From positions 2,232,001 through 2,296,000 of the forward strand of contig NZ_CP035914.1 of the NCBI RefSeq assembly GCF_004209775.1: DNA of 64,000 nucleotides, in the 5' to 3' direction. Shown piece after piece: positions 1-64,000 of this stretch. Made by a program: the position numbers and the translations under genes. Numbering within the stretch: position 1 is the first letter of the stretch; the number at the start of each line of letters is the position of its first letter. The DNA is from Synechococcus sp. WH 8101 (GTDB lineage Bacteria > Cyanobacteriota > Cyanobacteriia > PCC-6307 > Cyanobiaceae). The notes under the pieces are model-generated. The model did no database searches and was not told the origin of the DNA. It was given only the letters and a program-made list of their open reading frames with translations.

Positions 1-50
1 TTGCCGGACGCGGCCTGAACACCTGCAAGCGGCGCCTTGCGTCAAAATGG

Positions 51-1133
51 TTGGATTGCAAGCCACGGCTGGGCCAGGATTTGAGCGCGTCCCCATCCCC
101 AAACGACCCCCTGGCCACGGTGCCGAGCGACAGGCTGTGGCTCCGCTCGGAGCTGATGGGCACCCAGGTGATCACCCGCGACACGGGCCGTCGCCTCGGC
201 GTGGTGGGCGAAGTGATCGTCGACATTGACGGGCGGGAAGTGGTGGCGCTCGGCCTGCGCGACAACCCCTTAACCCGCTTCCTACCGGGGCTTCCCCGTT
301 GGATGCTGCTCGATCGGATCCGCCAGGTGGGCGACGTGATCCTGGTGGATTCCGTCGATTCGTTGAGTGAATCCTTCAACCCGGAGCGCTACAGCCGCGT
401 GATCAACTGCCAGGTGATCACGGAGTCCGGTCAGCAACTGGGCCGCGTGCTCGGATTTTCCTTCGATATCGAAACCGGCGAACTCACCACCCTGGTGATG
501 GGCGCCCTGGGGGTCCCCCTGCTGGGAGAAGGCGTGCTCAGCACCTGGGAGATTCCCGTTGATGAAATCGTCAGCAGCGGCGCTGATCGAATCATCGTGT
601 ATGAGGGCGCCGAGGAGAAGCTCAAACAACTCAACAGCGGCTTCCTGGAAAAGCTTGGCGTCGGCGGACCCAGCTGGGAAGAGCAGGAGCGAGAGCGCTA
701 TCGGGTCAACGTGGTGCCGGTGGAAAATCAACTCACCTCCGGGCAGCCAAGCGAACAGGAACAACGCCGGCTTCAGGCCTCCACGGCCGAACCTCTGGCC
801 ATGGAAGAGGAACTGGACTATGTGGAGCTGGAGGAGCGCCGCGTTGAACGGGCTCCTCGCCAGCGCTATCTCGACGACCTTCCGGAGCCGTTCCCCGAGC
901 AGCCCGCTGCCCGTTTTGATGACCGCCCCGATCCCTACGACGATCGCCGCTGGGATCGGGATGAACGGCTGCGATCGCTGGAGCGGGAGCCCGAACGGCG
1001 ATCTGAGCTGGAGCCGGATCGCTTCTCAGCGCGCCCCCGACCTGCGGCACGGCGGCCGGTGGAACCAGTGGGCGATCCCCTCGATGTGGAACCGCTGGAT
1101 GACACCAGGGAGACTCTCGACGATCCCTGGTGA
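51..1133 (+). CDS. PRC-barrel domain protein with charged tail
   Basis: A 360-residue soluble protein. Two PRC-barrel-like stretches are visible: about residues 35-105 (starting SELMGTQVITRDTG) and about 115-185 (starting NCQVITESGQQLG). A low-complexity Arg/Glu/Asp-rich tail fills about 230-360. PRC barrels are protein-binding modules (RimM in ribosome maturation, reaction-centre subunit H). Tandem-barrel proteins with a charged tail are conserved in cyanobacteria without a settled function, so a scaffold role is inference. The frame opens with TTG at 51. An in-frame GTG at 120 would still keep both barrels and is an equally likely start. Convergent with msrB, 3 bases from its stop. Confidence 0.8.
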   Translation: MDCKPRLGQDLSASPSPNDPLATVPSDRLWLRSELMGTQVITRDTGRRLGVVGEVIVDIDGREVVALGLRDNPLTRFLPGLPRWMLLDRIRQVGDVILVDSVDSLSESFNPERYSRVINCQVITESGQQLGRVLGFSFDIETGELTTLVMGALGVPLLGEGVLSTWEIPVDEIVSSGADRIIVYEGAEEKLKQLNSGFLEKLGVGGPSWEEQERERYRVNVVPVENQLTSGQPSEQEQRRLQASTAEPLAMEEELDYVELEERRVERAPRQRYLDDLPEPFPEQPAARFDDRPDPYDDRRWDRDERLRSLEREPERRSELEPDRFSARPRPAARRPVEPVGDPLDVEPLDDTRETLDDPW

Positions 1134-1136
1134 CGA

Positions 1137-1541
1137 TCAGGCGCGATCCCTGAACTGCAACGAGGCACTGTTGACGCAATAGCGCTGCCCGGTGGGAGCA
1201 GGGCCATCACTGAAGACATGGCCGAGATGGGCGTCACAGCGGGCGCAGTTGATTTCGGTGCGCACCATGCCGTGACTGCGGTCTTCGCGGGTGGTGATCG
1301 CCCCGGCACTCACCCCATCCCAGAAGCTGGGCCAGCCGGTGCCGGAATCAAATTTGGTCTCGGAACTGAACAACGGCGCGTCACAGCAGATGCAGTGATA
1401 GAAGCCATCGCCTTTGTGATTCCAGTAGGCGCCGGTGAAGGCCCGCTCCGTTCCTCCCAGGCGCGCCACCTGAAACTGCTCTGGCGTCAGCTGGGACTGC
1501 CACTCTTCCGGTTGACGTTCCACACGATCTTCCGCTGGCAT
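1137..1541 (-). CDS. msrB: Peptide-methionine (R)-S-oxide reductase
   Basis: Reduces methionine-R-sulfoxide in proteins, repairing oxidative damage in the cytoplasm. The 134-residue reading shows the MsrB fold signature GTGWPSFW, the C-terminal catalytic cysteine in RYCVNSASL, and two CxxC pairs (CICC and CARC) that bind structural zinc. The frame stays open upstream, but that extension ([11 protein letters not shown]...) has no MsrB character and runs into the next gene. ATG at 1541 gives the normal family length. Downstream of the LpxB-like gene with a 28-base gap, so possibly co-transcribed. Confidence 0.95.
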
Positions 1542-1569
1542 CGAGTCTGGATCGGCTGTGGCCCGGACC

Positions 1570-2868
1570 CTAGTCGGAAAGGGCGCGCGGCAGCAGCTGT
1601 CGGATTTCACCGGCCAGAGCGGCGACCGCTCCGGGTTGGCCGCGCAAACTCCGCAGGTCATCGCGCATCCCCTGAAGGCGGTCGGGAGCCGACAACCAGG
1701 CCTCGGCTTCGGTGGCGATCGCCTCAGGTGTGATCGCCCCCACGCGCTCGGGCACCACCATCCGCCCGGCTGAGATGTTGGGCCAGGCCAGAAAACCGTG
1801 ATGGCGCAGCCGCCAGGCGCTCAGCAACACGCCGATGCACCAGCGCAAGCCAGGCAGTCGGGCGATCAACCCCAGCCAGCCATCCCAGGCCTGCATCACC
1901 CCGAGGTGCTGGGTCGGCACCAACACAATCATCGGGACCCCCAGAGCCCCGAGCTCCGCCGTGTTGGCGCCCACCGTCGTGAGCGCCAGGGCGCACTGAC
2001 TCAGGGCCCCGTGGGCCGGTGGATCTTCCTGCAGTTCGATCACGGTGCCAGCCCGCGTGATCAGGCGTCGACCGCAGCCGTCAACTGCAGGAGCTGCCAG
2101 GGCGTCCACCGCAGCTTGATACCCCGCCGCGATCGGATTGGCACGGCCGGCATAGCGCACCAATTCATCGGCGCTGGTGGTGGGCGCCACGGGCAGGAGA
2201 AACCGGCACTCGGGGCGCCGCGCCGCCAAACGATCGGCCGTCTCCAGAAGGAAAGGCACCCCGACACAGAGCTTGGCCCGCTTCGAGCCCGGCAGCAACG
2301 CCACCCATTCCCCCTCGGGCAGCGGAGATGCCTGCCGCGCATGACTGGAGAGATCGGCCATCAGATCGCCGATAACACTGCAGCGGGGCTGAAATCGGCT
2401 GGGGAGCTGATCACGCACAGCGGCCCCCATGGCCGCGACCCGATCATTCCAGCGCGGCCAGCGAGCCACCCACTCGGCGTAGGTGATGTGGCGATAACGG
2501 AGCCGGGCCGACAGCAGCACGCTCCAGAACTGATCACCGCCAAGAAACACCACCACCCCGCGACCGGGCCAGGCGCCATAGCGGCCTGGTCGCAGCAACA
2601 GAGGCCAGAACTGATCTGCGGCGGTGATGCGATCAAACACGCCCCAGCGGCTGGCCACCTGCGCTTCGGTGCCGGTGGCATTAGGGCAGGGCACCAACAC
2701 CAGGCGCAGGCTGATCGGCGACCACGGGGCCCGCGGCCTCAGCAACAACGAGCGGTGCAGTGCATCGGCCAGGGGACGCACCCAGGTGGCCAGTTCACCA
2801 GGGCCATTGGACACAAGCACGATGCTCAGAGCTGTATCCCCAGGTCTCGACTGAGGGAGCGACTGCAA
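1570..2868 (-). CDS. LpxB-like (lipid-A-disaccharide synthase-related) glycosyltransferase
   Basis: 432 residues. The N-terminus reads [19 protein letters not shown], like the entry of LpxB-type GT-B glycosyltransferases. [11 protein letters not shown] (about residue 193) and [20 protein letters not shown] (about 300-320) correspond to the nucleotide-sugar-binding half. It fits the cyanobacteria/Deinococcus family called lipid-A-disaccharide synthase-related protein, not true LpxB. The substrate is unknown; a cell-envelope glycolipid is inference. Start taken at the first ATG, ahead of the Rossmann-like strand. msrB lies just downstream and a tRNA gene upstream on the same strand. Confidence 0.75.
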
Positions 2869-2894
2869 CGGCCTGAATGGGTTGTGAAGAGAAA

Positions 2895-2976
2895 TGCGGA
2901 TGGCGAGACTTGAACTCGCAAGGCCGAAGCCACACGCCCCTCAAACGTGCGTGTCTACCAATTCCACCACATCCGC
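2895..2976 (-). tRNA. trnL-GAG: tRNA-Leu (anticodon GAG)
   Basis: Read on the minus strand, the sequence begins GCGGATG and ends CATCCGC plus discriminator A, a perfect 7-bp acceptor stem. The D arm holds AATTGGTAGA, the anticodon stem is CACGT/GCGTG around loop TTGAGGG (anticodon GAG), there is a long class II variable arm, and the T arm holds GTTCAAG. The 82-nt length suits tRNA-Leu. CCA is not encoded. It reads CUC/CUU codons. Confidence 0.96.
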
Positions 2977-3086
2977 GTGGCTGACGTGATCTCGCGGATC
3001 GCGTCGAGGAAGGATCATACCGGCTCGAGGTTCAGGGCCCTGGCCACCAGCGCTGATACGATCCGCGCTGGCCTGGATGCTGCGGG

Positions 3087-4430
3087 ATGCCCATCGGCAA
3101 AGTGCTGATCGCCAACCGCGGCGAGATTGCCCTCCGGATTCTGAGGAGCTGCAGAGAGCTGGGAATCGCCACTGTGGCCGTGTACAGCACAGTGGACCGG
3201 AACGCCTTGCATGTGCAACTCGCCGACGAAGCCGTGTGCGTGGGTGAGCCGGCCAGCAGCAAGAGTTATCTGAACATCCCGAACATCCTCGCGGCAGCCA
3301 CGTCACGCGGTGTGGATGCGATCCACCCCGGCTACGGCTTCCTCGCCGAAAATGATCGCTTCGCGGAAATCTGTCGCGATCACGGCATCACCTTCGTGGG
3401 CCCTTCCCCCCATGCGATTCGTTCCATGGGTGACAAGGCCACAGCCAAAAGCACCATGCAACGGGTTGGCGTGCCGACCGTGCCAGGCAGCGAGGGGCTG
3501 CTGGCGACGCCGGAGGAGGCCGCCGAGCTCGCGGCGGAGATGGGGTATCCGGTGATGATCAAGGCCACCGCCGGAGGTGGCGGCAGGGGCATGCGCCTGG
3601 TGCCGGGTCCCGACCAGTTGCAGAGCCTGTTCAAGGCCGCACAGGGGGAGGCGGAAGCGGCCTTCGGCAACCCGGGCCTTTATATGGAGAAATTCATCGA
3701 TCGGCCCCGTCACGTCGAGGTGCAGGTGCTGGCCGATCGCCACGGCAACGTCGTGCACCTTGGTGAACGGGACTGCTCGATTCAACGCCGTCACCAGAAG
3801 CTGCTGGAGGAAGCCCCCAGCCCAGCCCTCGATCCGGAACTACGTCGTCGCATGGGCGAAGCCGCCGTCGCGGCCGCACGCAGCATCCAATACGAGGGAG
3901 CCGGAACGGTGGAGTTTCTGCTTGATCGCAGCGGCGGCTTCTACTTCATGGAGATGAACACGCGCATCCAGGTGGAGCATCCCGTCACTGAAATGGTCAC
4001 TGGCATCGACCTGATCGCCGAGCAGCTGCGCATCGCTGGCGGTGAAGCAATCAGCATCCGCCAGGACGACATCGTCCTGCGGGGTCACGCGATCGAATGC
4101 CGGATCAATGCCGAAGACGCCAGCCATAACTTCCGACCTGCACCAGGACGGATCACCGGTTGGCTTCCGCCCGGTGGCCCTGGCATCCGTGTCGACAGCC
4201 ACGTGTACACCGGCTACGACATCCCTCCCTTCTACGACTCCCTGATCGGCAAGCTGATCATCTGGGCTCCAGATCGGGACAGCGCCTTGAAGCGCATGCG
4301 TCGCGCCCTGAATGAATGTGCGATCACAGGAATTCCCACCACCGTGGACTTCCACCTGCGCCTGCTCGATCGGCCTGAATTCCAACGAGGCGATGTGCAC
4401 ACGAAATTTGTGGAGCAGGAGATGCTCTGA
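3087..4430 (+). CDS. accC: Acetyl-CoA carboxylase, biotin carboxylase subunit
   Basis: ATP-dependent carboxylation of biotin on AccB, the first half-reaction of malonyl-CoA formation in fatty acid synthesis. 447 residues, the usual length. The N-terminal Rossmann part begins [18 protein letters not shown]. The ATP-grasp glycine loop is [12 protein letters not shown] (about 158-169), and the active-site segment is [15 protein letters not shown] (about 288-302). The C-terminal cap is present ([11 protein letters not shown]). The gene stands alone, divergent from tRNA-Leu and convergent with yggT (12-base gap). Confidence 0.97.
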
Positions 4431-4442
4431 TTTGCGACGAGC

Positions 4443-4790
4443 TCAGGCCACAGCCATCGATCGCAGCATCCATTGCGAGATCAGCCCCTGCTGACCCACC
4501 AGCAGTTCACGCACGAGGCTGAGCAGCCCCACCCAGATCACCGGCGTCACATCCACGCCCCCGATGGGCGCCACCAGGCGACGCGTCGGCACCAACAGCG
4601 GCTCGGTGGGCCAGGCCACCACGGCCCAGAGGCCGGAATGCCAGTCCACCTGGGGATACCAAGTGAGCACGATGCGCACAATGAAGCAAAGAGTCCAGGC
4701 CGCGAGCAGCAATCCGAGCGCCAGGTGCAAGAGGGGCAACGGGGCAAGCGACACAGGCGTCACAAAGCTCAAAGCATGGGGAGCGTTCAT
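4443..4790 (-). CDS. YggT family membrane protein
   Basis: 115 residues with two hydrophobic stretches (about 18-40 and 80-103) around VRIVLTWYPQVDW and WPTEPLLVPTRRLVAPIGG, the hallmark of YggT/Ycf19-type proteins. In cyanobacteria and plastids this family is tied to thylakoid or nucleoid organisation and division; the exact role here cannot be read from sequence. ATG at 4790 precedes the first membrane segment. Divergent from psbX, with 60 bases between the start codons. Confidence 0.88.
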   Translation of the reverse strand: MNAPHALSFVTPVSLAPLPLLHLALGLLLAAWTLCFIVRIVLTWYPQVDWHSGLWAVVAWPTEPLLVPTRRLVAPIGGVDVTPVIWVGLLSLVRELLVGQQGLISQWMLRSMAVA

Positions 4791-4850
4791 CGTAGAAAGT
4801 CGCTCACGATCTCTAGGATCGCCGTTGCAAGGCCTCCACGTCGCCCCGCC

Positions 4851-4973
4851 ATGACCCCCTCCCTCGCCAACTTTCTGAGCAGCCTCGTGTGGGGCACCGT
4901 GATCGTGGTCATTCCTGCCAGCATCGGCCTCTTCCTGCTGAGCCAGACCGACCAGGTCGACCGCAAGCTCTGA
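4851..4973 (+). CDS. psbX: Photosystem II protein PsbX
   Basis: 40-residue single-span protein: MTPSLANFLSSLVWG, then a membrane segment (VIVVIPASIGLFLL) and a polar tail ending DRKL. Length and composition match PsbX, a peripheral PSII core subunit near cytochrome b559 that influences quinone turnover. ATG at 4851 is the only sensible start. A TAGGAT hexamer at 4815-4820 could be a -10 element, though no convincing -35 accompanies it. ycf66 follows after 81 bases. Confidence 0.92.
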   Translation: MTPSLANFLSSLVWGTVIVVIPASIGLFLLSQTDQVDRKL

Positions 4974-5054
4974 TCCCCCCTGACGCGGTTCGTAGACTGA
5001 GACGAATCCGACTGCTTGACAGTCTGAAGACAGCCGTCGCCAGGGGGCACATCT

Positions 5055-5993
5055 GTGGTTAATGCCAGTCTGAACTGGGCCAGCATCGTTGGAATCGTGC
5101 TGGCCGTCGGCGGGGCGATGCTCTATTTCATGCGCAGCTTCAAGCCTGCGCTGGCGAGGGACTACGACGTGTTCTTCGCCGCCATCGGACTGCTCTGCGG
5201 TGGAATCCTCTTCTTCCAGGGCTGGCGCCTGGACCCAATCCTGCAGTTCGGTCAGTTCCTTCTGGCGGGGACCACCGTGTTCTTCGCCTACGAAAGTGTG
5301 CGCCTGCGCGGCGTGTCGACGGAGCAGGCCCGACGTTCTGCCTACTTCGACGATGAGCCGGCGCCACCGCGCCGGCCGGCCGGAGGCCTCGGGGGCGAAT
5401 GGAATTCTCCGTACGACCGCTTCGATGAGGCGCCGCCCCTGCGCCGCCGCTTCCGCGGGGTGGAAGACGAACAGGAGGATGAAGAAGCGCCCGAACGTGA
5501 CTTCTACCGCCCTCGTCGTGCCTCCAGGGCGGCCATTCCTGAGCAGGCGGCCAGTCGCCGTCGTGGCAGAGATGAGGCGGACTCCAACTGGGGGGAGGAT
5601 TCGGAGCGGGAACGGCGCATGGCCCGCTTCGGGCGAAACGATTCCGACTCAGCAGCGGAGCGATCCAGCTTCGGCGAGCGGCGCAATCTCCGCCAAGATC
5701 AACGTCGGGGCAGTCGTCCCACCTCATCCAGCAGCACCAGCGCACGCGGACGGCGCGAACCGGAAGACGCCAGCTTCTCGCCAACCACCAGCCGCCGCAC
5801 GGTGAGCGATCGACCGACACCATCGACGGAGCGACCGACACCCGAACGCCCAACGCCTGAACGAGCGTCAGCCGGCCGGCCCAGCAGCGAGCGCAAGCCC
5901 AGCCGCGCCTCGTCCGCAGCGGCTGCTCCCACCGAACGACCCACGCCCCGCAGCTCCCGGCCCCGCGACAACAACTCCCGTTTTGACGACTGA
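5055..5993 (+). CDS. ycf66: Ycf66 family protein
   Basis: 312 residues. The first 90 hold three hydrophobic segments (SIVGIVLAVGGAMLYFM; VFFAAIGLLCGGILFF; ILQFGQFLLAGTTVFFAYES), the Ycf66 domain of cyanobacteria and plastids (function unknown, thylakoid location assumed). The remaining two-thirds is an Arg/Asp/Ser/Pro-rich, probably disordered tail with repeats such as ERPTPERPTPER. GTG at 5055 is used because it lies just before the first membrane segment. Confidence 0.88.
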   Translation: MVNASLNWASIVGIVLAVGGAMLYFMRSFKPALARDYDVFFAAIGLLCGGILFFQGWRLDPILQFGQFLLAGTTVFFAYESVRLRGVSTEQARRSAYFDDEPAPPRRPAGGLGGEWNSPYDRFDEAPPLRRRFRGVEDEQEDEEAPERDFYRPRRASRAAIPEQAASRRRGRDEADSNWGEDSERERRMARFGRNDSDSAAERSSFGERRNLRQDQRRGSRPTSSSSTSARGRREPEDASFSPTTSRRTVSDRPTPSTERPTPERPTPERASAGRPSSERKPSRASSAAAAPTERPTPRSSRPRDNNSRFDD

Positions 5994-6023
5994 AGCTCCC
6001 GCGCAGCCCATGTCACAGACCCC

Positions 6024-6578
6024 GTGCGGCGGCTGAACAGGCGCTGGCAGCGATGGGGCGAATTCGCGCTGTTCGCCGCACTTCTGGGCCTCACGGCATG
6101 CACCTCTCGGGTCCAGCGGGTTCCTGGCGGTGAAATCGAACGCCCCCAACAGGAGCCGGCTTTGAGTGGCGATGGCCGACTGCTGGCCACTGTGACGGAG
6201 CGACGGGGGAGACCCACCGTGCAGCTGCGTGATCTGCGCAGCGGCGCCATCCTGCCGTTGCGACATCTCAGCCGCCACCAACCCCACAGCTCCCCCACCC
6301 TGAGCTGGAATGGGCGCTATCTGGCCGTGATCACCCAGCGCGGCCAGCGCCGGCTCGCCTTGATCGAAGACCGCCTCACGGGCCGAGCCCATCCGATCCG
6401 CCTCCCGGGCGACCGCGAGCCGGTGAGACTCAGCCTGTCGCCGGATGCCCGAACCCTGGCCCTACAGGTGGCCGTTCAGGGGCGGTGGCGACTGGAGCTG
6501 ATCGATCTGGGCGCCATTCTCGAACCGGACCGATCGGCGGGAGAGCGTTTCAGCGGACCCCTCCAGCCGACGCCATGA
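6024..6578 (+). CDS. TolB-like beta-propeller lipoprotein (first of a tandem pair)
   Basis: 184 residues. It starts with a charged n-region (MRRLNRRWQRWG), a hydrophobic core and a lipobox LTAC, so it should be lipidated and exported. The mature part carries repeats of the form LSGDGRLLATVTERRGRPTVQLRDL, LSWNGRYLAVITQRGQRRLALIE and LSPDARTLALQV, which are TolB/WD40-like propeller blades. Only about three blades exist, so a full propeller needs oligomers or its partner. GTG at 6024 opens the signal peptide. Its TGA overlaps the ATG of the next, paralogous gene (ATGA at 6575-6578), implying translational coupling. Confidence 0.75.
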   Translation: MRRLNRRWQRWGEFALFAALLGLTACTSRVQRVPGGEIERPQQEPALSGDGRLLATVTERRGRPTVQLRDLRSGAILPLRHLSRHQPHSSPTLSWNGRYLAVITQRGQRRLALIEDRLTGRAHPIRLPGDREPVRLSLSPDARTLALQVAVQGRWRLELIDLGAILEPDRSAGERFSGPLQPTP

Positions 6579-7063
6579 AGACAACCACAAATCTTGGCGC
6601 CAGCCTGTTACTGATCCTGACCCTGAGTGGCTGTGGCGGGGACACCATCCGGCCCTTGCACAGCCTCAACAGCCGCTTGGTCGACAGCGCCGAAACCCGG
6701 CGGGATCCAAGCCTGGGCCAGGGATGGTTGGCGAGCCTGAGCAGTCGCGGCGGGCGGGAACGCCTCGAGCTGATCGACCTGCGCAACGGTCAACCGGTGC
6801 CGGTGCCAGGCCTGAATCGGGCCGATGCCCAACCGATCAGCCTCAGCGTCAGCGGTGATGGAGAACGTCTCGCACTCGTGCGTCAGCGCGGCGACAGCAC
6901 CGAGCTGATGCTGTATCGCCGCTCTGTCGGCATCCTGCAGCGACTCGAACTGAACCCTGCCGGGGTTCCCCGCGCCGTGAGCCTGGATGGGCGAGGACGC
7001 CAGCTGGCGGTGCAGGTGAGCCGCAACGGCCGCTGGGAGGTGGATCTGATCCAACTGCCCTGA
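6575..7063 (+). CDS. TolB-like beta-propeller lipoprotein (second of the pair)
   Basis: 162 residues from ATG at 6575. Short signal peptide with lipobox LSGC, then blade-like repeats (GWLASLSSRGGRERLELIDL; LSVSGDGERLALVRQRGDS; SLDGRGRQLAVQVSRNG). Same architecture and similar blade motifs as the gene immediately upstream, so the pair arose by tandem duplication (inference). The longer open frame beginning at 6485 is rejected because it lies inside the upstream gene and lacks a signal. Function unknown; an envelope-associated partner pair is plausible. Confidence 0.75.
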   Translation: MKTTTNLGASLLLILTLSGCGGDTIRPLHSLNSRLVDSAETRRDPSLGQGWLASLSSRGGRERLELIDLRNGQPVPVPGLNRADAQPISLSVSGDGERLALVRQRGDSTELMLYRRSVGILQRLELNPAGVPRAVSLDGRGRQLAVQVSRNGRWEVDLIQLP

Positions 7064-7093
7064 GCCCAGGCAGGCGGGCTCTGACCGCCTCAG

Positions 7094-7291
7094 TCAGGGC
7101 ACCAGGCCAGCCCAGTGCAAAAAGGTGTCGTGGCTGATTGCCTCCACGATCACAACCGCCAGGAAGCCAATCATGGCGAACCGTCCATTGATCCGTTCCG
7201 CATAGGCACTCCAACCAAAGGCGGGCACATCGGTTGTGGTGGCACTGGTGCCGGTGTCTGCGGTTGTGGCTGAATCGCTGCTCAAGGTCAT
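7094..7291 (-). CDS. hli: High-light-inducible protein (HLIP/SCP)
   Basis: 65 residues with one membrane helix carrying the chlorophyll a/b-binding signature AERINGRFAMIGFLAVVIVE (ExxNxRxAMxGF). HLIPs bind chlorophyll and carotenoid and protect photosystem II assembly intermediates and chlorophyll biosynthesis under light stress. The N-terminal 25 residues are Ser/Thr-rich. The start lies 9 bases downstream of the ABC transporter stop on the same strand, so it probably shares that transcript. Confidence 0.95.
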   Translation of the reverse strand: MTLSSDSATTADTGTSATTTDVPAFGWSAYAERINGRFAMIGFLAVVIVEAISHDTFLHWAGLVP

Positions 7292-7300
7292 CCCACCGGA

Positions 7301-9292
7301 TCAGGAACGGGTCACGTCATAGCTGGCCGTGGGGATCATGCGCCAGTCACCATTGCCGATCAGCTCCAGCACCGTGTCGTGGAAGCTGACCAGGGTGGGA
7401 CGGTGGCCGACGCTAATAAAGGCAAGATCACGATCCAGCAAGAGCTCATAGAGGTGCTGCTCGGTTTTGACATCCAGGGCACTGGTGGCTTCATCGAGCA
7501 CCACAAATCGCGGCGCATTAAGCAGCAGCCGGCCGAAGGCCAGGCGCTGCTGTTCTCCAAGGGAAAGAATGCGTGGCCAGTCTTGCTTCACATCAAGATC
7601 GGGGTACCGACTCACCAGCTGGGGCAGACACACTTGCTCGAGCACGGCCCGAAGCTGGTCATCGCTGAAGCGACCCTCATCGGTGGGATAACAGAGCTGC
7701 TCGCGAAGAGAGCCCAACAGCATGTAGGGCTTCTGAGGAATGAACAACAGATCACCCGTGGGTGGCCGCTCCACACTGCCCTGCTCGGGCGACCAGAGAC
7801 CACTCACCATGCGCAAGAGGGAGGTTTTGCCGCAACCGGAGGGTCCCACCACCAGCAGCTTGTCGGACTCACCCACACTGAGGGTGAGATCACGAATGAT
7901 CGGCTGCGACCCACCCGGAGGCACGAGATCGGCATGATCCACCACGATCGAATCGCGCTCACTGATCCGAGCCAGCCCACTGGTGGGCGCCAGCAGACTG
8001 ACCTGCTCAACCTTGGACTGGAACCCTTCGAGGCGACTGATCCCAGCAGTGAACTGCGCCAGCTCCTCGATCTGGTTGACAACAAAGAACAGGGATGACT
8101 CCACCATCCCAAAGGCGAAATTCGCCTGAATGAAACTGCCATAATCAATCTCACCAGCGAAATAAGGCGCGGCCAAAACCAGATAGGGGAAAAAGTTGCT
8201 GGCATAACCGATCGATCGACGCATCACATCGATTACCACCCGCCAGATGATCAACAGATTGAAGTTCCGCACCACTGAGCCCAGACGGCGCTGGGACTCT
8301 TCCTGCTCCGGCTTTTCACCGGCGTAAAACGCAATCGATTCGGCGTTATCGCGAACATGCACGAGGCCATAGCGGAAGTCGGCTTCGTAACGGAGCTGAT
8401 CAAAGTTGATTTTCACAAGTTTGCGACCTGCCACAACCAGAACGGTGGTCGCGAAAGCGGCATAGGCAAACAGGGAGAAGGTAAGGGTTGTGCTGATACT
8501 CCAAAGAATCAGGATGTTCAGAGAAAATGTGAGCAGCGCATCAAAGATTCCGAGCGTGAACTGCAGACTCTGAGCCGTGAACGCCCTCGTGTCGTCAGTG
8601 ATCCGCTGATCAGGATTATCAATATCGGTGGCCTGCTCATCATTGGGATTGAGCACGTAATAGGCCCGATTGCTCATGTAATCGGCAATCAGACTGCGAG
8701 AGAGCCAGTCACGCCAAATGATGCCCAGCTTGAGAGTGAAAAAGATCTGAGACACCCTGATTGGCAGGGCCACCACAAAACAGCTGGCGTAAATGATCAG
8801 AATCCGATAGAAGCCATCCTGCTGCTTGGCCACCAACGCATTGGTGAGATCTCGAGCGATGAAACTGATGCCCGCATTGATGCCGTTCACCGCGAGCAGC
8901 ATCAGCACAATCACGGCCAAGAGCAGCCAGTGCAACCAGCGACGGTTGCGCAGCTGCTGGCGCATGGCCAGAAAACTGGCCGCACCGATCAGGAACAGGG
9001 CGCCGAACACCCAGCCCCACCAACCACCCCAGATGGTGCTCAGCGTTCCCAACACCCCACCGAAATACTTTTCGGTGATCACCGGTTGCAGCTGATTCAG
9101 CAGCTGCATCAAGCCGGTGAGCAGCAGCAGCACAATGCCGCCGACACAGAACAGCAACGAGACCAGCAACCAGATGAACTGGACACCGGAAGCCTGGTCG
9201 AGCGGCAGGAAGAAAGGCTGTGCCAGGTGGCGCAGCTTGGCCAACTGGCGGCGCAGCCCCTCAAAGGGGGCCAAACGGGGGGACGTCGTCAT
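7301..9292 (-). CDS. ABC transporter, fused permease/ATPase (SbmA/BacA-like)
   Basis: 663 residues. The membrane half (about 35-400) has six or more hydrophobic segments and SbmA/ABC_membrane_2-type motifs (IIWRDWLSRSLIADYMSNRAYY; about residues 195-215). The ATPase half has Walker A GPSGCGKTS, signature LSLGEQQRLAFGRLLL, Walker B FVVLDEATSALD and the switch SVGHRP. This is the half-size exporter/importer family related to YddA/SbmA and peroxisomal ABCD proteins; the substrate is unknown. ATG at 9292 is preferred over 9349 because the longer form overlaps the HIT gene and adds no conserved sequence. Lies between HIT and hli in one leftward run. Confidence 0.85.
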   Translation of the reverse strand: MTTSPRLAPFEGLRRQLAKLRHLAQPFFLPLDQASGVQFIWLLVSLLFCVGGIVLLLLTGLMQLLNQLQPVITEKYFGGVLGTLSTIWGGWWGWVFGALFLIGAASFLAMRQQLRNRRWLHWLLLAVIVLMLLAVNGINAGISFIARDLTNALVAKQQDGFYRILIIYASCFVVALPIRVSQIFFTLKLGIIWRDWLSRSLIADYMSNRAYYVLNPNDEQATDIDNPDQRITDDTRAFTAQSLQFTLGIFDALLTFSLNILILWSISTTLTFSLFAYAAFATTVLVVAGRKLVKINFDQLRYEADFRYGLVHVRDNAESIAFYAGEKPEQEESQRRLGSVVRNFNLLIIWRVVIDVMRRSIGYASNFFPYLVLAAPYFAGEIDYGSFIQANFAFGMVESSLFFVVNQIEELAQFTAGISRLEGFQSKVEQVSLLAPTSGLARISERDSIVVDHADLVPPGGSQPIIRDLTLSVGESDKLLVVGPSGCGKTSLLRMVSGLWSPEQGSVERPPTGDLLFIPQKPYMLLGSLREQLCYPTDEGRFSDDQLRAVLEQVCLPQLVSRYPDLDVKQDWPRILSLGEQQRLAFGRLLLNAPRFVVLDEATSALDVKTEQHLYELLLDRDLAFISVGHRPTLVSFHDTVLELIGNGDWRMIPTASYDVTRS

Positions 9293-9317
9293 GACGACAT
9301 TCTCACGGAGCCTGACC

Positions 9318-9659
9318 TCAGCCGGGAGGCCAGGCCAGGGGACGACCACCGATCACGTGCACATGCAGATGAAACACGGTCTGGCCAGCCTCGGCGCCGC
9401 TGTTGATCACCGTGCGCCAGTCCTCCAGGCCCTCCTGTTTGGCCACCTTGGCCGCCACGAGCAACAGGTGACCGAGCAGGGCGGCATCGCTCTCGGTCGC
9501 CTCGCGCAGGCTCTCGATCGGTTGACGCGGAATCACCAGCACATGCACCGGTGCCTGGGGAGCGATATCGCGGAAGGCGAGGCACCGGTCGTCGCCATAC
9601 ACCTCATCGCAGGGAATCTCGCCCCGCAGGATCCGGGCAAAAATCGTGTCCTCAGCCAT
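9318..9659 (-). CDS. HIT family nucleotide hydrolase/transferase
   Basis: 113 residues with the histidine triad HLHVHVIGGR (about 97-106) and the family N-terminus MAEDTIFARILRGEIPCDEVY. HIT (HinT-like) proteins hydrolyse AMP-linked phosphoramidates; the physiological substrate is unclear. Normal length. First gene of the HIT-ABC transporter-HLIP run, with 25 bases to the next start. Divergent from comM. Confidence 0.95.
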   Translation of the reverse strand: MAEDTIFARILRGEIPCDEVYGDDRCLAFRDIAPQAPVHVLVIPRQPIESLREATESDAALLGHLLLVAAKVAKQEGLEDWRTVINSGAEAGQTVFHLHVHVIGGRPLAWPPG

Positions 9660-9744
9660 GGTGTTGGGGTGACATGGTGTTGCGACAGATCAGGGCAGGG
9701 GGTGTGACAGGCGGGGCATCCAATCCCTGCACCGCTATCCCTCA

Positions 9745-11280
9745 ATGCTGGCACGTTGCCTGAGCGCATCCATCGTCGGCCTCGACGCCCGTCCAGTGAC
9801 CGTGGAGGTGGATCTGGCGCCGGGTCTACCGGGCCTGCAGCTGGTGGGGTTGCCTGATACGGCGATTCAGGAATCCCGTGAACGGGTGCGCGCTGCACTG
9901 CGCAACAGCGGCTTCCGGGGCCCTCTGGTGCGCGTCGTGGTGAATCTGGCTCCGGCGGATCTGCGCAAGGAGGGACCGGCCTTCGATCTGCCGATCGCCC
10001 TGGCTCTGCTCGTGTCCAGCGGCCAACTCGATGCCCCCCTGCTGCAAGACCTCTGGTGCGCCGGCGAGTTAGGCCTCGATGGCAACCTCAGGCCCTGCCG
10101 GGGCATCCTGGCGGTAGCCAGCCTGGCCGCCGACCGGGGAGCCAGAGCCCTGGTGGTGCCAGCAGCGAACGCGGCAGAAGCGGCCCTGGTGCCCGGCCTG
10201 AGATTGCTGTGTGCCGAGTCTTTGGCAGACACCGTGGCCATGCTTCGGGGCGAGCAGCCCTGGAACGATCGACCGCAACCGCTGCAGGGACCCGTTGGAC
10301 AGCCAGCTCCAGCGGCCGCACCCGCTCCGGTGGTCGGCCAGGCTGTGGCTCAGCACGCCCTGGCCCTCGCGGCCGCCGGGGGCCATCACCTCCTCATGGT
10401 GGGGCCGCCGGGGTGCGGCAAGACGCTGTTAGCTCGCCACCTGCCTCAGCTTCTCCCCCCTTTGACGGAGCAGGAATCGCTTGAGATCACTCGCCTGCAC
10501 TCCATTGCAGGGGTGCTTCCCGAACCGATCACACTGTTGGAGCGCCGACCGTTTCGCGCTCCCCACCACAGCTGCTCCGTGGCCGCGCTGCTCGGGGGCG
10601 GCAGCAATCCGAAACCAGGGGAATTGAGCCTCGCCCATGGTGGCGTGCTGTTTCTTGATGAACTGGCCGAATTCCCCCGAGCCCTGCTCGATCAGCTGCG
10701 CCAACCGATCGAAGAGGGTGTGCTGTGGCTGAGCCGCGCCCGACTGAAATGCGCGTTTCCGTGCCGGCTGACCCTGGTGGCGGCCACCAACCCCTGTCCG
10801 TGCGGCTGGGATGGCGATGCCTCCCACCCCTGCCGCTGCCGCCCCACAGAGCGGCAGCGCTACTGGAACCGCCTATCTGGGCCACTACTCGACCGGCTCG
10901 ATCTGCAACTGAGGCTGCATCGCCTCCCCGCCCGAGATCTACGGCGGAGCCTGGACATGTCGGAATCAGACAACTCAGAGGTGCTGCAGCCGGAGAGAAT
11001 CCAACGGGCCCGGCAACGCATGCAGCAACGCAATCCTGCGGGCTGCCTCAACAGCAGCCTGAGTGGCTCAGCACTCGGGCGCATCGGCCAACTCTCCACG
11101 CAGGCCGTGGAGTGCTGGGAGCAGATCGTGAGCCAACGCCAACTTTCAGCCCGCAGCGGCTTGCGCCTGCTGCGGGTGGCCCGAACCCTCGCCGACCTCG
11201 AAGACAAAGACGCTGTGGGCAAGGGCCACATTGCGGAAGCCCTCTGCTTCCGCAGTTTTGATCAGCTGATCAAGGCCTGA
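9745..11280 (+). CDS. comM: YifB/ComM family Mg-chelatase-like AAA+ ATPase
   Basis: 511 residues. The N-terminal LonC-like fold begins MLARCLSASIVGLDARPV with VGLPDTAIQESRERV. Walker A is MVGPPGCGKTLLARHLP (about 218-234), Walker B GVLFLDELAEFPR (about 310-322), and the Mg-chelatase-like C-terminus includes a Cys-rich insert (NPCPCGWDGD...CRC). In Vibrio, ComM is a hexameric helicase promoting branch migration during natural transformation; the same role here is inference from the family. Followed by a terminator-like hairpin at 11431-11456. Confidence 0.93.
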   Translation: MLARCLSASIVGLDARPVTVEVDLAPGLPGLQLVGLPDTAIQESRERVRAALRNSGFRGPLVRVVVNLAPADLRKEGPAFDLPIALALLVSSGQLDAPLLQDLWCAGELGLDGNLRPCRGILAVASLAADRGARALVVPAANAAEAALVPGLRLLCAESLADTVAMLRGEQPWNDRPQPLQGPVGQPAPAAAPAPVVGQAVAQHALALAAAGGHHLLMVGPPGCGKTLLARHLPQLLPPLTEQESLEITRLHSIAGVLPEPITLLERRPFRAPHHSCSVAALLGGGSNPKPGELSLAHGGVLFLDELAEFPRALLDQLRQPIEEGVLWLSRARLKCAFPCRLTLVAATNPCPCGWDGDASHPCRCRPTERQRYWNRLSGPLLDRLDLQLRLHRLPARDLRRSLDMSESDNSEVLQPERIQRARQRMQQRNPAGCLNSSLSGSALGRIGQLSTQAVECWEQIVSQRQLSARSGLRLLRVARTLADLEDKDAVGKGHIAEALCFRSFDQLIKA

Positions 11281-11284
11281 AGCT

Positions 11285-11422
11285 CTAGCGCTTGGGAGCG
11301 TCGCGATAGGGCTGGGCGCCGATCGGGGGAGGCTGATGCTGCTTCTCCTCCCGGGGATTCCCCAGAGCATGGGACAAGCTGTCGCCGAACCAATGGCGTA
11401 AGCCTTTGAGTGTGAAATCCAT
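11285..11422 (-). CDS. Small conserved-type protein, 45 residues
   Basis: A short frame: MDFTLKGLRHWFGDSLSHAL, then a Pro/Gln/Glu-rich tail ending RDAPKR. Support: ATG at 11422 is preceded at 5-nt spacing by a strong Shine-Dalgarno (GGGAGG, plus-strand 11428-11433), and composition is protein-like with an amphipathic N-terminus. No known domain is recognised. The SD overlaps a 9-bp hairpin (separate entry). It is the last gene of a leftward group (DUF3747 protein, rpsU) and is convergent with comM, 4 bases from its stop. Confidence 0.6.
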   Translation of the reverse strand: MDFTLKGLRHWFGDSLSHALGNPREEKQHQPPPIGAQPYRDAPKR

Positions 11423-11430
11423 GACCGCCT

Positions 11431-11462
11431 CCCAGACTGCGTACCTTCAGTCTGGGATTTTT
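11431..11462. promoter_or_regulatory. 9-bp hairpin: terminator for comM and SD-masking candidate
   Basis: Perfect inverted repeat CCCAGACTG / CAGTCTGGG (11431-11439 and 11448-11456) with an 8-nt loop, followed on the plus strand by ATTTTT: a rho-independent-like terminator for the rightward comM transcript. In minus-strand RNA the same stem's 3' arm contains the GGG of the GGGAGG Shine-Dalgarno of the 45-residue gene, so folding would partly hide that ribosome-binding site. The structure is seen directly; the regulatory role is inference. Confidence 0.6.
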
Positions 11463-11550
11463 GTCAGTGAACGCCAACAGGTGATCATGCGCATTTCCGA
11501 CCTTCGCAAGCCTTGGATCCAGGCTTGATCAGCAACGGCTCACCGGCCGA

Positions 11551-11721
11551 TCAGCGACGGCGGCGGCGCTGCTGTGCCTTGCGCTTGTACTTCTCAATCG
11601 GGGTCTCGTGATGACGCAGACGCTTGAGGTCGGCAAAGATTCCGGCCTTGGACACCTGACGCTTGAAGCGACGCAGAGCTGATTCGATGCCTTCGTTTTC
11701 TCCGACCGTGACCTGAGTCAT
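11551..11721 (-). CDS. rpsU: 30S ribosomal protein S21
   Basis: 56 residues: [20 protein letters not shown], the S21 core, and the Lys/Arg-rich end [14 protein letters not shown]21 joins the 30S platform late and aids mRNA base-pairing at initiation. ATG at 11721 is chosen; the frame is open further upstream but that part is unrelated and runs into the DUF3747 gene. Downstream of the DUF3747 gene by 49 bases. Confidence 0.97.
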
Positions 11722-11770
11722 GCAGTAAGCAAGGTTGTCCAGCCGATCAATGTAGCAACCGGCCGGAGCG

Positions 11771-12388
11771 TCAAGGGTTGGCGGGTGTCGGGGGTTCGGC
11801 AGCCGCAGGGGCTGGCTCCGCGTCGGCACCTGGCCAGGACTCCCTGTAGACATACAGATGGCCGAGGGTTTTCTTGCCGTACTGACGACGACGCAACGAC
11901 CAGCCCGGCTCCATCACCAGTTGCAGGAAGTCGCTTCCGGGGCCACCAGCGCGGGCGATCAATAAGGTCGGCTGGGAGGGATCCCGGGTGGGCACCGCCA
12001 ACAGCTCCACATCAGAACCCGTCTTCACCACCGACAACCGATACCGGGTTCCCAAGTCATCAGCACCGATCCGCAGGGAGTAGCCGTTGCCATCGATGTA
12101 GCGGTTGCAGATTCCCGTGAAGTCGAAGGTGGCCAGCAGCGGATCCACCACGGCAGGCGAGGAACCGGAAACGGCGTAACAGGGTCGTTTGCTGCTGCGC
12201 TGCTCATAAATGTTCAGCTGCGCCGATTCCCCCTTGCCGATCGGGGCGGCCACCAGGATGAACCGGGTCTCCTCGACGGGAGCGGCCGTGAACAACGATC
12301 CCTGCGCCCGCACCGATGGGCTGGCGACCGTCGCCAGGGAGCCAGCGGTCAGAGCGGAAGCGAGGGCTATCGAAAAAAAACGGACCAT
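11771..12388 (-). CDS. Secreted DUF3747 family protein
   Basis: 205 residues. Sec signal peptide ([20 protein letters not shown], cleavage near SVRAQG), then the DUF3747 core: FILVAAPIG near residue 43, [40 protein letters not shown] and [20 protein letters not shown]. The tail is Pro/Ala-rich. The family is cyanobacterial, exported and of unknown function. Two cysteines (about 69 and 93) could form a disulfide. rpsU lies downstream on the same strand. Confidence 0.82.
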
Positions 12389-12449
12389 CCGGTAGGGGGA
12401 AGGAACTGGAGCGGATCGTAAAAGTCAGCGCAAGAAAGAGCGATGGCGC

Positions 12450-12647
12450 TCAGGCCGGTTTGTTGAGACGAATCGCTACCAGGAGAGAGCCCACGGTGGC
12501 TGGAGCACTGAGGCCCAGAATCCATCCGGTGGTGACCTGACCAAGCTCGGGGTTGCCGTAGGCCAGCTCGAACACCGATCCGGTGGCGGCGATGCCCAGC
12601 ACACAGGCCAGGGCGAGAAAAACGCCGGCAAGAGGTTTCATCGGCAT
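12450..12647 (-). CDS. Small two-span membrane protein
   Basis: 65 residues with hydrophobic segments at about 5-28 (LAGVFLALACVLGIAATGSVF) and 40-60 (GWILGLSAPATVGSLLVAI), separated by a short loop YGNPELGQVTT. No family recognised. It starts 3 bases after the def stop, so it is probably translated from the same mRNA. ATG at 12641 (third residue) is an alternative start. Confidence 0.65.
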   Translation of the reverse strand: MPMKPLAGVFLALACVLGIAATGSVFELAYGNPELGQVTTGWILGLSAPATVGSLLVAIRLNKPA

Positions 12648-12650
12648 GAC

Positions 12651-13256
12651 TCAGGCCAGGGGGCGAACATCAACAGCCTTGAACCCGTGCTCGTTCAGCT
12701 CCCGGTTGCGATTGCCTTCATCGGTGACGCGATCCACGAACAGCACCCCTTGGAGATGGTCCATCTCGTGCTGAATGCAGCGGGCCATCAAGCCATCGGC
12801 CTTCATGGTGCGCGGGCGGCCCATTTCATCCCGATAGCTGAGCTGGATGGCGCTGGGACGCACCACATCCAGGTACACACCGGGGATACTCAGGCAACCC
12901 TCTTCATAGGTATCGACGGAGGCACTGGCGCTGGTGATTTCAGGGTTGATCAGCACCAGCGGAGGCGCAGCGGCATTTTCGATATCCAGATCGATCACCA
13001 GCAGCTGTTTGTGCACACCCACCTGCGGCGCGGCGAGGCCGATGCCCCGGGCGGTGTACATGCTGCGCAGCATGTCGCGGGCCAGGTCCCGTACCGCCGC
13101 ATCCACCTTGCTGATGCGCTTGGCAGGTTGACGGAGCACCCGATCGCCAAGGGTGTGGATCTCAAGCGGAGCCACGTCCAGAGGCTCCTTGGTCACCGCG
13201 ACGGCAGTGCTACTGCGTTCGGCTGTCCGGGCCAGCTGGGCGAAGCTTCGAGCCAA
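12651..13256 (-). CDS. def: Peptide deformylase
   Basis: Removes the N-formyl group from nascent proteins; metal-dependent. All three catalytic motifs are present: GIGLAAPQVG (about 72-81), EEGCLSIPG (about 118-126, metal-ligand Cys) and QHEMDHLQG (about 162-170, metal-ligand His pair and catalytic Glu). 201 residues, with an N-terminal extension of about 30 residues typical of cyanobacterial PDF1B enzymes. Divergent from the S9 peptidase gene. Confidence 0.97.
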   Translation of the reverse strand: MARSFAQLARTAERSSTAVAVTKEPLDVAPLEIHTLGDRVLRQPAKRISKVDAAVRDLARDMLRSMYTARGIGLAAPQVGVHKQLLVIDLDIENAAAPPLVLINPEITSASASVDTYEEGCLSIPGVYLDVVRPSAIQLSYRDEMGRPRTMKADGLMARCIQHEMDHLQGVLFVDRVTDEGNRNRELNEHGFKAVDVRPLA

Positions 13257-13348
13257 GATTCCGTTCTCCGCGGGTCGTGAGCGTGGCTTGATCTTAGGCA
13301 GCTCAGCCGGTCAGCCTCAGGGCTACAGCCGCCACCGCAGCGCCCGCC

Positions 13349-15325
13349 ATGCCCACACCCCTGGCCGCCCGGATCGCCCTGGGCCGATCACCGGTTCTGC
13401 GAGAACCCCGCCTGATCGGCGACTGGGTGCTCTGGCTCGAGCAACGCCCCCAGGACAAGGGGCGCACCACCGCCCTGATCCGCCGCTGGGGGGCCGATCC
13501 CCAGGCCATGCAGGAACTGACGCCAGCGCCGATCAACCTGCGCAGCCGCGTGCACGATTACGGCGGCGGCGTTCTGGCCGCATCCAGCGATGGCGATCAG
13601 TTGCTGCTGGTGTGGATCGATGATCAAGACGGCTGTCTGTGGAGCCAGAGCTGGTGCGGCCTGTCCGCAGCGGAGGCCATGACCCTGACCGCCCTGGGGC
13701 CAGCCCGCCGTCTCAGTCGGCCCGGCTCGGTGTTGGCCGATGGTCTGATCGATACCGGCCGCCGGCGCTGGCTGGGGATCTGCGAACGAGACGGTCGGGA
13801 CTGGCTGGTGAGCGTCGCTCTCGATGCCGAGGAGCAGGAACCGGAGGTGGTGCACCAAGCGCAGGATTTCGCGGGCTACGCCAGCTTGAGCCCCGGCGGC
13901 GATCGCCTCGCCTGGGTGGAATGGCAGCAACCGGCCATGCCCTGGGACGCCAGCCAGCTCTGGGCCTCGGAGCTCGATGGCGAGGGCCGGATCATCGAAC
14001 CGGTGCTGATGGCGGGAAGCCGTAGCAACGCTGGTGGCCAGCCTGTGTCGGTGTTTCAACCGCTTTGGCTCCCGGATGGACGGCTGGTGGTGAGCGAAGA
14101 CAGCAGCGGTTGGTGGAATCTGATCCACACAGAACCGACGCCGGATCTGCACGCACCGCTATGGCAGCGCCCCTGGCCGATGCAGGCGGAAACCGCCATG
14201 CCCCAGTGGGTGTACGGCATGCGCACCACGGCCTGGGATGGGGAGCAGCTGCTGGCCACGGTCTGCAGCGAGGGGACGTGGGCCCTGAAACGACTGGGCG
14301 ATAACGGTGAGGTGGGCTCCATTGCGCAACCGTTCGACGACCTGGCCGGCCTGCAGGCGCATGAGGGGCGGGCCGTGGCGATTGCCAGCAACAGCCGCAC
14401 GGGGCAAGGATTGCTGGAACTTGATCTGGCCAGCGGCCAGTGGCGTCACCTGCCGGCGATGGAGGCGGTGCTGCCCGCCGAGACGATCAGCGTGGCCAAG
14501 CCGCTGTGGTTCAACGGCGCCGGTGGTGATCGCACCCATGCCTGGTACTACCCACCCAGCACGAGTACCGATGGCGCGGCTCCCCTGCTCGTGAAGAGCC
14601 ACAGCGGCCCCACCGCCATGGCCCGCCGCGGCCTCAGCCTGGGCATCCAGTTCTGGACGTCTCGCGGCTGGGGGGTGGTGGATGTGAACTACGGCGGCTC
14701 CACTGGATTTGGACGCGCCTACCGGGAGCGGCTGAAGGGAGGCTGGGGCGTGGTGGATGTGGAAGACTGCGCCGCCGCCGCTCGAGCCCTGATCGCCTCC
14801 GGTGCGGCCCATCCCGATCAGATCGCGATCGAAGGCGGCAGTGCCGGTGGTTTCACCACCCTGGCCTGTCTCTGCTTCACCGAGGTGTTCGGCGTGGGGG
14901 CCTGCCGTTATGCCGTGAGCGACCTCGGTGCCATGGCCAGCGACACGCATCGCTTCGAAGCGCGCTATCTCGATGGTCTGGTGGGTGCCTGGCCACAGGA
15001 GCGGAGCCGTTATGACGCCCGCTCACCCCTGCAACACGCCGAACAGATCCGCTGCCCGGTGATCTTCTTCCAGGGCCTGAAGGATCGGGTGGTGCCACCG
15101 GAGCAGACGGAGCGCATGGCAGCGGCTCTGCGAGCCAATGGGGTGCCGGTGGAGGTGCGCACCTTCGCGGCGGAGGGGCATGGCTTCCGCGACAGCCAGG
15201 TGCAGATCGACGTGCTGGACGCAACGGAACGGTTCTTCCGCACCCATCTCAAGCTTCCGGATCCGTCTGGCCATAGTGCAAACCGCGAAACTGAGCCTGC
15301 ACCGCCGCCATCTGGGCAGCCGTGA
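13349..15325 (+). CDS. S9 family (prolyl oligopeptidase-like) serine peptidase
   Basis: 658 residues. The N-terminal two-thirds is a WD/TolB-type beta-propeller that gates the active site. The C-terminal alpha/beta hydrolase domain carries the catalytic Ser in EGGSAGGF (about 498), Asp in GLKDRVVPPEQ (about 578) and His in EGHGFRD (about 611). Closest in layout to dipeptidyl/acylaminoacyl-peptidases. No signal peptide, so cytoplasmic. The last 77 bases overlap, tail to tail, the end of the aldolase gene on the other strand. Confidence 0.93.
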   Translation: MPTPLAARIALGRSPVLREPRLIGDWVLWLEQRPQDKGRTTALIRRWGADPQAMQELTPAPINLRSRVHDYGGGVLAASSDGDQLLLVWIDDQDGCLWSQSWCGLSAAEAMTLTALGPARRLSRPGSVLADGLIDTGRRRWLGICERDGRDWLVSVALDAEEQEPEVVHQAQDFAGYASLSPGGDRLAWVEWQQPAMPWDASQLWASELDGEGRIIEPVLMAGSRSNAGGQPVSVFQPLWLPDGRLVVSEDSSGWWNLIHTEPTPDLHAPLWQRPWPMQAETAMPQWVYGMRTTAWDGEQLLATVCSEGTWALKRLGDNGEVGSIAQPFDDLAGLQAHEGRAVAIASNSRTGQGLLELDLASGQWRHLPAMEAVLPAETISVAKPLWFNGAGGDRTHAWYYPPSTSTDGAAPLLVKSHSGPTAMARRGLSLGIQFWTSRGWGVVDVNYGGSTGFGRAYRERLKGGWGVVDVEDCAAAARALIASGAAHPDQIAIEGGSAGGFTTLACLCFTEVFGVGACRYAVSDLGAMASDTHRFEARYLDGLVGAWPQERSRYDARSPLQHAEQIRCPVIFFQGLKDRVVPPEQTERMAAALRANGVPVEVRTFAAEGHGFRDSQVQIDVLDATERFFRTHLKLPDPSGHSANRETEPAPPPSGQP

Positions 15326-15926
15326 GCTGGAGAGGTTCGCCCAGCTGCAACGCCTGGAGATACATCCGCGCCAGGGTCTCCACCTCGATGGCGACCCGCA
15401 GCGCCTGATCGAGATCCGATCCCAGGCTCACCAGGCCATGACGGGCCAGCAGACAGGCCTGACGATCGCGCAGGGCCTCCACCGCATGGCTGGACAGCTC
15501 CGCCGTGCCGAAGGTGGCATAGGGGGCACAGCGGACGTCATCACCCCCCGCCACAGCCACCATGTAATGAAAAGGAGGAATCGGCCGGTCATGACAGGCC
15601 AGGGCGGTGGCGTGCACGGGATGGCAATGGAGCACGGCCATCGCCTCCGAACGGGAGGCCAGCACATCCGCATGCAGCCGCCACTCCGAGGACGGGCGCC
15701 GTTGCGGCTGGCCGGGCTGCAGCGGCTGGCCCGACAGATCCAGGGCCACCAGATCGCCGGGCTCCATCTGCTCATAGGGCAGGGAACTGGGGGTGATCAG
15801 CATCCCGCCGGGAAGGCGCGCTGAAAGATTGCCGGAGGTGCCCTGGTTGATGCCACTGGCCTGCATGCGGCGCGCCACGGTCACCAGCTGCTCGCGAAGC
15901 TCCTGTTCGCTCATGGAGGTCAGCAT
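15249..15926 (-). CDS. Class II aldolase (FucA-like), probable 5-deoxy/5-methylthio-ribulose-1-P aldolase
   Basis: 225 residues of the class II aldolase/adducin family. NQGTSGNLSARLPGGMLITP, PSSEWRLHADVL (catalytic Glu), VLHCHPVHATAL (two metal-binding His), APYATFGTAELS and ARHGLVSLG (third His) resemble L-fuculose-1-phosphate aldolase more than MtnB dehydratase. Its start overlaps the mtnA stop by one base (TGATG, 15924-15928), so the two are translationally coupled. MtnA plus a FucA-like aldolase is the arrangement of the known DHAP shunt that splits 5-methylthioribulose-1-P or 5-deoxyribulose-1-P to DHAP and an aldehyde; that assignment is inference from context. Alternative start at 15914. 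Confidence 0.85.
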   Translation of the reverse strand: MLTSMSEQELREQLVTVARRMQASGINQGTSGNLSARLPGGMLITPSSLPYEQMEPGDLVALDLSGQPLQPGQPQRRPSSEWRLHADVLASRSEAMAVLHCHPVHATALACHDRPIPPFHYMVAVAGGDDVRCAPYATFGTAELSSHAVEALRDRQACLLARHGLVSLGSDLDQALRVAIEVETLARMYLQALQLGEPLQLTAAQMAAVQAQFRGLHYGQTDPEA

Positions 15927-17032
15927 CAGGCGTAGAGATTGCGTAGACCGTCTTCACTGGCGGGAGCCACGCCCCGTTCGGTGATCAGCGCCGTCACCAG
16001 CCGGGCCGGGGTCACATCAAAGGCGGGGTTGAAGCCTTCGCTGCCATCGGGGCTGAGTTGCACGGTGGCCAGCTCACCGGCTGCCGGCTCGCCATCCACA
16101 CGCCCCTGGATGTGGGTCACCTCCCGGGCACTGCGCGCTTCGATCGGGATCTCCGCCACACCATCGTCGATCGTCCAGTCGATCGTGGAGGCGGGCAGGG
16201 CCACATAGAAGGGCACGTCGTTGTCGTGGGCGGCGAGGGCCTTGAGATAGGTGCCGATCTTGTTGCACACATCACCGCGGCGGGTGGTGCGATCGGTGCC
16301 CACGATCACCGCATCCACCTGGCCGTGCTGCATCAGGTGGCCGCCGGCGTTATCCACAATCACAGTGTGGGGCACGCCCTCACGGCCCAGCTCATAGGCC
16401 GTGAGCGAAGCGCCCTGGTTGCGGGGGCGTGTTTCATCCACCCACACATGAATGTTGAGGCCGGCGCGGTGGGCCTTGTAGATCGGCGCCAGGGCCGTGC
16501 CCCAATCCACGGTGGCCAGCCAACCGGCGTTGCAGTGGGTCAACACATTGAAGGGCTGACCCTGGCGCTCAGCGGGCCGCGCCGCTGCCAGCTGCTGGAC
16601 AATCGCCAGGCCGTGCTCGCCAATGGCCTCGCACATGGCCACGTCTTCATCGGCGATAGCCGCCGCTTCCGCCTTGGCCGCCTCGGCCCGCTCAGCTGGG
16701 GGGAGCGGCGCCACACGATCGCGCACCCGCTCCAGGGCCCAGCGCAGATTCACCGCCGTGGGCCGGGTGGCATTGAGCTGCTCAAACGCCGCCGCCAGTG
16801 CGGCATCGCTCGGGTCCACTTGCAGGGCCAGCATCAGCCCATAGGCGCCGGTCACGCCGATCAGAGGCGCGCCCCGCACCACCATCGTGCGAATCGCCTC
16901 AGCCGCCTCGTCGCAACTGCGCAGCGTGCGCGTGGTGAACTGATGCGGCAGCTGGATCTGATCGATCACCCCGATCGAGCAGCCATCAGGCTCCAACCAG
17001 ATCGTGCGCCAAGGCTTGCCGTCGATCTTCAT
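15926..17032 (-). CDS. mtnA: S-methyl-5-thioribose-1-phosphate isomerase
   Basis: Converts 5-methylthioribose-1-P (and often 5-deoxyribose-1-P) to the ribulose-1-P form in methylthioadenosine salvage. 368 residues from ATG 17032, the normal length. Motifs: [15 protein letters not shown] (substrate-phosphate loop), [19 protein letters not shown] with the catalytic Cys, and [20 protein letters not shown] with the catalytic Asp. The longer frame to 17053 overlaps the divergent phosphoesterase region and is not needed. Coupled to the downstream aldolase. No mtnB, mtnC or mtnD is in the window. Confidence 0.96.
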
Positions 17033-17097
17033 GGGATGCGTTGCCGGGGCCAATGCTCCATGCTGCCCGTCGACCGCACCAGTCGCCCGTCAGCCCC

Positions 17098-18117
17098 ATG
17101 CCCCTGCGCCGCCGCCAGCTGCTCCAGCTCGCCGCCGCCGGCGCAGGCAGCGGTGCCTGGTGGCTGCTCGGGCAACAGCAGCAGCCGGCCACGGCGGCCC
17201 CCAGCAGCACCCCTGATCTGCGCCTCGGCCTGATCAGCGACCTCAACAGCAGCTACGGCTCCACCACCTACATCCCGCAGGTGAGCCAGGGCCTCCAGCA
17301 GCTGCTGGCACTGCAACCCGCCCTCGTGGTGTGCGCCGGCGACATGGTGGCCGGCCAGAAACGGGGCCTCAGCGCCGGCCAGCTGGATGGGATGTGGGAG
17401 AGCTTCGCTCGCACGGTGCTGGCACCTGTGCGCCAGGCCGGCCTGCCCTTCCTGCCGGCCGTCGGCAACCACGACGGCTCACCCGGTTTTGCAGCCGATC
17501 GGGCTGCCGTGCGCCGCTTCTGGACGCCGCGCCGCCAGGCCCTCGGCCTGCGCTTCGTGGATGCGGGCGATTTCCCCTTCCACTACAGCGCCCTGCAGAA
17601 CGATGTGTTCTGGCTGGTGTGGGATGCCAGCTCCGGCCGTATCCCCTCCGGCCAGCTCAGCTGGGCCCGCCAGCAACTGGCCAGCCCTGAAGCGCGCCAG
17701 GCACGGCTGCGGCTGGTGGTGGGGCACCTGCCCCTCGTTGGCGTAAGCCAGGGGCGTGACCGTGCCGGCGAAACACTGGATCAGGCAGCCGCCGTGCAGA
17801 ACCTGCTGGAGCAGGGCCGCGTGCAGGCCTACATCAGCGGCCACCAGCACGCCTGGTTCCCCGCCCGCCGCGGCCAGCTGGACCTGATCCATCTGGGGGC
17901 GATGGGCAGCGGCCCCAGACGGCTTCTCCAGGGAGGCATTCCGCCTCAGCAGACTTACACCACCCTCGACATCAACTGGCCAGAGAACTCCCTGGCGGAG
18001 ACCACCTATGCGGTGGCCAGCGGCCAACCCGTGGCCTGGAGCCGCCTACCCGCCACCTTGATGGACCGCACCGGCGGCCTCAACCGCAACGCTCAGGCGC
18101 GATCAATCCGCCGGTAG
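17098..18117 (+). CDS. Exported metallophosphoesterase
   Basis: 339 residues. Calcineurin-like phosphoesterase motifs in order: GLISDLNSSYG (metal site, Asp then Asn where a His is more usual), CAGDMV, GNHDG, VVGHLPL and ISGHQHAW. The N-terminus MPLRRRQLLQLAAAGAGSG has a double arginine and a mild hydrophobic core, suggesting Tat export; a periplasmic or surface phosphatase is likely, substrate unknown. ATG at 17098 places the RR motif at the N-terminus; the upstream ATG at 17041 would bury it. Tail overlaps the DUF1543 gene by 25 bases. Confidence 0.87.
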   Translation: MPLRRRQLLQLAAAGAGSGAWWLLGQQQQPATAAPSSTPDLRLGLISDLNSSYGSTTYIPQVSQGLQQLLALQPALVVCAGDMVAGQKRGLSAGQLDGMWESFARTVLAPVRQAGLPFLPAVGNHDGSPGFAADRAAVRRFWTPRRQALGLRFVDAGDFPFHYSALQNDVFWLVWDASSGRIPSGQLSWARQQLASPEARQARLRLVVGHLPLVGVSQGRDRAGETLDQAAAVQNLLEQGRVQAYISGHQHAWFPARRGQLDLIHLGAMGSGPRRLLQGGIPPQQTYTTLDINWPENSLAETTYAVASGQPVAWSRLPATLMDRTGGLNRNAQARSIRR

Positions 18118-18644
18118 CCGAACCAATCCGGCACCTGGGGCTGGCTCAACCCCTCGGGATGGGGATCGAGTTGCAGATGCCAGCGCTCACCACCGAGCAA
18201 CTCCAGCTGCTCGATCGCCAGGCAGTCGTCCACGGCGCAGAGATCATCCTTGTGCTGCTGCAACGCGCCTGAGAGCCACTGCCGCTTCGCCGCCGCCTTG
18301 GCCGCCTGAGGCGAGCGCGCCACCACCAGCCCGAAGTGGTGCAACTCCGCCAGGGAATCAGGGCGGTAGGCGCCCAGGTTCACAAACCAGAGCCGCTCGG
18401 GCCGGGGCGCGGCCGGCTCGCGCACGAGGCGCACCGCCCAACCATCGATCGCCCGCACCGCCATGTAGCTGTCGAGGTGCAGGCCCTCACGCCTCCCGAA
18501 CCACTGCCGCCGCAGCTCGGGGAGGGTGTCATCGATCGAGGCCCCCGCCACAAAGCGCACATCGTGCAGCTCGATGTGACTGGTGGCGGTGTGGCCCCCC
18601 AGCACTACCAGAAACAACTGCGTGTGGTCAGCCAAGAGCTCCAT
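18093..18644 (-). CDS. DUF1543 family protein
   Basis: 183 residues from ATG 18644. LFLVVLGGHTATSHIELHDV, FVAGASIDDTLPELRRQWFG and LHLDSYMAVRAIDGW are typical DUF1543 segments; a second half-repeat follows (RLWFVNLGAYRPDSLAELHH...). Function unknown. The open frame continues upstream to 18878, but that part lies antisense to the amine oxidase gene and has no domain character. ATG 18653 is an alternative. Divergent from the amine oxidase, 24 bases apart. Confidence 0.8.
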   Translation of the reverse strand: MELLADHTQLFLVVLGGHTATSHIELHDVRFVAGASIDDTLPELRRQWFGRREGLHLDSYMAVRAIDGWAVRLVREPAAPRPERLWFVNLGAYRPDSLAELHHFGLVVARSPQAAKAAAKRQWLSGALQQHKDDLCAVDDCLAIEQLELLGGERWHLQLDPHPEGLSQPQVPDWFGYRRIDRA

Positions 18645-18668
18645 GGTCAACATTCCAGCAGCTGTGAG

Positions 18669-20099
18669 ATGGCTGGCGCGATGGGCGGTGCATTGGATGT
18701 GGTGGTGGTGGGTGCCGGACTCTCCGGGTTGATCGCCGCTCGCCGCTTGATCGAACAAGGGCAGCGGGTGCGCGTGCTGGAGGCGCGGCCACGGGTGGGG
18801 GGCCGCATGGTGAGCCAGACCCTCAGCGACGGCAGCGTGGTGGATCTGGGAGGCCAGTGGGGAGGCCACACGCACCACCGCTTCGCGGCGCTACTGCAGG
18901 AACTCGGGCTGAATCGCTACCCGAGTTACTACGCGGGCGACGGCATCTTCTGTTGGCAAAGCAAGCGCATCAAGGCCCCACTGGCGGAGCGTTTTGAGGA
19001 CAGCCTGGTGTTCTTTGAGCCTGGGGCCCTCGACCTGGATGCGAAGGAGCTGGAGGCAACCCGCGCACTGCAGCAAGCCTTCACCGCCCTCGTCGCCCAG
19101 ATCAACCCACGCCAGCCCTGGCTCACCCCCGATGCCGAACGGCTGGATCGGCTCACCGTGAGCGCCTGGGCTGCCGAGCAGACCAACCTGCCCCTGGCCC
19201 ATCTGCCCCTCGACTGGCTCTGCCGCGTGGGGGGGTCGGGCGGCTTTGAACCCTGGGAAGCCTCGATCCTGCACCTCGCTTGGACCCAGGCGGTGGCACC
19301 GCAGACCGAGACACCGGAAGCCTGGCTGGTGCAGGGAGGGGCAGGAGCGGTGAGCCTGCAGCTTGCTGCGGACCTTCGGGTCCGCAGCCCGGAGGCCCTC
19401 GTGCTGGAAGCCCCGGTGCTGGCCATTCAGCAAAACGAGGCCATGGCAACCGTGCTAGCCGAGGGGCTCGAACCGCTGCAGGCCCGTGCGGTGATCGTGG
19501 CGGTGCCACCACCGCAGCGGCAAGCGATCCGCTTTGAACCGCCCTTGCCCCCGGCACATCAAGCCCTGCTGCAACGCACGGCCATGGGCGGCATGACCAA
19601 GATCCTCACGCGCTACAGCAAGCCCTTCTGGCGCGAGCAGGGACTGAACGGTCTGGGGACCGGTGAACAGCCTTGGCTGGATCTCACCGCCGACAGTGGC
19701 CCCCCTGACGCACAACCGGCCGTGCTGGCCAGCTTTGTGGCGGGCGAGCGGGCCATCACCATGGCCGCACTGCCGGAGGCGGAACGGCGAGCGCTGATCC
19801 TCAAGGATCTGGTGAGTTATTGGGGCCCCGACGCCGCCAGCCCCCTCGATCTGGTGGAACACGCCTGGAATGGCGAAGCCTGGACCGGCGGTGCCTTCAC
19901 CAGCTTTCCAGCACCAGGCAGCTGGACCAGCCATGCCCGCCTGGCTGCTGGCACCGAGGGTGGCCCGGCTCCCGCCAGCCATGGGCGGGTGTGCTGGGCG
20001 GGAACGGAGGTCTCCCCGCGCTGGCCTGGCTATTTCGAAGGCGCCATCGAGGCCGGGGAGCTGGCCGCATCAACCGTTGCCCGACACCTGAGTCCATGA
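18669..20099 (+). CDS. FAD-dependent amine oxidase family protein
   Basis: 476 residues from ATG 18669 (ATG 18681 also possible). Dinucleotide-binding VVVVGAGLSGLIAARRL is followed by VRVLEARPRVGGRM, the GR signature of flavin amine oxidases. The C-terminal flavin segment CWAGTEVSPRWPGYFEGAI and the internal substrate-domain pattern (GGSGGFEPWEAS) match the monoamine-oxidase-like class. Substrate unknown. Its TGA overlaps the ATG of a 43-residue ORF, itself overlapping a methyltransferase gene, so all three are likely one transcript. Confidence 0.9.
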   Translation: MAGAMGGALDVVVVGAGLSGLIAARRLIEQGQRVRVLEARPRVGGRMVSQTLSDGSVVDLGGQWGGHTHHRFAALLQELGLNRYPSYYAGDGIFCWQSKRIKAPLAERFEDSLVFFEPGALDLDAKELEATRALQQAFTALVAQINPRQPWLTPDAERLDRLTVSAWAAEQTNLPLAHLPLDWLCRVGGSGGFEPWEASILHLAWTQAVAPQTETPEAWLVQGGAGAVSLQLAADLRVRSPEALVLEAPVLAIQQNEAMATVLAEGLEPLQARAVIVAVPPPQRQAIRFEPPLPPAHQALLQRTAMGGMTKILTRYSKPFWREQGLNGLGTGEQPWLDLTADSGPPDAQPAVLASFVAGERAITMAALPEAERRALILKDLVSYWGPDAASPLDLVEHAWNGEAWTGGAFTSFPAPGSWTSHARLAAGTEGGPAPASHGRVCWAGTEVSPRWPGYFEGAIEAGELAASTVARHLSP

Positions 20100-20227
20100 A
20101 GGATCTGCTCTACATCCATGCAACGAGTCGCTGCGAACATGAGCGTCTGATAGATCAAGCAGAACTGCACGGGATCGACATCAGCCCCGACCAAATCGAG
20201 GCCGCGCGGCACACCTCATCAGGATGA
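20096..20227 (+). CDS. Small hypothetical protein, 43 residues
   Basis: Frame from ATG 20096 starting MKDLLYIHATSRCEHERLID with the tail ISPDQIEAARHTSSG. No domain recognised. It is kept because both ends form ATGA overlaps: with the amine oxidase stop (20096-20099) and with the methyltransferase start (20224-20227). That arrangement is unlikely for a random frame and implies translational coupling through it. Predicted soluble, slightly acidic, with one Cys. Confidence 0.55.
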   Translation: MKDLLYIHATSRCEHERLIDQAELHGIDISPDQIEAARHTSSG

Positions 20228-20946
20228 GCAGCATGGATCTCTTCTCGCAGCAATGGGCCTCCTATCGGGCCGTGGTGGAACACGACCTGATGGGGCATCG
20301 AGCGGTAGCGGCCACCACCGCCGCCACCTTGGAACTTTGGTTCGCCGCGCGTCCAGAAGGGGCCCGAGCGCCACGGATGGTCGACCTGGGCTGCGGCGAT
20401 CTAGCCCTGCTGGCACCCCTGCTGCATCGCTTGCCTTTGAGCTCCTACACGGGCCTGGATCTCACAGCGGAGGTGCTGCCCTTGGCACAACAGGCCCTGG
20501 GTGAGGTCTCCTACCCCTGCCGCTGGGTGGAAGGAGATCTGCTCGGTTGGGCGAACGATTCAGCAAGCGATGACGAGGAACCGGTCGACATCCTTCACTC
20601 CGCCTTCGCCATCCACCACCTCAGCGACCAGGAGAAAGAGACGCTGCTCCAGCGCTTGCGCACCCGGATCGCACCTGGAGGGCTGTTCCTCTGGGTGGAT
20701 GTGTTCCGCGAACCCGGCGAAAGCCGCAATGCCTACGTACAGCGCTACCTGCACCGCATCGCCAGCAGCTGGCCCCAGCTCTCAGCCCAGCAACAAGAGC
20801 ACGTCTGCCACCACCTCGCCACCTACGACAACCCTGCGGATCGCGGCACGATTGAAGCGAAAGCCATCGCTGCGGGATGGCAGTGGCGCTGGGCCTGGAA
20901 CAGCACGCACCAGGCCGAAGCGATGGCCGTGCTGACGCCGGCCTGA
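20224..20946 (+). CDS. Class I SAM-dependent methyltransferase
   Basis: 240 residues. SAM motif I is MVDLGCGDLALLAPLL (about 58-73), motif II region YTGLDLTAEVL, motif III VDILHSAFAIHHL, then LRTRIAPGGLFLWVDVF. The acceptor substrate is unknown. It is coupled to the 43-residue ORF and the flavin amine oxidase upstream, suggesting joint modification of a small amine-containing metabolite (inference). Convergent with sufS, 3 bases from its stop. Confidence 0.87.
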   Translation: MSSMDLFSQQWASYRAVVEHDLMGHRAVAATTAATLELWFAARPEGARAPRMVDLGCGDLALLAPLLHRLPLSSYTGLDLTAEVLPLAQQALGEVSYPCRWVEGDLLGWANDSASDDEEPVDILHSAFAIHHLSDQEKETLLQRLRTRIAPGGLFLWVDVFREPGESRNAYVQRYLHRIASSWPQLSAQQQEHVCHHLATYDNPADRGTIEAKAIAAGWQWRWAWNSTHQAEAMAVLTPA

Positions 20947-20949
20947 ACC

Positions 20950-22251
20950 TCAGCTGTGCTCCCGCAGAAAACGGATCGTGCTCTGCAGCTCCTCGGCGAA
21001 GCGATCGATCTCCGCAAACGTGGTGGTGAAGCTGAGACTGGCCCGGGCCGATGCTGTGACGCCGTAGAGGCGATGCAGGGGCTGGCAGCAGTGGTGGCCA
21101 CTGCGAATGCAAATGCCACTGCAATCGAGCAGGGCGGCGATGTCGTTGGCATGCACCCCATCCACTAAGAAAGTGGCGAGAGCGCCACGACCGGGCTGCT
21201 GCTCCGGGGTCGGGCCGAGAATTCGCACCCCGTCGATCGCCTCGAGCCGGCGAAACAGATGGCGGGTGAGCTGGGCTTCCCAGGCCTGAATCGTCTCCAG
21301 CCCCAGGCTCTGCAGGTAGGTGATCGCCGCCCCCATGCCGATTGCCTCACCAATCGCCGGCGTACCGGCTTCAAATTTGTGAGGGAGCTCCGCCCAAGTG
21401 CTGTGGTCCAGAAACACATCCTGGATCATCTCGCCACCACCCAGGAAGGGAGGCATCGCCTCCAGCAGGGCTTCCGGGGCCCAGAGAAAGCCCATGCCGG
21501 TGGGGCCGCAGAGCTTATGGGACGACCCCACAAGAAAATCAACACCGAGAGCGCCCACATCCAGCGGCTGATGCGCCAGGCTCTGACAGGCGTCGAGGAG
21601 CACTTTCGCGCCCAGTTGCCGGGCCAGGGCCACCACCTCCGGAACGGGATTGCAGCAGCCGAGGGTGTTGCTGATGTGCACCAATGCAACCAGCCGGGTG
21701 CGCTCGTTGAGCTTGGCGCGCAGATCCTCCAGATCCAGGCTGCCGGATTCAGTGAGACCCACATGGCGCAGCACACAACCGGTGCGCTGCGCCAGCAACT
21801 GCCAGGGCACCAGGTTGCTGTGGTGCTCCATCACGGTGAGGAGCACTTCATCGTCCTCGCCGAGATTGGTGTCTCCCCAAGTGCGCGCCACAAGGTTGAT
21901 CGCCTCACTGGCATTGCGCGTAAAGACGATCTCGCGGGAGCTGGCGGCGGCAATGAAACGCGCAGTCGTCGTTCGCGCCGCCTCAAACGATTCGGTCGCC
22001 CGGGCGCTGAGCTGATGGGCGCCGCGGTGGACATTGGCGTTATCAGCGCTGTAGTAGTGCTGCAAGGCCTCGAGCACCACCCGGGGTTTCTGGCTGGTGG
22101 CGGCGTGATCGAGATAGATCAGGGGCGTCCCATCAGGGGTGGCCTGGGCCAGGATCGGGAAATCGGGGCGCGTGCGCTCGGCCAGATCGATCGCCGGTGT
22201 CACCCGCTGCGCCGAGGCGTCAACGCCAGAACGATCGGCGCTGGCAATCAT
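20950..22251 (-). CDS. sufS: Cysteine desulfurase SufS
   Basis: PLP enzyme that releases sulfur from cysteine for Fe-S cluster assembly (SUF system). 433 residues. YLDHAATSQKP near the N-terminus, MEHHSNLVPW, the PLP lysine in GSSHKLCGPTGMGFLW (about 245), and the active-site cysteine in IRSGHHCCQPL (about 388). Type II (SufS) rather than IscS by its short active-site loop and context. Last gene of the ftrC-sufBCDS run; its start overlaps the sufD stop by 4 bases. Confidence 0.97.
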   Translation of the reverse strand: MIASADRSGVDASAQRVTPAIDLAERTRPDFPILAQATPDGTPLIYLDHAATSQKPRVVLEALQHYYSADNANVHRGAHQLSARATESFEAARTTTARFIAAASSREIVFTRNASEAINLVARTWGDTNLGEDDEVLLTVMEHHSNLVPWQLLAQRTGCVLRHVGLTESGSLDLEDLRAKLNERTRLVALVHISNTLGCCNPVPEVVALARQLGAKVLLDACQSLAHQPLDVGALGVDFLVGSSHKLCGPTGMGFLWAPEALLEAMPPFLGGGEMIQDVFLDHSTWAELPHKFEAGTPAIGEAIGMGAAITYLQSLGLETIQAWEAQLTRHLFRRLEAIDGVRILGPTPEQQPGRGALATFLVDGVHANDIAALLDCSGICIRSGHHCCQPLHRLYGVTASARASLSFTTTFAEIDRFAEELQSTIRFLREHS

Positions 22252-23426
22252 GACGTCACCTCCGCCAGCAGACCATCCATCACCTGCCAGACGGAGGCCG
22301 CGGCCGGCAGATGATCCACCACCTCCTGGCAGTAACCGCGCAAGAGCAGGGCGGCCGCATCTGCCGCCGCGATCCCTCGGCTCTGCAGATAGAAAAGCTC
22401 ATCGTCTTGCAACTGCGACACAGTGGCGCCATGGGCGCATCGCACGTCGTCGGCAACGATCTCGAGCTCGGGCTTGGTGTCGATCCGGGCTCGATCCGAC
22501 ACCAGCAGATTGCGACTGAGCTGGGCCGCATCGGTGCGCTGAGCCTCGCGAGGCACCTGAATCGCCCCATTGAAGATGGCGTGGGAGCGACCACCGACCA
22601 AGCACTTGTGCAACTGATCGAGGCCGCCATCCGGCCCGTTGAAACGCACGGCCGAATGGGTGGCCAGCTGCTGATCCTCACTGGTGACCGCCAGCCCGCG
22701 CAGGGTGGTGCTCGCGGCTCCATCCACCTGCACCACACGGGGTTCCTGCCTGGCGAACGACCAGCCCTTGACCACGGAGGTGAAGGCATAGGAGCTGCGC
22801 GGCTCCTGCTCAACAGCGCAGTGGGCGAGCAGGGAGGGGCTGCCATCGGCACAGGCGATCAGGCCGTGCCGCAACGTCGCTTCCTGACCGAGATGCACTT
22901 CGAGCAAATGGCTGTGGGCCGTGGCTCCTGCCCCGGGGCAAACCTGCAACAGTTCCAGTTCGGCTTTCTCTTCCAGCAACAGCAACACCCGAGTCGCGGT
23001 GAGACCATCGCCTCCGGCCATCACCAGCTCCAGGGGCGGCACGGCTCCACGAATGCCCAGGGCGAGCACCTGGCCGGCCGAAGCGTGATTGAACTCCACC
23101 GGCCAGTCAGCAGCGCAGGCACAGCGATCGAGCGTGTGGCCAAGGGCCTGCTCCAGTTCAGCCGGTTGGAGAACCCGGACGCCCTCCGGCAGGGACACCC
23201 CCTCCAGGGGATCGCCCACGCCATCGAGCACCAGCCGCAACACCGCCGGGGCAGGAGCAGGCCACGCCGTTGGGGCGGGGGAGGCACTGAGGGGCAGGCG
23301 GGTCAACGCCTCCAATCGCTTCAGGTCGGTGAGTCGCCAGGCCTCCTCACGTCTAGTGGGGAGCCCCATGCGTGCGAGGGCCTCCCTGCCCCGCTGCTGC
23401 ACCGGCGCGAGCACTGTGCGCGACAT
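22248..23426 (-). CDS. sufD: Fe-S cluster assembly protein SufD
   Basis: 392 residues, part of the SufBC2D scaffold. N-terminal GLPTRREEAWRLTDLKRLEA, and the C-terminal beta-helix with DRARIDTKPELEIVADDVRCAHGA (residues about 310-333) and the tail [20 protein letters not shown], conserved between SufB and SufD. It begins 2 bases after the sufC stop and ends in a 4-base overlap with sufS, as expected for stoichiometric co-production. Confidence 0.96.
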   Translation of the reverse strand: MSRTVLAPVQQRGREALARMGLPTRREEAWRLTDLKRLEALTRLPLSASPAPTAWPAPAPAVLRLVLDGVGDPLEGVSLPEGVRVLQPAELEQALGHTLDRCACAADWPVEFNHASAGQVLALGIRGAVPPLELVMAGGDGLTATRVLLLLEEKAELELLQVCPGAGATAHSHLLEVHLGQEATLRHGLIACADGSPSLLAHCAVEQEPRSSYAFTSVVKGWSFARQEPRVVQVDGAASTTLRGLAVTSEDQQLATHSAVRFNGPDGGLDQLHKCLVGGRSHAIFNGAIQVPREAQRTDAAQLSRNLLVSDRARIDTKPELEIVADDVRCAHGATVSQLQDDELFYLQSRGIAAADAAALLLRGYCQEVVDHLPAAASVWQVMDGLLAEVTS

Positions 23427-23428
23427 CG

Positions 23429-24217
23429 TCAGGCCACCCCCTGTGCGGCCAATTCCCGGTCGACCCAGTCGTAACCGGTCTGCTCCAACTCCAGGGCCAG
23501 CTCCCGACCACCGGTGCGGAGGATCCGACCAGCCGCCATCACATGGACGTAATCAGGGGTGATTTCATCCAGCAAACGCTGGTAGTGGGTGATCAACAGC
23601 GTGGCGTTATCCGGACCGGCCAGCTGATTGACACCAGCCGCCACGATGCGGAGCGCATCGATGTCCAGGCCGGAATCCGTTTCATCGAGAATGGCCACCA
23701 CCGGCTCCAATAAAGCCATCTGAAGGATTTCATTGCGCTTCTTCTCACCGCCGGAGAAGCCTTCATTGACGCTGCGCTCCAGAAAGGCGGGATCCATCTG
23801 CACCACCTGGAGCTTTTCGCGCACATGGTCTTCAAACTCGAAGGTGTCGAGCTCGTCCAGCTCCCGGGATTGACGCCGGGCGTTGGTGGCCACCCGCAGA
23901 AATTCCAGGTTGCTCACACCGGGAATCTCCACTGGGTATTGGAAGCCGAGAAACACGCCCAATCGGGCGCGTTCTTCCGGCTCCAGCTCAAACAGATCGC
24001 GGCCGCGGTAGCGCACCGATCCAGCGGTGACCCGATAGGCGGGATGACCTGCCAACACCTTGGACAGGGTGCTCTTGCCGCTGCCATTGCGACCCATCAC
24101 GGCATGGATCTCACCGGCACGCACCTGCAGGTTGACGCCCTTAAGGATCGGCTGATCCTCCACGCAGGCGTGAAGATCGGAGATCTCGAGAAGCAGCTCG
24201 GCGTCGGGGCGGATCAC
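23429..24217 (-). CDS. sufC: Fe-S cluster assembly ATPase SufC
   Basis: 262 residues, the cytosolic ABC-type ATPase of the SufBC2D complex. Walker [17 protein letters not shown] (about 42-57), SUF-specific [18 protein letters not shown], signature [14 protein letters not shown], Walker [17 protein letters not shown] and H-loop THYQRLL. No membrane segments. Preceded by a 69-base gap from sufB and followed directly by sufD. Confidence 0.97.
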
Positions 24218-24286
24218 GTCGGGGAAGCGGAAGGATTGAGAAACTGATGGGGAAGCAACAGAGAACAGGTGGTTTCAGGCCGAGCC

Positions 24287-25729
24287 TCAACCCACCGAAC
24301 CCTCGAGCTTGAGAGCGAGCAGTTTGTCGGCCTCAGCGGCGAATTCCATCGGCAGCTGATTGAACACATCGCGGCAGAAGCCACTCACCATCATCGACAC
24401 GGCTTCTTCAAAGCCAATGCCGCGACTCTGCAGATAAAACAGCTGGTCTTCTGAAATTCTGCAGGTGCTGGCCTCGTGCTCAATCGCCGCCTGGGGCTGC
24501 TGCGAACGAATGTAGGGATAGGTGTTGGCTGCCGCCTGGTCGCCGATCAACATCGAATCGCACTGACTGTAATTGCGAGCCCCCTTAGCCGAAGGGGCCA
24601 TCTGCACCAGACCGCGATAGCTGTTGCTGGAACGACCAGCACTGATGCCTTTGCTCACGATTGTGGAGCGCGTGCGTGGCCCCACATGCACCATCTTGGT
24701 GCCGGTATCCGCTTGCTGGCAGTTATTGGTGAGCGCCACGGAGTAAAACTCACCAACGGAGTCGGCACCCTGCAGCACACAACTGGGGTATTTCCAGGTA
24801 ATGGCTGATCCGGTTTCCACCTGGGTCCAACTGATGCGACTGCGTGCACCTCGACATTGTCCACGCTTGGTCACGAAGTTGTAGATACCACCCACCCCGT
24901 TCTCATCCCCGGCATACCAGTTTTGAACAGTTGAATATTTGATGGAGGCGTCATCGAGGGCGACAAGCTCCACCACAGCCGCATGCAGTTGGTTGGTGTC
25001 GAACATCGGCGCGGTGCAACCCTCGAGGTAACTCACCGATGCACCTTCTTCAGCCACGATCAGGGTGCGCTCGAACTGACCGGTATCGCCGGAATTGATC
25101 CGAAAATAGGTGGAGAGTTCCATGGGGCACTCCACGCCCTTCGGGATGAACACAAAGGATCCGTCACTGAAGACAGCGGAATTGAGCGCCGCAAAATAGT
25201 TGTCGTTACTGGACACCACAGTGCCCAGATAACGCGCAATCAACTCCGGATGCTCCTTCACGGCTTCGGCAAAGGAACAGAACACAACACCGTGCTCCGC
25301 AAGTTTCTCTTTGTAAGTAGTGGCGATCGACACACTGTCGAACACGGCATCCACGGCCACATTACTGAGGCGCTTTTGCTCATTGAGAGGAATGCCGAGC
25401 TTCTCGAAGGTTTCAAGAAGCTTTGGATCCACTTCATCGAGGCTGGCCTTCTTCTCCTGAGGCTGCTTCGGAGCCGCGTAATAGACGATGTCTTGATAGT
25501 CGATCGCCGGATATCCCAGTGCCGCCCAGTCGGGCTCTTCCAGGGTCAGCCAGTGGCGATAGGCCTTGAGCCGGAAATCGAGCAAAAACTCCGGCTCGCC
25601 TTTCTTGGCCGAGATGAGGCGCACCACATCTTCACTAAGGCCCTTAGCGATCTTGTCAGTGGCAATATCAGTGACAAAACCGTATTTATACGGCTGACTG
25701 ACGAGATCGCGAGTGGAGACACTGGTCAT
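24287..25729 (-). CDS. sufB: Fe-S cluster assembly protein SufB
   Basis: 480 residues, the scaffold subunit on which the cluster is built. Conserved blocks: [80 protein letters not shown], and the C-terminal [20 protein letters not shown]. Full family length. It starts 5 bases after the ftrC stop, making ftrC the likely leader gene of the operon. Confidence 0.97.
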
Positions 25730-25734
25730 GGTGA

Positions 25735-26094
25735 TTATCCCGCGGAAGCGTGGATCTCCTCGGTGCTGATGGTCTGGGCATCACCGCGGAAAGGATTGTC
25801 TTCGGTGAGGAAGAGCATGCAGTGGCACTCTTTGCGTTCCCGCATCGGCACACAGGGGCAGTTCCAGAAGGCCTGCGACACCTCCGCCTCCTTGTCTTCG
25901 TAGTGACGACAAGGGCAAAGGGCACCACCAAGTTCGTCCTTGTGCCGGGCAAGCCCCTTGAGCACCACAGCGGTCACACCGGGGTCGCTGCAGAAGTAGG
26001 TGCCAGTGCGCTGGGCGTAGGTTTCGGCGAATTTCCGGATCACCTCAAGGCTTTCGGCCGTGGGCTCCGGGTTTCCAGCGGACGGGTCGGTCAT
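25735..26094 (-). CDS. ftrC: Ferredoxin:thioredoxin reductase, catalytic chain
   Basis: 119 residues. Contains the 4Fe-4S/redox-disulfide motifs CPCRH, CPCVP and CHCML plus FCSDPG. FTR passes photosynthetic electrons from ferredoxin to thioredoxin for light regulation of enzymes. ATG at 26094 ([11 protein letters not shown]) is the start: the frame is open back to 27426, but that is the antisense shadow of fda. Placement 5 bases ahead of sufB joins an Fe-S enzyme to the cluster-assembly operon. The variable chain (ftrV) is not in the window. Confidence 0.97.
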
Positions 26095-26165
26095 GAGGCT
26101 CGAACGGGAATGCGGATGGCAGGGGCAGAACCAAAACGGTGGAGACGACCTACCAGCCAACAAAT

Positions 26166-26185
26166 ACGAAACATTCGTGTTTCGT
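26166..26185. promoter_or_regulatory. Palindrome between ftrC-suf and fda, candidate operator
   Basis: A perfect 8-bp inverted repeat ACGAAACA / TGTTTCGT with spacer TTCG in the 234-base divergent region between ftrC (ATG 26094, leftward) and fda (ATG 26329, rightward). There is no T-run after it, so a protein-binding site is more likely than a terminator. It does not match the CAAC-N6-GTTG pattern described for SufR in Synechocystis, so the binder is unknown (SufR variant, Fur-like or redox regulator are options). Confidence 0.5.
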
Positions 26186-26328
26186 TTCTGGAGCCTAGGG
26201 CAAAGGTCCGTCCACCGACGGCTCGGGCCATTCTCACCTGCTGCCGCCAAGGGATCGGATGTCGTCTGCGCACTGACGGACACGAAGCCCGTTTCTAGGT
26301 TTCGGCGTGAACGTCCAAGACTGCCCCC

Positions 26329-27402
26329 ATGGCTATCGCTAACCGGTCCGCTGCGGAGTGGCTCGGCCCCGAGGCCGAGCTGATCCTGCAGGCTCCCGCC
26401 AAGGTCGACCAGAAGCGCCTCCATCTTCCCGGACCCGAGGTCGTCGATCGCTTCGCCCTCTCCGATCGCAGCCCCCAGGTGCTGCGCAGCCTGCAGCAGC
26501 TCTATGGCAGTGGCCGCCTGGCCAACACCGGCTACCTCTCGATCCTGCCGGTGGATCAGGGCATCGAGCATTCCGCCGCCCACTCCTTCGCTCCGAATCC
26601 CGACTACTTCGACAGCGAAGCGATTGTGGAGCTGGCCGTGGAGGCAGGCTGCAACGCCGTCTGTTCCACGCTGGGGGTGCTGGGTTCGGTGGCGCGGCGC
26701 TGGGCCCATCGCATTCCCTTCATGGTGAAGCTGAACCACAACCAGCTGCTCACGGCTCCGAACGTTCACGAGCAGATCCTGTTCGCCTCCGTCGACCAGG
26801 CCTGGGACATGGGCGCCGTGGCCGTGGGTGCCACCATCTATTTCGGCAGCGACGACTGCAACCGGGAGCTGCAGCAGATCGCCGCCCTGTTCGAGCATGC
26901 CCACGACCGGGGCCTGGCCACGGTGCTCTGGTGTTACCTGCGCAATCCGATCTTCAAACAGCCTGAGGCGGACTACCACCTCTCGGCTGACCTCACCGGC
27001 CAGGCGGTGCATCTGGGCGTCACCATCGGCGCCGACATCATCAAACAGAAACTGCCCGCCAATAACGGCGGCTACCCGGCCGTCGCCAAGGCCCTGGGCC
27101 AGTCGTTCGGCATGACCGACGATCGGATCTACAGCGAGCTCTGCAGCGACAACCCGGTGGATCTCTGCCGCTACCAAGTGCTCAATTGTTATGCCGGCCG
27201 GATCGGGCTGATCAACAGTGGCGGCGCTTCCGGCAGCGATGACCTGCATGAAGCGATCCGCACCGCCGTGATCAACAAGCGCGCCGGCGGCAGCGGTCTG
27301 ATCATGGGCCGCAAGGCCTTCCAGAAACCGCGTGGCGAAGGTGTCAGCCTGATCCAGGCGGTGCAGGACGTGTATCTGAGCCCCGAGGTCACCATCGCCT
27401 GA
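26329..27402 (+). CDS. fda: Class I fructose-bisphosphate aldolase (DhnA/FbaB type)
   Basis: 357 residues. TIM-barrel class I aldolase of the DeoC/LacD-DhnA superfamily: [39 protein letters not shown], and the Schiff-base lysine region [10 protein letters not shown] (about 239). C-terminal phosphate loops LINSGGASG and [10 protein letters not shown]. Works in glycolysis/gluconeogenesis and possibly the Calvin cycle. In alpha-cyanobacteria a class I enzyme spares metal ions compared with the class II form. Lies between the suf operon and sufR. Confidence 0.95.
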
Positions 27403-27469
27403 TCGCGCCATGGCCGGACCCGTCAACCGCCGAACTGGCGTGGCATCGTGTGAGCACGACGTTTAACCC

Positions 27470-28111
27470 ATGGGCGCACACGCTCAGGCTCCCACCCGTG
27501 AAACCACCCTCACCCTGCTGTTGCGGCAGGGTGAGATGAGTGCGGCCGATCTTGCCGAGCAGCTTGGGATTTCGGTGCAGGCGATGCGCCGCCACCTGCG
27601 CAGCCTGGAGGACGACGGCCTGGTGGAGTCGAAACCAATGCCGGTGGGCCCGGGTCGCCCCTCCAACCTCTGGTGCCTCACCAGCCGCGGCCGGCAGCAT
27701 TTCCCCGACGGCAGCGAACACTTCGCCCTCGGTCTGCTCAATTCCATGGCGGCCACCCTCTCGCCGGAAGCCATGGCGTCACTGCTTAGCCAGCAGGCGC
27801 TCGAGAAGGCGAGTCGTTACCGGCAGCGGGTCGGTTCCGGTCCGCTGCAAGACCGCATTGCAGCCCTCGCAGACCTGCGGCGCCAGGAGGGCTACGTCAC
27901 CGAGCTCAGCCACGATCCCGACAGCAAGGGCTGGTTGCTGAGCGAATTCCACTGCTCCGTGCAGCGCATCGCCGAGGAATATCCGGCGGTGTGTGACCAG
28001 GAGCTCCAGCTGATCCGCCACACCTTCCCCGACTGCCGTGTGGAACGGGTGCACTGGCGCCTGGAAAAGGGCCATTCCTGCGGTTTCCGCATCAGTCCGC
28101 ACCATGGCTGA
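27470..28111 (+). CDS. sufR: SufR, Fe-S-sensing transcriptional repressor
   Basis: 213 residues. Winged-helix N-terminus (TRETTLTLLLRQGEMSAADL, then LGISVQAMRRHLRSLEDDGL; DeoR/ArsR-like). C-terminal cysteines in EFHCSVQRIAEEYPAVC, FPDC and GHSCGFRI match the 4Fe-4S ligand region of SufR. SufR represses sufBCDS when clusters are sufficient. In many cyanobacteria it is directly divergent from sufB; here fda lies between. Overlaps the next gene by 8 bases. Confidence 0.93.
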   Translation: MGAHAQAPTRETTLTLLLRQGEMSAADLAEQLGISVQAMRRHLRSLEDDGLVESKPMPVGPGRPSNLWCLTSRGRQHFPDGSEHFALGLLNSMAATLSPEAMASLLSQQALEKASRYRQRVGSGPLQDRIAALADLRRQEGYVTELSHDPDSKGWLLSEFHCSVQRIAEEYPAVCDQELQLIRHTFPDCRVERVHWRLEKGHSCGFRISPHHG

Positions 28112-28478
28112 TGCGCCCGCAGGGTCGAGCAGTCCTCTCGATAGCGACGCGATCGCCCGAATCGATGCCACCCAGCTTCCGATGCGGGAGCGCCATCACC
28201 TGCGGCTGATCGCCCATTGCCTCGCCAGTTTTCAAGACATGGCCGGCGCCACGCCACGGGGGCCGCTGCCCTCGGCGCAGCAACAGCAGACCTGGATCCA
28301 ACGCCAACCGCCCCTGCTGGGTGATCCCGGCTTCGCGCAGCTGCTGCTCAAGCAGTTCGCCAGCGCCGCCCGTCAACTCGAGCAACTGGCGGAGCAGCGT
28401 CAGTGCACACCCCTCGAGCTGACCCTGGAGGATCTGATCGCCGAAGCGCAACGCCTCCACCGGCTGCAATCATCCTGA
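28104..28478 (+). CDS. Hypothetical protein coupled to sufR
   Basis: 124 residues from ATG 28104, overlapping the sufR stop by 8 bases. Predicted mostly helical and soluble, Gln/Leu/Ala-rich, with segments MRERHHLRLIAHCLASFQDM and LEQLAEQRQCTPLELTLEDL. No recognised domain. The overlap suggests co-expression with sufR. The next gene, the phycobilin lyase, begins 29 bases on. Confidence 0.65.
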   Translation: MADAPAGSSSPLDSDAIARIDATQLPMRERHHLRLIAHCLASFQDMAGATPRGPLPSAQQQQTWIQRQPPLLGDPGFAQLLLKQFASAARQLEQLAEQRQCTPLELTLEDLIAEAQRLHRLQSS

Positions 28479-28507
28479 ATGGCCGAGACGCCCGTCCGCG
28501 ACGCTCC

Positions 28508-29128
28508 ATGACCCTCGTCATCCCCGACGCCCTCAGCTTCTTTCAGCGGAGCAGTGGCCGCTGGCGCTCCCAGCGCAGCGTGCATCACCTGCTCCATCGC
28601 CGCGCCGAAGCGGGCGGATCGCTGATCGTGGTGGAAGACCTCAGCGCCGATGATCCCCGCCTTCGCACCATGGCGGCACAACAAGGGCAGGATCCCGACC
28701 GACTGGTGGGTGGCAGCCGGGTGCGCTGGAGCGCCTCGATGGCCTGGGATCAGGAGGGTGAGGCCCACGACGGCGAAAGCGTGATCGGCCTGATCCCCGA
28801 CGGGGTTGATGGACGCTCCGGTGTGTTGCTCAGGGATCTGGGCTACGCGGAGAAAGCCCCGGCCACCTCCCGCTTCTGGATGGACGAGCTGGACGGCCTG
28901 CTGTTGAGCACCGACTACGAAACGATGAGCGTGTGGGAGCGCTTCAGCTTTGCCGGCCCGGATGTGCGCCTGCGTTCGAGCACGGTGGAGGGGCTCTCCA
29001 ACAACGCCTCTTTCTGCCTGGAGCTGCGCGTCAGCGACAGCCACCCGGCCAAGACGCGCGCCGATGAAGCTGCTGGGAGAGAAGCAACGACCACGACGCC
29101 GGCAGCGCTCTCACCCCTGGGCTGGTGA
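28508..29128 (+). CDS. cpcS: Phycobiliprotein chromophore lyase, CpcS/CpeS family
   Basis: 206 residues from ATG 28508. The N-terminus ALSFFQRSSGRWRSQRSVHH followed by AEAGGSLIVVEDL is the CpcS/CpeS lipocalin-fold signature, and RFWMDELDGLLLSTDYETMS is also typical. These lyases attach phycobilins to Cys-82-type sites of phycobiliproteins. Whether it serves phycocyanobilin or phycoerythrobilin cannot be told; CpeS or CpcU are alternatives. cpcG lies 114 bases downstream on the same strand, supporting a phycobilisome role. The Thr/Arg-rich tail may be disordered. Confidence 0.88.
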   Translation: MTLVIPDALSFFQRSSGRWRSQRSVHHLLHRRAEAGGSLIVVEDLSADDPRLRTMAAQQGQDPDRLVGGSRVRWSASMAWDQEGEAHDGESVIGLIPDGVDGRSGVLLRDLGYAEKAPATSRFWMDELDGLLLSTDYETMSVWERFSFAGPDVRLRSSTVEGLSNNASFCLELRVSDSHPAKTRADEAAGREATTTTPAALSPLGW

Positions 29129-29242
29129 GCCCAACCTGTCGCCGCGGCGACGACTATTACGGACTGTGAGTGCTGCGCGCTCCAGCCAGAGCCTCCCGAA
29201 GCCCTACTTCTACGATCGCCAACGACGGTTGCTGTAGCTCGC

Positions 29243-30004
29243 GTGGCCCTTCCCCTTCTGAAGTACGCGCCCACAACGCAGAACTCCCGCGTGGAGGCCT
29301 ATCGCGTGGGTTCGGACGAGGATCCCAAGGCCGCGTCCATGGACAAGGCCATGGACCGGGAAGATCAGAATTTCGTGATCGAGGCCGCCTACCGCCAGAT
29401 CTTCTTCCACGCCTTCAAAGTGGATCGGGATCGGACGCTGGAATCCCAGCTGCGCACCGGGCAGATCACCGTGCGTGACTTCATCCGCTCCCTCTGCCTG
29501 TCGGACACCTTCAACCGCAGCTTCTACAACCTCAACAGCAACTACAAGGTGGCTCGCCACCTGGTGGAGAAGCTTCTCGGCCGCACCACCCATGGCCAGT
29601 CGGAGGAGATCGCCTGGTCAGCCGTGCTAATGACCCGGGGCGTGCGCGGCATGGTCGACGACATCCTCAACAGTGAGGAATACATGGAGGCCTTCGGTTA
29701 CGACACCGTGCCTTATCACCGCAACCGGGTGGTGGGCTCCCGTGAGGTGGGTGAAACCCCCTTCAACATCACCTCGCCCCGTTACGACGCCTACTACCGC
29801 GGCATCCTCGGCTTCCCCCAGATCGTTTACACCGGCACGGCCAAGTCGCTGCCCGCCCGTGCGGCCCAACGCCGCGGCGGTTACCCCGAGGACTACATGT
29901 CCTGGGTGCGCAGCCTCCCCGCCATGCGGACCAGCTCAGCCGCTGCCTCCTCGGCCGGCATCGACTACATGGCCAAGGTTCCTTACCGCAGTGTCGGCCG
30001 CTGA
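29243..30004 (+). CDS. cpcG: Phycobilisome rod-core linker CpcG
   Basis: 253 residues. GTG start at 29243 gives MALPLLKYAPTTQNSRVEAY, the classic CpcG N-terminus. The PBS-linker domain (about 15-195) contains FVIEAAYRQIFFHAFKVDRD, RTGQITVRDFIRSLCLSD, FNRSFYNLNSNYKVARHLV and IAWSAVLMTRGVRGMVDDIL. The C-terminus (GYPEDYMSWVRS...) docks to the core. It attaches phycocyanin rods to the allophycocyanin core on the thylakoid surface. Followed by a strong terminator at 30025. Confidence 0.97.
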   Translation: MALPLLKYAPTTQNSRVEAYRVGSDEDPKAASMDKAMDREDQNFVIEAAYRQIFFHAFKVDRDRTLESQLRTGQITVRDFIRSLCLSDTFNRSFYNLNSNYKVARHLVEKLLGRTTHGQSEEIAWSAVLMTRGVRGMVDDILNSEEYMEAFGYDTVPYHRNRVVGSREVGETPFNITSPRYDAYYRGILGFPQIVYTGTAKSLPARAAQRRGGYPEDYMSWVRSLPAMRTSSAAASSAGIDYMAKVPYRSVGR

Positions 30005-30024
30005 TCAGCGCGAACAGTGCATCT

Positions 30025-30051
30025 GCGGGGGCCGAGGCCCCCGCTTTTTTT
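30025..30051 (+). terminator. Rho-independent terminator after cpcG
   Basis: An 8-bp GC stem GCGGGGGC / GCCCCCGC with loop CGAG, followed by seven T residues, 20 bases after the cpcG stop. Closes the phycobilin lyase/cpcG unit. Confidence 0.92.
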
Positions 30052-30165
30052 GATGTCAGCGCCCCAGGCCAGGTGGTCAGAAGATGCTGACCGCAAGGGA
30101 ATGCGGTGATCGCAATCCTGATCTTTGCCGCAAACTGATCCCAAAGAAACCTGGAGATTCTCTCC

Positions 30166-31236
30166 GTGACGCAAGCTCTCTCCTCCCTCGCCCGACTAAC
30201 GCTGCGTCAACTGCGCCAGATGGCGAGCGATCTCGGGGTGACCCTCTACAGCCGCAAGAGCAAGGAAGACCTGGTGTCGGCCATTGCCGAAAAGCAGGAG
30301 CGTCGCGGCGGTGACCTCAAAGCGATCGAAGCCGAACTGCACGCTCCCTCCAAGCCGGAGTCGAACACCCGGGTGGTGTTCCTGCCCCGGGATCCCCAGT
30401 GGGCCTATGTGTTCTGGGAGATTTCCGACACCGACCGCCGACGCGCCCAGAGCGACGGTGCCGCCCATTTGAGCCTACGCCTCGCCGATGTGACGGGCAT
30501 TCAGGACGGCAGCGCCCATCCCCACACTCTGCAGGAAGTGCCGGTCGACAGCCACAGCACCGAGTGGTACCTGCCAGTTCCTCTCTGCGATCGCGATTAC
30601 CGCGTCGAGCTTGGCTACCGCCAGGGCAGCAGCTGGATCTCCCTCGCCTTCTCCTCGGTGGCCCGGGTGCCCGCTCTGCACCCCAGCGATCAGATTCTTG
30701 ATCAGTTCGTGCCCTTCAGCCTCGATGCCACCCCGGTGGCCGAGCCGTTGCCGGTGGCACCGATCGAGCCGAGCGACAGCGGCCTGCACGAGCGTCTCTA
30801 CCAGAGCGCCACAACCCACTTCCGCAGCCGTCGCGTCGGTTCCGAGGTGCTGCACGAGCGCGACCGCAACGAAGCCGATCAGTACGGACTCAACGCATCC
30901 GGCGCCGGCCTGTGGGCCAGCGGCCGCAACGAATCCGGTCTGGGAGGCGTCGCCCCGCGTCAGCGTGCCTTCTGGCTCGTGGCCGATGCGGAACTAATTG
31001 TTTATGGCGCCACCGATCCCTCGGCCCGTCTGACCATCGGCGGTGAAGACGTGCCGCTGTCCAGCGACGGCACCTTCCGCATCCAGGTGCCCTTCCGTGA
31101 TGGCGAGCAGGTGTATGCGATCGAAGCCACCGCGGCCGATGGTGAGCAGAAGCGCAACATCACCCTCAACTTTGAGCGCGTCACCCCGGAAGACAACAGC
31201 AACCCCGCCAGCGAAGCCAAAGCCGAGTGGTTCTGA
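30166..31236 (+). CDS. DUF4912 domain protein with Rho-N/SAP-like head
   Basis: 356 residues from GTG 30166. Residues about 10-45 (LTLRQLRQMASDLGVTLYSR, then SKEDLVSAI) look like the Rho N-terminal/SAP helix pair, a possible nucleic-acid-binding element. About 65-170 matches DUF4912 (VVFLPRDPQWAYVFWEIS, YLPVPLCDRDYRVELGY). A disordered linker follows, then a second beta-rich segment (ELIVYGATDPSARLTIGGED). Function unknown. Stands alone behind the cpcG terminator. Confidence 0.82.
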   Translation: MTQALSSLARLTLRQLRQMASDLGVTLYSRKSKEDLVSAIAEKQERRGGDLKAIEAELHAPSKPESNTRVVFLPRDPQWAYVFWEISDTDRRRAQSDGAAHLSLRLADVTGIQDGSAHPHTLQEVPVDSHSTEWYLPVPLCDRDYRVELGYRQGSSWISLAFSSVARVPALHPSDQILDQFVPFSLDATPVAEPLPVAPIEPSDSGLHERLYQSATTHFRSRRVGSEVLHERDRNEADQYGLNASGAGLWASGRNESGLGGVAPRQRAFWLVADAELIVYGATDPSARLTIGGEDVPLSSDGTFRIQVPFRDGEQVYAIEATAADGEQKRNITLNFERVTPEDNSNPASEAKAEWF

Positions 31237-31246
31237 CGCGGTGGGC

Positions 31247-31432
31247 ATGAACTCCACCACAGCCCTGCGCTGGTTCGTGGCCATCACCCCCCTGGCGGGG
31301 GCGATGGCTTTCCCCATCGTGGTGCCACTCACCATGGCCCGGGTCGGCATCGGCGCAGGTGTGGCCGTGGCGCTGGTGCTGAGCAGCCTCTGGTTCGTGG
31401 CGATGTTGCGCACCGCTGAGATGCCCCACTGA
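31247..31432 (+). CDS. Small two-span membrane protein
   Basis: 61 residues from ATG 31247: MNSTTALRWFVAITPLAGAM, then VVPLTMARVGIGAGVAVALV and SSLWFVAMLRTAEMPH. Two hydrophobic helices, no family recognised. 10 bases after the DUF4912 stop, so probably co-transcribed. Confidence 0.62.
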   Translation: MNSTTALRWFVAITPLAGAMAFPIVVPLTMARVGIGAGVAVALVLSSLWFVAMLRTAEMPH

Positions 31433-31497
31433 GCTTCACTCCAGCCAAGGAGCACCGGCAGTCAGGGGAATCCTTCCTGTAGCGCGCGCTGGCTTGC

Positions 31498-32916
31498 ATG
31501 GGATGGCTGAATAGGAAGCTGATGGGAGGCCTCAGCGCGGTGGGCTTGGCCCTGCTCACAGCCAGCTGCAGTCAGCCGGGGCAGCTGCTGGGCCATGCAC
31601 TGCCGGAACCACCGCTTCCGCCCGGGATCAACGTGGCCTTTAACCATCGCGATGGCGCCCGCTACCGCAGCCCGCTCACGGGCCAATGGCGCAACGGAGA
31701 CAACCTGGAGCAGCTGGTAATCGAGGCGGTGGAGACCGCCCGCTCGGAGATCCTGATGGCGGTGCAGGAGCTGGCGCTGCCTGAGATTGCCAGCGCCCTG
31801 GTGCGAGCCCAAAAGCGGGGCGTGCGGGTGCAGGTGATTCTGGAAAACACCTACAGCACCCCCTGGAGCGACCTGCATCGAGCGGATCTGGCACCCCATG
31901 GCCGGCATCGACTGGCGCAGCTCGAAGCGCTGGCCGATCGCAACCACGACGGTGTGCTCAGCGCCGAAGAACGCCACAACGGCGATGCGGTGGCGATCCT
32001 GACGCGGGCCGGTGTGCCCCTGATCGATGACACCGAAGATGGCAGCAAGGGCAGCGGCCTGATGCACCACAAATTTGTGGTGATCGACCGGCGCCTGGTG
32101 GTGACCGGCAGCGCCAACTTCACCAGCTCGGGGATGCATGGCGATGCGGGTGCCGCCAGCACGCGCGGCAACGTGAACCATCTGCTGCAGATCGCAAGCC
32201 CGGAACTGGCGGCGGTGTTTGCGGCGGAGTTCGCTCGGATGTGGGGTGATGGCCCCGGCGGTCGTCAGGACAGCCGCTTCGGGCGCGGCAAAGACAGCGG
32301 CGGTGTAGAGACGGTGCCAGTGGGCGACACCCGGATTGAGGTGCTCTTCGCCCCCCACGCCAAAGCCAATCCCCACCACGGCCTGCGGCTGATCGGAGAG
32401 CAACTGGCGGCAGCGCAACGGAGCATTGCCATGGCCCTGTTTGTGTTTTCAGCTCAGGAGTTGGCGGATGTGCTGCAGGAGCGGGTGCGGGATGGGGTGG
32501 AGGTGCGCCTGTTGGCGGATCCAGGCTTCGCCAGCCGCTCCTTTTCGGAGGTGCTCGACCTACTCGGCGTGGCCTTACCGGATCGCTTCTGCAAGCTGGA
32601 GGCCGGCAACCAACCGTTCGAAACGCCACTGCAGGAAGTCGGCACTCCCCGACTGGCCCGCGGCGACAAACTGCACCACAAGCTCGCCGTGATCGATGGC
32701 ACAACCGTGATCACAGGCAGCTTCAATTGGAGCCCCTCAGCGGCCCATCAGAACGATGAAACCCTGATGGTGATCCACTCACCCCAACTGGCCGCGCATT
32801 TCAGCCGAGAGATCGATCGCATGTGGCGGGGCGCCGAGCTGGGCATCACGGCTCGGATGCGCCGCAAGCTGGAACGGCAACAAGTGCGATGCGGCAGCAG
32901 CGAGCAGCGGCAGTGA
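31498..32916 (+). CDS. Phospholipase D-like lipoprotein with EF-hand insert
   Basis: 472 residues. Lipobox LTASC after a charged n-region, so an exported lipoprotein. Two HKD motifs: HHKFVVIDRR (about 190) and HHKLAVIDGT (about 393), each followed by a GSANF/GSFNW step, so both catalytic halves are intact. Between the start of the first PLD half and HKD-1 lies ADRNHDGVLSAEE (about 146-158), a canonical EF-hand calcium loop (D-x-N-x-D-G). Likely a phosphodiesterase/nuclease/phospholipase outside the cytoplasm; substrate unknown. Confidence 0.88.
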   Translation: MGWLNRKLMGGLSAVGLALLTASCSQPGQLLGHALPEPPLPPGINVAFNHRDGARYRSPLTGQWRNGDNLEQLVIEAVETARSEILMAVQELALPEIASALVRAQKRGVRVQVILENTYSTPWSDLHRADLAPHGRHRLAQLEALADRNHDGVLSAEERHNGDAVAILTRAGVPLIDDTEDGSKGSGLMHHKFVVIDRRLVVTGSANFTSSGMHGDAGAASTRGNVNHLLQIASPELAAVFAAEFARMWGDGPGGRQDSRFGRGKDSGGVETVPVGDTRIEVLFAPHAKANPHHGLRLIGEQLAAAQRSIAMALFVFSAQELADVLQERVRDGVEVRLLADPGFASRSFSEVLDLLGVALPDRFCKLEAGNQPFETPLQEVGTPRLARGDKLHHKLAVIDGTTVITGSFNWSPSAAHQNDETLMVIHSPQLAAHFSREIDRMWRGAELGITARMRRKLERQQVRCGSSEQRQ

Positions 32917-32953
32917 GGGTGGTGACCCTGCGATGACCCGCCTCGGCAGCGGA

Positions 32954-33691
32954 TCACTCGGCCAACAACTCTCTCAGTCGCCGGTAGGCGGTGGCACCAA
33001 TGGCCAGGGTTTGCTCGAAGCTATGAAAGTGGAGCAGATGCAGCGAGCGCGACACCCGCTCAAAGGATTTCAAACGGCGGAATTGAATGATCGTGGAGCG
33101 ATCCAAGCGTTGGAATCTGTCGGCTGGCAACAGGGCTTCCCATTCGCGGATGGGTCGCCTCAACACGATGGGATCGCGATCCTGAAGCTGGAGATGGGTC
33201 TGCACACGCATGCCCGCCACCCAGAGCACCTCATCAAAAGGCACAAAGTCCTTCCCTTCCGAGAATGTAGACTCCAGCCAGAATCCGCTATCGACAGGGG
33301 TATTTGGCGTGAGTGCTGGCGGCGCCTGCAAACGCTCGAGGCAACGCGCCAAGCGTTCTGGGCGGATCGGCTTCAAAAGGTAATCACGCACGCCGGCATC
33401 AAAAGCGGAAACGGCAAAATCGCTGTAAGCGGTGGTGATCACCACGGCGCAGCTGGCCGGCAGTAATGGAAGTAAGGCTGAACCGTGGTCGGAACCCAGC
33501 TGCAGATCGAGGAACACCAGATCAGGCCGGTGAGAGTGAACGGCCTGGATAGCCCGGTCCAACGAACGCGCCCTGGCCTGCACCTTCACCTTCACCTTCA
33601 CCGTCTGCGAAGGCATAGCGCGAAGCATCGCCTCAAGATGCTCCAGAGCAGAGGGTTCATCATCAACCAAAAGAGCGTGGAGTGGTTGCAC
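32954..33691 (-). CDS. LytR/AlgR-type response regulator (REC-LytTR)
   Basis: 245 residues. The receiver domain has DD at 10-11, phosphoacceptor D62 in LVFLDLQLG, and K107 in DYLLKPI. The LytTR DNA-binding domain occupies about 145-242 (WVAGMRVQTHLQLQDRD..., RLDRSTIIQFRRL). It should regulate genes via imperfect direct repeats. The stretch VKVKVKV (31-37) comes from a 6-base tandem repeat. The kinase gene upstream overlaps its start by 29 bases, so they form a pair. Confidence 0.92.
   Translation of the reverse strand: MQPLHALLVDDEPSALEHLEAMLRAMPSQTVKVKVKVQARARSLDRAIQAVHSHRPDLVFLDLQLGSDHGSALLPLLPASCAVVITTAYSDFAVSAFDAGVRDYLLKPIRPERLARCLERLQAPPALTPNTPVDSGFWLESTFSEGKDFVPFDEVLWVAGMRVQTHLQLQDRDPIVLRRPIREWEALLPADRFQRLDRSTIIQFRRLKSFERVSRSLHLLHFHSFEQTLAIGATAYRRLRELLAE
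33581..33602. repeat. Hexanucleotide tandem repeat inside the response regulator
   Basis: CACCTT repeated about 3.7 times, encoding Val-Lys repeats near the start of the receiver domain. Slippage by one unit would keep the frame and add or remove two residues. Confidence 0.85.
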
Positions 33692-34742
33692 CGCCTTGAA
33701 TGGGAAGTGAAAGCGTCACCGTGACGAGGCCATTCTCGCTGGAAGCCGTGAGTTGTGCGGCATCGCCGTAGTGCAGCTGCAGCTGACGACGGATGAACTC
33801 CAATCCATACCCACCACAACCAGAGCCCTGCCAGGAGCCACTGTTCCTCACTTGCAACAACATCTGATCACCCTGCCGACGACACGCCACAGACACCTGC
33901 AAGGCCTGATCATCGACAGAACTGCCATATTTGAACGCGTTCTCCACCAAGGGTTGGAGCAAATATCGCGGTAGCTGGATGGACAGCAGCTCAGCATCCA
34001 CGTCCTGCCGATACGACAGAGCATCACCAAAACGCAGATCTTGCACAGTGAGATAACTCTCCATGGCATGCAACTGACGATGCAAAGGCTCAAGGGCGTC
34101 GCCTCGCTCGGTGGCATAACGGAGATAATCAGCCAGCCCCGTTGCTGCATCTAACACCCGATTGGGATCGTGCCGACAAGCAACGATGGCATTCAAACCA
34201 TTCATCAGAAAATGCGGCTGAAACGCCTCATTTAGCGACCGCAACTGCATTCTCAAAGCACTCCGCTCCTGCTCAAAACGAAGGAGCTCGCTACGCCTTA
34301 AATCTCGAATCGCAAGCAGAAACGAATAGACATTCGCCCACATCAGCAGACGCATTGCCATCGAAAGGAGATAAAAGAAAAACCCATGCCAGAAATATGG
34401 TCGCACCGTCGAATCAGCAGCCCATAAAACGCACTGAAGAGCGAGAGAAAAAATAATTGCAAACACGGCGCACAAGCCCAGCACGACGATGAAGCGTCGC
34501 CACGCCTTCAAACCGGGTCGCGCCTCAACCCTGCCGTGCACCCAACTACAAAACAAAATGCCACAGATCAACCGGGCTGCAACAAACCAGGCTGGGGGAA
34601 CAATGCCAGGGCGGACTGATTGCAAAAAGGCAGTGAATGCCACCAAAGTGACAAGCCAAAACGCCAGATTGAACCCAAGGAACCAGTAGCGCTGCAACCG
34701 TTGAGCCAAGCCTTTCAGAGCAGTCGATGAGGGGGCAAGCAT
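33663..34742 (-). CDS. LytS/YehU-type sensor histidine kinase
   Basis: 359 residues. Four predicted membrane segments (about 22-42, 51-68, 84-107, 119-145), a short coiled linker, then the His_kinase block with phospho-His H177 in FQPHFLMNGLNAIV, N-box LVENAFKYGSS (N268) and G-box GGYGLEFIRRQL (about 315). No extracytoplasmic sensor domain is evident, so sensing is probably within the membrane. Overlaps the response regulator by 29 bases. Base composition falls toward its 5' end, approaching the AT-richer block at 34.8 kb. LytS/LytTR pairs are uncommon in marine picocyanobacteria from general knowledge. Confidence 0.9.
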   Translation of the reverse strand: MLAPSSTALKGLAQRLQRYWFLGFNLAFWLVTLVAFTAFLQSVRPGIVPPAWFVAARLICGILFCSWVHGRVEARPGLKAWRRFIVVLGLCAVFAIIFSLALQCVLWAADSTVRPYFWHGFFFYLLSMAMRLLMWANVYSFLLAIRDLRRSELLRFEQERSALRMQLRSLNEAFQPHFLMNGLNAIVACRHDPNRVLDAATGLADYLRYATERGDALEPLHRQLHAMESYLTVQDLRFGDALSYRQDVDAELLSIQLPRYLLQPLVENAFKYGSSVDDQALQVSVACRRQGDQMLLQVRNSGSWQGSGCGGYGLEFIRRQLQLHYGDAAQLTASSENGLVTVTLSLPIQGGATTPRSFG

Positions 34743-34856
34743 GGAACAAGATCACCCGGGCGAACCATGGGCACTCAAGCACAACCAGCTGCCTAATTAA
34801 AAAAGCAAGAGTCCAGCGGATCGACCATTTGACGATCAGGACGGATTCGGAACAAC

Positions 34857-36017
34857 ATGGAGCCGACTTGGAACACAAGAACCCCAAAAAGAATTAAAAA
34901 TCAGGATAATAGATTAATTGCATTAACCCAAGCCTCTCAAGTGAGCAACGTCATTCAATTAGTCGACAATGATGATAATTCAATCGTTAATACTGGCGAG
35001 CACACTGCCGTCAATGGCAGCCTATTTTTCAGCGGAGCAAACAGCGAAAATCCGAACGATACAGAACTCTGGAAATCAGATGGCACACCGGAGGGCACTG
35101 TCCGAGTTAAGGATATTAATCCAGGGAGTAATGCATCGAATCCGTCTCATTTAACAGCCATTGGCTCAACTGTTTACTTTGCTGCGAATGATGGCAATGG
35201 CAACAAGCTCTGGAAGTCAGATGGCACAGATAGCGGCACTGTTGTCGCTGAAGACGATAACTCGAGAACTTTCGCGGATCCAAAGGGATTTGCAGTAATT
35301 GATTCAACTCTCTACTTCACAACTTATGACGAAGATAATCTAGGCGAACTTTGGAAAACCGACGGCAGCAGCAGCGGTACAGCACTGATTAAAGCAGGAA
35401 TAGCAGGTTCACCAAATAGTCCTAGGCCCACGAACGAGCTTAAAGCGGTTGGATCAGAGCTCTATTTTGCGAACTATACCGACGAGTTGGGATTAGAACT
35501 TTGGAAGCATGATAGCGAATCTGGAAATACGGGAATTGTCAAAGACATTGCACCAGGTGAATCATATGGAATAAAGAATGGATCTTATCCTGGTCGGTTT
35601 ACGGCCAACGGTTCAACGCTTTATTTTGTCGCCGAAAATAGCACCTATGCCGGTGAACTCTGGAAATCAGATGGCACCGAAGCCGGAACAATACTTGTCA
35701 AAGATATCAGACCAGGCTCAGCACACTCGAACATGTCGAACCTAACATCAATTGGCTCGGATATTTACTTTACGGCTGATGATGGACTGAAGGGCACCGA
35801 ACTCTGGAAATCAGATGGCACCGAAGCTGGAACAATACTTGTTAAAGACATCAGGCCGGGATCCCTTTCTTCAAGCCCTAACAGCCTGGCCGCTTTTGGG
35901 TCAACTCTTTACTTTAGAGCCAATGATGGTTCAAACGGCTTCGAACTCTGGACATCCGATGGCACACCGAAAGACACGAACCTCCTCAAATATATCAGGC
36001 TGGGATCTTCAAGCTAA
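34857..36017 (+). pseudogene. ELWxxDGT-repeat protein, 5' fragment cut by a nonsense codon
   Basis: 386 codons. Seven degenerate copies of the ELWxxDGT repeat (NDTELWKSDGT, NKLWKSDGT, GELWKTDGS, LELWKHDSE, GELWKSDGT, TELWKSDGT, FELWTSDGT), each with the companion pattern KDIxPG...GSxLYFxA; the best pair has a 144-bp (48-residue) period. The family is secreted, beta-propeller-like and often part of large surface proteins. No signal peptide, which suits type I secretion. TAA at 36015-36017 interrupts a repeat: the same frame goes straight on with TPSSFTIAESTLFFRAS and an eighth repeat. An ancestral TCA-to-TAA change explains it. AT-richer than neighbours. ATG at 34857. Confidence 0.78.
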
Positions 36018-36719
36018 ACTCCATCTTCGTTCACTATAGCCGAATCAACATTATTTTTCAGAGCTAGCACTGATTCCGCTCGCAGTGCACTTTGGAAAAC
36101 TGATGGGACCGAAGAAGGAACAACCATTGTCGAGGACAGCAACACAAGCTCCGACTTCACCGATGTCAGCAATCTAGAGGCAGTTGGGACTAGGCTTTTC
36201 TTTAACTCTTGGAATGCAGACGTTAATCGCGATCAACTATACATTTTAGAGAATCCCGCAGCCGTGACCAAGGGCTTCTCAGGCTTCGATGATGAAGACT
36301 CCACCATTACTGGAACGCTTAAAGCCACCGATCTAGAGGGTCTGACCGATGGCACCGTTTTCTCGATTGCCTCTGCCGACACTCCAGTCAACGGCACCAC
36401 GTCCATCGATCCCGCAACCGGCGCTTGGACCTACACGCCAAATGACAACTTCAATGGCAAAGATTCTTTCACAGTCACCATCACTGATAACCTCGGCGGA
36501 ATAACAATCCAAGTCATATCATTAAAAATTTATCCCATTGACGATGCTCCCGTCGTCTCTGGCTCTTTCACTGGCTCCGTCACAGAAGAATCCGGCACCA
36601 ATACCGCCACTGGAAGTCTCTCCATCGCCGATGTCGATGGTGGTGATTCGCCTTCCTTCGCGGATGTTCCCGCTACCCCTGGCAACAACGGCTATGGATC
36701 CTTCGCTCTAAATAAATGA
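36018..36719 (+). pseudogene. ELWxxDGT/VCBS-type protein, in-frame continuation after the stop
   Basis: Continues the same frame as the upstream fragment. First comes an eighth ELW repeat (SALWKTDGT) and EAVGTRLFF. Next is a cadherin/VCBS-like domain (STITGTLKATDLEGLTDGTV, then GAWTYTPNDNFNGKDSFTVT) and the opening of a second VCBS unit (GSFTGSVTEESGTNTATGSL ... NNGYGSFALNK). That unit is cut short by TGA at 36717. An ORF could restart at 36264 or elsewhere, but the repeat register shows it belongs to the upstream gene. Translation without readthrough or restart is unlikely. Confidence 0.72.
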
Positions 36720-39169
36720 CAATACTTACTTCCACTGACGCAACTTCTCTGAAAAAATCGCAAGGATCAAGCGTAGTCATCCCCAATAATTATACTTCAA
36801 TTGATACAAGGGCGTTTCTAAACAAGAATTTAAAAAGTGTCACCATCCCCGACAGCATCACATCTATTGGCTACGAAGCTTTTAGAAATAGTGGTTTAAA
36901 AAGCGTCACAATCGGCAATGGCGTTACATCTATTGACAAACGTGCGTTTTACGGTAACCAGCTAACGAGTGTCACTATCCCCAATGGCGTCAAATTTCCT
37001 GGCGGCAATCCATTTGATAATAGGGTCAGCATAATTTACCAGGTAGTTAATAGCGGCAACGGCACTGCTGGTGCCATCACAGGTGATCCTGACGGCAATG
37101 GCACTGTCACTGCCTACCAGTGGTACAAAAACAACAACGCCATCACAGGAGGGACCAACTCCACCTATACCGTTCCAGATGATGGTGCTGGCACTTACAA
37201 GGTCGCCATCACCTACACCGATGGACAGGGGTTCATAGCAACCGTTGATTCCGCAAACCAGGTCGTCACTGCGCTCAGCAACGGCAACGGCACTGCTGGT
37301 GCCATCACTTCTTCTAATGCAGGCGTCTTTCAAGAAGGCGTCACCCTCACTGCTGGTGCCATCACAGGTGATCCTGACGGCAATGGCACTGTCACTGCCT
37401 ACCAGTGGTACAAAAACAACAACGCCATCACAGGAGGGACCAACTCCACCTATACCGTTCCAGATGATGGTGCTGGCACTTACAAGGTCGCCATCACCTA
37501 CACCGATGGACAGGGGTTCATAGCAACCGTTGATTCCGCAAACCAGGTCGTCACTGCGCTCAGCAACGGCAACGGCACTGCTGGTGCCATCAATGGCGCT
37601 GAGGATGTCGACTTTGTCTCAAACAGCTCACCATCAGTAGCATTGACTACCGAAAGCACGACGAACGCTGAGGTTGAGCAACCCATTGTGGTGTCGCTCC
37701 CAGACGGAGTGGCCAAGCTCGCAGTAAGAGTCGCGACGGAAGCCATTGTGATGCCAGAAGAGTTTGCAGAAAAAGTTGTGGATCTGGGCGTGCAAACTCC
37801 CGTCTATTCGATTGATTTCGAGATCCCCCTTCCTTCCGTATTTCGATACAATCCCCTAACCAAATCCTTCCAACGCACCAAACGCACCAAAGCCAATCTC
37901 CCCCTCGCGCCCCTGCTAGGCGACCTTTCGCTGTCTGATGGTTTAGGGCGACGCATCAAGAGCCGCCGACCTGTGTATTTCGGCATCGACGGTGCCGGCG
38001 TGATCTCCGACCTCTCCTACGACCCGCTTCGCAATGCAGGCGCCCGCTTTTATGATACCGATGACGATAATAGCGCCGACTTTCTTTCTCTCGGCCTCGT
38101 TGATGGCGGCTTCGGAGACAAAGACGGCATCGTCAATGGGGTGATCGTGGATCCCTCCATGCCAGGCATCGTGGACCTCACGCCATCCATCACCGAACAG
38201 ACCAATCGTTTTCTCAAAGTTGGCGATCCGAGCAATACCGCACCAGCCGCGCTGGCACTTCAAGCGTCACTCACAACTCGCAGCAGACAGGCCACCACCG
38301 TTGGTTATGTCATCCTCAATGAAGGCGAAGACCCGTCCATCGTAGGAGACATCAACACGTTCAAAGAGCGTGCCAGAACTCTCTTCAGCAGCCTCAAATC
38401 CAACGATGTCGTTCTTAACGACTCCATGCGCTTCGAAAGAGAGTTTCTGCTCCGCAATGGCCAGAGCGTACGCTTCTTTGCCATCACTGACCACAGCCTT
38501 AGCGAGCTCACCAGTTTGGAGGATGCACGCTTCTCCTTTCTTGAGGCTGAAGTTGATGCCATCACTGGAACAGCCTCCATCGGTGGCGGAGGTGGATACA
38601 ACAACAGCATCGCCTTTTCCCTATCGCTCCTGGAAGGTGATCAGAGCCTCAGCGCTCTGATCGCCCAGGAGCAAACTGTGGCTCCCCTGCTCGATTTCAC
38701 CGCATTCAGCGAAACCGACACAATCACCGGAGCCATCGTTCAAGCCCGCGAAGCAGAAGAAGACACCATCACCGGCTTTTACCGGGTGCTCGACATCGAT
38801 GGCAGTGTGCTTTCTGCTGATGGGACACTGCTCACACCGGGAGATGCCGGGTACGCCGCCGCGGCCCTGCGCGACGCCAATCAGGTCGCGACATTTAGCA
38901 ACCTCTCCGTTGCCGATGGTCAATCGACATCGACAGACTTCAGCTTGCAAGACAGCGGCACGTTCGCGCCCTTTGCCCAAGTGAACGGCCACACCTTCTT
39001 TGCCTTCTCTGAAGCCAATGCCGATGGCCTCTCCCACTTCCGCTCGCTCGGCACCAATCTCTTTGGCCTGGAAGACCAACTCGGCGGTGGTGATCTTGAT
39101 TTCGATGATCACATCATCGGCTTCAACATCTCCGGGTTGACCCGCAGCGATCAAGCCGCCGTGGCCTGA
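36716..39169 (+). CDS. BspA-type LRR / Ig-like / DUF4114 secreted repeat protein
   Basis: 817 residues. N-terminal leucine-rich repeats of BspA (LRR_5) type: NLKSVTIPDSITSIGYEAF, GLKSVTIGNGVTSIDKRAF, QLTSVTIPNGV (about 35-95). Then two identical Ig-like units (AYQWYKNNNAITGGTNSTYT ... VAITYTDGQGF). A long central part of unknown fold follows (about 300-740), and a C-terminal DUF4114 module (FRSLGTNLFGLEDQLGGGDL, then DFDDHIIGFNISG). No Sec signal; DUF4114 proteins of this kind are usually surface or type I-secreted (inference). TAA lies directly before ATG 36716 and the upstream TGA overlaps it (ATGA), so the start is fixed. Confidence 0.8.
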   Translation: MTILTSTDATSLKKSQGSSVVIPNNYTSIDTRAFLNKNLKSVTIPDSITSIGYEAFRNSGLKSVTIGNGVTSIDKRAFYGNQLTSVTIPNGVKFPGGNPFDNRVSIIYQVVNSGNGTAGAITGDPDGNGTVTAYQWYKNNNAITGGTNSTYTVPDDGAGTYKVAITYTDGQGFIATVDSANQVVTALSNGNGTAGAITSSNAGVFQEGVTLTAGAITGDPDGNGTVTAYQWYKNNNAITGGTNSTYTVPDDGAGTYKVAITYTDGQGFIATVDSANQVVTALSNGNGTAGAINGAEDVDFVSNSSPSVALTTESTTNAEVEQPIVVSLPDGVAKLAVRVATEAIVMPEEFAEKVVDLGVQTPVYSIDFEIPLPSVFRYNPLTKSFQRTKRTKANLPLAPLLGDLSLSDGLGRRIKSRRPVYFGIDGAGVISDLSYDPLRNAGARFYDTDDDNSADFLSLGLVDGGFGDKDGIVNGVIVDPSMPGIVDLTPSITEQTNRFLKVGDPSNTAPAALALQASLTTRSRQATTVGYVILNEGEDPSIVGDINTFKERARTLFSSLKSNDVVLNDSMRFEREFLLRNGQSVRFFAITDHSLSELTSLEDARFSFLEAEVDAITGTASIGGGGGYNNSIAFSLSLLEGDQSLSALIAQEQTVAPLLDFTAFSETDTITGAIVQAREAEEDTITGFYRVLDIDGSVLSADGTLLTPGDAGYAAAALRDANQVATFSNLSVADGQSTSTDFSLQDSGTFAPFAQVNGHTFFAFSEANADGLSHFRSLGTNLFGLEDQLGGGDLDFDDHIIGFNISGLTRSDQAAVA
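37063..37592 (+). repeat. Two exact 245-bp direct repeats, period 285 bp
   Basis: 37063-37307 and 37348-37592 read identically base for base, separated by 40 bases, inside the LRR/Ig-like gene. Each encodes one Ig-like unit (period 95 residues). The 17-mer CACTGCTGGTGCCATCA occurs at both ends of each copy, giving obvious sites for unequal crossing-over. Identity of the copies implies recent duplication or gene conversion. Confidence 0.97.
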
Positions 39170-39219
39170 GCGATCCACGCGCGGCTTCGGGATACTGCAT
39201 CAACGCCCCTCCCGTTGCC

Positions 39220-41040
39220 TTGAACGTTCTCCAGCGCGCCAGCCAGCACGCCCAGCGTGGCGAATGGGCCCAGGCGGAGGCGCTCTGCCGTGAGGTGCTC
39301 GCCAGCGGTGCCGACACCGCCGCGGCCCTGGCCCTGCTCGGCGCCATCCAACACGCCAGCGGGCGCCACCAAGAGGCGATCACCAGCCTGCAACAAGCGC
39401 TGCAGCTGAACCCTGGCAACGCCCTCGCCCTGGGCAACCTTGGCGCCGCCCAGCAGGAGCTGGGCCGTACCGACGCGGCGATCCACTCCTTGCAGCAGGC
39501 CTTAAAGCTCCGGCCCGATTTCGCGATCGCCCTCACCAACCTCGGCTTCTGCCTGCAAAGCCGCGGCGATCACGAGGCGGCGATTCCCTGCTTCGCGCGC
39601 AGCCTCCGGCTCCGGCCCGGCAATCTCCGGGTGCTGCAAGGGCTGGGTTGGTCTCAGCTGCAGGCCGGCCATCCCGATGCCGCGATCGACACGCTGCAGC
39701 AGGTGCTCGCCCAGGCGCCAGAAGCAACCGACATCCGGCTGGTCCTCGCCAGCGCCCAGCGGGAAGCCCGGCACATCCAGGCCGCCGATCAGAACTTCTA
39801 CCGCTGCGCCACAGAGCCCCATGCATCGGCCGCGGTGGTGGCAGCAAGCCTGGAGCATTTCACCGTGACGCGCCAATCCAACACCTTGGAGCAGCTGCTC
39901 AACAGCAGAGCTCAGGGCGTCAACGATCCAGTCGCGCAGGTGTATGCAGCAGCCCTGGCCCTGCAACGCCAGCAGTTCTCCGACGCCCGAGCCCTCAGCG
40001 AACGGCTCAACAGCGACGCGATCACCGCCCTGCCGCCCACCGCCCGGATCCGCCACTGGAACACTCGCGCCTGGCTGGACGATCACAGCGGCCACGTCGA
40101 TGCCGCCATGGAGGCGTTCCTGGCGGCCCAGCAGGATCCGGCCTACGCGCCTCTCGATCCGGAAGCCCAACCCCGGCGCATCGCCGCCTACCGCCAGCTC
40201 GCCGAGCAACTCGCCCAGCGTCGCCTCGCCCCAGGCCAAGCCGCAGCCGCCGTGGATCCGGGCCGGGAGACTCAGCGCCGGCCACCGGTGTTTCTGATGG
40301 GCTTCCCCCGCTCCGGCACCACCCTGCTCGACACCATCCTGCGCTCCCATCCCGCCATCGATGTGGCGGAGGAGAAGCCGGGGATCGCCGCTCTGGAAAT
40401 CCACCTGCAGGAGACACGGGGTTGGTCGATCGACCAATTCGCCCGCCTGGACCACCACGACGTGCAGGAACTGCAGCAGCTCTATTGGCAATGCATGGCC
40501 CCCTTCTGGGACACCTCACGGCCGGTGCTAATCGACAAACTGCCGCTGCACATCTGCGCCGTGCCCCTGATCCAGGCCGTGTTCCCCGACGCCACCTTTC
40601 TGCTGGCGATCCGCAACCCGCGCGACACGGTGCTCTCCTGCCTGCAACAGACCTTCGCCGCCAACGACGCCATGCTGCACCTGCGCTCCCTTCCCGAGGC
40701 GGCCCGCTTCTACGACCTGGTGATGGCGTCCTGGCTGCACGTGCAACGTCAACTCGATCCGGCGGTGCAGGTGATCCGCTACGAGGATCTGATCGCCGAC
40801 CTAGCAGCGACGATCCAACCCGTTCTCGACCGCCTCAACCTGCCCTGGGACGAGCGGCTGCTCGCCTTTCAACGCACCGCCAGAGAACGGGACCTGATCA
40901 ACACCCCATCCGCTGCCCAGGTGGTGCAACCGCTCTACAGCAGCGCCATCAATAAATGGCGTCGTTACCGCCATCACTTGGAACCCTGTGACCGCTTCCT
41001 CGCCGCCTGGCTCGATCACTGGGGTTATGGGTTTGAATGA
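39220..41040 (+). CDS. TPR-repeat sulfotransferase
   Basis: 606 residues from TTG 39220. The first 300 hold about eight TPR helices pairs (NALALGNLGAAQQELGRTDA; PDFAIALTNLGFCLQSRGDH; and more). The C-terminal half is a PAPS-dependent sulfotransferase: 5'-phosphosulfate loop FLMGFPRSGTTLLDTIL (about 350-367), 3'-phosphate site LAIRNPRDTVLSCL (about 462-475) and RYEDLIAD. This TPR-sulfotransferase class resembles protein-tyrosine or glycan sulfotransferases; acceptor unknown. 50 bases after the DUF4114 gene; its stop overlaps the next gene (ATGA). High GC like the core genome. Confidence 0.88.
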   Translation: MNVLQRASQHAQRGEWAQAEALCREVLASGADTAAALALLGAIQHASGRHQEAITSLQQALQLNPGNALALGNLGAAQQELGRTDAAIHSLQQALKLRPDFAIALTNLGFCLQSRGDHEAAIPCFARSLRLRPGNLRVLQGLGWSQLQAGHPDAAIDTLQQVLAQAPEATDIRLVLASAQREARHIQAADQNFYRCATEPHASAAVVAASLEHFTVTRQSNTLEQLLNSRAQGVNDPVAQVYAAALALQRQQFSDARALSERLNSDAITALPPTARIRHWNTRAWLDDHSGHVDAAMEAFLAAQQDPAYAPLDPEAQPRRIAAYRQLAEQLAQRRLAPGQAAAAVDPGRETQRRPPVFLMGFPRSGTTLLDTILRSHPAIDVAEEKPGIAALEIHLQETRGWSIDQFARLDHHDVQELQQLYWQCMAPFWDTSRPVLIDKLPLHICAVPLIQAVFPDATFLLAIRNPRDTVLSCLQQTFAANDAMLHLRSLPEAARFYDLVMASWLHVQRQLDPAVQVIRYEDLIADLAATIQPVLDRLNLPWDERLLAFQRTARERDLINTPSAAQVVQPLYSSAINKWRRYRHHLEPCDRFLAAWLDHWGYGFE

Positions 41041-41468
41041 GGCGGATTGCAAAACACCCGTTGCAGCTGCGCGCGCCATCCCTGCTGATCGGCCTGTTGC
41101 TGGTCGCCCCCCAGGCGCTGGCGGCGATGGAGCTGGTGAACGTGGAGTATGTGCCGTTTCCCAGCAAAGACGAACTACGCACCATTCAGCTGAAGGCCTT
41201 CGACTGCTCCAGAGAGAACACCGCTGAGCCCTGCGAACGCACCCGCGCCCTCGCCGATCCACTGATGGATCACCCCCGCCTTCCCGCCGCCTGCAAAGAC
41301 GCGGTGTGGGAGCTGCTCCAGGTCGCCAAACCGGCAGCGAGCAACAGCTTTCAACGACGCGATGCGATCGACAAGCCGGCCCGCCGGCTCACCGTGGTTT
41401 GCGCTGATCCAGTGAAGCCGAAACCTTCAGCACCGAAGCCCGGCAGCCTCAATCCCAGTCAAACGTGA
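41037..41468 (+). CDS. Small secreted cysteine-containing protein
   Basis: 143 residues. Sec signal peptide (SLLIGLLLVAPQALA, cleavage before AMELVNV). The mature part has four cysteines (FDCSREN, EPCERT, AACKDA, VVCADP), suitable for two disulfides, and a Pro/Lys/Ser tail. No family recognised. ATG overlaps the sulfotransferase TGA (41037-41040), so production is coupled. Ends with a 20-base antisense overlap with the next gene. Confidence 0.7.
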   Translation: MRRIAKHPLQLRAPSLLIGLLLVAPQALAAMELVNVEYVPFPSKDELRTIQLKAFDCSRENTAEPCERTRALADPLMDHPRLPAACKDAVWELLQVAKPAASNSFQRRDAIDKPARRLTVVCADPVKPKPSAPKPGSLNPSQT

Positions 41469-41688
41469 AGCGCTGACCGGGCATCAGCCGAGTCACTTCC
41501 GCCTGGATCTCCGCCATCAGCTGCGTGCTGATCAGGGGATGGTTCTTGATCTCGCGCACCAACTCCTGCACATCCTCGGGCGTGAGGCCATGGCTCGACA
41601 CCATCGCGTCGAGGCGCTGCTTGACGCTCTGCAGCACCAGCAGCTGCTCGTCGCTCAAGGGAGCCGCGTTGGGATGGTCGATCTTCAT
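41449..41688 (-). CDS. Small helical hypothetical protein
   Basis: 79 residues from ATG 41688: MKIDHPNAAPLSDEQLLVLQ, SVKQRLDAMVSSHGLTPEDV, QELVREIKNHPLISTQLMAE and an Asp-ended tail. Predicted all-alpha and soluble. No domain recognised. The frame is open to 41748, but ATG 41688 gives a compact protein. Divergent from pgm. Confidence 0.65.
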   Translation of the reverse strand: MKIDHPNAAPLSDEQLLVLQSVKQRLDAMVSSHGLTPEDVQELVREIKNHPLISTQLMAEIQAEVTRLMPGQRFTFDWD

Positions 41689-41773
41689 GGCGTGGGGAGC
41701 GGGCCTGCCACCGGCAAGGTAGCTACGACAACTGGTTGCGCCCAACACGACCCCAGCGCCGGATCATGTTTAG

Positions 41774-43459
<1,686 letters not shown>

Positions 43460-43478
43460 ACAGCTTGATCAAGCAGGG

Positions 43479-43745
43479 TCAGCGGCGGTGGGGGCGGCGC
43501 CTGGAGCGGTGATACTCCGCTTCCGGGCTCCCTTCCTGGAGCTGCCGCATGCTTTCAATCGCAGCACCGAACAGAGCAGCTGAGGCCACCACCACCCCAT
43601 AGAGGTACCGCACCCGGCCGGGGGAGAGATCGGCGGGGGTGTTGCGCAGGAATGCATCGAGAAACAACGCCAACACAACACCGATTGCCGCTCCGATCAG
43701 AGCGGCCCAGAGCACCTTGAAGCCTTGAAATGCAGCCGGTTTCAT
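43479..43745 (-). CDS. Small membrane protein, tail of the RND operon
   Basis: 88 residues with two hydrophobic helices (VLWALIGAAIGVVLALFL-like segment about 11-32; YLYGVVVASAALFGAAIES, about 48-66) and a basic tail RSRRRPHRR. Its ATG overlaps the RND permease stop (ATGA, 43742-43745). No family recognised; coupling suggests an accessory role to the pump, which is inference. Confidence 0.65.
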   Translation of the reverse strand: MKPAAFQGFKVLWAALIGAAIGVVLALFLDAFLRNTPADLSPGRVRYLYGVVVASAALFGAAIESMRQLQEGSPEAEYHRSRRRPHRR

Positions 43746-46700
43746 GACGGTTGCTCCTCAGCTGCAGCGCTGTCGGTGGGGAGCAACGTCTTCACCACCA
43801 CGTAGAAGACCGGCACCACAAACAACGAGAGCACCGTGGCCACCAACAGGCCGCCAAACACCACCGCCCCCAGAGACGTTTGACTGCGGGCGCCTGCCCC
43901 ACTGGCAAACACCAAGGGAAGAAAGCCAAACAGCGAGGAGATCGCCGTCATCAGGATCGGGCGCAAGCGGGAGCTCGCAGCAAACCTTGCCGCTTCCAGC
44001 GCCGAGGCACCGGCGAGCATGCGTTGGTTGGCCAGATCCACGATCAGGATGCCGTTGCCTGCCGCCAGGCCGATCAACATCACCAGCCCCACCTGGGCAT
44101 ACACATTGAGCACTTCGCCGCGCAAGGCCAGAAAAATCAGGGCACCGAGCATGGCCGTCGGCACGGTCATCAGGATGATCAACGGATCGGAATAGCTCTC
44201 GTACTGGGCCGCGAGCACGAGATACACCGCCAACACACCGAGGGCGAAGATCACCACCGCCAGAGCCCCGGCCTTGACCTCCTCCCGGGAAATGCCGGTC
44301 CAATCGAAGCTCAAGCCCTGGGGATCCAGCCGGGCGAAGATGGCCTTCATGGCATTGATCGCCTGACCAGAACTCTTGCCCGGCGCCGGAGTGCCCTCGA
44401 TCTTGATCGAGCGATAGAGATTGAAGCGGGGCACCACCGTGGGACCCACCGTTTCCTTCACCGTGAAGAATTCGGAGAGGGGAATCTGATCACCCTGCTG
44501 ATCTTTCACATACAGAGCCGTGAGCTTGTCGGGCGTGGCCCGGCTTTCCGCGCCGGCCTGCACGTACACGCGTCGCACCTTGCCCTCCTGGAAGGTGTCG
44601 TTCACATACAGACCACCAAAATTGACGCTGAAGGTCTGCATGGCGGCGCCGAAATCAACGCCGAGAGCCGCCATCCGATCCCGGTCCACATCGATGGCGA
44701 TCTGGGGTGACTCGGGCGCAAACAGGGTGTAAACCCGATCCAGATCCGGATCACTGTTGCCCGCCTGGATCAACTGGCCGGCTGTGCCAAAGAACTCGCC
44801 GAGGTTGTAGGCACCACCGCTCTGGTCGAGCAGCTGAAACTCAAAGCCGCCGCCGGTGCCGTAGCCGGGAATCGCCGGCGGTTCCACCACAAACACCCGG
44901 GCGCCATCAATGGCTGCAGCCAACTTGCGATTCAAGCGCTCAACAATCGCCGCCACGTTCTGATCCCGCTCGCGGCGATCCGACCAATTCTTGGTGCCGA
45001 AGAAAAACAGCCCTTTGTTGGGGCTGTTGCCATCGAGGCTGGCGCCGCTGAACACGGAGGCGGCGGTGATGTCCTTCTCCGTGCGCAACACAGCAGCAAC
45101 CTGATCATTGATCGCCTCGGTCACCTGGGTGGACACACCCTCCGGCGCCTGCACCACACCGATGGCATAGCCCTGGTCTTCGATCGGCACGAAGCCACCG
45201 GGAATGATGCGGAAGGCCACAGCGGTGCAGAGGATGCCGGCAGCGAGCAGGCTCATCACCAGACGGCGCCGGCTCAGGGCCCAGCCCAGGGCAGCGGCAT
45301 AGCGACGCTCCATCACCGCGTAGAGACGGTTGAAGTTGGCGAAAATCACCGGGGTGAACCAGCCGAGGCTGAGGCCGAGGGCAGGGAAGAACAGCACCGG
45401 GAACCAACGACTCACCCCCACCAGCGCCAGGCCGCTGATGGCACCACCGAGCGTGAAGGGAAGCGCACAGGGGCGGTCGATCAGGCGGGCGAGCACCAGA
45501 CCCACCAGAGCACCCACCACGGTGGGCACCAACACCATGGCCGCACCGCCCCCCACCACCAGCAGTCCATACACAAAACCGATCAGCGTGCCGGCGATGG
45601 CGTAAGCCCGACGCCCGGGATCCTTCGACTCCCGCGCCAGCAGCAGGGCGGAGAGCATCGGCGAGAAGGTGAGGGCATTGAATGTGGAAATGGCGATCGA
45701 AAAGATCACCGTGGCTGCAAATTGCTTGTAAATCGTGCCGGTGGCGCCGGGGAAAAACAGCACGGGCAGAAACACGGCGAATTTCACGAGCGATGTGGCA
45801 ATCACAGCGGAGAACAGTTCATCCATCGTCGCTTTGGCCGCCTCCAGGGCGGAGAGGCCTTCCGCGCGTTTCGACGAGGTGTCTTCAATCACGGTGATGG
45901 CGTCATCCACCACCAAGCCGGTGGCAAGCACCAGCCCGAACAGGGTGAGTTGATTCAGAGAGAAGCCGAAGGCCAGCACCAGGCCGAAGGTGCCGATCAG
46001 TGCCACCGGAATCGCGATTCCCGGCACCAGAGTGGCCTTCCAGTTCTGCAGGAACAGGAACAAAATAAGAACCACAAGAACCACGGCATCCCGAAGGGAA
46101 TTCACCACCCCCTGAATCGAGGCGCTAATGAAATCGGTGTTGTCGTAGATCTTTTCCATCTTTAGGCCCACGGGCATGGTGGCTTCAAAGTCAGCCAACA
46201 CCTGCTTCACCCCATCCGACACCTCAAGGGCGTTACTCCCCGAGAGCTGATACACAGCCAGCCCCACCGAGGGCACACCCTGAAGGTCGGTGGCGCTCAC
46301 GGCATACGATTCACCGCCCAGTTGCACCGCGCCCACGTCGCGCAAACGCACCAGACCGCCGTCCTCGACGGTGCGCACAATCATGGCTTCGAATTCCTCC
46401 ACGCTGCGCAGCCGGCCCTGCAGCTGCACGGTGAAGGTGAACTCCTGACCCTGCGGTGAGGGTTCACCACCCACCTGACCGGCAGGCACCAGACGATTCT
46501 GGCTGCTCACCTGATTCACCACCTCGGAGGAGGTGAGACCGAAAGCGGTGAGCTTGTCGGGGTCGAGCCAGAGGCGGAAGGCGAGCTTGCGATTGCCGAA
46601 ATAGGTGAGATCACCCACCCCTTTGACCCGCTTGATCGCATCGGTGAGGTTGAGATCGAGCAGACCGCTGATCGTTTCCGCGCTGTAAAAAATCTTGTCT

Positions 46701-47146
46701 GGATCTTCGCTGACGAAGTTGTAAACCAGAAGGATCGAGTTGGAGGCCTTATTCACCGTGACCCCGGCTTTTCGCACCTCCTCCGGCAGCTGGGGCTCCG
46801 CCAGGGAAACCCGATTCTGCACATTCACCTGGTTAATATCGCCATCGGTGCCGCTGGCAAAGGCCACATCAATGGCGCTCACCCCATCGGATGAACTGTT
46901 GGACTTGATGTAGTCCATATTCTCCACACCATTGATCTGCTGCTCGAGCACGCTGGTGACGCCTTCTTCCACCGACACCGCATCGGCACCCGTGTAATTG
47001 GCCCGCACCTTGACGGTGGGGGGAGCAATATCGGGGAGGTTTTCAATCGGCAGGATCGGGATCGCAATCAGACCCACGATCACAATCAGGATGCTGCAGA
47101 CCGTGGTGAGAACAGGCCTGGTGATGAAGTTGTTGGAAGCAGACAT
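43742..47146 (-). CDS. RND efflux permease (AcrB/HAE1 family)
   Basis: 1134 residues, 12 membrane segments with two large periplasmic loops. N-terminus FITRPVLTTVCSILIVIVGL, porter-domain signature (PPTVKVRANYTGADAVSVEE), central TM block with LATGLVVDDAITVIED (the proton-relay Asp pair region), and the second half QVGLVMLIGLAAGNGILIVD. Drug or hydrophobic compound/H+ antiporter; substrate unknown. Longer than E. coli AcrB (1049) because of an extra hydrophobic insertion near 520-600. Ten bases downstream of the adaptor gene. The outer-membrane partner is not in the window. Confidence 0.95.
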   Translation of the reverse strand: MSASNNFITRPVLTTVCSILIVIVGLIAIPILPIENLPDIAPPTVKVRANYTGADAVSVEEGVTSVLEQQINGVENMDYIKSNSSSDGVSAIDVAFASGTDGDINQVNVQNRVSLAEPQLPEEVRKAGVTVNKASNSILLVYNFVSEDPDKIFYSAETISGLLDLNLTDAIKRVKGVGDLTYFGNRKLAFRLWLDPDKLTAFGLTSSEVVNQVSSQNRLVPAGQVGGEPSPQGQEFTFTVQLQGRLRSVEEFEAMIVRTVEDGGLVRLRDVGAVQLGGESYAVSATDLQGVPSVGLAVYQLSGSNALEVSDGVKQVLADFEATMPVGLKMEKIYDNTDFISASIQGVVNSLRDAVVLVVLILFLFLQNWKATLVPGIAIPVALIGTFGLVLAFGFSLNQLTLFGLVLATGLVVDDAITVIEDTSSKRAEGLSALEAAKATMDELFSAVIATSLVKFAVFLPVLFFPGATGTIYKQFAATVIFSIAISTFNALTFSPMLSALLLARESKDPGRRAYAIAGTLIGFVYGLLVVGGGAAMVLVPTVVGALVGLVLARLIDRPCALPFTLGGAISGLALVGVSRWFPVLFFPALGLSLGWFTPVIFANFNRLYAVMERRYAAALGWALSRRRLVMSLLAAGILCTAVAFRIIPGGFVPIEDQGYAIGVVQAPEGVSTQVTEAINDQVAAVLRTEKDITAASVFSGASLDGNSPNKGLFFFGTKNWSDRRERDQNVAAIVERLNRKLAAAIDGARVFVVEPPAIPGYGTGGGFEFQLLDQSGGAYNLGEFFGTAGQLIQAGNSDPDLDRVYTLFAPESPQIAIDVDRDRMAALGVDFGAAMQTFSVNFGGLYVNDTFQEGKVRRVYVQAGAESRATPDKLTALYVKDQQGDQIPLSEFFTVKETVGPTVVPRFNLYRSIKIEGTPAPGKSSGQAINAMKAIFARLDPQGLSFDWTGISREEVKAGALAVVIFALGVLAVYLVLAAQYESYSDPLIILMTVPTAMLGALIFLALRGEVLNVYAQVGLVMLIGLAAGNGILIVDLANQRMLAGASALEAARFAASSRLRPILMTAISSLFGFLPLVFASGAGARSQTSLGAVVFGGLLVATVLSLFVVPVFYVVVKTLLPTDSAAAEEQPS

Positions 47147-47155
47147 GCCAGGCCG

Positions 47156-48259
47156 TCAGTTCTTGACCTGAATCGGCATGCCATGCCGAAGGCTGAGCAA
47201 ATTGGTGGTGATCACCTTGTCACCCAACGCCAGGCCCTTGACCACGGGATAACGGTTGTTCTGCAGTGACCCAAGGGTCACCGGCGTCTGCAGGGCAAAA
47301 CGGGTGCCCGCAGGGATCTTGCCCATCTCGATGCCCTTGCGGATCCGGCTCAGATCCGCCTTGCCAGGCTGCGCTTCCAGCTGCTTGAAGCTGCCCACCC
47401 GATACACAAAACTCTGCCCCGACGATTGGGTGACCGCAGCAAAAGGCACCGACGGCAGCTGACGGGCATCAAGCTGAACCCGGGTGCGCAGCCGTTGGCC
47501 GTTGCGCAGCACGCCATCGGGGTTGGGAAACACGGCCTTCACCAGCAGAGCCTGGGTGCCAGCGGCAATGGTCGGATCCACCGACGTGACCGTGCTCTGG
47601 GCGAGCACCTTGTTCGATCCGGGCATGCTCAGCACCACCGGAAGGCCCAGCTGAATCCGGTCGGAATAGGTGGAGGGCACCTCCACCCGGGCCTCCAGCT
47701 GGTTGTTCTTGATCAATTGGGTAAAGGGATCACCGGAGCGGATCACATCCCCCACCTTCACCTGCACATCGGCCACGATGCCCCGCACCGGTGAGCGCAG
47801 GTTGCTGTAGGAGAGATCGGCTTCCTTGGCGATCACCGCTTCCCGGGAAGCCACGTACTGCGCTTTGAATTCATCGCGCTCTTTGGCGGAGGCGGCCCCC
47901 TGCGGCACGAGGAACTCGTAGCGCTCCCAGTTGAGTTTGTCCTTCTGCGCCTGCGCCTGGAGGTTGGCCAGTTCGGCGCGGATCTGGGTCTGATCGAGCA
48001 CCACCAGCAACTGACCGGGGGCCACCGCATCACCCTGGGAGATTTTCAGCTCCAGAATCCGGCCAGAAGCCTGGGCCGCCAGCTGCACCAGCTCCTTCGC
48101 CTCGAGGGTGCTGACGGTGTCGATGTCGTCGGTGAAGCGAGCCTCGGTCACAGGAGCCACCTCCACCGCCACAGGCGCCCGTGACGGCGTCGCCTTGCCA
48201 CAGGCCGCAAGGCTGACGCCCAGAGCCGCCATCGATGCCAGACGTCGCAGAAGAATCAC
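47156..48259 (-). CDS. RND efflux periplasmic adaptor (membrane fusion protein)
   Basis: 367 residues. Lipoprotein signal LASMAALGVSLAAC; biotinyl-lipoyl-like halves around AQASGRILELKISQGDAVAP and SNLRSPVRGIVADVQVKVGD, coiled-coil hairpin (about 80-150), beta-barrel and membrane-proximal domains after 200. GTG at 48259 is chosen because it supplies the Arg-Arg n-region of the signal; ATG 48232 would leave only nine residues before the lipid Cys. Bridges the RND pump and an outer-membrane channel. Confidence 0.94.
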   Translation of the reverse strand: MILLRRLASMAALGVSLAACGKATPSRAPVAVEVAPVTEARFTDDIDTVSTLEAKELVQLAAQASGRILELKISQGDAVAPGQLLVVLDQTQIRAELANLQAQAQKDKLNWERYEFLVPQGAASAKERDEFKAQYVASREAVIAKEADLSYSNLRSPVRGIVADVQVKVGDVIRSGDPFTQLIKNNQLEARVEVPSTYSDRIQLGLPVVLSMPGSNKVLAQSTVTSVDPTIAAGTQALLVKAVFPNPDGVLRNGQRLRTRVQLDARQLPSVPFAAVTQSSGQSFVYRVGSFKQLEAQPGKADLSRIRKGIEMGKIPAGTRFALQTPVTLGSLQNNRYPVVKGLALGDKVITTNLLSLRHGMPIQVKN

Positions 48260-48348
48260 GGGCGGCTGCAGATGGGACTGATTATGGAAGGCATGCGCGG
48301 TGCTGGTGCTCTTGCCCGGGCGAGAATCTGCTGATCAAGACCGGTGGG

Positions 48349-50565
48349 ATGACGGCCGATCTGTTCTCGCATCACGGCGATCAGCTCAGGCAGCGGCAGG
48401 CGCCACTGGCCGATCGCCTCAGGCCGCGCAACCTCGATGACTTCGTCGGGCAGGGCGCCATCCTGGCCGAGGGTCGCTTGCTGCGCCGCGCCATTGCCGC
48501 CGATCGGGTCGGCAACCTGCTGCTCCATGGTCCGCCAGGAGTCGGCAAGACCACCCTGGCGCGGATCATCGCCAACCACACCCGCGCGCACTTCAGCAGC
48601 CTCAATGCCGTGCTCGCCGGGGTGAAGGAACTGCGGGCGGAGGTCGATGCGGCGCGACGGCGACTGGAGCGACACGGCCTGCGCACGATCCTGTTCATCG
48701 ATGAGGTGCATCGCTTCAACAGCGCCCAGCAGGATGCCCTGCTGCCCTGGGTGGAGAACGGCACCCTCACCCTGATCGGCGCCACCACGGAAAACCCCTA
48801 TTTCGAGGTCAACAAGGCGCTGGTGAGCCGGTCGCGCCTGTTCCGCCTTCAGGCACTCGAGGCCGAGGATCTTCACCGCTTGCTGCAGCGGGCCCTCAGC
48901 GACAGCGAACGGGGCTATGGCGACCGGGCCGTCAGCGTGACAGCCGAGGCCGCCGCCCATCTGGTGGATGTGGCGAACGGCGATGCCCGCAGCCTGCTCA
49001 ATGCCCTGGAGCTGGCCGTGGAAAGCACGCCGGCGAACGCGGACGGCACGGTGAGGATCGATCTGGCCATCGCCGAGGAATCGATCCAGCAGCGAGCCGT
49101 GCTCTACGACAAGCAGGGCGACGCCCATTTCGACACGATCAGCGCCTTCATCAAGTCGCTGCGGGGCTCCGATCCTGATGCCGCCCTGTTCTGGCTGGCC
49201 CGCATGGTCGAAGCGGGAGAGAACCCTCGCTTCATTTTCCGGCGGATGCTGATCGCCGCCGGGGAAGACGTGGGGCTGGCCGATCCCCAGGCGATGGTGG
49301 TGGTGGAAGCCTGTGCCTCCGCCTTCGAACGCACTGGATTGCCAGAGGGCCTCTACCCCCTCGCCCAGGCGGCGCTTTACCTGGCCTGCACCGACAAGAG
49401 CAACAGCACGATCGGCATCTTCGAAGCGATCAGCAGTGTGCGCAGGGCCCAGCGACAGGACGTGCCCAGCCACCTGCGCGATGCCAACCGAGACGGCGAC
49501 GCCTTCGGCGATGGCCAGGGCTATCGCTACCCCCATGCCTTCCGGGAGCACTGGGTGGCCCAGCAGTATCTGCCCACAGCCCTGCAGGGGGAAGCGTTCT
49601 GGACGCCCGGGCGCCAGGGCTGGGAAGGGGCGCGGCGGGATCGGCTGCTCGAACGTCGCGCCGCCCAGCTGGCCGCAGCCGCCGAAGCCGTGGATGACCA
49701 CCCCCTGCTGGTGAGCAGCGGACCGGAGCAGCCCCAGCTGGAACGCTGGCTGCAACGGCAACTGGCCCAGGACGGCGAACGGTTGCAGGAGCTGCGACGA
49801 CGGCTCTGGGCCGACCTGCGTTGGCAACGCACCGATCGGGTGCTGCTGGTGGGTGGTCGCTCCCTGCTCTGGGCCCTCGATCCCCTCGCTGCGGCCTGTG
49901 ATGGCAGCGTGGCAATGCTCTGCGGCTCCAGCCAGGATCGTGATCGGCTCGAGGCCCAAATCACCCTGCTCGATCCCCTGCACCAACCGATGCTGCTGAA
50001 CGGTGTGGAGGGTCTGCTGCAGCTCGATCCAGAGCACCGCTTTGAGGTGATCGGCGGTCGGCTGAACCAGGAGGACCTCGCCCTGGCGGACTTAGACCAC
50101 CACTGGGCCAGCGTCAGTGACCGGGCCAGCGACACGGGCCGCCTGCGGCTGTTGATCAGCACACCGGAGCTCGGCCCCGCCGCCGCCCTACTGGCAGTGG
50201 GGCAACTCAAACCCGAGCAACTCGCCAGCAGCGAACGCCGGCAACTCGACGCGCTTCTGGCCCTGGAGTCGACCTGGCTCAACGATGCACGGGCCACGAC
50301 CGCGCTGCAGGCCGCCTTGCAACGAGCCGGTTGGTCGCTCAGCCAGGAGCGGTGGCAGGAATCGCTGCGCCTGCCCCTGGATCAGCCCTTGATCGAGCGC
50401 TGGTTGGGGGAAGGTCGTCCCTATCGGCTCCGCCTGGACGCAAGCGGACCCGAGGCTGCCGCCTGTGCTCCCCTGCTGCGGCGGTGGCTCGAGGCGCATC
50501 GCGGTCGCGCCCTGCCCCAGCGACTCGGCCACCTCCGCCTGTCGGGCGAGCGCTCAAGAGCCTAA
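48349..50565 (+). CDS. rarA: RarA/MgsA AAA+ ATPase fused to a C-terminal unknown domain
   Basis: 738 residues from ATG 48349. RarA part (about 1-430): RLRPRNLDDFVGQGAILAEG, Walker A HGPPGVGKTTLARI (about 61), Walker B LFIDEVHRFN, sensor GATTENPYFEVNKALVSRSR, then FIKSLRGSDPDAALFWLARM and AGEDVGLADP. RarA loads at stalled forks near SSB. About 300 extra residues follow, including RVLLVGGRSLLWALDPLAAA and a Gly/Leu-rich beta-alpha pattern that may be Rossmann-like. This RarA-plus-domain fusion is characteristic of cyanobacteria; the added domain has no assigned function. Confidence 0.92.
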   Translation: MTADLFSHHGDQLRQRQAPLADRLRPRNLDDFVGQGAILAEGRLLRRAIAADRVGNLLLHGPPGVGKTTLARIIANHTRAHFSSLNAVLAGVKELRAEVDAARRRLERHGLRTILFIDEVHRFNSAQQDALLPWVENGTLTLIGATTENPYFEVNKALVSRSRLFRLQALEAEDLHRLLQRALSDSERGYGDRAVSVTAEAAAHLVDVANGDARSLLNALELAVESTPANADGTVRIDLAIAEESIQQRAVLYDKQGDAHFDTISAFIKSLRGSDPDAALFWLARMVEAGENPRFIFRRMLIAAGEDVGLADPQAMVVVEACASAFERTGLPEGLYPLAQAALYLACTDKSNSTIGIFEAISSVRRAQRQDVPSHLRDANRDGDAFGDGQGYRYPHAFREHWVAQQYLPTALQGEAFWTPGRQGWEGARRDRLLERRAAQLAAAAEAVDDHPLLVSSGPEQPQLERWLQRQLAQDGERLQELRRRLWADLRWQRTDRVLLVGGRSLLWALDPLAAACDGSVAMLCGSSQDRDRLEAQITLLDPLHQPMLLNGVEGLLQLDPEHRFEVIGGRLNQEDLALADLDHHWASVSDRASDTGRLRLLISTPELGPAAALLAVGQLKPEQLASSERRQLDALLALESTWLNDARATTALQAALQRAGWSLSQERWQESLRLPLDQPLIERWLGEGRPYRLRLDASGPEAAACAPLLRRWLEAHRGRALPQRLGHLRLSGERSRA

Positions 50566-50571
50566 GAAAGG

Positions 50572-50602
50572 CAAAAAAAAAGCCCCGGCAGAGCCGGGGC
50601 TT
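50572..50602 (-). terminator. Rho-independent terminator of the DUF1400-like gene
   Basis: On the minus strand AAGCCCCGGC / GCCGGGGCTT (10-bp stem, loop TCT) followed by a run of nine T. Lies 33 bases past the stop of the leftward secreted protein gene, and immediately after the rarA stop on the other strand. Strong, matching a highly expressed transcript. Confidence 0.92.
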
Positions 50603-50634
50603 GAGGGAAAGAAGTCGCAAGGACTTCAGCTGGC

Positions 50635-51264
50635 TCACCAGAGGCCGCGGACGGGAGCAGCGGCGCGGGGAGCGGGAGCAGCAGGCAGGATCTGGTTGGC
50701 CTGGATGCAAGCGGGCAGGAACACGTACCAGGACAGCAGAGAGGTGGCCTGAGCACCGTTGAGGCCGCTCTTGCAAACGTTCTGGGAACCGTCGGACTTG
50801 CCGTTGTCAGCCAGAGCGAAGTCGACGGGCAGGTTGGCCATGATGCCCTCGGAGGAGAGCTTGCCGTCGATGGAGTCGGCGATGATCGCGGAGCGCAAGG
50901 CCACCACGGAGGTCTTCGTCTTCATCCAGTAGGGGAAGTAGCTGGTGGTCTGCTCCTTAAGGAACTTCTCACCATCCTTGGAGTAGAGGAAGCGGGAAAC
51001 GCCGATCAGATCAACGTCGTAGGTCTTGGTCATGCCTTCGCGGATCTCATCAGCGGTCCAACCGGAGCCGCCGATGCCGGACTGCAGAGCACGGTCGGTG
51101 ATGTCACCGTTCTTGAAGAAGGTTTTGAAGGCCTTGGACTTGGTGGTCCAGACAGCGCCACCGGTTTCCCAACGCACAGGGCGCGAGGTACCGGCTTCAG
51201 CGGCGACAGCCAGGGTGGAGAGGGAGGCGCCAGCAACGAGGCCGGCAGCGAGACGGGTGAACAC
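50635..51264 (-). CDS. Secreted stand-alone DUF1400-like protein
   Basis: 209 residues from GTG 51264. Sec signal (LAAGLVAGASLSTLAVAAEA), then a helical domain resembling the DUF1400 N-terminal module found in cyanobacterial alpha/beta hydrolases (FKTFFKNGDITDRALQSGIG; TYDVDLIGVSRFLYSKDGEK; TSVVALRSAIIADSIDGKLS). No hydrolase domain follows. The mature C-terminus has two Cys (NVCKSG, PACIQA) and a Pro/Ala tail. A consensus-like promoter and a strong terminator flank it, implying high, monocistronic expression. Function unknown. Confidence 0.78.
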   Translation of the reverse strand: MFTRLAAGLVAGASLSTLAVAAEAGTSRPVRWETGGAVWTTKSKAFKTFFKNGDITDRALQSGIGGSGWTADEIREGMTKTYDVDLIGVSRFLYSKDGEKFLKEQTTSYFPYWMKTKTSVVALRSAIIADSIDGKLSSEGIMANLPVDFALADNGKSDGSQNVCKSGLNGAQATSLLSWYVFLPACIQANQILPAAPAPRAAAPVRGLW

Positions 51265-51290
51265 GGACGGCGGAAAAAGACGTCAACCGA

Positions 51291-51319
51291 ATTATTACTG
51301 ACGGGAATAAAACTGCCAA
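51291..51319 (-). promoter_or_regulatory. Sigma70-type promoter of the DUF1400-like gene
   Basis: Minus-strand -35 TTGGCA (plus 51314-51319) and -10 AATAAT (plus 51291-51296) with an exact 17-bp spacer; each hexamer is 5 of 6 to consensus. Predicted start about 20 bases before the GTG. The -35 lies in a small hairpin (AACTGCC / GGCAGTT) that may also end transcription from the upstream gene. Confidence 0.65.
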
Positions 51320-51431
51320 CTGATTTGGGCAGTTCAGCACCAAAGACGCACCACACAGACCGGAATTGGGCGACGCAGATCGGGTCTATCAACACTCGCG
51401 CGTCTCATCAATCCCGCAGCAAGATTGTGAA

Positions 51432-51959
51432 TCAAGAGGACTGTGTCGGCCCGAAGGCCTGCCAACCCGCAGGGCATCCAGACGGAGCCAATGTGCCGGG
51501 ACGTGGCAGAGAACCACGGCACTGCAAGCGCTCCAGGCGATCACCCTTGAGGCGCACTTCGGCCATGAATCCCTCACCGCCGCGACGGGGCGTCAACCAG
51601 AGCCGGCTGAAGCCAGCCCCACTCTCGACCCGGGCCTGAAGCTCCTGGCCCGCATCCAAGCCCAGATCCGCCAGAGAGCCCGCGAAATGCCCCCAGTAAT
51701 GGCGGGTCATCTGACCACTCACAAACTGGGCTAGCAGCACCTCCGAATCCCGGCGTCGATGCAAGGTGCTCTCGCGCTCCTCGAGCACCAGGCTCACTGG
51801 CCTGGTGTCATCCTCCAAACCCGTGATCGAAGCCAACCGTGCCGTCGCCGGTGTGGAAGGGCGCATCATGCCCGCCAGCCCTAGCGCCACCAGACACACG
51901 GCCGCTAACGCAGAGGGCAGTTGACGCAGCGACAGGGAGGCCAAGGCCGACCGAGACAA
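51432..51959 (-). CDS. Hypothetical protein with N-terminal membrane anchor
   Basis: 175 residues from TTG 51959. One hydrophobic segment (LPSALAAVCLVALGLAGMM, about 14-32) suggests an anchor or uncleaved signal. The exported part includes LLAQFVSGQMTRHYWGHFAG and a beta-rich GFSRLWLTPRRGGEGFMAEV. No family recognised. It sits 9 bases after the phosphopantetheinyl transferase stop, so shares its transcript. The start is uncertain; internal ATGs at about residues 31-32 would remove the anchor. Confidence 0.6.
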   Translation of the reverse strand: MSRSALASLSLRQLPSALAAVCLVALGLAGMMRPSTPATARLASITGLEDDTRPVSLVLEERESTLHRRRDSEVLLAQFVSGQMTRHYWGHFAGSLADLGLDAGQELQARVESGAGFSRLWLTPRRGGEGFMAEVRLKGDRLERLQCRGSLPRPGTLAPSGCPAGWQAFGPTQSS

Positions 51960-51968
51960 CGACCGCCA

Positions 51969-52622
51969 TCATGCTAGGCAGAGGATCCCAGCCTGTCTCG
52001 CCTCAGGCCGCGCCGATCGGGTCATCGCCAAGGTCCAGTCGCCCACCTGCCAGCGCCGAACCGCCAGGGTCCACCCCCCCGTGCGATGCACCGCCAGATC
52101 AGCCTCGGGCTGGCACGACCACTGGCTCAGGTCGCGGGCGATGCTGCCGTGTTGCCACTTGATCGCCGCCTCCTTCACCACCCACAAGTCGAGCACCGCC
52201 TCGCGAAGCGCCTCACCCTCCAACCCCTGAAGCGCCCGGCGCTCCGGCTCCAGAAAAAAGCGCTCCGCCAAAGCCCTGGCGGGCACGGCGCGATCCCGCC
52301 GCTCCAGATCCACGCCGAGCCGATCAGGGGCCCAACCCACCAGCAGCGCGTCACAACAGTGACTGAGACTGACGGCGCCCCAACCGCGTGCCAACTCGGG
52401 AGGCAATCCCGGGGGAGCCTGCAGGGGCAGATCGCGTGGATGGACGCTGAACAGATTGCCCAGGAGCCAACGCATCCAGGCACGCGACAGCCGATAGCGA
52501 TCCCGACGCCGTGGCGGCAATGCCGCAGCCCAGGCCGTTTCCTGTGCCGACAGACACTCCTGCGACTGGGCCCCCTGCTGCGGCGATTCGTGCCATCCCT
52601 GCAGCTGTGGCACGAGCCACAA
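51969..52622 (-). CDS. 4'-phosphopantetheinyl transferase (Sfp/HetI type)
   Basis: Transfers the phosphopantetheine arm from CoA to acyl-carrier proteins. 217 residues from TTG 52622. Motifs: SLSHCCDALLVGWAPD, LGVDLERRDR (Mg/CoA site), and LDLWVVKEAAIKWQHGS (WxxKEAxxK). Sfp-type length. The frame is open to 52688 (ATG), but that would overlap the divergent bcp start by 28 bases; TTG 52622 or GTG 52613 avoids this. In cyanobacteria one such enzyme usually serves fatty acid synthase ACP. Confidence 0.88.
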   Translation of the reverse strand: MWLVPQLQGWHESPQQGAQSQECLSAQETAWAAALPPRRRDRYRLSRAWMRWLLGNLFSVHPRDLPLQAPPGLPPELARGWGAVSLSHCCDALLVGWAPDRLGVDLERRDRAVPARALAERFFLEPERRALQGLEGEALREAVLDLWVVKEAAIKWQHGSIARDLSQWSCQPEADLAVHRTGGWTLAVRRWQVGDWTLAMTRSARPEARQAGILCLA

Positions 52623-52660
52623 GGCAGGTACGCTGCGCCGCGGCCCGTGATCACTGCAGC

Positions 52661-53128
52661 ATGACCCTTCAAATCGGAGATCCCGCACCCGATTTCACGC
52701 TCCCAGATCAGAACGGTGCCTCAGTGCAGCTGTCATCTCTGCGGGGCAAGCGCGTGGTGATTTACTTCTATCCCAAGGACGCCACACCGGGCTGCACGAA
52801 AGAGGCCTGCAATTTTCGCGATCGCTGGGCGGAGTTTGAGAAGCACGACATCGTGGTGTTGGGGATCAGCAAAGACGACGCTGCGTCGCACCAGCGCTTC
52901 ATCGCCAAACAGACGTTGCCGTTCACGCTCTTGACCGATGCGGAGCCCTGCCCGGTCGCGAGCTCCTATGAGAGTTACGGACTGAAGAAATTCATGGGCC
53001 GGGAATTCATGGGCATGATGCGGCACACGTTTGTGATTGATGCCCAGGGCCATCTGGAGCTGATCTACCGCAAGGTGAAAGCCGAGGTGATGGCCGATCA
53101 GATCCTGGCGGACCTCAAGCTGGCCTGA
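52661..53128 (+). CDS. bcp: Thioredoxin-dependent peroxiredoxin (BCP/PrxQ)
   Basis: 155 residues from ATG 52661. Peroxidatic and resolving Cys five residues apart in ATPGCTKEACNFRD, the PrxQ arrangement, within YFYPKDATPGCT. GISKDDAASHQRFI and RHTFVIDAQG also match. Detoxifies H2O2 and organic peroxides with thioredoxin as donor, linking to the FTR system in this window. Tail overlaps coaX by 14 bases. Confidence 0.96.
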   Translation: MTLQIGDPAPDFTLPDQNGASVQLSSLRGKRVVIYFYPKDATPGCTKEACNFRDRWAEFEKHDIVVLGISKDDAASHQRFIAKQTLPFTLLTDAEPCPVASSYESYGLKKFMGREFMGMMRHTFVIDAQGHLELIYRKVKAEVMADQILADLKLA

Positions 53129-53846
53129 GCGGCGGCAGCGTGATGGCGAGCGGGCCCTGCCCCGCCGGCAGGGTGACCAACCCTTCCAGCACCAGCTCCG
53201 GCACATGCCGCACCTCAGCACCACGCCGCCGCAGATGGGGCAACAGCTGCGGTGCATCACCACCGCAGAGCCAGAGGGGCCAGGGACAACAGTGTTGCGC
53301 CTCCACCAGCAAACCCACAGCAGCCTGCAGGGCACCACGGCGCATCGCTGCGGCGGTCTCTTTAGGAAAGAGTGGGTCATCGCGATCATGCACGCGCTCC
53401 GGCGGCAGACTCGGCAGGTCCCTGGTTCCCTGAGCCATCGCCCGCCCCTGAAGCGCCAGCCCCGGAGCCAGCTGCCCTCCGGCAAACACCCCCGCAGCGG
53501 TGACCCTGGTGAGACTGAGCACGGTGCCCGCATCCGCCACCAGCACCCCGGGCTCATCCGATGCCCGGATCAACTGCCAGGCCCGCCAGGCCGCCAGGGC
53601 CCGATCGACACCGACCCAGGGCGGCAGCTCCTGCAAAGGCACCTCCGCCACAGTGATCTGCCGAGCAGGATCAAGGCCCGCCTCACTGGGCACGGGTCCG
53701 ACGGCCGCCCAGCGATCGGGAGGCTGACGGCGCAGGCGCTGCAGCTCCGGAGCGCCATGGTCGAACTGCCAACCGCTGCTCCGCCACGCCGCCCAGTGCC
53801 AGCGACTGTTGCCGATCAGCAGGACGCTGAAGCGGTCAGCGCCCAC
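53115..53846 (-). CDS. coaX: Type III pantothenate kinase
   Basis: First step of CoA synthesis. 243 residues from GTG 53846. The P-loop-like N-terminus is LLIGNSRWHWAAW (in place of the usual DxGNT). VLVADAGTVLSLT and GGQLAPGLALQGRAMAQGT follow, then LWLCGGDAPQLLPHL. Cyanobacterial CoaX proteins often differ in the first motif; here Ile-Gly replaces Asp-x-Gly, so the usual metal-ligand Asp appears missing. The start overlaps the cysH stop by one base (TAGTG), fixing it. Confidence 0.85.
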   Translation of the reverse strand: MGADRFSVLLIGNSRWHWAAWRSSGWQFDHGAPELQRLRRQPPDRWAAVGPVPSEAGLDPARQITVAEVPLQELPPWVGVDRALAAWRAWQLIRASDEPGVLVADAGTVLSLTRVTAAGVFAGGQLAPGLALQGRAMAQGTRDLPSLPPERVHDRDDPLFPKETAAAMRRGALQAAVGLLVEAQHCCPWPLWLCGGDAPQLLPHLRRRGAEVRHVPELVLEGLVTLPAGQGPLAITLPPLRPA

Positions 53847-54634
53847 TAAATGCCGTCCCCCATCACCCCCGGGAGATGGATGCCGCATTCCTGCTTCATG
53901 CCGCCAAAGCGGGTCTGGCGCCCGGATTGCTCCGCACCATCGGGTGCACTGGAGTGCCAGTCACCCACCGTGGAATAGCCCTGCTCGAACAGGGGATGCT
54001 GGGGCAACTCATGCTCCTGCATGTAGTAGTACACATCGCGCGGAGTCCACTCCAGCAGTGGTCGCAGGGAGAGCCGGCCCCGAATCGGATCCAGCAGCGA
54101 CATGGTGCCGCGATGGTCGGTCTGGCCGCGGCGCACCCCACTCGACCAGCAGCGCACCTCAAGGGTCTCCATCGCCTGCTCCAGGGGTTCCACCTTGCGC
54201 AGCCGCAGGTAAAGATCCAGATCTTCCATCCTCCCCGTGGCCCAGAGCTGTCCATGCAGCGCCTCCATGCGTGCTGGAGACAGCGGGCTCTGCGCCACAT
54301 ACAGGCGCAAGCCAAAACGATCGGTCAGAGCATCGGCATAGCGATAGGTCTCGGGCGGGAGATAGCCCGTATCCACCCAGATCACCGGGACGTCCCGTCC
54401 CATCGGCAGGGTGCTGATCATGTGCAACAGCACCGACGACTGGATCCCGAAACTGGTGGTGACGGCAAAGCCAGCGCCAAAACGCTCGGCCGCCCAAAGC
54501 AGACGGTCACGTGGCGTGAGCGGTTCCAGCAGGGCACGGTCCTGCAGCAGCTCCTGCTCGCCTGTCATCACCAACGCCATTGCTGAGACACCATCCGTTG
54601 CGATCAGCCCGTGGTTCTTCACCCCATCCTCCAA
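53846..54634 (-). CDS. cysH: Phosphoadenylyl-sulfate reductase (PAPS reductase)
   Basis: Reduces PAPS to sulfite with thioredoxin in assimilatory sulfate reduction. 262 residues. TTSFGIQSSVLLHM (PP-loop), WVDTGYLPPETYRYAD, LRKVEPLEQAMETLEVRCWS, GVRRGQTDHR, and the C-terminal catalytic KQECGIH. The paired CC/CxxC cysteines that hold the 4Fe-4S cluster of APS reductases are absent, so this is the cluster-free, E. coli-like PAPS type. M19 or M23 are alternative starts. coaX follows with a one-base overlap. Divergent from ndbB. Confidence 0.95.
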   Translation of the reverse strand: MEDGVKNHGLIATDGVSAMALVMTGEQELLQDRALLEPLTPRDRLLWAAERFGAGFAVTTSFGIQSSVLLHMISTLPMGRDVPVIWVDTGYLPPETYRYADALTDRFGLRLYVAQSPLSPARMEALHGQLWATGRMEDLDLYLRLRKVEPLEQAMETLEVRCWSSGVRRGQTDHRGTMSLLDPIRGRLSLRPLLEWTPRDVYYYMQEHELPQHPLFEQGYSTVGDWHSSAPDGAEQSGRQTRFGGMKQECGIHLPGVMGDGI

Positions 54635-54686
54635 TGCCGACCGTCCGCAGGGGCTGCCTATGGTTCGAGCAGATCAGCGGAGTGTC

Positions 54687-55826
54687 ATGAAAACCGATGC
54701 TGTGGTGATCGTTGGCGGCGGCTTCGGCGGCCTCAGCACGGCCCTGGCCCTGAGCCAGCACCAGCCCCGCCCTCCGATTGTGCTGATCGAGCCGAACGAT
54801 CGCTTCCTGTTTCTGCCCCTGCTCTACGAGCTGCTCAGCGACGAACTACGACCCTGGGAAGTGGCCCCCAGCTACGACACCCTGCTGCGAAGCCGCGGCA
54901 TCGCCTGGATCCAGAGCAAGGGCAGCCGCATCGATACCAGCACACGCACGGTTGAGACCTGTGATGGCGACCGCCTCAGCTACGGACAGCTGGTGCTAGC
55001 CAGCGGATCGGAACCTGACGACTTCGGCATTCCCGGCGTCCAAGACCATGCCCTGCGGTTTCACACCCTCCAGGATGTGACCCTGCTGCGGGAGCGGATT
55101 CAGGCCCTGAACCGTCAGCAGCACCGCAACGTGGCGATCGTGGGCGCCGGCGCCGCCGGAGTCGAGCTGGCCTGCAAGCTCGCCGACCTGCTGCGGGGAT
55201 CGGCAACGGTGCATTTGATCGAACGCGGCGAGGAGATCCTCCCCAACGCGAAAGCGTTCAACCGAGAGCAAGCCAGCCGCGCCCTCCAGAGGCGAGGAGT
55301 CGAGCTCCACCTTCGCCGCTCCGTTCGTTCCGTCGACGCCAGCGTGGTGCACCTCGACCAGGGCAGCCTCGGCCACGATGGCTTGATCTGGACGGCCGGC
55401 ACCCGTGCCCGCCTGCCGTCGCTGACGCCAACACTCCCCTGCCGCCAGGGCCGACTGCTGGTCAATGACATGCTCTGCAGCGTCGCCAGTCCATCGCTGC
55501 TGGCGATCGGCGATGTGGCCGTGCGTCAGACGATGGAGTCTGCCGCCGACACCTGGCCGCACACCGCCCAGGCAGCACTGCAGCAGGGCCAGGCCGCAGC
55601 CCGAACCGTGATAGCGCTGCGCGCCGGATCCGAACCGATGCCGTTTCAGTTCAAGGATCTGGGCGAAATGCTCAGTCTGGGCGTGGGCGAAGCCACGATC
55701 ACCGGCATGGGCCTCACCCTGGCCGGCCCCCTGGCCTTCCAGCTGCGCCGGCTCATCTATCTGGCCCGGCTGCCAGATCTGTCGCTTGGCCTGCGCTCCG
55801 CCAGCGCCTGGGCACTGGGCGGTTGA
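54687..55826 (+). CDS. ndbB: Type II NAD(P)H:quinone oxidoreductase
   Basis: 379 residues from ATG 54687. Two dinucleotide folds: VVIVGGGFGGLSTALAL (FAD, about 6-22) and VAIVGAGAAGVELACKLADL (NADH, about 151-170). C-terminal SLLAIGDVAV and WPHTAQAALQQGQAAARTV. Single-subunit, non-proton-pumping enzyme that passes electrons to plastoquinone at the membrane surface, usually with a redox-balance role in cyanobacteria. First of six genes on this strand with overlaps or gaps under 5 bases; its stop overlaps the hflX start. Confidence 0.9.
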   Translation: MKTDAVVIVGGGFGGLSTALALSQHQPRPPIVLIEPNDRFLFLPLLYELLSDELRPWEVAPSYDTLLRSRGIAWIQSKGSRIDTSTRTVETCDGDRLSYGQLVLASGSEPDDFGIPGVQDHALRFHTLQDVTLLRERIQALNRQQHRNVAIVGAGAAGVELACKLADLLRGSATVHLIERGEEILPNAKAFNREQASRALQRRGVELHLRRSVRSVDASVVHLDQGSLGHDGLIWTAGTRARLPSLTPTLPCRQGRLLVNDMLCSVASPSLLAIGDVAVRQTMESAADTWPHTAQAALQQGQAAARTVIALRAGSEPMPFQFKDLGEMLSLGVGEATITGMGLTLAGPLAFQLRRLIYLARLPDLSLGLRSASAWALGG

Positions 55827-57544
55827 AGCAGGCCCATCTGGCGGGTCGCACCCGCGGTTTGCGACCCTCTCAATTGCGGCAGGCCGAGCGTCTGAGCCAC
55901 CGCCGCCACCCCAGCGACAACGGCGCCGACCCGCTCACCCTGGAGCGCCTGGCGGATCTCTGCCTGGATCTGAAGCAACCCCTCCACCTGCTGATCGATG
56001 CCCGCGGTCTCTGCCGATTGCTCTGGGTCGGCCCCCTGACGGAATCGGGCCAGCTCCTCAGCCACCTGCCGGGCGGCGAACGGCGGCGCACGGGGGACCG
56101 GCGGCGCTGGCGCCTGGTGAGCTGCCTCGCGGCAAGTGGACGCGGCCTTCTGAGCCCGGAACCGCGGGAGGCGGTGGTGGCCTTGGATCTGGAGCCGGAG
56201 CTCTGGCTGCGCTACCTCGCCAAACCCGAACCAGGCGGTCGCCGGCCGGCCCGGGGCTGGCAGCCAGCGCGCCACAGCAGCCTGGGCTGGGCGGCCCTGG
56301 AAGGGGATGACCTCGACGCATTCTGCCGGCTGTCACCAGCGGGATCCGACACGGCCTCCAGCAGCACCGGTCCACCGCCCGATCGCCGCAGCGCCGGCGG
56401 CCCAGAACGGGTGCTGCTGCTGACGCTCACGGACCGCGATGAGCAACGCAACGAGCGGGATCTGGCGGAACTGGAGGGCCTGGTGCGCAGCGCCGGAGCC
56501 GAGCCGGTGAAAAACTGCCCGCAAGCCCTGAGCAGCGCCCACCCACAGACACTCTGGGGCACGGGCAAGTTGCAGGAGGCGGCCCTGGAGGTGCGTCGAC
56601 ACCAGGCGTCGCTCGTGATCACCGACCGGGAGCTGACGCCAGTGCAGGTGCGGAATCTGGAACGGTGGCTCGATTGCCCGGTGATGGATCGCACCGAGTT
56701 GATTCTCGACATCTTTGCCCAGCGGGCCGCCAGCGCCGCAGGACGCCTGCAGGTGGAACTGGCCCAACTTCGCTACCGGTTGCCACGCCTGATCGGCCGC
56801 GGCCGCAGCCTGTCACGACAGGGCGGAGGCATCGGCACCCGTGGCCCCGGCGAAACCCAGCTGGAAAAGGACCGACGGGCGATCAGCCGGCGCATCGAAG
56901 CGCTCCGCCGCGGCCTCACCCAGCTGCGACAGCATCGGGCCCGGCTGCGGGATCGCCGTGGGGATCTCCACCGCCTCGCACTGGTGGGCTACACCAATGC
57001 TGGAAAGTCATCCCTGCTCAATGCCCTCTGCGGCCAACGGGGGCGGACCACGGTGCTGGCGGAGAACAAGCTGTTCGCCACACTCGACCCCACCACCCGC
57101 CGCCTGGCCTTCCCCCGCGAAGCCGCCGCGGCCGACGTGCTCCTGATCACCGACACGGTGGGCTTCATCCGGGAACTACCGGAAGCCCTGATGGAAGCCT
57201 TCAAGGCCACGCTCGAGGAAACACTGGATGCCGACCTGCTTCTGCTGGTGGTGGACCTGGGCGATCCCGACTGGAGCGGTCAGTTGCAGGCTGTACACAG
57301 CCTGCTGGATGCCCTGGGTTGTGATCAGCCCCGCCAGGTGGTGGCGAACCAGATCGACCGCTGCGACGCCGACGCGATCGACACCATTCGCCGCTTCGAG
57401 CCTGAGGTGCTCTACGTGTCCGCCACCAGCGGTCTGGGGCTTCAGGGGCTGAAACAGCGTTTGGACGAACGGTTCTGGGGATCGGGCACCAGGACCGATA
57501 CGTTGGCCCCAGCCACCGATTCCACCGTGCCATGGACGAGCTGA
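55823..57544 (+). CDS. hflX: GTPase HflX
   Basis: 573 residues from TTG 55823. Ribosome-associated GTPase that splits stalled or heat-damaged ribosomes. N-terminal extension (about 1-190), HflX N-domain with GTGKLQEAALEVRRHQASLV and FAQRAASAAGRLQVELAQLR, glycine-rich GGGIGTRGPGETQLEKDRR, G1 GYTNAGKSSLLNAL (about 392), G3 DTVGF, and G4 ANQID (usual NKxD has Gln for Lys). Overlaps the next gene by 13 bases and the previous by 4. Confidence 0.95.
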   Translation: MKQAHLAGRTRGLRPSQLRQAERLSHRRHPSDNGADPLTLERLADLCLDLKQPLHLLIDARGLCRLLWVGPLTESGQLLSHLPGGERRRTGDRRRWRLVSCLAASGRGLLSPEPREAVVALDLEPELWLRYLAKPEPGGRRPARGWQPARHSSLGWAALEGDDLDAFCRLSPAGSDTASSSTGPPPDRRSAGGPERVLLLTLTDRDEQRNERDLAELEGLVRSAGAEPVKNCPQALSSAHPQTLWGTGKLQEAALEVRRHQASLVITDRELTPVQVRNLERWLDCPVMDRTELILDIFAQRAASAAGRLQVELAQLRYRLPRLIGRGRSLSRQGGGIGTRGPGETQLEKDRRAISRRIEALRRGLTQLRQHRARLRDRRGDLHRLALVGYTNAGKSSLLNALCGQRGRTTVLAENKLFATLDPTTRRLAFPREAAAADVLLITDTVGFIRELPEALMEAFKATLEETLDADLLLLVVDLGDPDWSGQLQAVHSLLDALGCDQPRQVVANQIDRCDADAIDTIRRFEPEVLYVSATSGLGLQGLKQRLDERFWGSGTRTDTLAPATDSTVPWTS

Positions 57545-59334
57545 GTGCAGCTCTGCTCCAGCCCCAGGCCCTGATCACACTGGCGGTGCTGGTCCTGGCG
57601 GTGGTGCTGTTCGTCACCGGTGCCCTCGCACCAGAACTGACCGGGCTGCTCAGCGTCGCCCTGCTGGTGAGCATGGGTGTGCTCACGCCGGAACAGGGCC
57701 TGGCCGGATTCGGGAGCCCGGCCCTGATCACCCTGCTGGGCCTGTTCGCCGTCTCCGCTGCCCTGTTCCGCAGTGGAGCTCTTGATCGGCTGCGCGAACT
57801 GATCGCCTCGGAACGGATCCGCAGCGACCGTCGCATGGTGGCGATGCTGGCGTTGGTGGTGGGACCGATCTCTGGGATCGTGCCCAACACCCCGGTGGTG
57901 GCCAGCCTGCTGCCCGTGCTGGAAACCTGGTGTCACCGGCGACGGATCGCCCCCTCCCGGGTGCTGCTCCCCCTCTCCTTCGCCACCCTGCTCGGGGGCA
58001 CCCTCACCCTGCTGGGCAGCTCCGTGAACCTGCTGGCCAGCGACATCAGCCGCCAATTGGGCTATGGCTCTCTGGAGCTCTTCAGCATCACCGCCATCGG
58101 CCTGCCGGTGTGGCTGGCGGGCTCGGCTTACATGCTCTTGGCACCGGCCGTGCTGCTGCCGAGCCGCCACGACGACTCAGCCGAACTGGTGGCGGCGCCG
58201 GGCCAGAGCGGCTACTCCACGGAAGTGACGATCCCAGCCAGCTCCAGCCTGGTGGGCGAAACCCTGCGCCACAGCCGCCTGCAGCGCCGTTTTGATGTGG
58301 ATGTGCTCGAACTGCAGCGGGGCGCCGAGCGCCTGCTGCCACCGCTGGCAGACCGCCGCCTCGAAGCGGGTGACAGGCTGCTGTTGCGGGTGACCCGCGA
58401 CGACCTGCTGCGGCTTCAGCAGGATCACACCATCCAACTGGCCGACGCCACCCTCTTTTCCGACGACGGCGAGGGCGGACAACGCACGGTGGAAGTGCTG
58501 CTGCCGGCGGGCTCGACCCTGGCGGGTGCGAGTTTGCGGGAACTGCGATTCCGCCAGCGGCACAACGCCACCGTGCTCGCCCTGCGCCGCGGCCAGCAGA
58601 CGGTGCAGGAGCGGCTGGGGCAAGCGATCTTGCGCGAAGGCGATGTGCTGCTGCTGCAGGCGCCCCTCGACGCGATCCGGGGCCTCCAGGCCAGCAACGA
58701 CCTACTGGTGCTCGACCTACTGGAGAACGACCTGCCCACCGTGCGTCGCAAACCGCTGGCAATCACGATCACCCTGCTGATGTTGCTGGTGCCCAGCCTC
58801 ACCCCGATTCCCCTGGTGGCCGCCGTGCTGTTCGCGGTGGTGGCGCTGGTGGTGGCGGGTTGCCTACGACCCGGAGAAGTGCAGCGCTCGATCCGCCTCG
58901 ATGTGATTCTGCTGCTGGGCTCCCTCTCGAGCTTCAGTGTGGCGCTGCAGTCCACAGGCCTGGCCGATGGCCTCGCCGCCGCCATGGAGCAGCTGTTGCG
59001 CACCTGGCCCGCCTACGGCGCCCTGGCCACGATCTTCCTGGCCACCACGCTGATCACCAGTGTGATGAGCAATGCCGCTTCGGTGGCTCTGCTGATTCCG
59101 GTGGCCACCCAGCTGGCGCCCTCCCTGGGCTTGCCACCCCAGGCCATGCTGCTGCTGGTGCTGTTCGGGGCGAGCCAATCCTTTCTCACCCCGATGGGTT
59201 ACCAAACCAACCTGATGGTGTTCGGCCCGGGGCGCTATCACTTTCTCGACATTCCCCGCTACGGCGCCGGCCTCACCGTGCTGATGACTCTTCTTGTACC
59301 AGCCCTGGTGCTCGGGCGCTACGGAGCGGGCTGA
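57532..59334 (+). CDS. SLC13-family permease with two TrkA-C (RCK_C) domains
   Basis: 600 residues. Two blocks of membrane helices (about 10-205 and 400-600) separated by two cytosolic RCK_C-like domains (about 205-300: TEVTIPASSSLVGETLRHSR; about 310-400: VEVLLPAGSTLAGASLRELR). SLC13/DASS motifs GIVPNTPVVASLLPV and SNAASVALLIPVATQLAP match the two SNT hairpins. Family members carry sulfate or dicarboxylates with Na+. Sulfate is favoured because this layout is typical of bacterial sulfate permeases and cysH is nearby (inference). Directly followed by ktrB. Confidence 0.9.
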   Translation: MDELSAALLQPQALITLAVLVLAVVLFVTGALAPELTGLLSVALLVSMGVLTPEQGLAGFGSPALITLLGLFAVSAALFRSGALDRLRELIASERIRSDRRMVAMLALVVGPISGIVPNTPVVASLLPVLETWCHRRRIAPSRVLLPLSFATLLGGTLTLLGSSVNLLASDISRQLGYGSLELFSITAIGLPVWLAGSAYMLLAPAVLLPSRHDDSAELVAAPGQSGYSTEVTIPASSSLVGETLRHSRLQRRFDVDVLELQRGAERLLPPLADRRLEAGDRLLLRVTRDDLLRLQQDHTIQLADATLFSDDGEGGQRTVEVLLPAGSTLAGASLRELRFRQRHNATVLALRRGQQTVQERLGQAILREGDVLLLQAPLDAIRGLQASNDLLVLDLLENDLPTVRRKPLAITITLLMLLVPSLTPIPLVAAVLFAVVALVVAGCLRPGEVQRSIRLDVILLLGSLSSFSVALQSTGLADGLAAAMEQLLRTWPAYGALATIFLATTLITSVMSNAASVALLIPVATQLAPSLGLPPQAMLLLVLFGASQSFLTPMGYQTNLMVFGPGRYHFLDIPRYGAGLTVLMTLLVPALVLGRYGAG

Positions 59335-59336
59335 CC

Positions 59337-60740
59337 ATGCCGATCCCCGCTGCCCTCAGCCGTACCCAGGCCTGGTATCGCCGGCTCACCGTGCCCCAGT
59401 TCACCGTGGTGACGGGCCTGCTCGTGATCGCTGCCGGCACTGTGATTCTGGCCACACCGCTCTGCTCCAGCCCCCGGGTCGGCCTCTGGGAGGCCCTGTT
59501 CACCGCGACCTCGGCGGTCACCGTGACAGGACTCTCGGTGATTGATGTGGGCCGGGATCTGACCGGTATCGGCCAGGGGGTGCTGGCGGTGATGATCCTG
59601 GTGGGTGGCCTCGGCCTGATGGCGATCACCACCTTCCTCCAGGGGTTCGTGGTGCGCGGAACCGCCCTGCGCCGACGGCTCGACCGGGGCCAGACCCTGG
59701 ATGAGTTCGGGGTGGGGGGCGTGGGCCGCACCTTTCGAGGCATCGCCCTCACCGCAGCCGTGATGATCCTGGTGGGCGCCACCGTGCTCTACAGCTTCGG
59801 CTTCACCGATCTGCCGCGAGGCCCCGAACGGCTCTGGGCCGCCCTGTTCCACAGCATTTCGGCTTACAACAACGCCGGCTTCGCCCTCTGGAGCGACAGC
59901 CTGGAGGCCTACCGCACCAACGGTGTGGTGAATGCGGTGGTGCTGGTGCTGATCGTGCTGGGAGGCATTGGCTGGCGGGTCACCAACGACGTGTGGAGCC
60001 ATCGCCAACGCCTGAAGCGACGCAATCTGAGCCTGCACACCCGGCTGGTGCTGCGCGCCTCCGGGATCCTGATCGCCGTCGGCACCCTCGGCCTGATGGT
60101 GACGGAATCGCTTACCCGCGGCCAGTTCCTCAGCAGCGTCGCCTGGCCGGAACGGTTGATGGTGGCCCTGTTCGAATCCATCAGTGCGCGCACCGCTGGA
60201 TTCACCACCGTGCACCTCTCCCTGCAGAGCATCTCCGACTCGGGGCTGCTGCTGCTCATGACCCTGATGTTCATCGGCGCCAGCCCCGGCGGCACCGGTG
60301 GCGGCATCAAAACCACCACCGTGGTGGCCCTAGTGGCCGCGACACGCTCCACCCTGCGTGGTCGCGATGACGTGGTGATCCGCAGCCGTCAGATCTCCGA
60401 CAAAGTGGTGCTGAGGGCCGTGAGCATCACGGTGGCCTCCCTGCTGTTTGTGCTGGCGATGGCCATGGTGCTGGCCCTGAGCAGCAATCTCAGCGGCGAA
60501 GAACCGTTCACGTTTCTCGAACTGCTGTTCACCTGCATCTCGGCGTTTGCCACCGTGGGGCTCGACCTCGGCGTCACCGAACATCTGGGCCGCTTCGGCC
60601 AGCTAGTGCTGGTGTTCGGCATGTTCGTGGGCCGGCTCGGCATTCTGTTGTTGCTGAGCGCCATCTGGGAAACCCTGAACCGAGATCTGCTCAGTCGTCA
60701 GAATCGGATTGGATTCCCGCGGGAGGATCTCTATGTCTAG
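59337..60740 (+). CDS. ktrB: K+ uptake channel subunit KtrB/TrkH type
   Basis: 467 residues from ATG 59337. Four pore segments each with the selectivity Gly: TSAVTVTGLSV, ISAYNNAGFAL, ISARTAGFTTV, ISAFATVGLDL, interspersed with pairs of membrane helices (Trk/Ktr/HKT fold). Also SPGGTGGGIKTTT, the KtrB intramembrane-loop region. Na+-dependent K+ uptake with KtrA; central to osmotic adaptation in saline water. Overlaps ktrA by 8 bases. Confidence 0.95.
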   Translation: MPIPAALSRTQAWYRRLTVPQFTVVTGLLVIAAGTVILATPLCSSPRVGLWEALFTATSAVTVTGLSVIDVGRDLTGIGQGVLAVMILVGGLGLMAITTFLQGFVVRGTALRRRLDRGQTLDEFGVGGVGRTFRGIALTAAVMILVGATVLYSFGFTDLPRGPERLWAALFHSISAYNNAGFALWSDSLEAYRTNGVVNAVVLVLIVLGGIGWRVTNDVWSHRQRLKRRNLSLHTRLVLRASGILIAVGTLGLMVTESLTRGQFLSSVAWPERLMVALFESISARTAGFTTVHLSLQSISDSGLLLLMTLMFIGASPGGTGGGIKTTTVVALVAATRSTLRGRDDVVIRSRQISDKVVLRAVSITVASLLFVLAMAMVLALSSNLSGEEPFTFLELLFTCISAFATVGLDLGVTEHLGRFGQLVLVFGMFVGRLGILLLLSAIWETLNRDLLSRQNRIGFPREDLYV

Positions 60741-61440
60741 GGAGTGGTGGAACTGGGCACCCTCCAGCGGCGATGAGCTCCAGAGCTTCGGCGTCGTTGG
60801 TGTGGGTCGATTCGGCAGTGCTGTCTGCCGGGAACTGCTGCAGAACGGCGCTGATGTGTTGGCGGTCGACCGGTCCGCCCGGGCGATCGAGGAGCTGCGT
60901 CAACAGGAGCCGTCGGTGGAGGCACGCGTGGTCGACTGCACCGACGAGGAATCACTGCGGGAAGCGGGCATCCTCGACATGGACACCGTGGTGGTGGCCA
61001 TCAGCGAACCGATCGAGGCCAGCATCACCGCCACCCTGATTGCCAAAGATGGCAAAGGCAGCCGGGTCCGACGCGTGATCGCGCGTGCCACCAGCGATCT
61101 GCACGAAAAAATGCTCACCCGGGTTGGGGCCGACAAGGTGGTGTTCCCCTCCCGCATGCAAGGGGAACGACTGGGGCTGGAACTGGTGCGCCCCAATCTG
61201 ATGGAGCGGCTGGAGCTGGATGAACGGCACTGCATTGAGGAAATCAAGGTGCCCAGTCATTTCGTGGGCCGCTCCCTGCGTGACCTGAATCTGCGCAAGA
61301 ACCATCGCGTCAACGTGCTGGCGGCGGGCCCAGTCAAGGAACTCACCGTGAACCCGCCCGCCTCGCACGTGCTGCAAGACGGTCATGTGCTCGTGGTGAT
61401 GGGGCTGATCGACGACCTGCAGAATCTGCCGAAATCCTGA
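60733..61440 (+). CDS. ktrA: K+ uptake regulatory subunit KtrA (RCK)
   Basis: 235 residues from ATG 60733, preceded by a strong SD (GGGAGG, 60721-60726). RCK_N Rossmann fold FGVVGVGRFGSAVCREL with acidic VDRS at the end of strand 2, then RCK_C (EIKVPSHFVGRSLRDLNLRK, HVLVVMGLIDDL). Binds ATP/ADP or NAD and gates KtrB. The open frame from 60709 adds eight residues without SD support. Confidence 0.95.
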   Translation: MSREWWNWAPSSGDELQSFGVVGVGRFGSAVCRELLQNGADVLAVDRSARAIEELRQQEPSVEARVVDCTDEESLREAGILDMDTVVVAISEPIEASITATLIAKDGKGSRVRRVIARATSDLHEKMLTRVGADKVVFPSRMQGERLGLELVRPNLMERLELDERHCIEEIKVPSHFVGRSLRDLNLRKNHRVNVLAAGPVKELTVNPPASHVLQDGHVLVVMGLIDDLQNLPKS

Positions 61441-61444
61441 CGCC

Positions 61445-62599
61445 ATGTTCGTCATCGGCCTGATGAGCGGCACCAGCGCCGACGGCGTGGACGGTGTGCT
61501 GGTGCGCCTTCAGGGCAGGCCGGACCGCCCGGATTGGCACCTGATCGAGCGAGCCTCGGTGCCCTATCCCCCGGAGCTGCGCCAACGGATTCTGGCGGTG
61601 GGCCAGGGCATTCCCCATGCAGCAGGCGAGCTGCTGGAGCTGGCCGAAGCGATCACCGCCTGTCAGGCCGAGGCGGCCCTTGCCTGCGACCCGCAGCGAC
61701 GGGCCTCCCTGATCGGATGCCATGGCCAGACGGTCTGGCATCGCCCCCCTTCCGCCACGGCCGAGGGAGGTCAGACGCCGGGGGCGAGCTGGCAGATGCT
61801 GCTGGCCCCGGCCCTGGCCCAACGCCTCGAGCGGCCCGTGGTGCATGACTTCCGCGCCGCCGATCTGGCCTGTGGCGGCCAGGGAGCGCCGCTGGTGCCG
61901 ATGGCCGATGCCGCCCTGCTCGGTCGGATCGATGGCTGGCGCGCCCTGCTCAACCTGGGGGGTATTGCCAATCTCACCCTGATCCCACCGCGCTGGGGTC
62001 CCGATCGCGATGCGGAGGTGCTGGGCTGGGACTGCGGTCCAGCCAACAGCCTGATCGACCTGGCGGTGGAACACTTCAGTGGCGGCAGCGAACACTTCGA
62101 TGCCGATGGGCGCCACGCCGCTGCTGGCCGGGTGGAGGAGCCAGCGATCCAACGCTGGCTTCAGGAGGCCTATTTCCTGCAACCAGCCCCGAAATCAACC
62201 GGACGGGAAGTGTTCGGACGGGCCGATCTCCAGCGCCGGTTGGAAGAGCTGACGCACCTCCAACCGGATGACTGCATCGCCACCCTCACCGCGTTCACGG
62301 CGGCGGCGGTGGCGGCGGATCTGGAGCGGGGGGCCAGCCAGGGCCGTCCCCGCCCCCTGGAGCTGGTGGTGGCGGGCGGTGGCGGCAGGAACCCCGTGCT
62401 GATGAAGGAACTGAGGCAGCGCTGTCGCGGGATCCGGGTCGACCGGAGCGACAGCCTGTCGCTGCCGGTGGAGAGCCGGGAAGCCGTGGTGTTTGCGCTG
62501 CTGGCCTGGTGGCACTGGCAACGCCATCCAGGCAACGCCCCGGCCGTGACCGGCGCCAGCCGCCGGGTTGTGCTGGGGCAACGGGCTGAGCCGGCCTGA
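61445..62599 (+). CDS. anmK: Anhydro-N-acetylmuramic acid kinase
   Basis: 384 residues. IGLMSGTSADGVDGVL at the N-terminus, IGCHGQTVWHRP, RAADLACGGQGAPLVPMADA, ALLNLGGIANLTLIPP, WDCGPANSLIDL and VVAGGGGRNPVLM are all AnmK signatures. Phosphorylates 1,6-anhydro-MurNAc from peptidoglycan turnover to MurNAc-6-P. 4 bases after ktrA, last of the six-gene run. A hairpin follows at 62606. Confidence 0.96.
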   Translation: MFVIGLMSGTSADGVDGVLVRLQGRPDRPDWHLIERASVPYPPELRQRILAVGQGIPHAAGELLELAEAITACQAEAALACDPQRRASLIGCHGQTVWHRPPSATAEGGQTPGASWQMLLAPALAQRLERPVVHDFRAADLACGGQGAPLVPMADAALLGRIDGWRALLNLGGIANLTLIPPRWGPDRDAEVLGWDCGPANSLIDLAVEHFSGGSEHFDADGRHAAAGRVEEPAIQRWLQEAYFLQPAPKSTGREVFGRADLQRRLEELTHLQPDDCIATLTAFTAAAVAADLERGASQGRPRPLELVVAGGGGRNPVLMKELRQRCRGIRVDRSDSLSLPVESREAVVFALLAWWHWQRHPGNAPAVTGASRRVVLGQRAEPA

Positions 62600-62605
62600 C
62601 GCGAC

Positions 62606-62626
62606 GCCCTGATGCTCAATCAGGGC
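62606..62626. terminator. Hairpin between anmK and the RHH gene, weak bidirectional terminator
   Basis: GCCCTGAT / ATCAGGGC, 8-bp perfect stem with 5-nt loop, 6 bases past the anmK stop and just past the convergent RHH gene's stop. No long T-run on either strand (GATTTA only), so termination would be weak or factor-assisted. Confidence 0.45.
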
Positions 62627-62629
62627 GAT

Positions 62630-62938
62630 TTAATCAGGACGGTGCAAGCGCACACGGCGGGGAGCTCCCCGCAAACGTCGCGGCTGCTGGGATTCCAGCG
62701 CCGAGCGGATGGTGTCCATGCGGGAAGGGCTGGAGGCGGCTTTGTCGCTTCCGGAGCTGGGCTCGCCGGCCTCATAACGCTGCACACCCTGCTGAATCAG
62801 CACCTTGGCCATGTTGCTGACGGTGCGGGATTCGCGCTCAGCGAGCAAGGAGAGCCGCTGGCAGAGATCTTCGGGCAGCACAACCTGAATCCGAGGCGAC
62901 TTCGGCTTCCCGCTGGAGGAGGTTTGGCGGGTAGGCAC
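62630..62938 (-). CDS. Ribbon-helix-helix (CopG/Arc-like) DNA-binding protein
   Basis: 102 residues from GTG 62938. RIQVVLPEDLCQRLSLLAER, then ESRTVSNMAKVLIQQGVQRY: a beta strand followed by two helices as in RHH regulators. The N-terminus is Ser/Lys-rich, the C-terminus Arg-rich and disordered. Could be a solitary regulator; no toxin gene is adjacent. Upstream frame to 63025 is unsupported. Divergent, 155 bases from the Ser/Arg-rich gene. Confidence 0.75.
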   Translation of the reverse strand: MPTRQTSSSGKPKSPRIQVVLPEDLCQRLSLLAERESRTVSNMAKVLIQQGVQRYEAGEPSSGSDKAASSPSRMDTIRSALESQQPRRLRGAPRRVRLHRPD

Positions 62939-63093
62939 GACCCAGAAACAGGCAGAGCTACTCAGGAGTGTACAGAGGTGTGCAAGGGTAGTATCCAGCA
63001 CTATGCTGTACGCAGTGACCATCACTCGCCGTCATCAGGAGCGCCTTCCAGGCTCCTGGCCAGCGGTCGAGTCGCCCTCCAGCGAGGAGATCC

Positions 63094-63441
63094 ATGACCA
63101 GATCTGCGAACCCAGGCACCAACACAGGGACCAGCCGACTGACCATGCCCCCCCGCACCCGCAGTGCTGCGCGATCCAACAGCTCATCCCGATCCAACAG
63201 CCGTGCCCGTCGCAAGCAGGAGAACAGTGATGTGCTGGTCTCAGCCGTGATCAGCACCTATCTGCTCACCCATCTCCACCACGTGTTGCAACGGGCCGAA
63301 TACGGGGCCATTCAGGAAGGACGCCAGTCGCAGGCCGCCAATTACGCCCAGCTCCGCAAGGTGCTCTGCATGGATGCCCGCAGCATGGAAGACGCCTCCG
63401 CCACAGGCCTCAGGGAGAACGATCTCGACCAAGCCGCCTGA
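63094..63441 (+). CDS. Ser/Arg-rich N-terminus hypothetical protein
   Basis: 115 residues. Residues 1-43 are Ser/Arg/Thr-rich (PPRTRSAARSNSSSRSNSRA), strongly basic and likely disordered. Residues 45-100 are helical (VLVSAVISTYLLTHLHHVLQ, AANYAQLRKVLCMDARSMED). No domain recognised. A nucleic-acid- or membrane-binding tail is one reading (inference). The 155 bases upstream carry TGTACA-containing near-repeats (62965-62985) that could be an operator. Confidence 0.6.
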   Translation: MTRSANPGTNTGTSRLTMPPRTRSAARSNSSSRSNSRARRKQENSDVLVSAVISTYLLTHLHHVLQRAEYGAIQEGRQSQAANYAQLRKVLCMDARSMEDASATGLRENDLDQAA

Positions 63442-63493
63442 AGCCAAATCGCAGCGGCGTGCATAGCGTGAAAGCATCCGCTGAGGCACTGCG

Positions 63494-63721
63494 ATGGGCA
63501 ATGCAGCCGAGCTCTACCGCCGGATCGAGGCCGACCACAACCTGACCAACACCCTGTTCCGTCAGGCCCTGCAGGATCCGACCGGCGCGATCCGGGCGAT
63601 CTGCGAACTCGGTGATCGTCTCTCCCTTCCCGTGACCGCCGAGGAGGTGCGCACCCATCTCGCCAGTCTCGATGACGAGCGCACTAAGCAATGGGTGGTC
63701 AAGGCCCGGGGGGGGCTCTGA
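63494..63721 (+). CDS. Nif11-like leader-peptide family protein
   Basis: 75 residues. AAELYRRIEADHNLTNTLFR followed by ALQDPTGAIRAICELGDRLS and LPVTAEEVRTHL follow the Nif11/N11P leader helix pattern. Ends VVKARGGL, so a double glycine lies two residues from the C-terminus with no core peptide beyond it. Either a leader-only homologue or a small regulatory Nif11 protein; the assignment is tentative. ATG preceded by no clear SD. Overlaps the leftward membrane ORF by 23 bases. Confidence 0.55.
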   Translation: MGNAAELYRRIEADHNLTNTLFRQALQDPTGAIRAICELGDRLSLPVTAEEVRTHLASLDDERTKQWVVKARGGL

Positions 63722-63902
63722 GCGGAGACGCCGCTGGAGCGCCGGCGGGATCCCGGGGGCGGCTTTCCGGCGCATCGGGTGAGTTCATCGCAGGCCGTCG
63801 GCTGCCCTGCCCACCGCCTGCCCAGCTGAAAAACAGCCAATAGCTCACAATCGCCAAGCCGGCTGCGACCACCAGCGCCGTCACCTGCTCCAGTCTTGCC
63901 AT
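63699..63902 (-). CDS. Small single-span membrane protein (uncertain)
   Basis: 67 residues: MARLEQVTALVVAAGLAIVS, then YWLFFSWAGGGQGSRR and a Pro/Ala/Arg-rich tail. One clear membrane helix at the N-terminus. No family recognised. The tail overlaps the Nif11-like gene by 23 bases on the other strand, so the real end or existence is less certain. The last 98 bases of the window hold no complete gene; a GTG at 63981 followed by LRLER could open the next rightward gene. Confidence 0.45.
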   Translation of the reverse strand: MARLEQVTALVVAAGLAIVSYWLFFSWAGGGQGSRRPAMNSPDAPESRPRDPAGAPAASPLRAPPGP

Positions 63903-64000
63903 CGCCGGTGGACCCGATCGCAGTGTCCAGTCTGCCCTTCACCCCACACGGGATGATGGAACAGCGCCTGCCTCGATCACCGTGCTGAGACTTGAGCGCG

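Follow-up and report, generated by a model that had tools for sequence, protein, structure and literature searches.

Genes e, soc, 49 and I-TevI of phage T4 carry hairpins that occlude the ribosome-binding site (RBS), and a late promoter lies in or near the 5' strand of the hairpin, according to excerpts of two papers (PMC3014915, PMC2988022). In the same excerpts, long RNA from upstream folds over the RBS, and RNA from the late promoter, which is without the 5' strand, is translated (PMC3014915, PMC2988022). The second system relevant here is AtpTheta (atpT, norf1) of Synechocystis 6803, which excerpts of the literature describe as a cyanobacteria-specific protein of 48 aa (PMC5126843, PMC9241938). 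Its expression is controlled at the promoter, the 5' UTR and mRNA stability, and likely homologs are reported from all available cyanobacterial genomes (PMC9241938, in excerpt); a BLAST analysis in the quoted part of another paper found norf1 homologs lacking in marine picocyanobacteria (PMC5126843).

Here, we analyze a hairpin immediately upstream of a small gene in the genome of a marine-type picocyanobacterium (one contig, 2.63 Mb). We use "the window" for the whole 64-kb stretch of DNA that was analyzed; the features of interest are listed in Table 1. The first-pass annotation had given this hairpin two jobs, as terminator for comM and as a mask over the Shine-Dalgarno (SD) sequence of the small gene. 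We favor a modified reading, with a probability of roughly 0.6: the small gene would have its own transcription start in the hairpin loop, masking would be limited to RNA reading through from rpsU, and the use as a comM terminator would be specific to one lineage.

Table 1. Features of the hairpin region, with positions counted in the window
Feature	Position	Strand	Properties	Basis
comM/yifB, Mg-chelatase-like AAA ATPase	9745..11280	+	convergent with small gene	TIGR00368 E 4e-153, Pfam Mg_chelatase
Small gene, candidate picocyanobacterial AtpTheta	11285..11422	-	45 aa	homologue searches, distant profile match
Shine-Dalgarno GGGAGG	11428..11433	-	5 nt before ATG 11422-11420	sequence
Stem-loop TCCCAGACTG-CGTACCTT-CAGTCTGGGA	11430-11457		10 pairs	sequence, RNA folds
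3' arm of hairpin	11430..11439	-	contains GGGA of SD	folds
Predicted transcription start region	11441..11445	-	in hairpin loop	inferred from -10 position
5' arm of hairpin	11448..11457	-	contains -10 box	folds, arm comparison
-10 box CAGACT	11449..11454	-	hexamer position conserved	30-31 nt past operator centre
T-run TTTTT	11458..11462	+	completes intrinsic-terminator-like site for comM	terminator scan
-35 box TTGGCG	11472..11477	-	17-nt spacer	TTG at -35 place in 20/34 exact-operator loci
Operator GGTN6ACC position	11480..11491	-	right half ACC (11482-11480) intact, left half degenerate (CGC)	
rpsU, ribosomal protein S21	11551..11721	-	possible read-through source	TIGR00030 E 6e-20

The small gene and its protein

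The small ORF is a true gene that is conserved across picocyanobacteria. It was present in 32 of the 60 relatives searched, and among 201 family genomes 125 gave a match (E <= 0.01). A separate, named collection of relatives consists mostly of Synechococcus, Cyanobium and Prochlorococcus records. Within the genus of the window, 29 of 31 genomes carry it, the window's own included, and the two genomes that missed it are 70% and 80% complete; the earlier concern that the 45-residue ORF might lack conservation is thereby answered. The loci compared have a stable start and a product of 44 to 50 aa. A comparison of 38 diverse members left just three invariant residues, W11, P31 and P32, and four that hardly vary, G35, Q37, P38 and P43. 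The neighborhood is also stable: among 30 loci (L001-L030), comM is convergent with the small gene in all 30 and rpsU lies directly upstream in 29, the exception (L019) being at a contig end. A search for phage copies gave a single Tsukamurella phage, in two records (E 0.5), which we took as chance.

Several observations concern the wider distribution and surroundings of the gene. Five loci (L082, L087, L094, L172 and L185) carry a second type of small gene with a different upstream motif near GGTTAAGTACCTAG, and in some genomes this type occurs beside the usual one (two matches each in G178 and G278). Two records titled as Gammaproteobacteria and Spirochaeta MAGs (L153, L155) contain a Synechococcus-type small gene and are likely binning errors. 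Upstream of rpsU in the window is a gene for a DUF3747 protein (11771-12388, minus strand; Pfam E 9e-62). By eye, a DUF3747-like C-terminus occurs in L092 shortly before the promoter of the small gene, with no rpsU found there.

The small protein may be AtpTheta, an inhibitor of ATP synthase marked by its action on ATP hydrolysis by FoF1 and by induction in the dark; on the strength of a distant profile match we lean toward this identity. When 126 genomes of the class were searched with a profile of the small protein (A2), 36 gave matches at E <= 0.1, the weak ones being partly chance. Reading 15 loci, we found that several other cyanobacterial families have proteins of 45 to 59 aa with a tail like [YFI]PxxGxQP[FY]. 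A profile built from nine such proteins (A3) had a single match in 32 of the 38 genomes of one other family, and in 30 of the 31 of good quality. The two profiles aligned in hhalign at 97.2% (E 3.8e-11), a value with some circularity in it, as A2 had been used to fetch A3. The protein in the window is similar in length to AtpTheta of Synechocystis 6803 (45 and 48 aa). Neither Pfam nor NCBIfam has a family that covers the small protein or the proteins distantly related to it, A1 had no match in the PDB at E <= 1, and a search for one norf1 primer sequence in sets of 388 and 38 genomes and in genome_contigs gave no hit. With A3, the PDB gave seven matches at E <= 10; the best (0.0055) came from 12-residue stretches, and we dismissed them as chance.

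Putative promoter and hairpin upstream of the small gene

The small gene seems to have its own conserved promoter, with a layout in relatives of GGTN6ACC, a -35 box TTGnCn, a 17-nt spacer and a -10 box CAnACT. We counted its elements in 95 loci (102 fetched, minus 3 repeats and 4 chance matches), which are non-independent, 29 of them coming from one genus. Within 140 nt upstream, 34 of the 95 loci have an exact GGTN6ACC and the other 61 are without one; among 317 control windows taken from these loci, 17 have it. The spacing is tight: in 32 of the 34 exact-operator loci, 60 to 65 nt separate the operator centre from the start codon, and the hexamer [CG]A[GCA][AG][AC]T lies 30 to 31 nt past the centre in 22 of the 34, against only two occurrences at other offsets from 15 to 49. 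Of 10 chosen genomes, 5 have a single copy of the stricter 20-base pattern AACNGGTN6ACCNGTT, and the coordinates put each copy just upstream of the small gene. Because the same pattern read backwards also gave 5 sites in these 10 genomes, the evidence lies in the location of the pattern and not in its number. In some genomes the loop of the operator palindrome is inverted (GGTGTTTTTACC in L067, GGTAGAAACACC in L068), as expected for a DNA site. Operator and -10 box are also kept in five loci (L088, L091-L093 and L097) though no rpsU was found in the upstream stretch fetched.

By consensus, the promoter in the window is weak (TTGGCG/CAGACT). Its footprint would place the transcription start in the hairpin loop, near 11442. 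Since the -10 box lies in the 5' arm, the predicted RNA of the small gene itself starts in the loop and cannot form the hairpin. We also considered the shared upstream blocks as a conserved aptamer-like leader, but their fixed spacing and the symmetry of the operator fit a promoter better. An assignment of the operator to GntR/CGRE1 was unsupported, CGRE1 being confined to yfr2 genes in MED4 in the consulted part of the source (PMC6778093). Our literature search on rpsU together with Prochlorococcus transcription start sites found no paper.

In seven loci (L061, L067-L069 and L071-L073), the operator palindrome of the small gene lies inside a strong intrinsic terminator after rpsU and apparently serves as both operator and terminator. 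Two of these (L072 and L073) have an operator-containing terminator stem, GCGGAAACCGGT...ACCGGTTTCCGC, followed by a T-run.

The hairpin itself is present as first described, one terminal pair extending the earlier 9-bp stem to 10 bp, and the overlap with the SD also stands, GGGA of the minus-strand GGGAGG lying in the 3' arm at the annotated distance from the ATG. The fold of the plus-strand RNA (11422-11470) has -20.3 kcal/mol (z -4.4) and that of the minus strand (11415-11470) has -23.8 kcal/mol (z -5.1), with 0 of 200 shuffles as good in either case; a longer minus-strand fold (11380-11500) has z -2.7, with 3 of 200 shuffles as good. Stems of at least 9 bp with a T-run number four on the plus and three on the minus strand of the window, compared to one in total in eight shuffled single strands, which puts the hairpin beyond chance.

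We then compared the pairing of the segment before the predicted start with the segment after it against shuffles, in the 71 of 95 loci where the promoter could be placed at the standard distance (24 were dropped). Using shuffled 5' segments, the arms pair at p < 0.05 in 14 of 29 loci of the genus versus 4 of 42 outside it; shuffled 3' segments gave 12 of the 29 genus loci. With a narrower segment the count was 16 of 71 loci in all, and the median z over the whole set was 0.06. Among 25 further loci from the named collection, a clade-A type (L187) and a clade-E type (L155) pair well (p 0.010 each), and L172 has p 0.007 with a doubtfully placed promoter.

The arms have different sequences in different clades: CCTCACGTTC/GAACGTGAGG in clade A, CGTCTCTTTC/GAAGAGACG in B, GGCTCCCG/CGGGAGCC in C and CCCAGACTG/CAGTCTGGG in D, the clade of the window. 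Synechococcus WH7803 has arms of the clade-A type. The clades were grouped by us after looking at the arms, and each of the seven is monophyletic on the comM tree. When we swapped arms between clades, native combinations had a mean of -23.4 kcal/mol and cross combinations a mean of -17.7 kcal/mol (permutation p 0.0004; 0.0014 with a narrower definition, and 0.007 without clade E). The clade medians of arm pairing give a combined p of 5e-5, with weak medians in C (p 0.19), E (p 0.19; 2 of 9 loci < 0.05), F (p 0.07) and G (p 0.38). Outside the genus, native and cross pairing are alike (-9.9 versus -9.7) and there is no enrichment. Because the arms differ by clade yet pair better with their own partners, insulation against read-through looks selected in several clades of the genus, and outside the genus there is no such signal.

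Predicted consequences and competing explanations

Folding predictions suggest how the hairpin would act on the two kinds of RNA. In the window, opening the region from -14 to +13 is predicted to cost 22.1 and 24.4 kcal/mol in read-through RNA versus 8.9 to 9.0 kcal/mol in RNA from the gene's own start, and in RNA from 11500 the AUG is predicted to be unpaired at 0.01. In a locus-by-locus comparison with own-promoter RNA, the read-through form is predicted to have the less accessible ribosome-binding region in all 13 loci of clades A to D, and in 3 of 9 loci of E, 5 of 6 of F and 0 of 1 of G. By clade, the mean excess in opening cost (kcal/mol) is 19.0 (D), 11.9 (A), 11.7 (G), 8.8 (C), 4.2 (F), 3.4 (E) and 3.2 (B); for the 42 loci outside the genus it is 3.5 (sd 3.8). 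One of the two loci of clade B shows no rise in cost. Judged by opening cost, then, four clades (D, A, G and C) have a large predicted mask, and the others stay at background, B among them although its arms pair strongly. When the fold takes in more sequence on the 3' side, the SD of own-promoter RNA is paired as well (unpaired 0.03 to 0.47, depending on the end chosen), therefore the contrast between the two RNAs rests on the AUG and the opening cost.

A scan detected no intrinsic terminator after rpsU in the window, so read-through from rpsU is possible. In clade E, a terminator-like stem follows rpsU in 6 of 9 loci and there is little SD mask, and L067-L069 have a terminator-like stem after rpsU yet arms that pair at p < 0.05. 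We dropped the idea of an anticorrelation between rpsU terminator and mask, which rests on about one event.

Under the reading we favor, transcription from the small gene's own promoter (the minus-strand elements of Table 1) would begin in the loop, and the resulting RNA, with the 3' arm only, would be translated. Read-through RNA from rpsU, with both arms, would fold and close the SD and AUG, so that no small protein would be made from rpsU transcription. In the lineage of the window, the same inverted repeat with its T-run on the opposite strand would serve as an intrinsic terminator for comM. The proposal that folding lowers translation is thus plausible for the read-through RNA, and it does not carry over to the gene's own mRNA, which is predicted to be without the hairpin. 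The first-pass annotation had named a minus-strand start inside the stem as fatal to the mask; such a start is what we predict for the gene's own transcript, leaving the mask to read-through RNA only.

The terminator claim has likewise been narrowed. The stem-loop and T-run in the window have the GC-rich stem followed by T residues by which intrinsic terminators are recognized, and termination of comM there is plausible. Yet it is not a shared feature: a terminator-like site on the comM strand 20 to 50 nt before the start of the small gene occurs in 2 of 30 loci, the window (10 bp and TTTTT) and L001 (an 8-bp stem, then AAGTTTT), and the remaining 28 have no such site in that interval. At other points of the comM-rpsU interval, weak terminator-like stems do occur in some loci (e.g., L024 and L018). 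We read the putative comM terminator as a lineage-specific, recent use of an existing dyad. Separately, an 11-bp stem with a T-rich tail lies in the last codons of comM (11230-11256, plus strand) and may only reflect coding sequence; the scan also picked up a stem of this type in L001/L002.

These counts bear on a simpler account, in which the repeat is kept to end comM transcription and overlaps the -10 box and SD simply because so little space separates the convergent genes. The stem passes the terminator scan on the plus strand, such stems are rare by chance, and comM is convergent throughout L001-L030. Against it, the arms pair in clades A and B and in parts of C and F, and too few loci have the site at the hairpin's place for termination to be a reason common to all of them; we consider this account unlikely. 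Less probable still is that the main mRNA of the small gene starts upstream of 11457, carries the whole hairpin and is repressed by it, perhaps in response to a signal. The stability of the hairpin over the SD and the conservation of the gene would agree with it, but the conserved spacing of operator, -35 and -10 boxes puts the predicted start inside the hairpin, and the arms differ between clades without an Rfam match. The suggested response to a ligand or to temperature found no backing: neither a riboswitch nor an RNA thermometer is indicated, as there is no Rfam match at E <= 1 in 11200-11900 and the arms vary between clades, and we judge a hairpin of about -20 kcal/mol probably too stable for an ordinary thermosensor.

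We give very little credence to a role at the level of DNA, with the arms forming a second site for a regulatory protein around the -10 box and start. Dyads do occur there in several clades, but sister clades have arms of different sequence at different positions, which would not be expected of a common protein site, and a change in the clade-A-like L187 leaves a G-U pair, compatible with RNA, that breaks the symmetry of the DNA. We return, then, to the start in the loop with a mask confined to read-through RNA. A fuller version, which we hold only tentatively and think somewhat doubtful, is that an AtpTheta gene behind rpsU in marine Synechococcus is silenced in read-through RNA by a hairpin with the gene's own regulated start in its loop, that the arms were rebuilt repeatedly by compensatory change, and that in one lineage the dyad became a comM terminator; 28 bp of DNA would then act as promoter, translational insulator and opposite-strand terminator.

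Comparison with known systems

If the favored reading is true, a phage trick, the promoter inside an RBS-masking hairpin, is at work in very abundant phototrophs, on a chromosomal gene that is conserved. It would show a way for a small gene to escape leaky expression despite its place behind a ribosomal-protein gene, and would supply a short operator for tracing the small gene's regulator. If the protein is AtpTheta, control of ATP synthase in picocyanobacteria would be linked to a testable promoter. Our narrow literature search recognized no bacterial read-through case.

Compared to the 5' UTR of AtpTheta in Synechocystis 6803, which is 143 nt, that of the small gene in the window is predicted to be about 20 nt. 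As between other convergent genes, a stem and T-run lie downstream of comM; unlike the usual convergent terminator, this one lies beyond the whole opposing ORF and inside that gene's predicted promoter, in 2 of the 30 loci. The closest likeness is to T4 genes e and I-TevI. There, a promoter lies in the 5' strand of an RBS-masking hairpin; here, the promoter footprint puts a putative -10 box in the 5' arm, and the read-through RNA is predicted to fold over the SD and AUG as in RBS occlusion of the T4 type. Unlike the T4 genes, ours is a chromosomal cyanobacterial gene behind rpsU. Its putative promoter resembles the sigma-70 type and comes with a palindromic operator that is conserved, and one lineage has the dyad in a form that could also pass for a terminator of the gene on the other strand. 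In our analysis, the locus is made of ordinary parts in an unusual, testable arrangement, with what appears to be a T4-like trick at work on a chromosomal gene.
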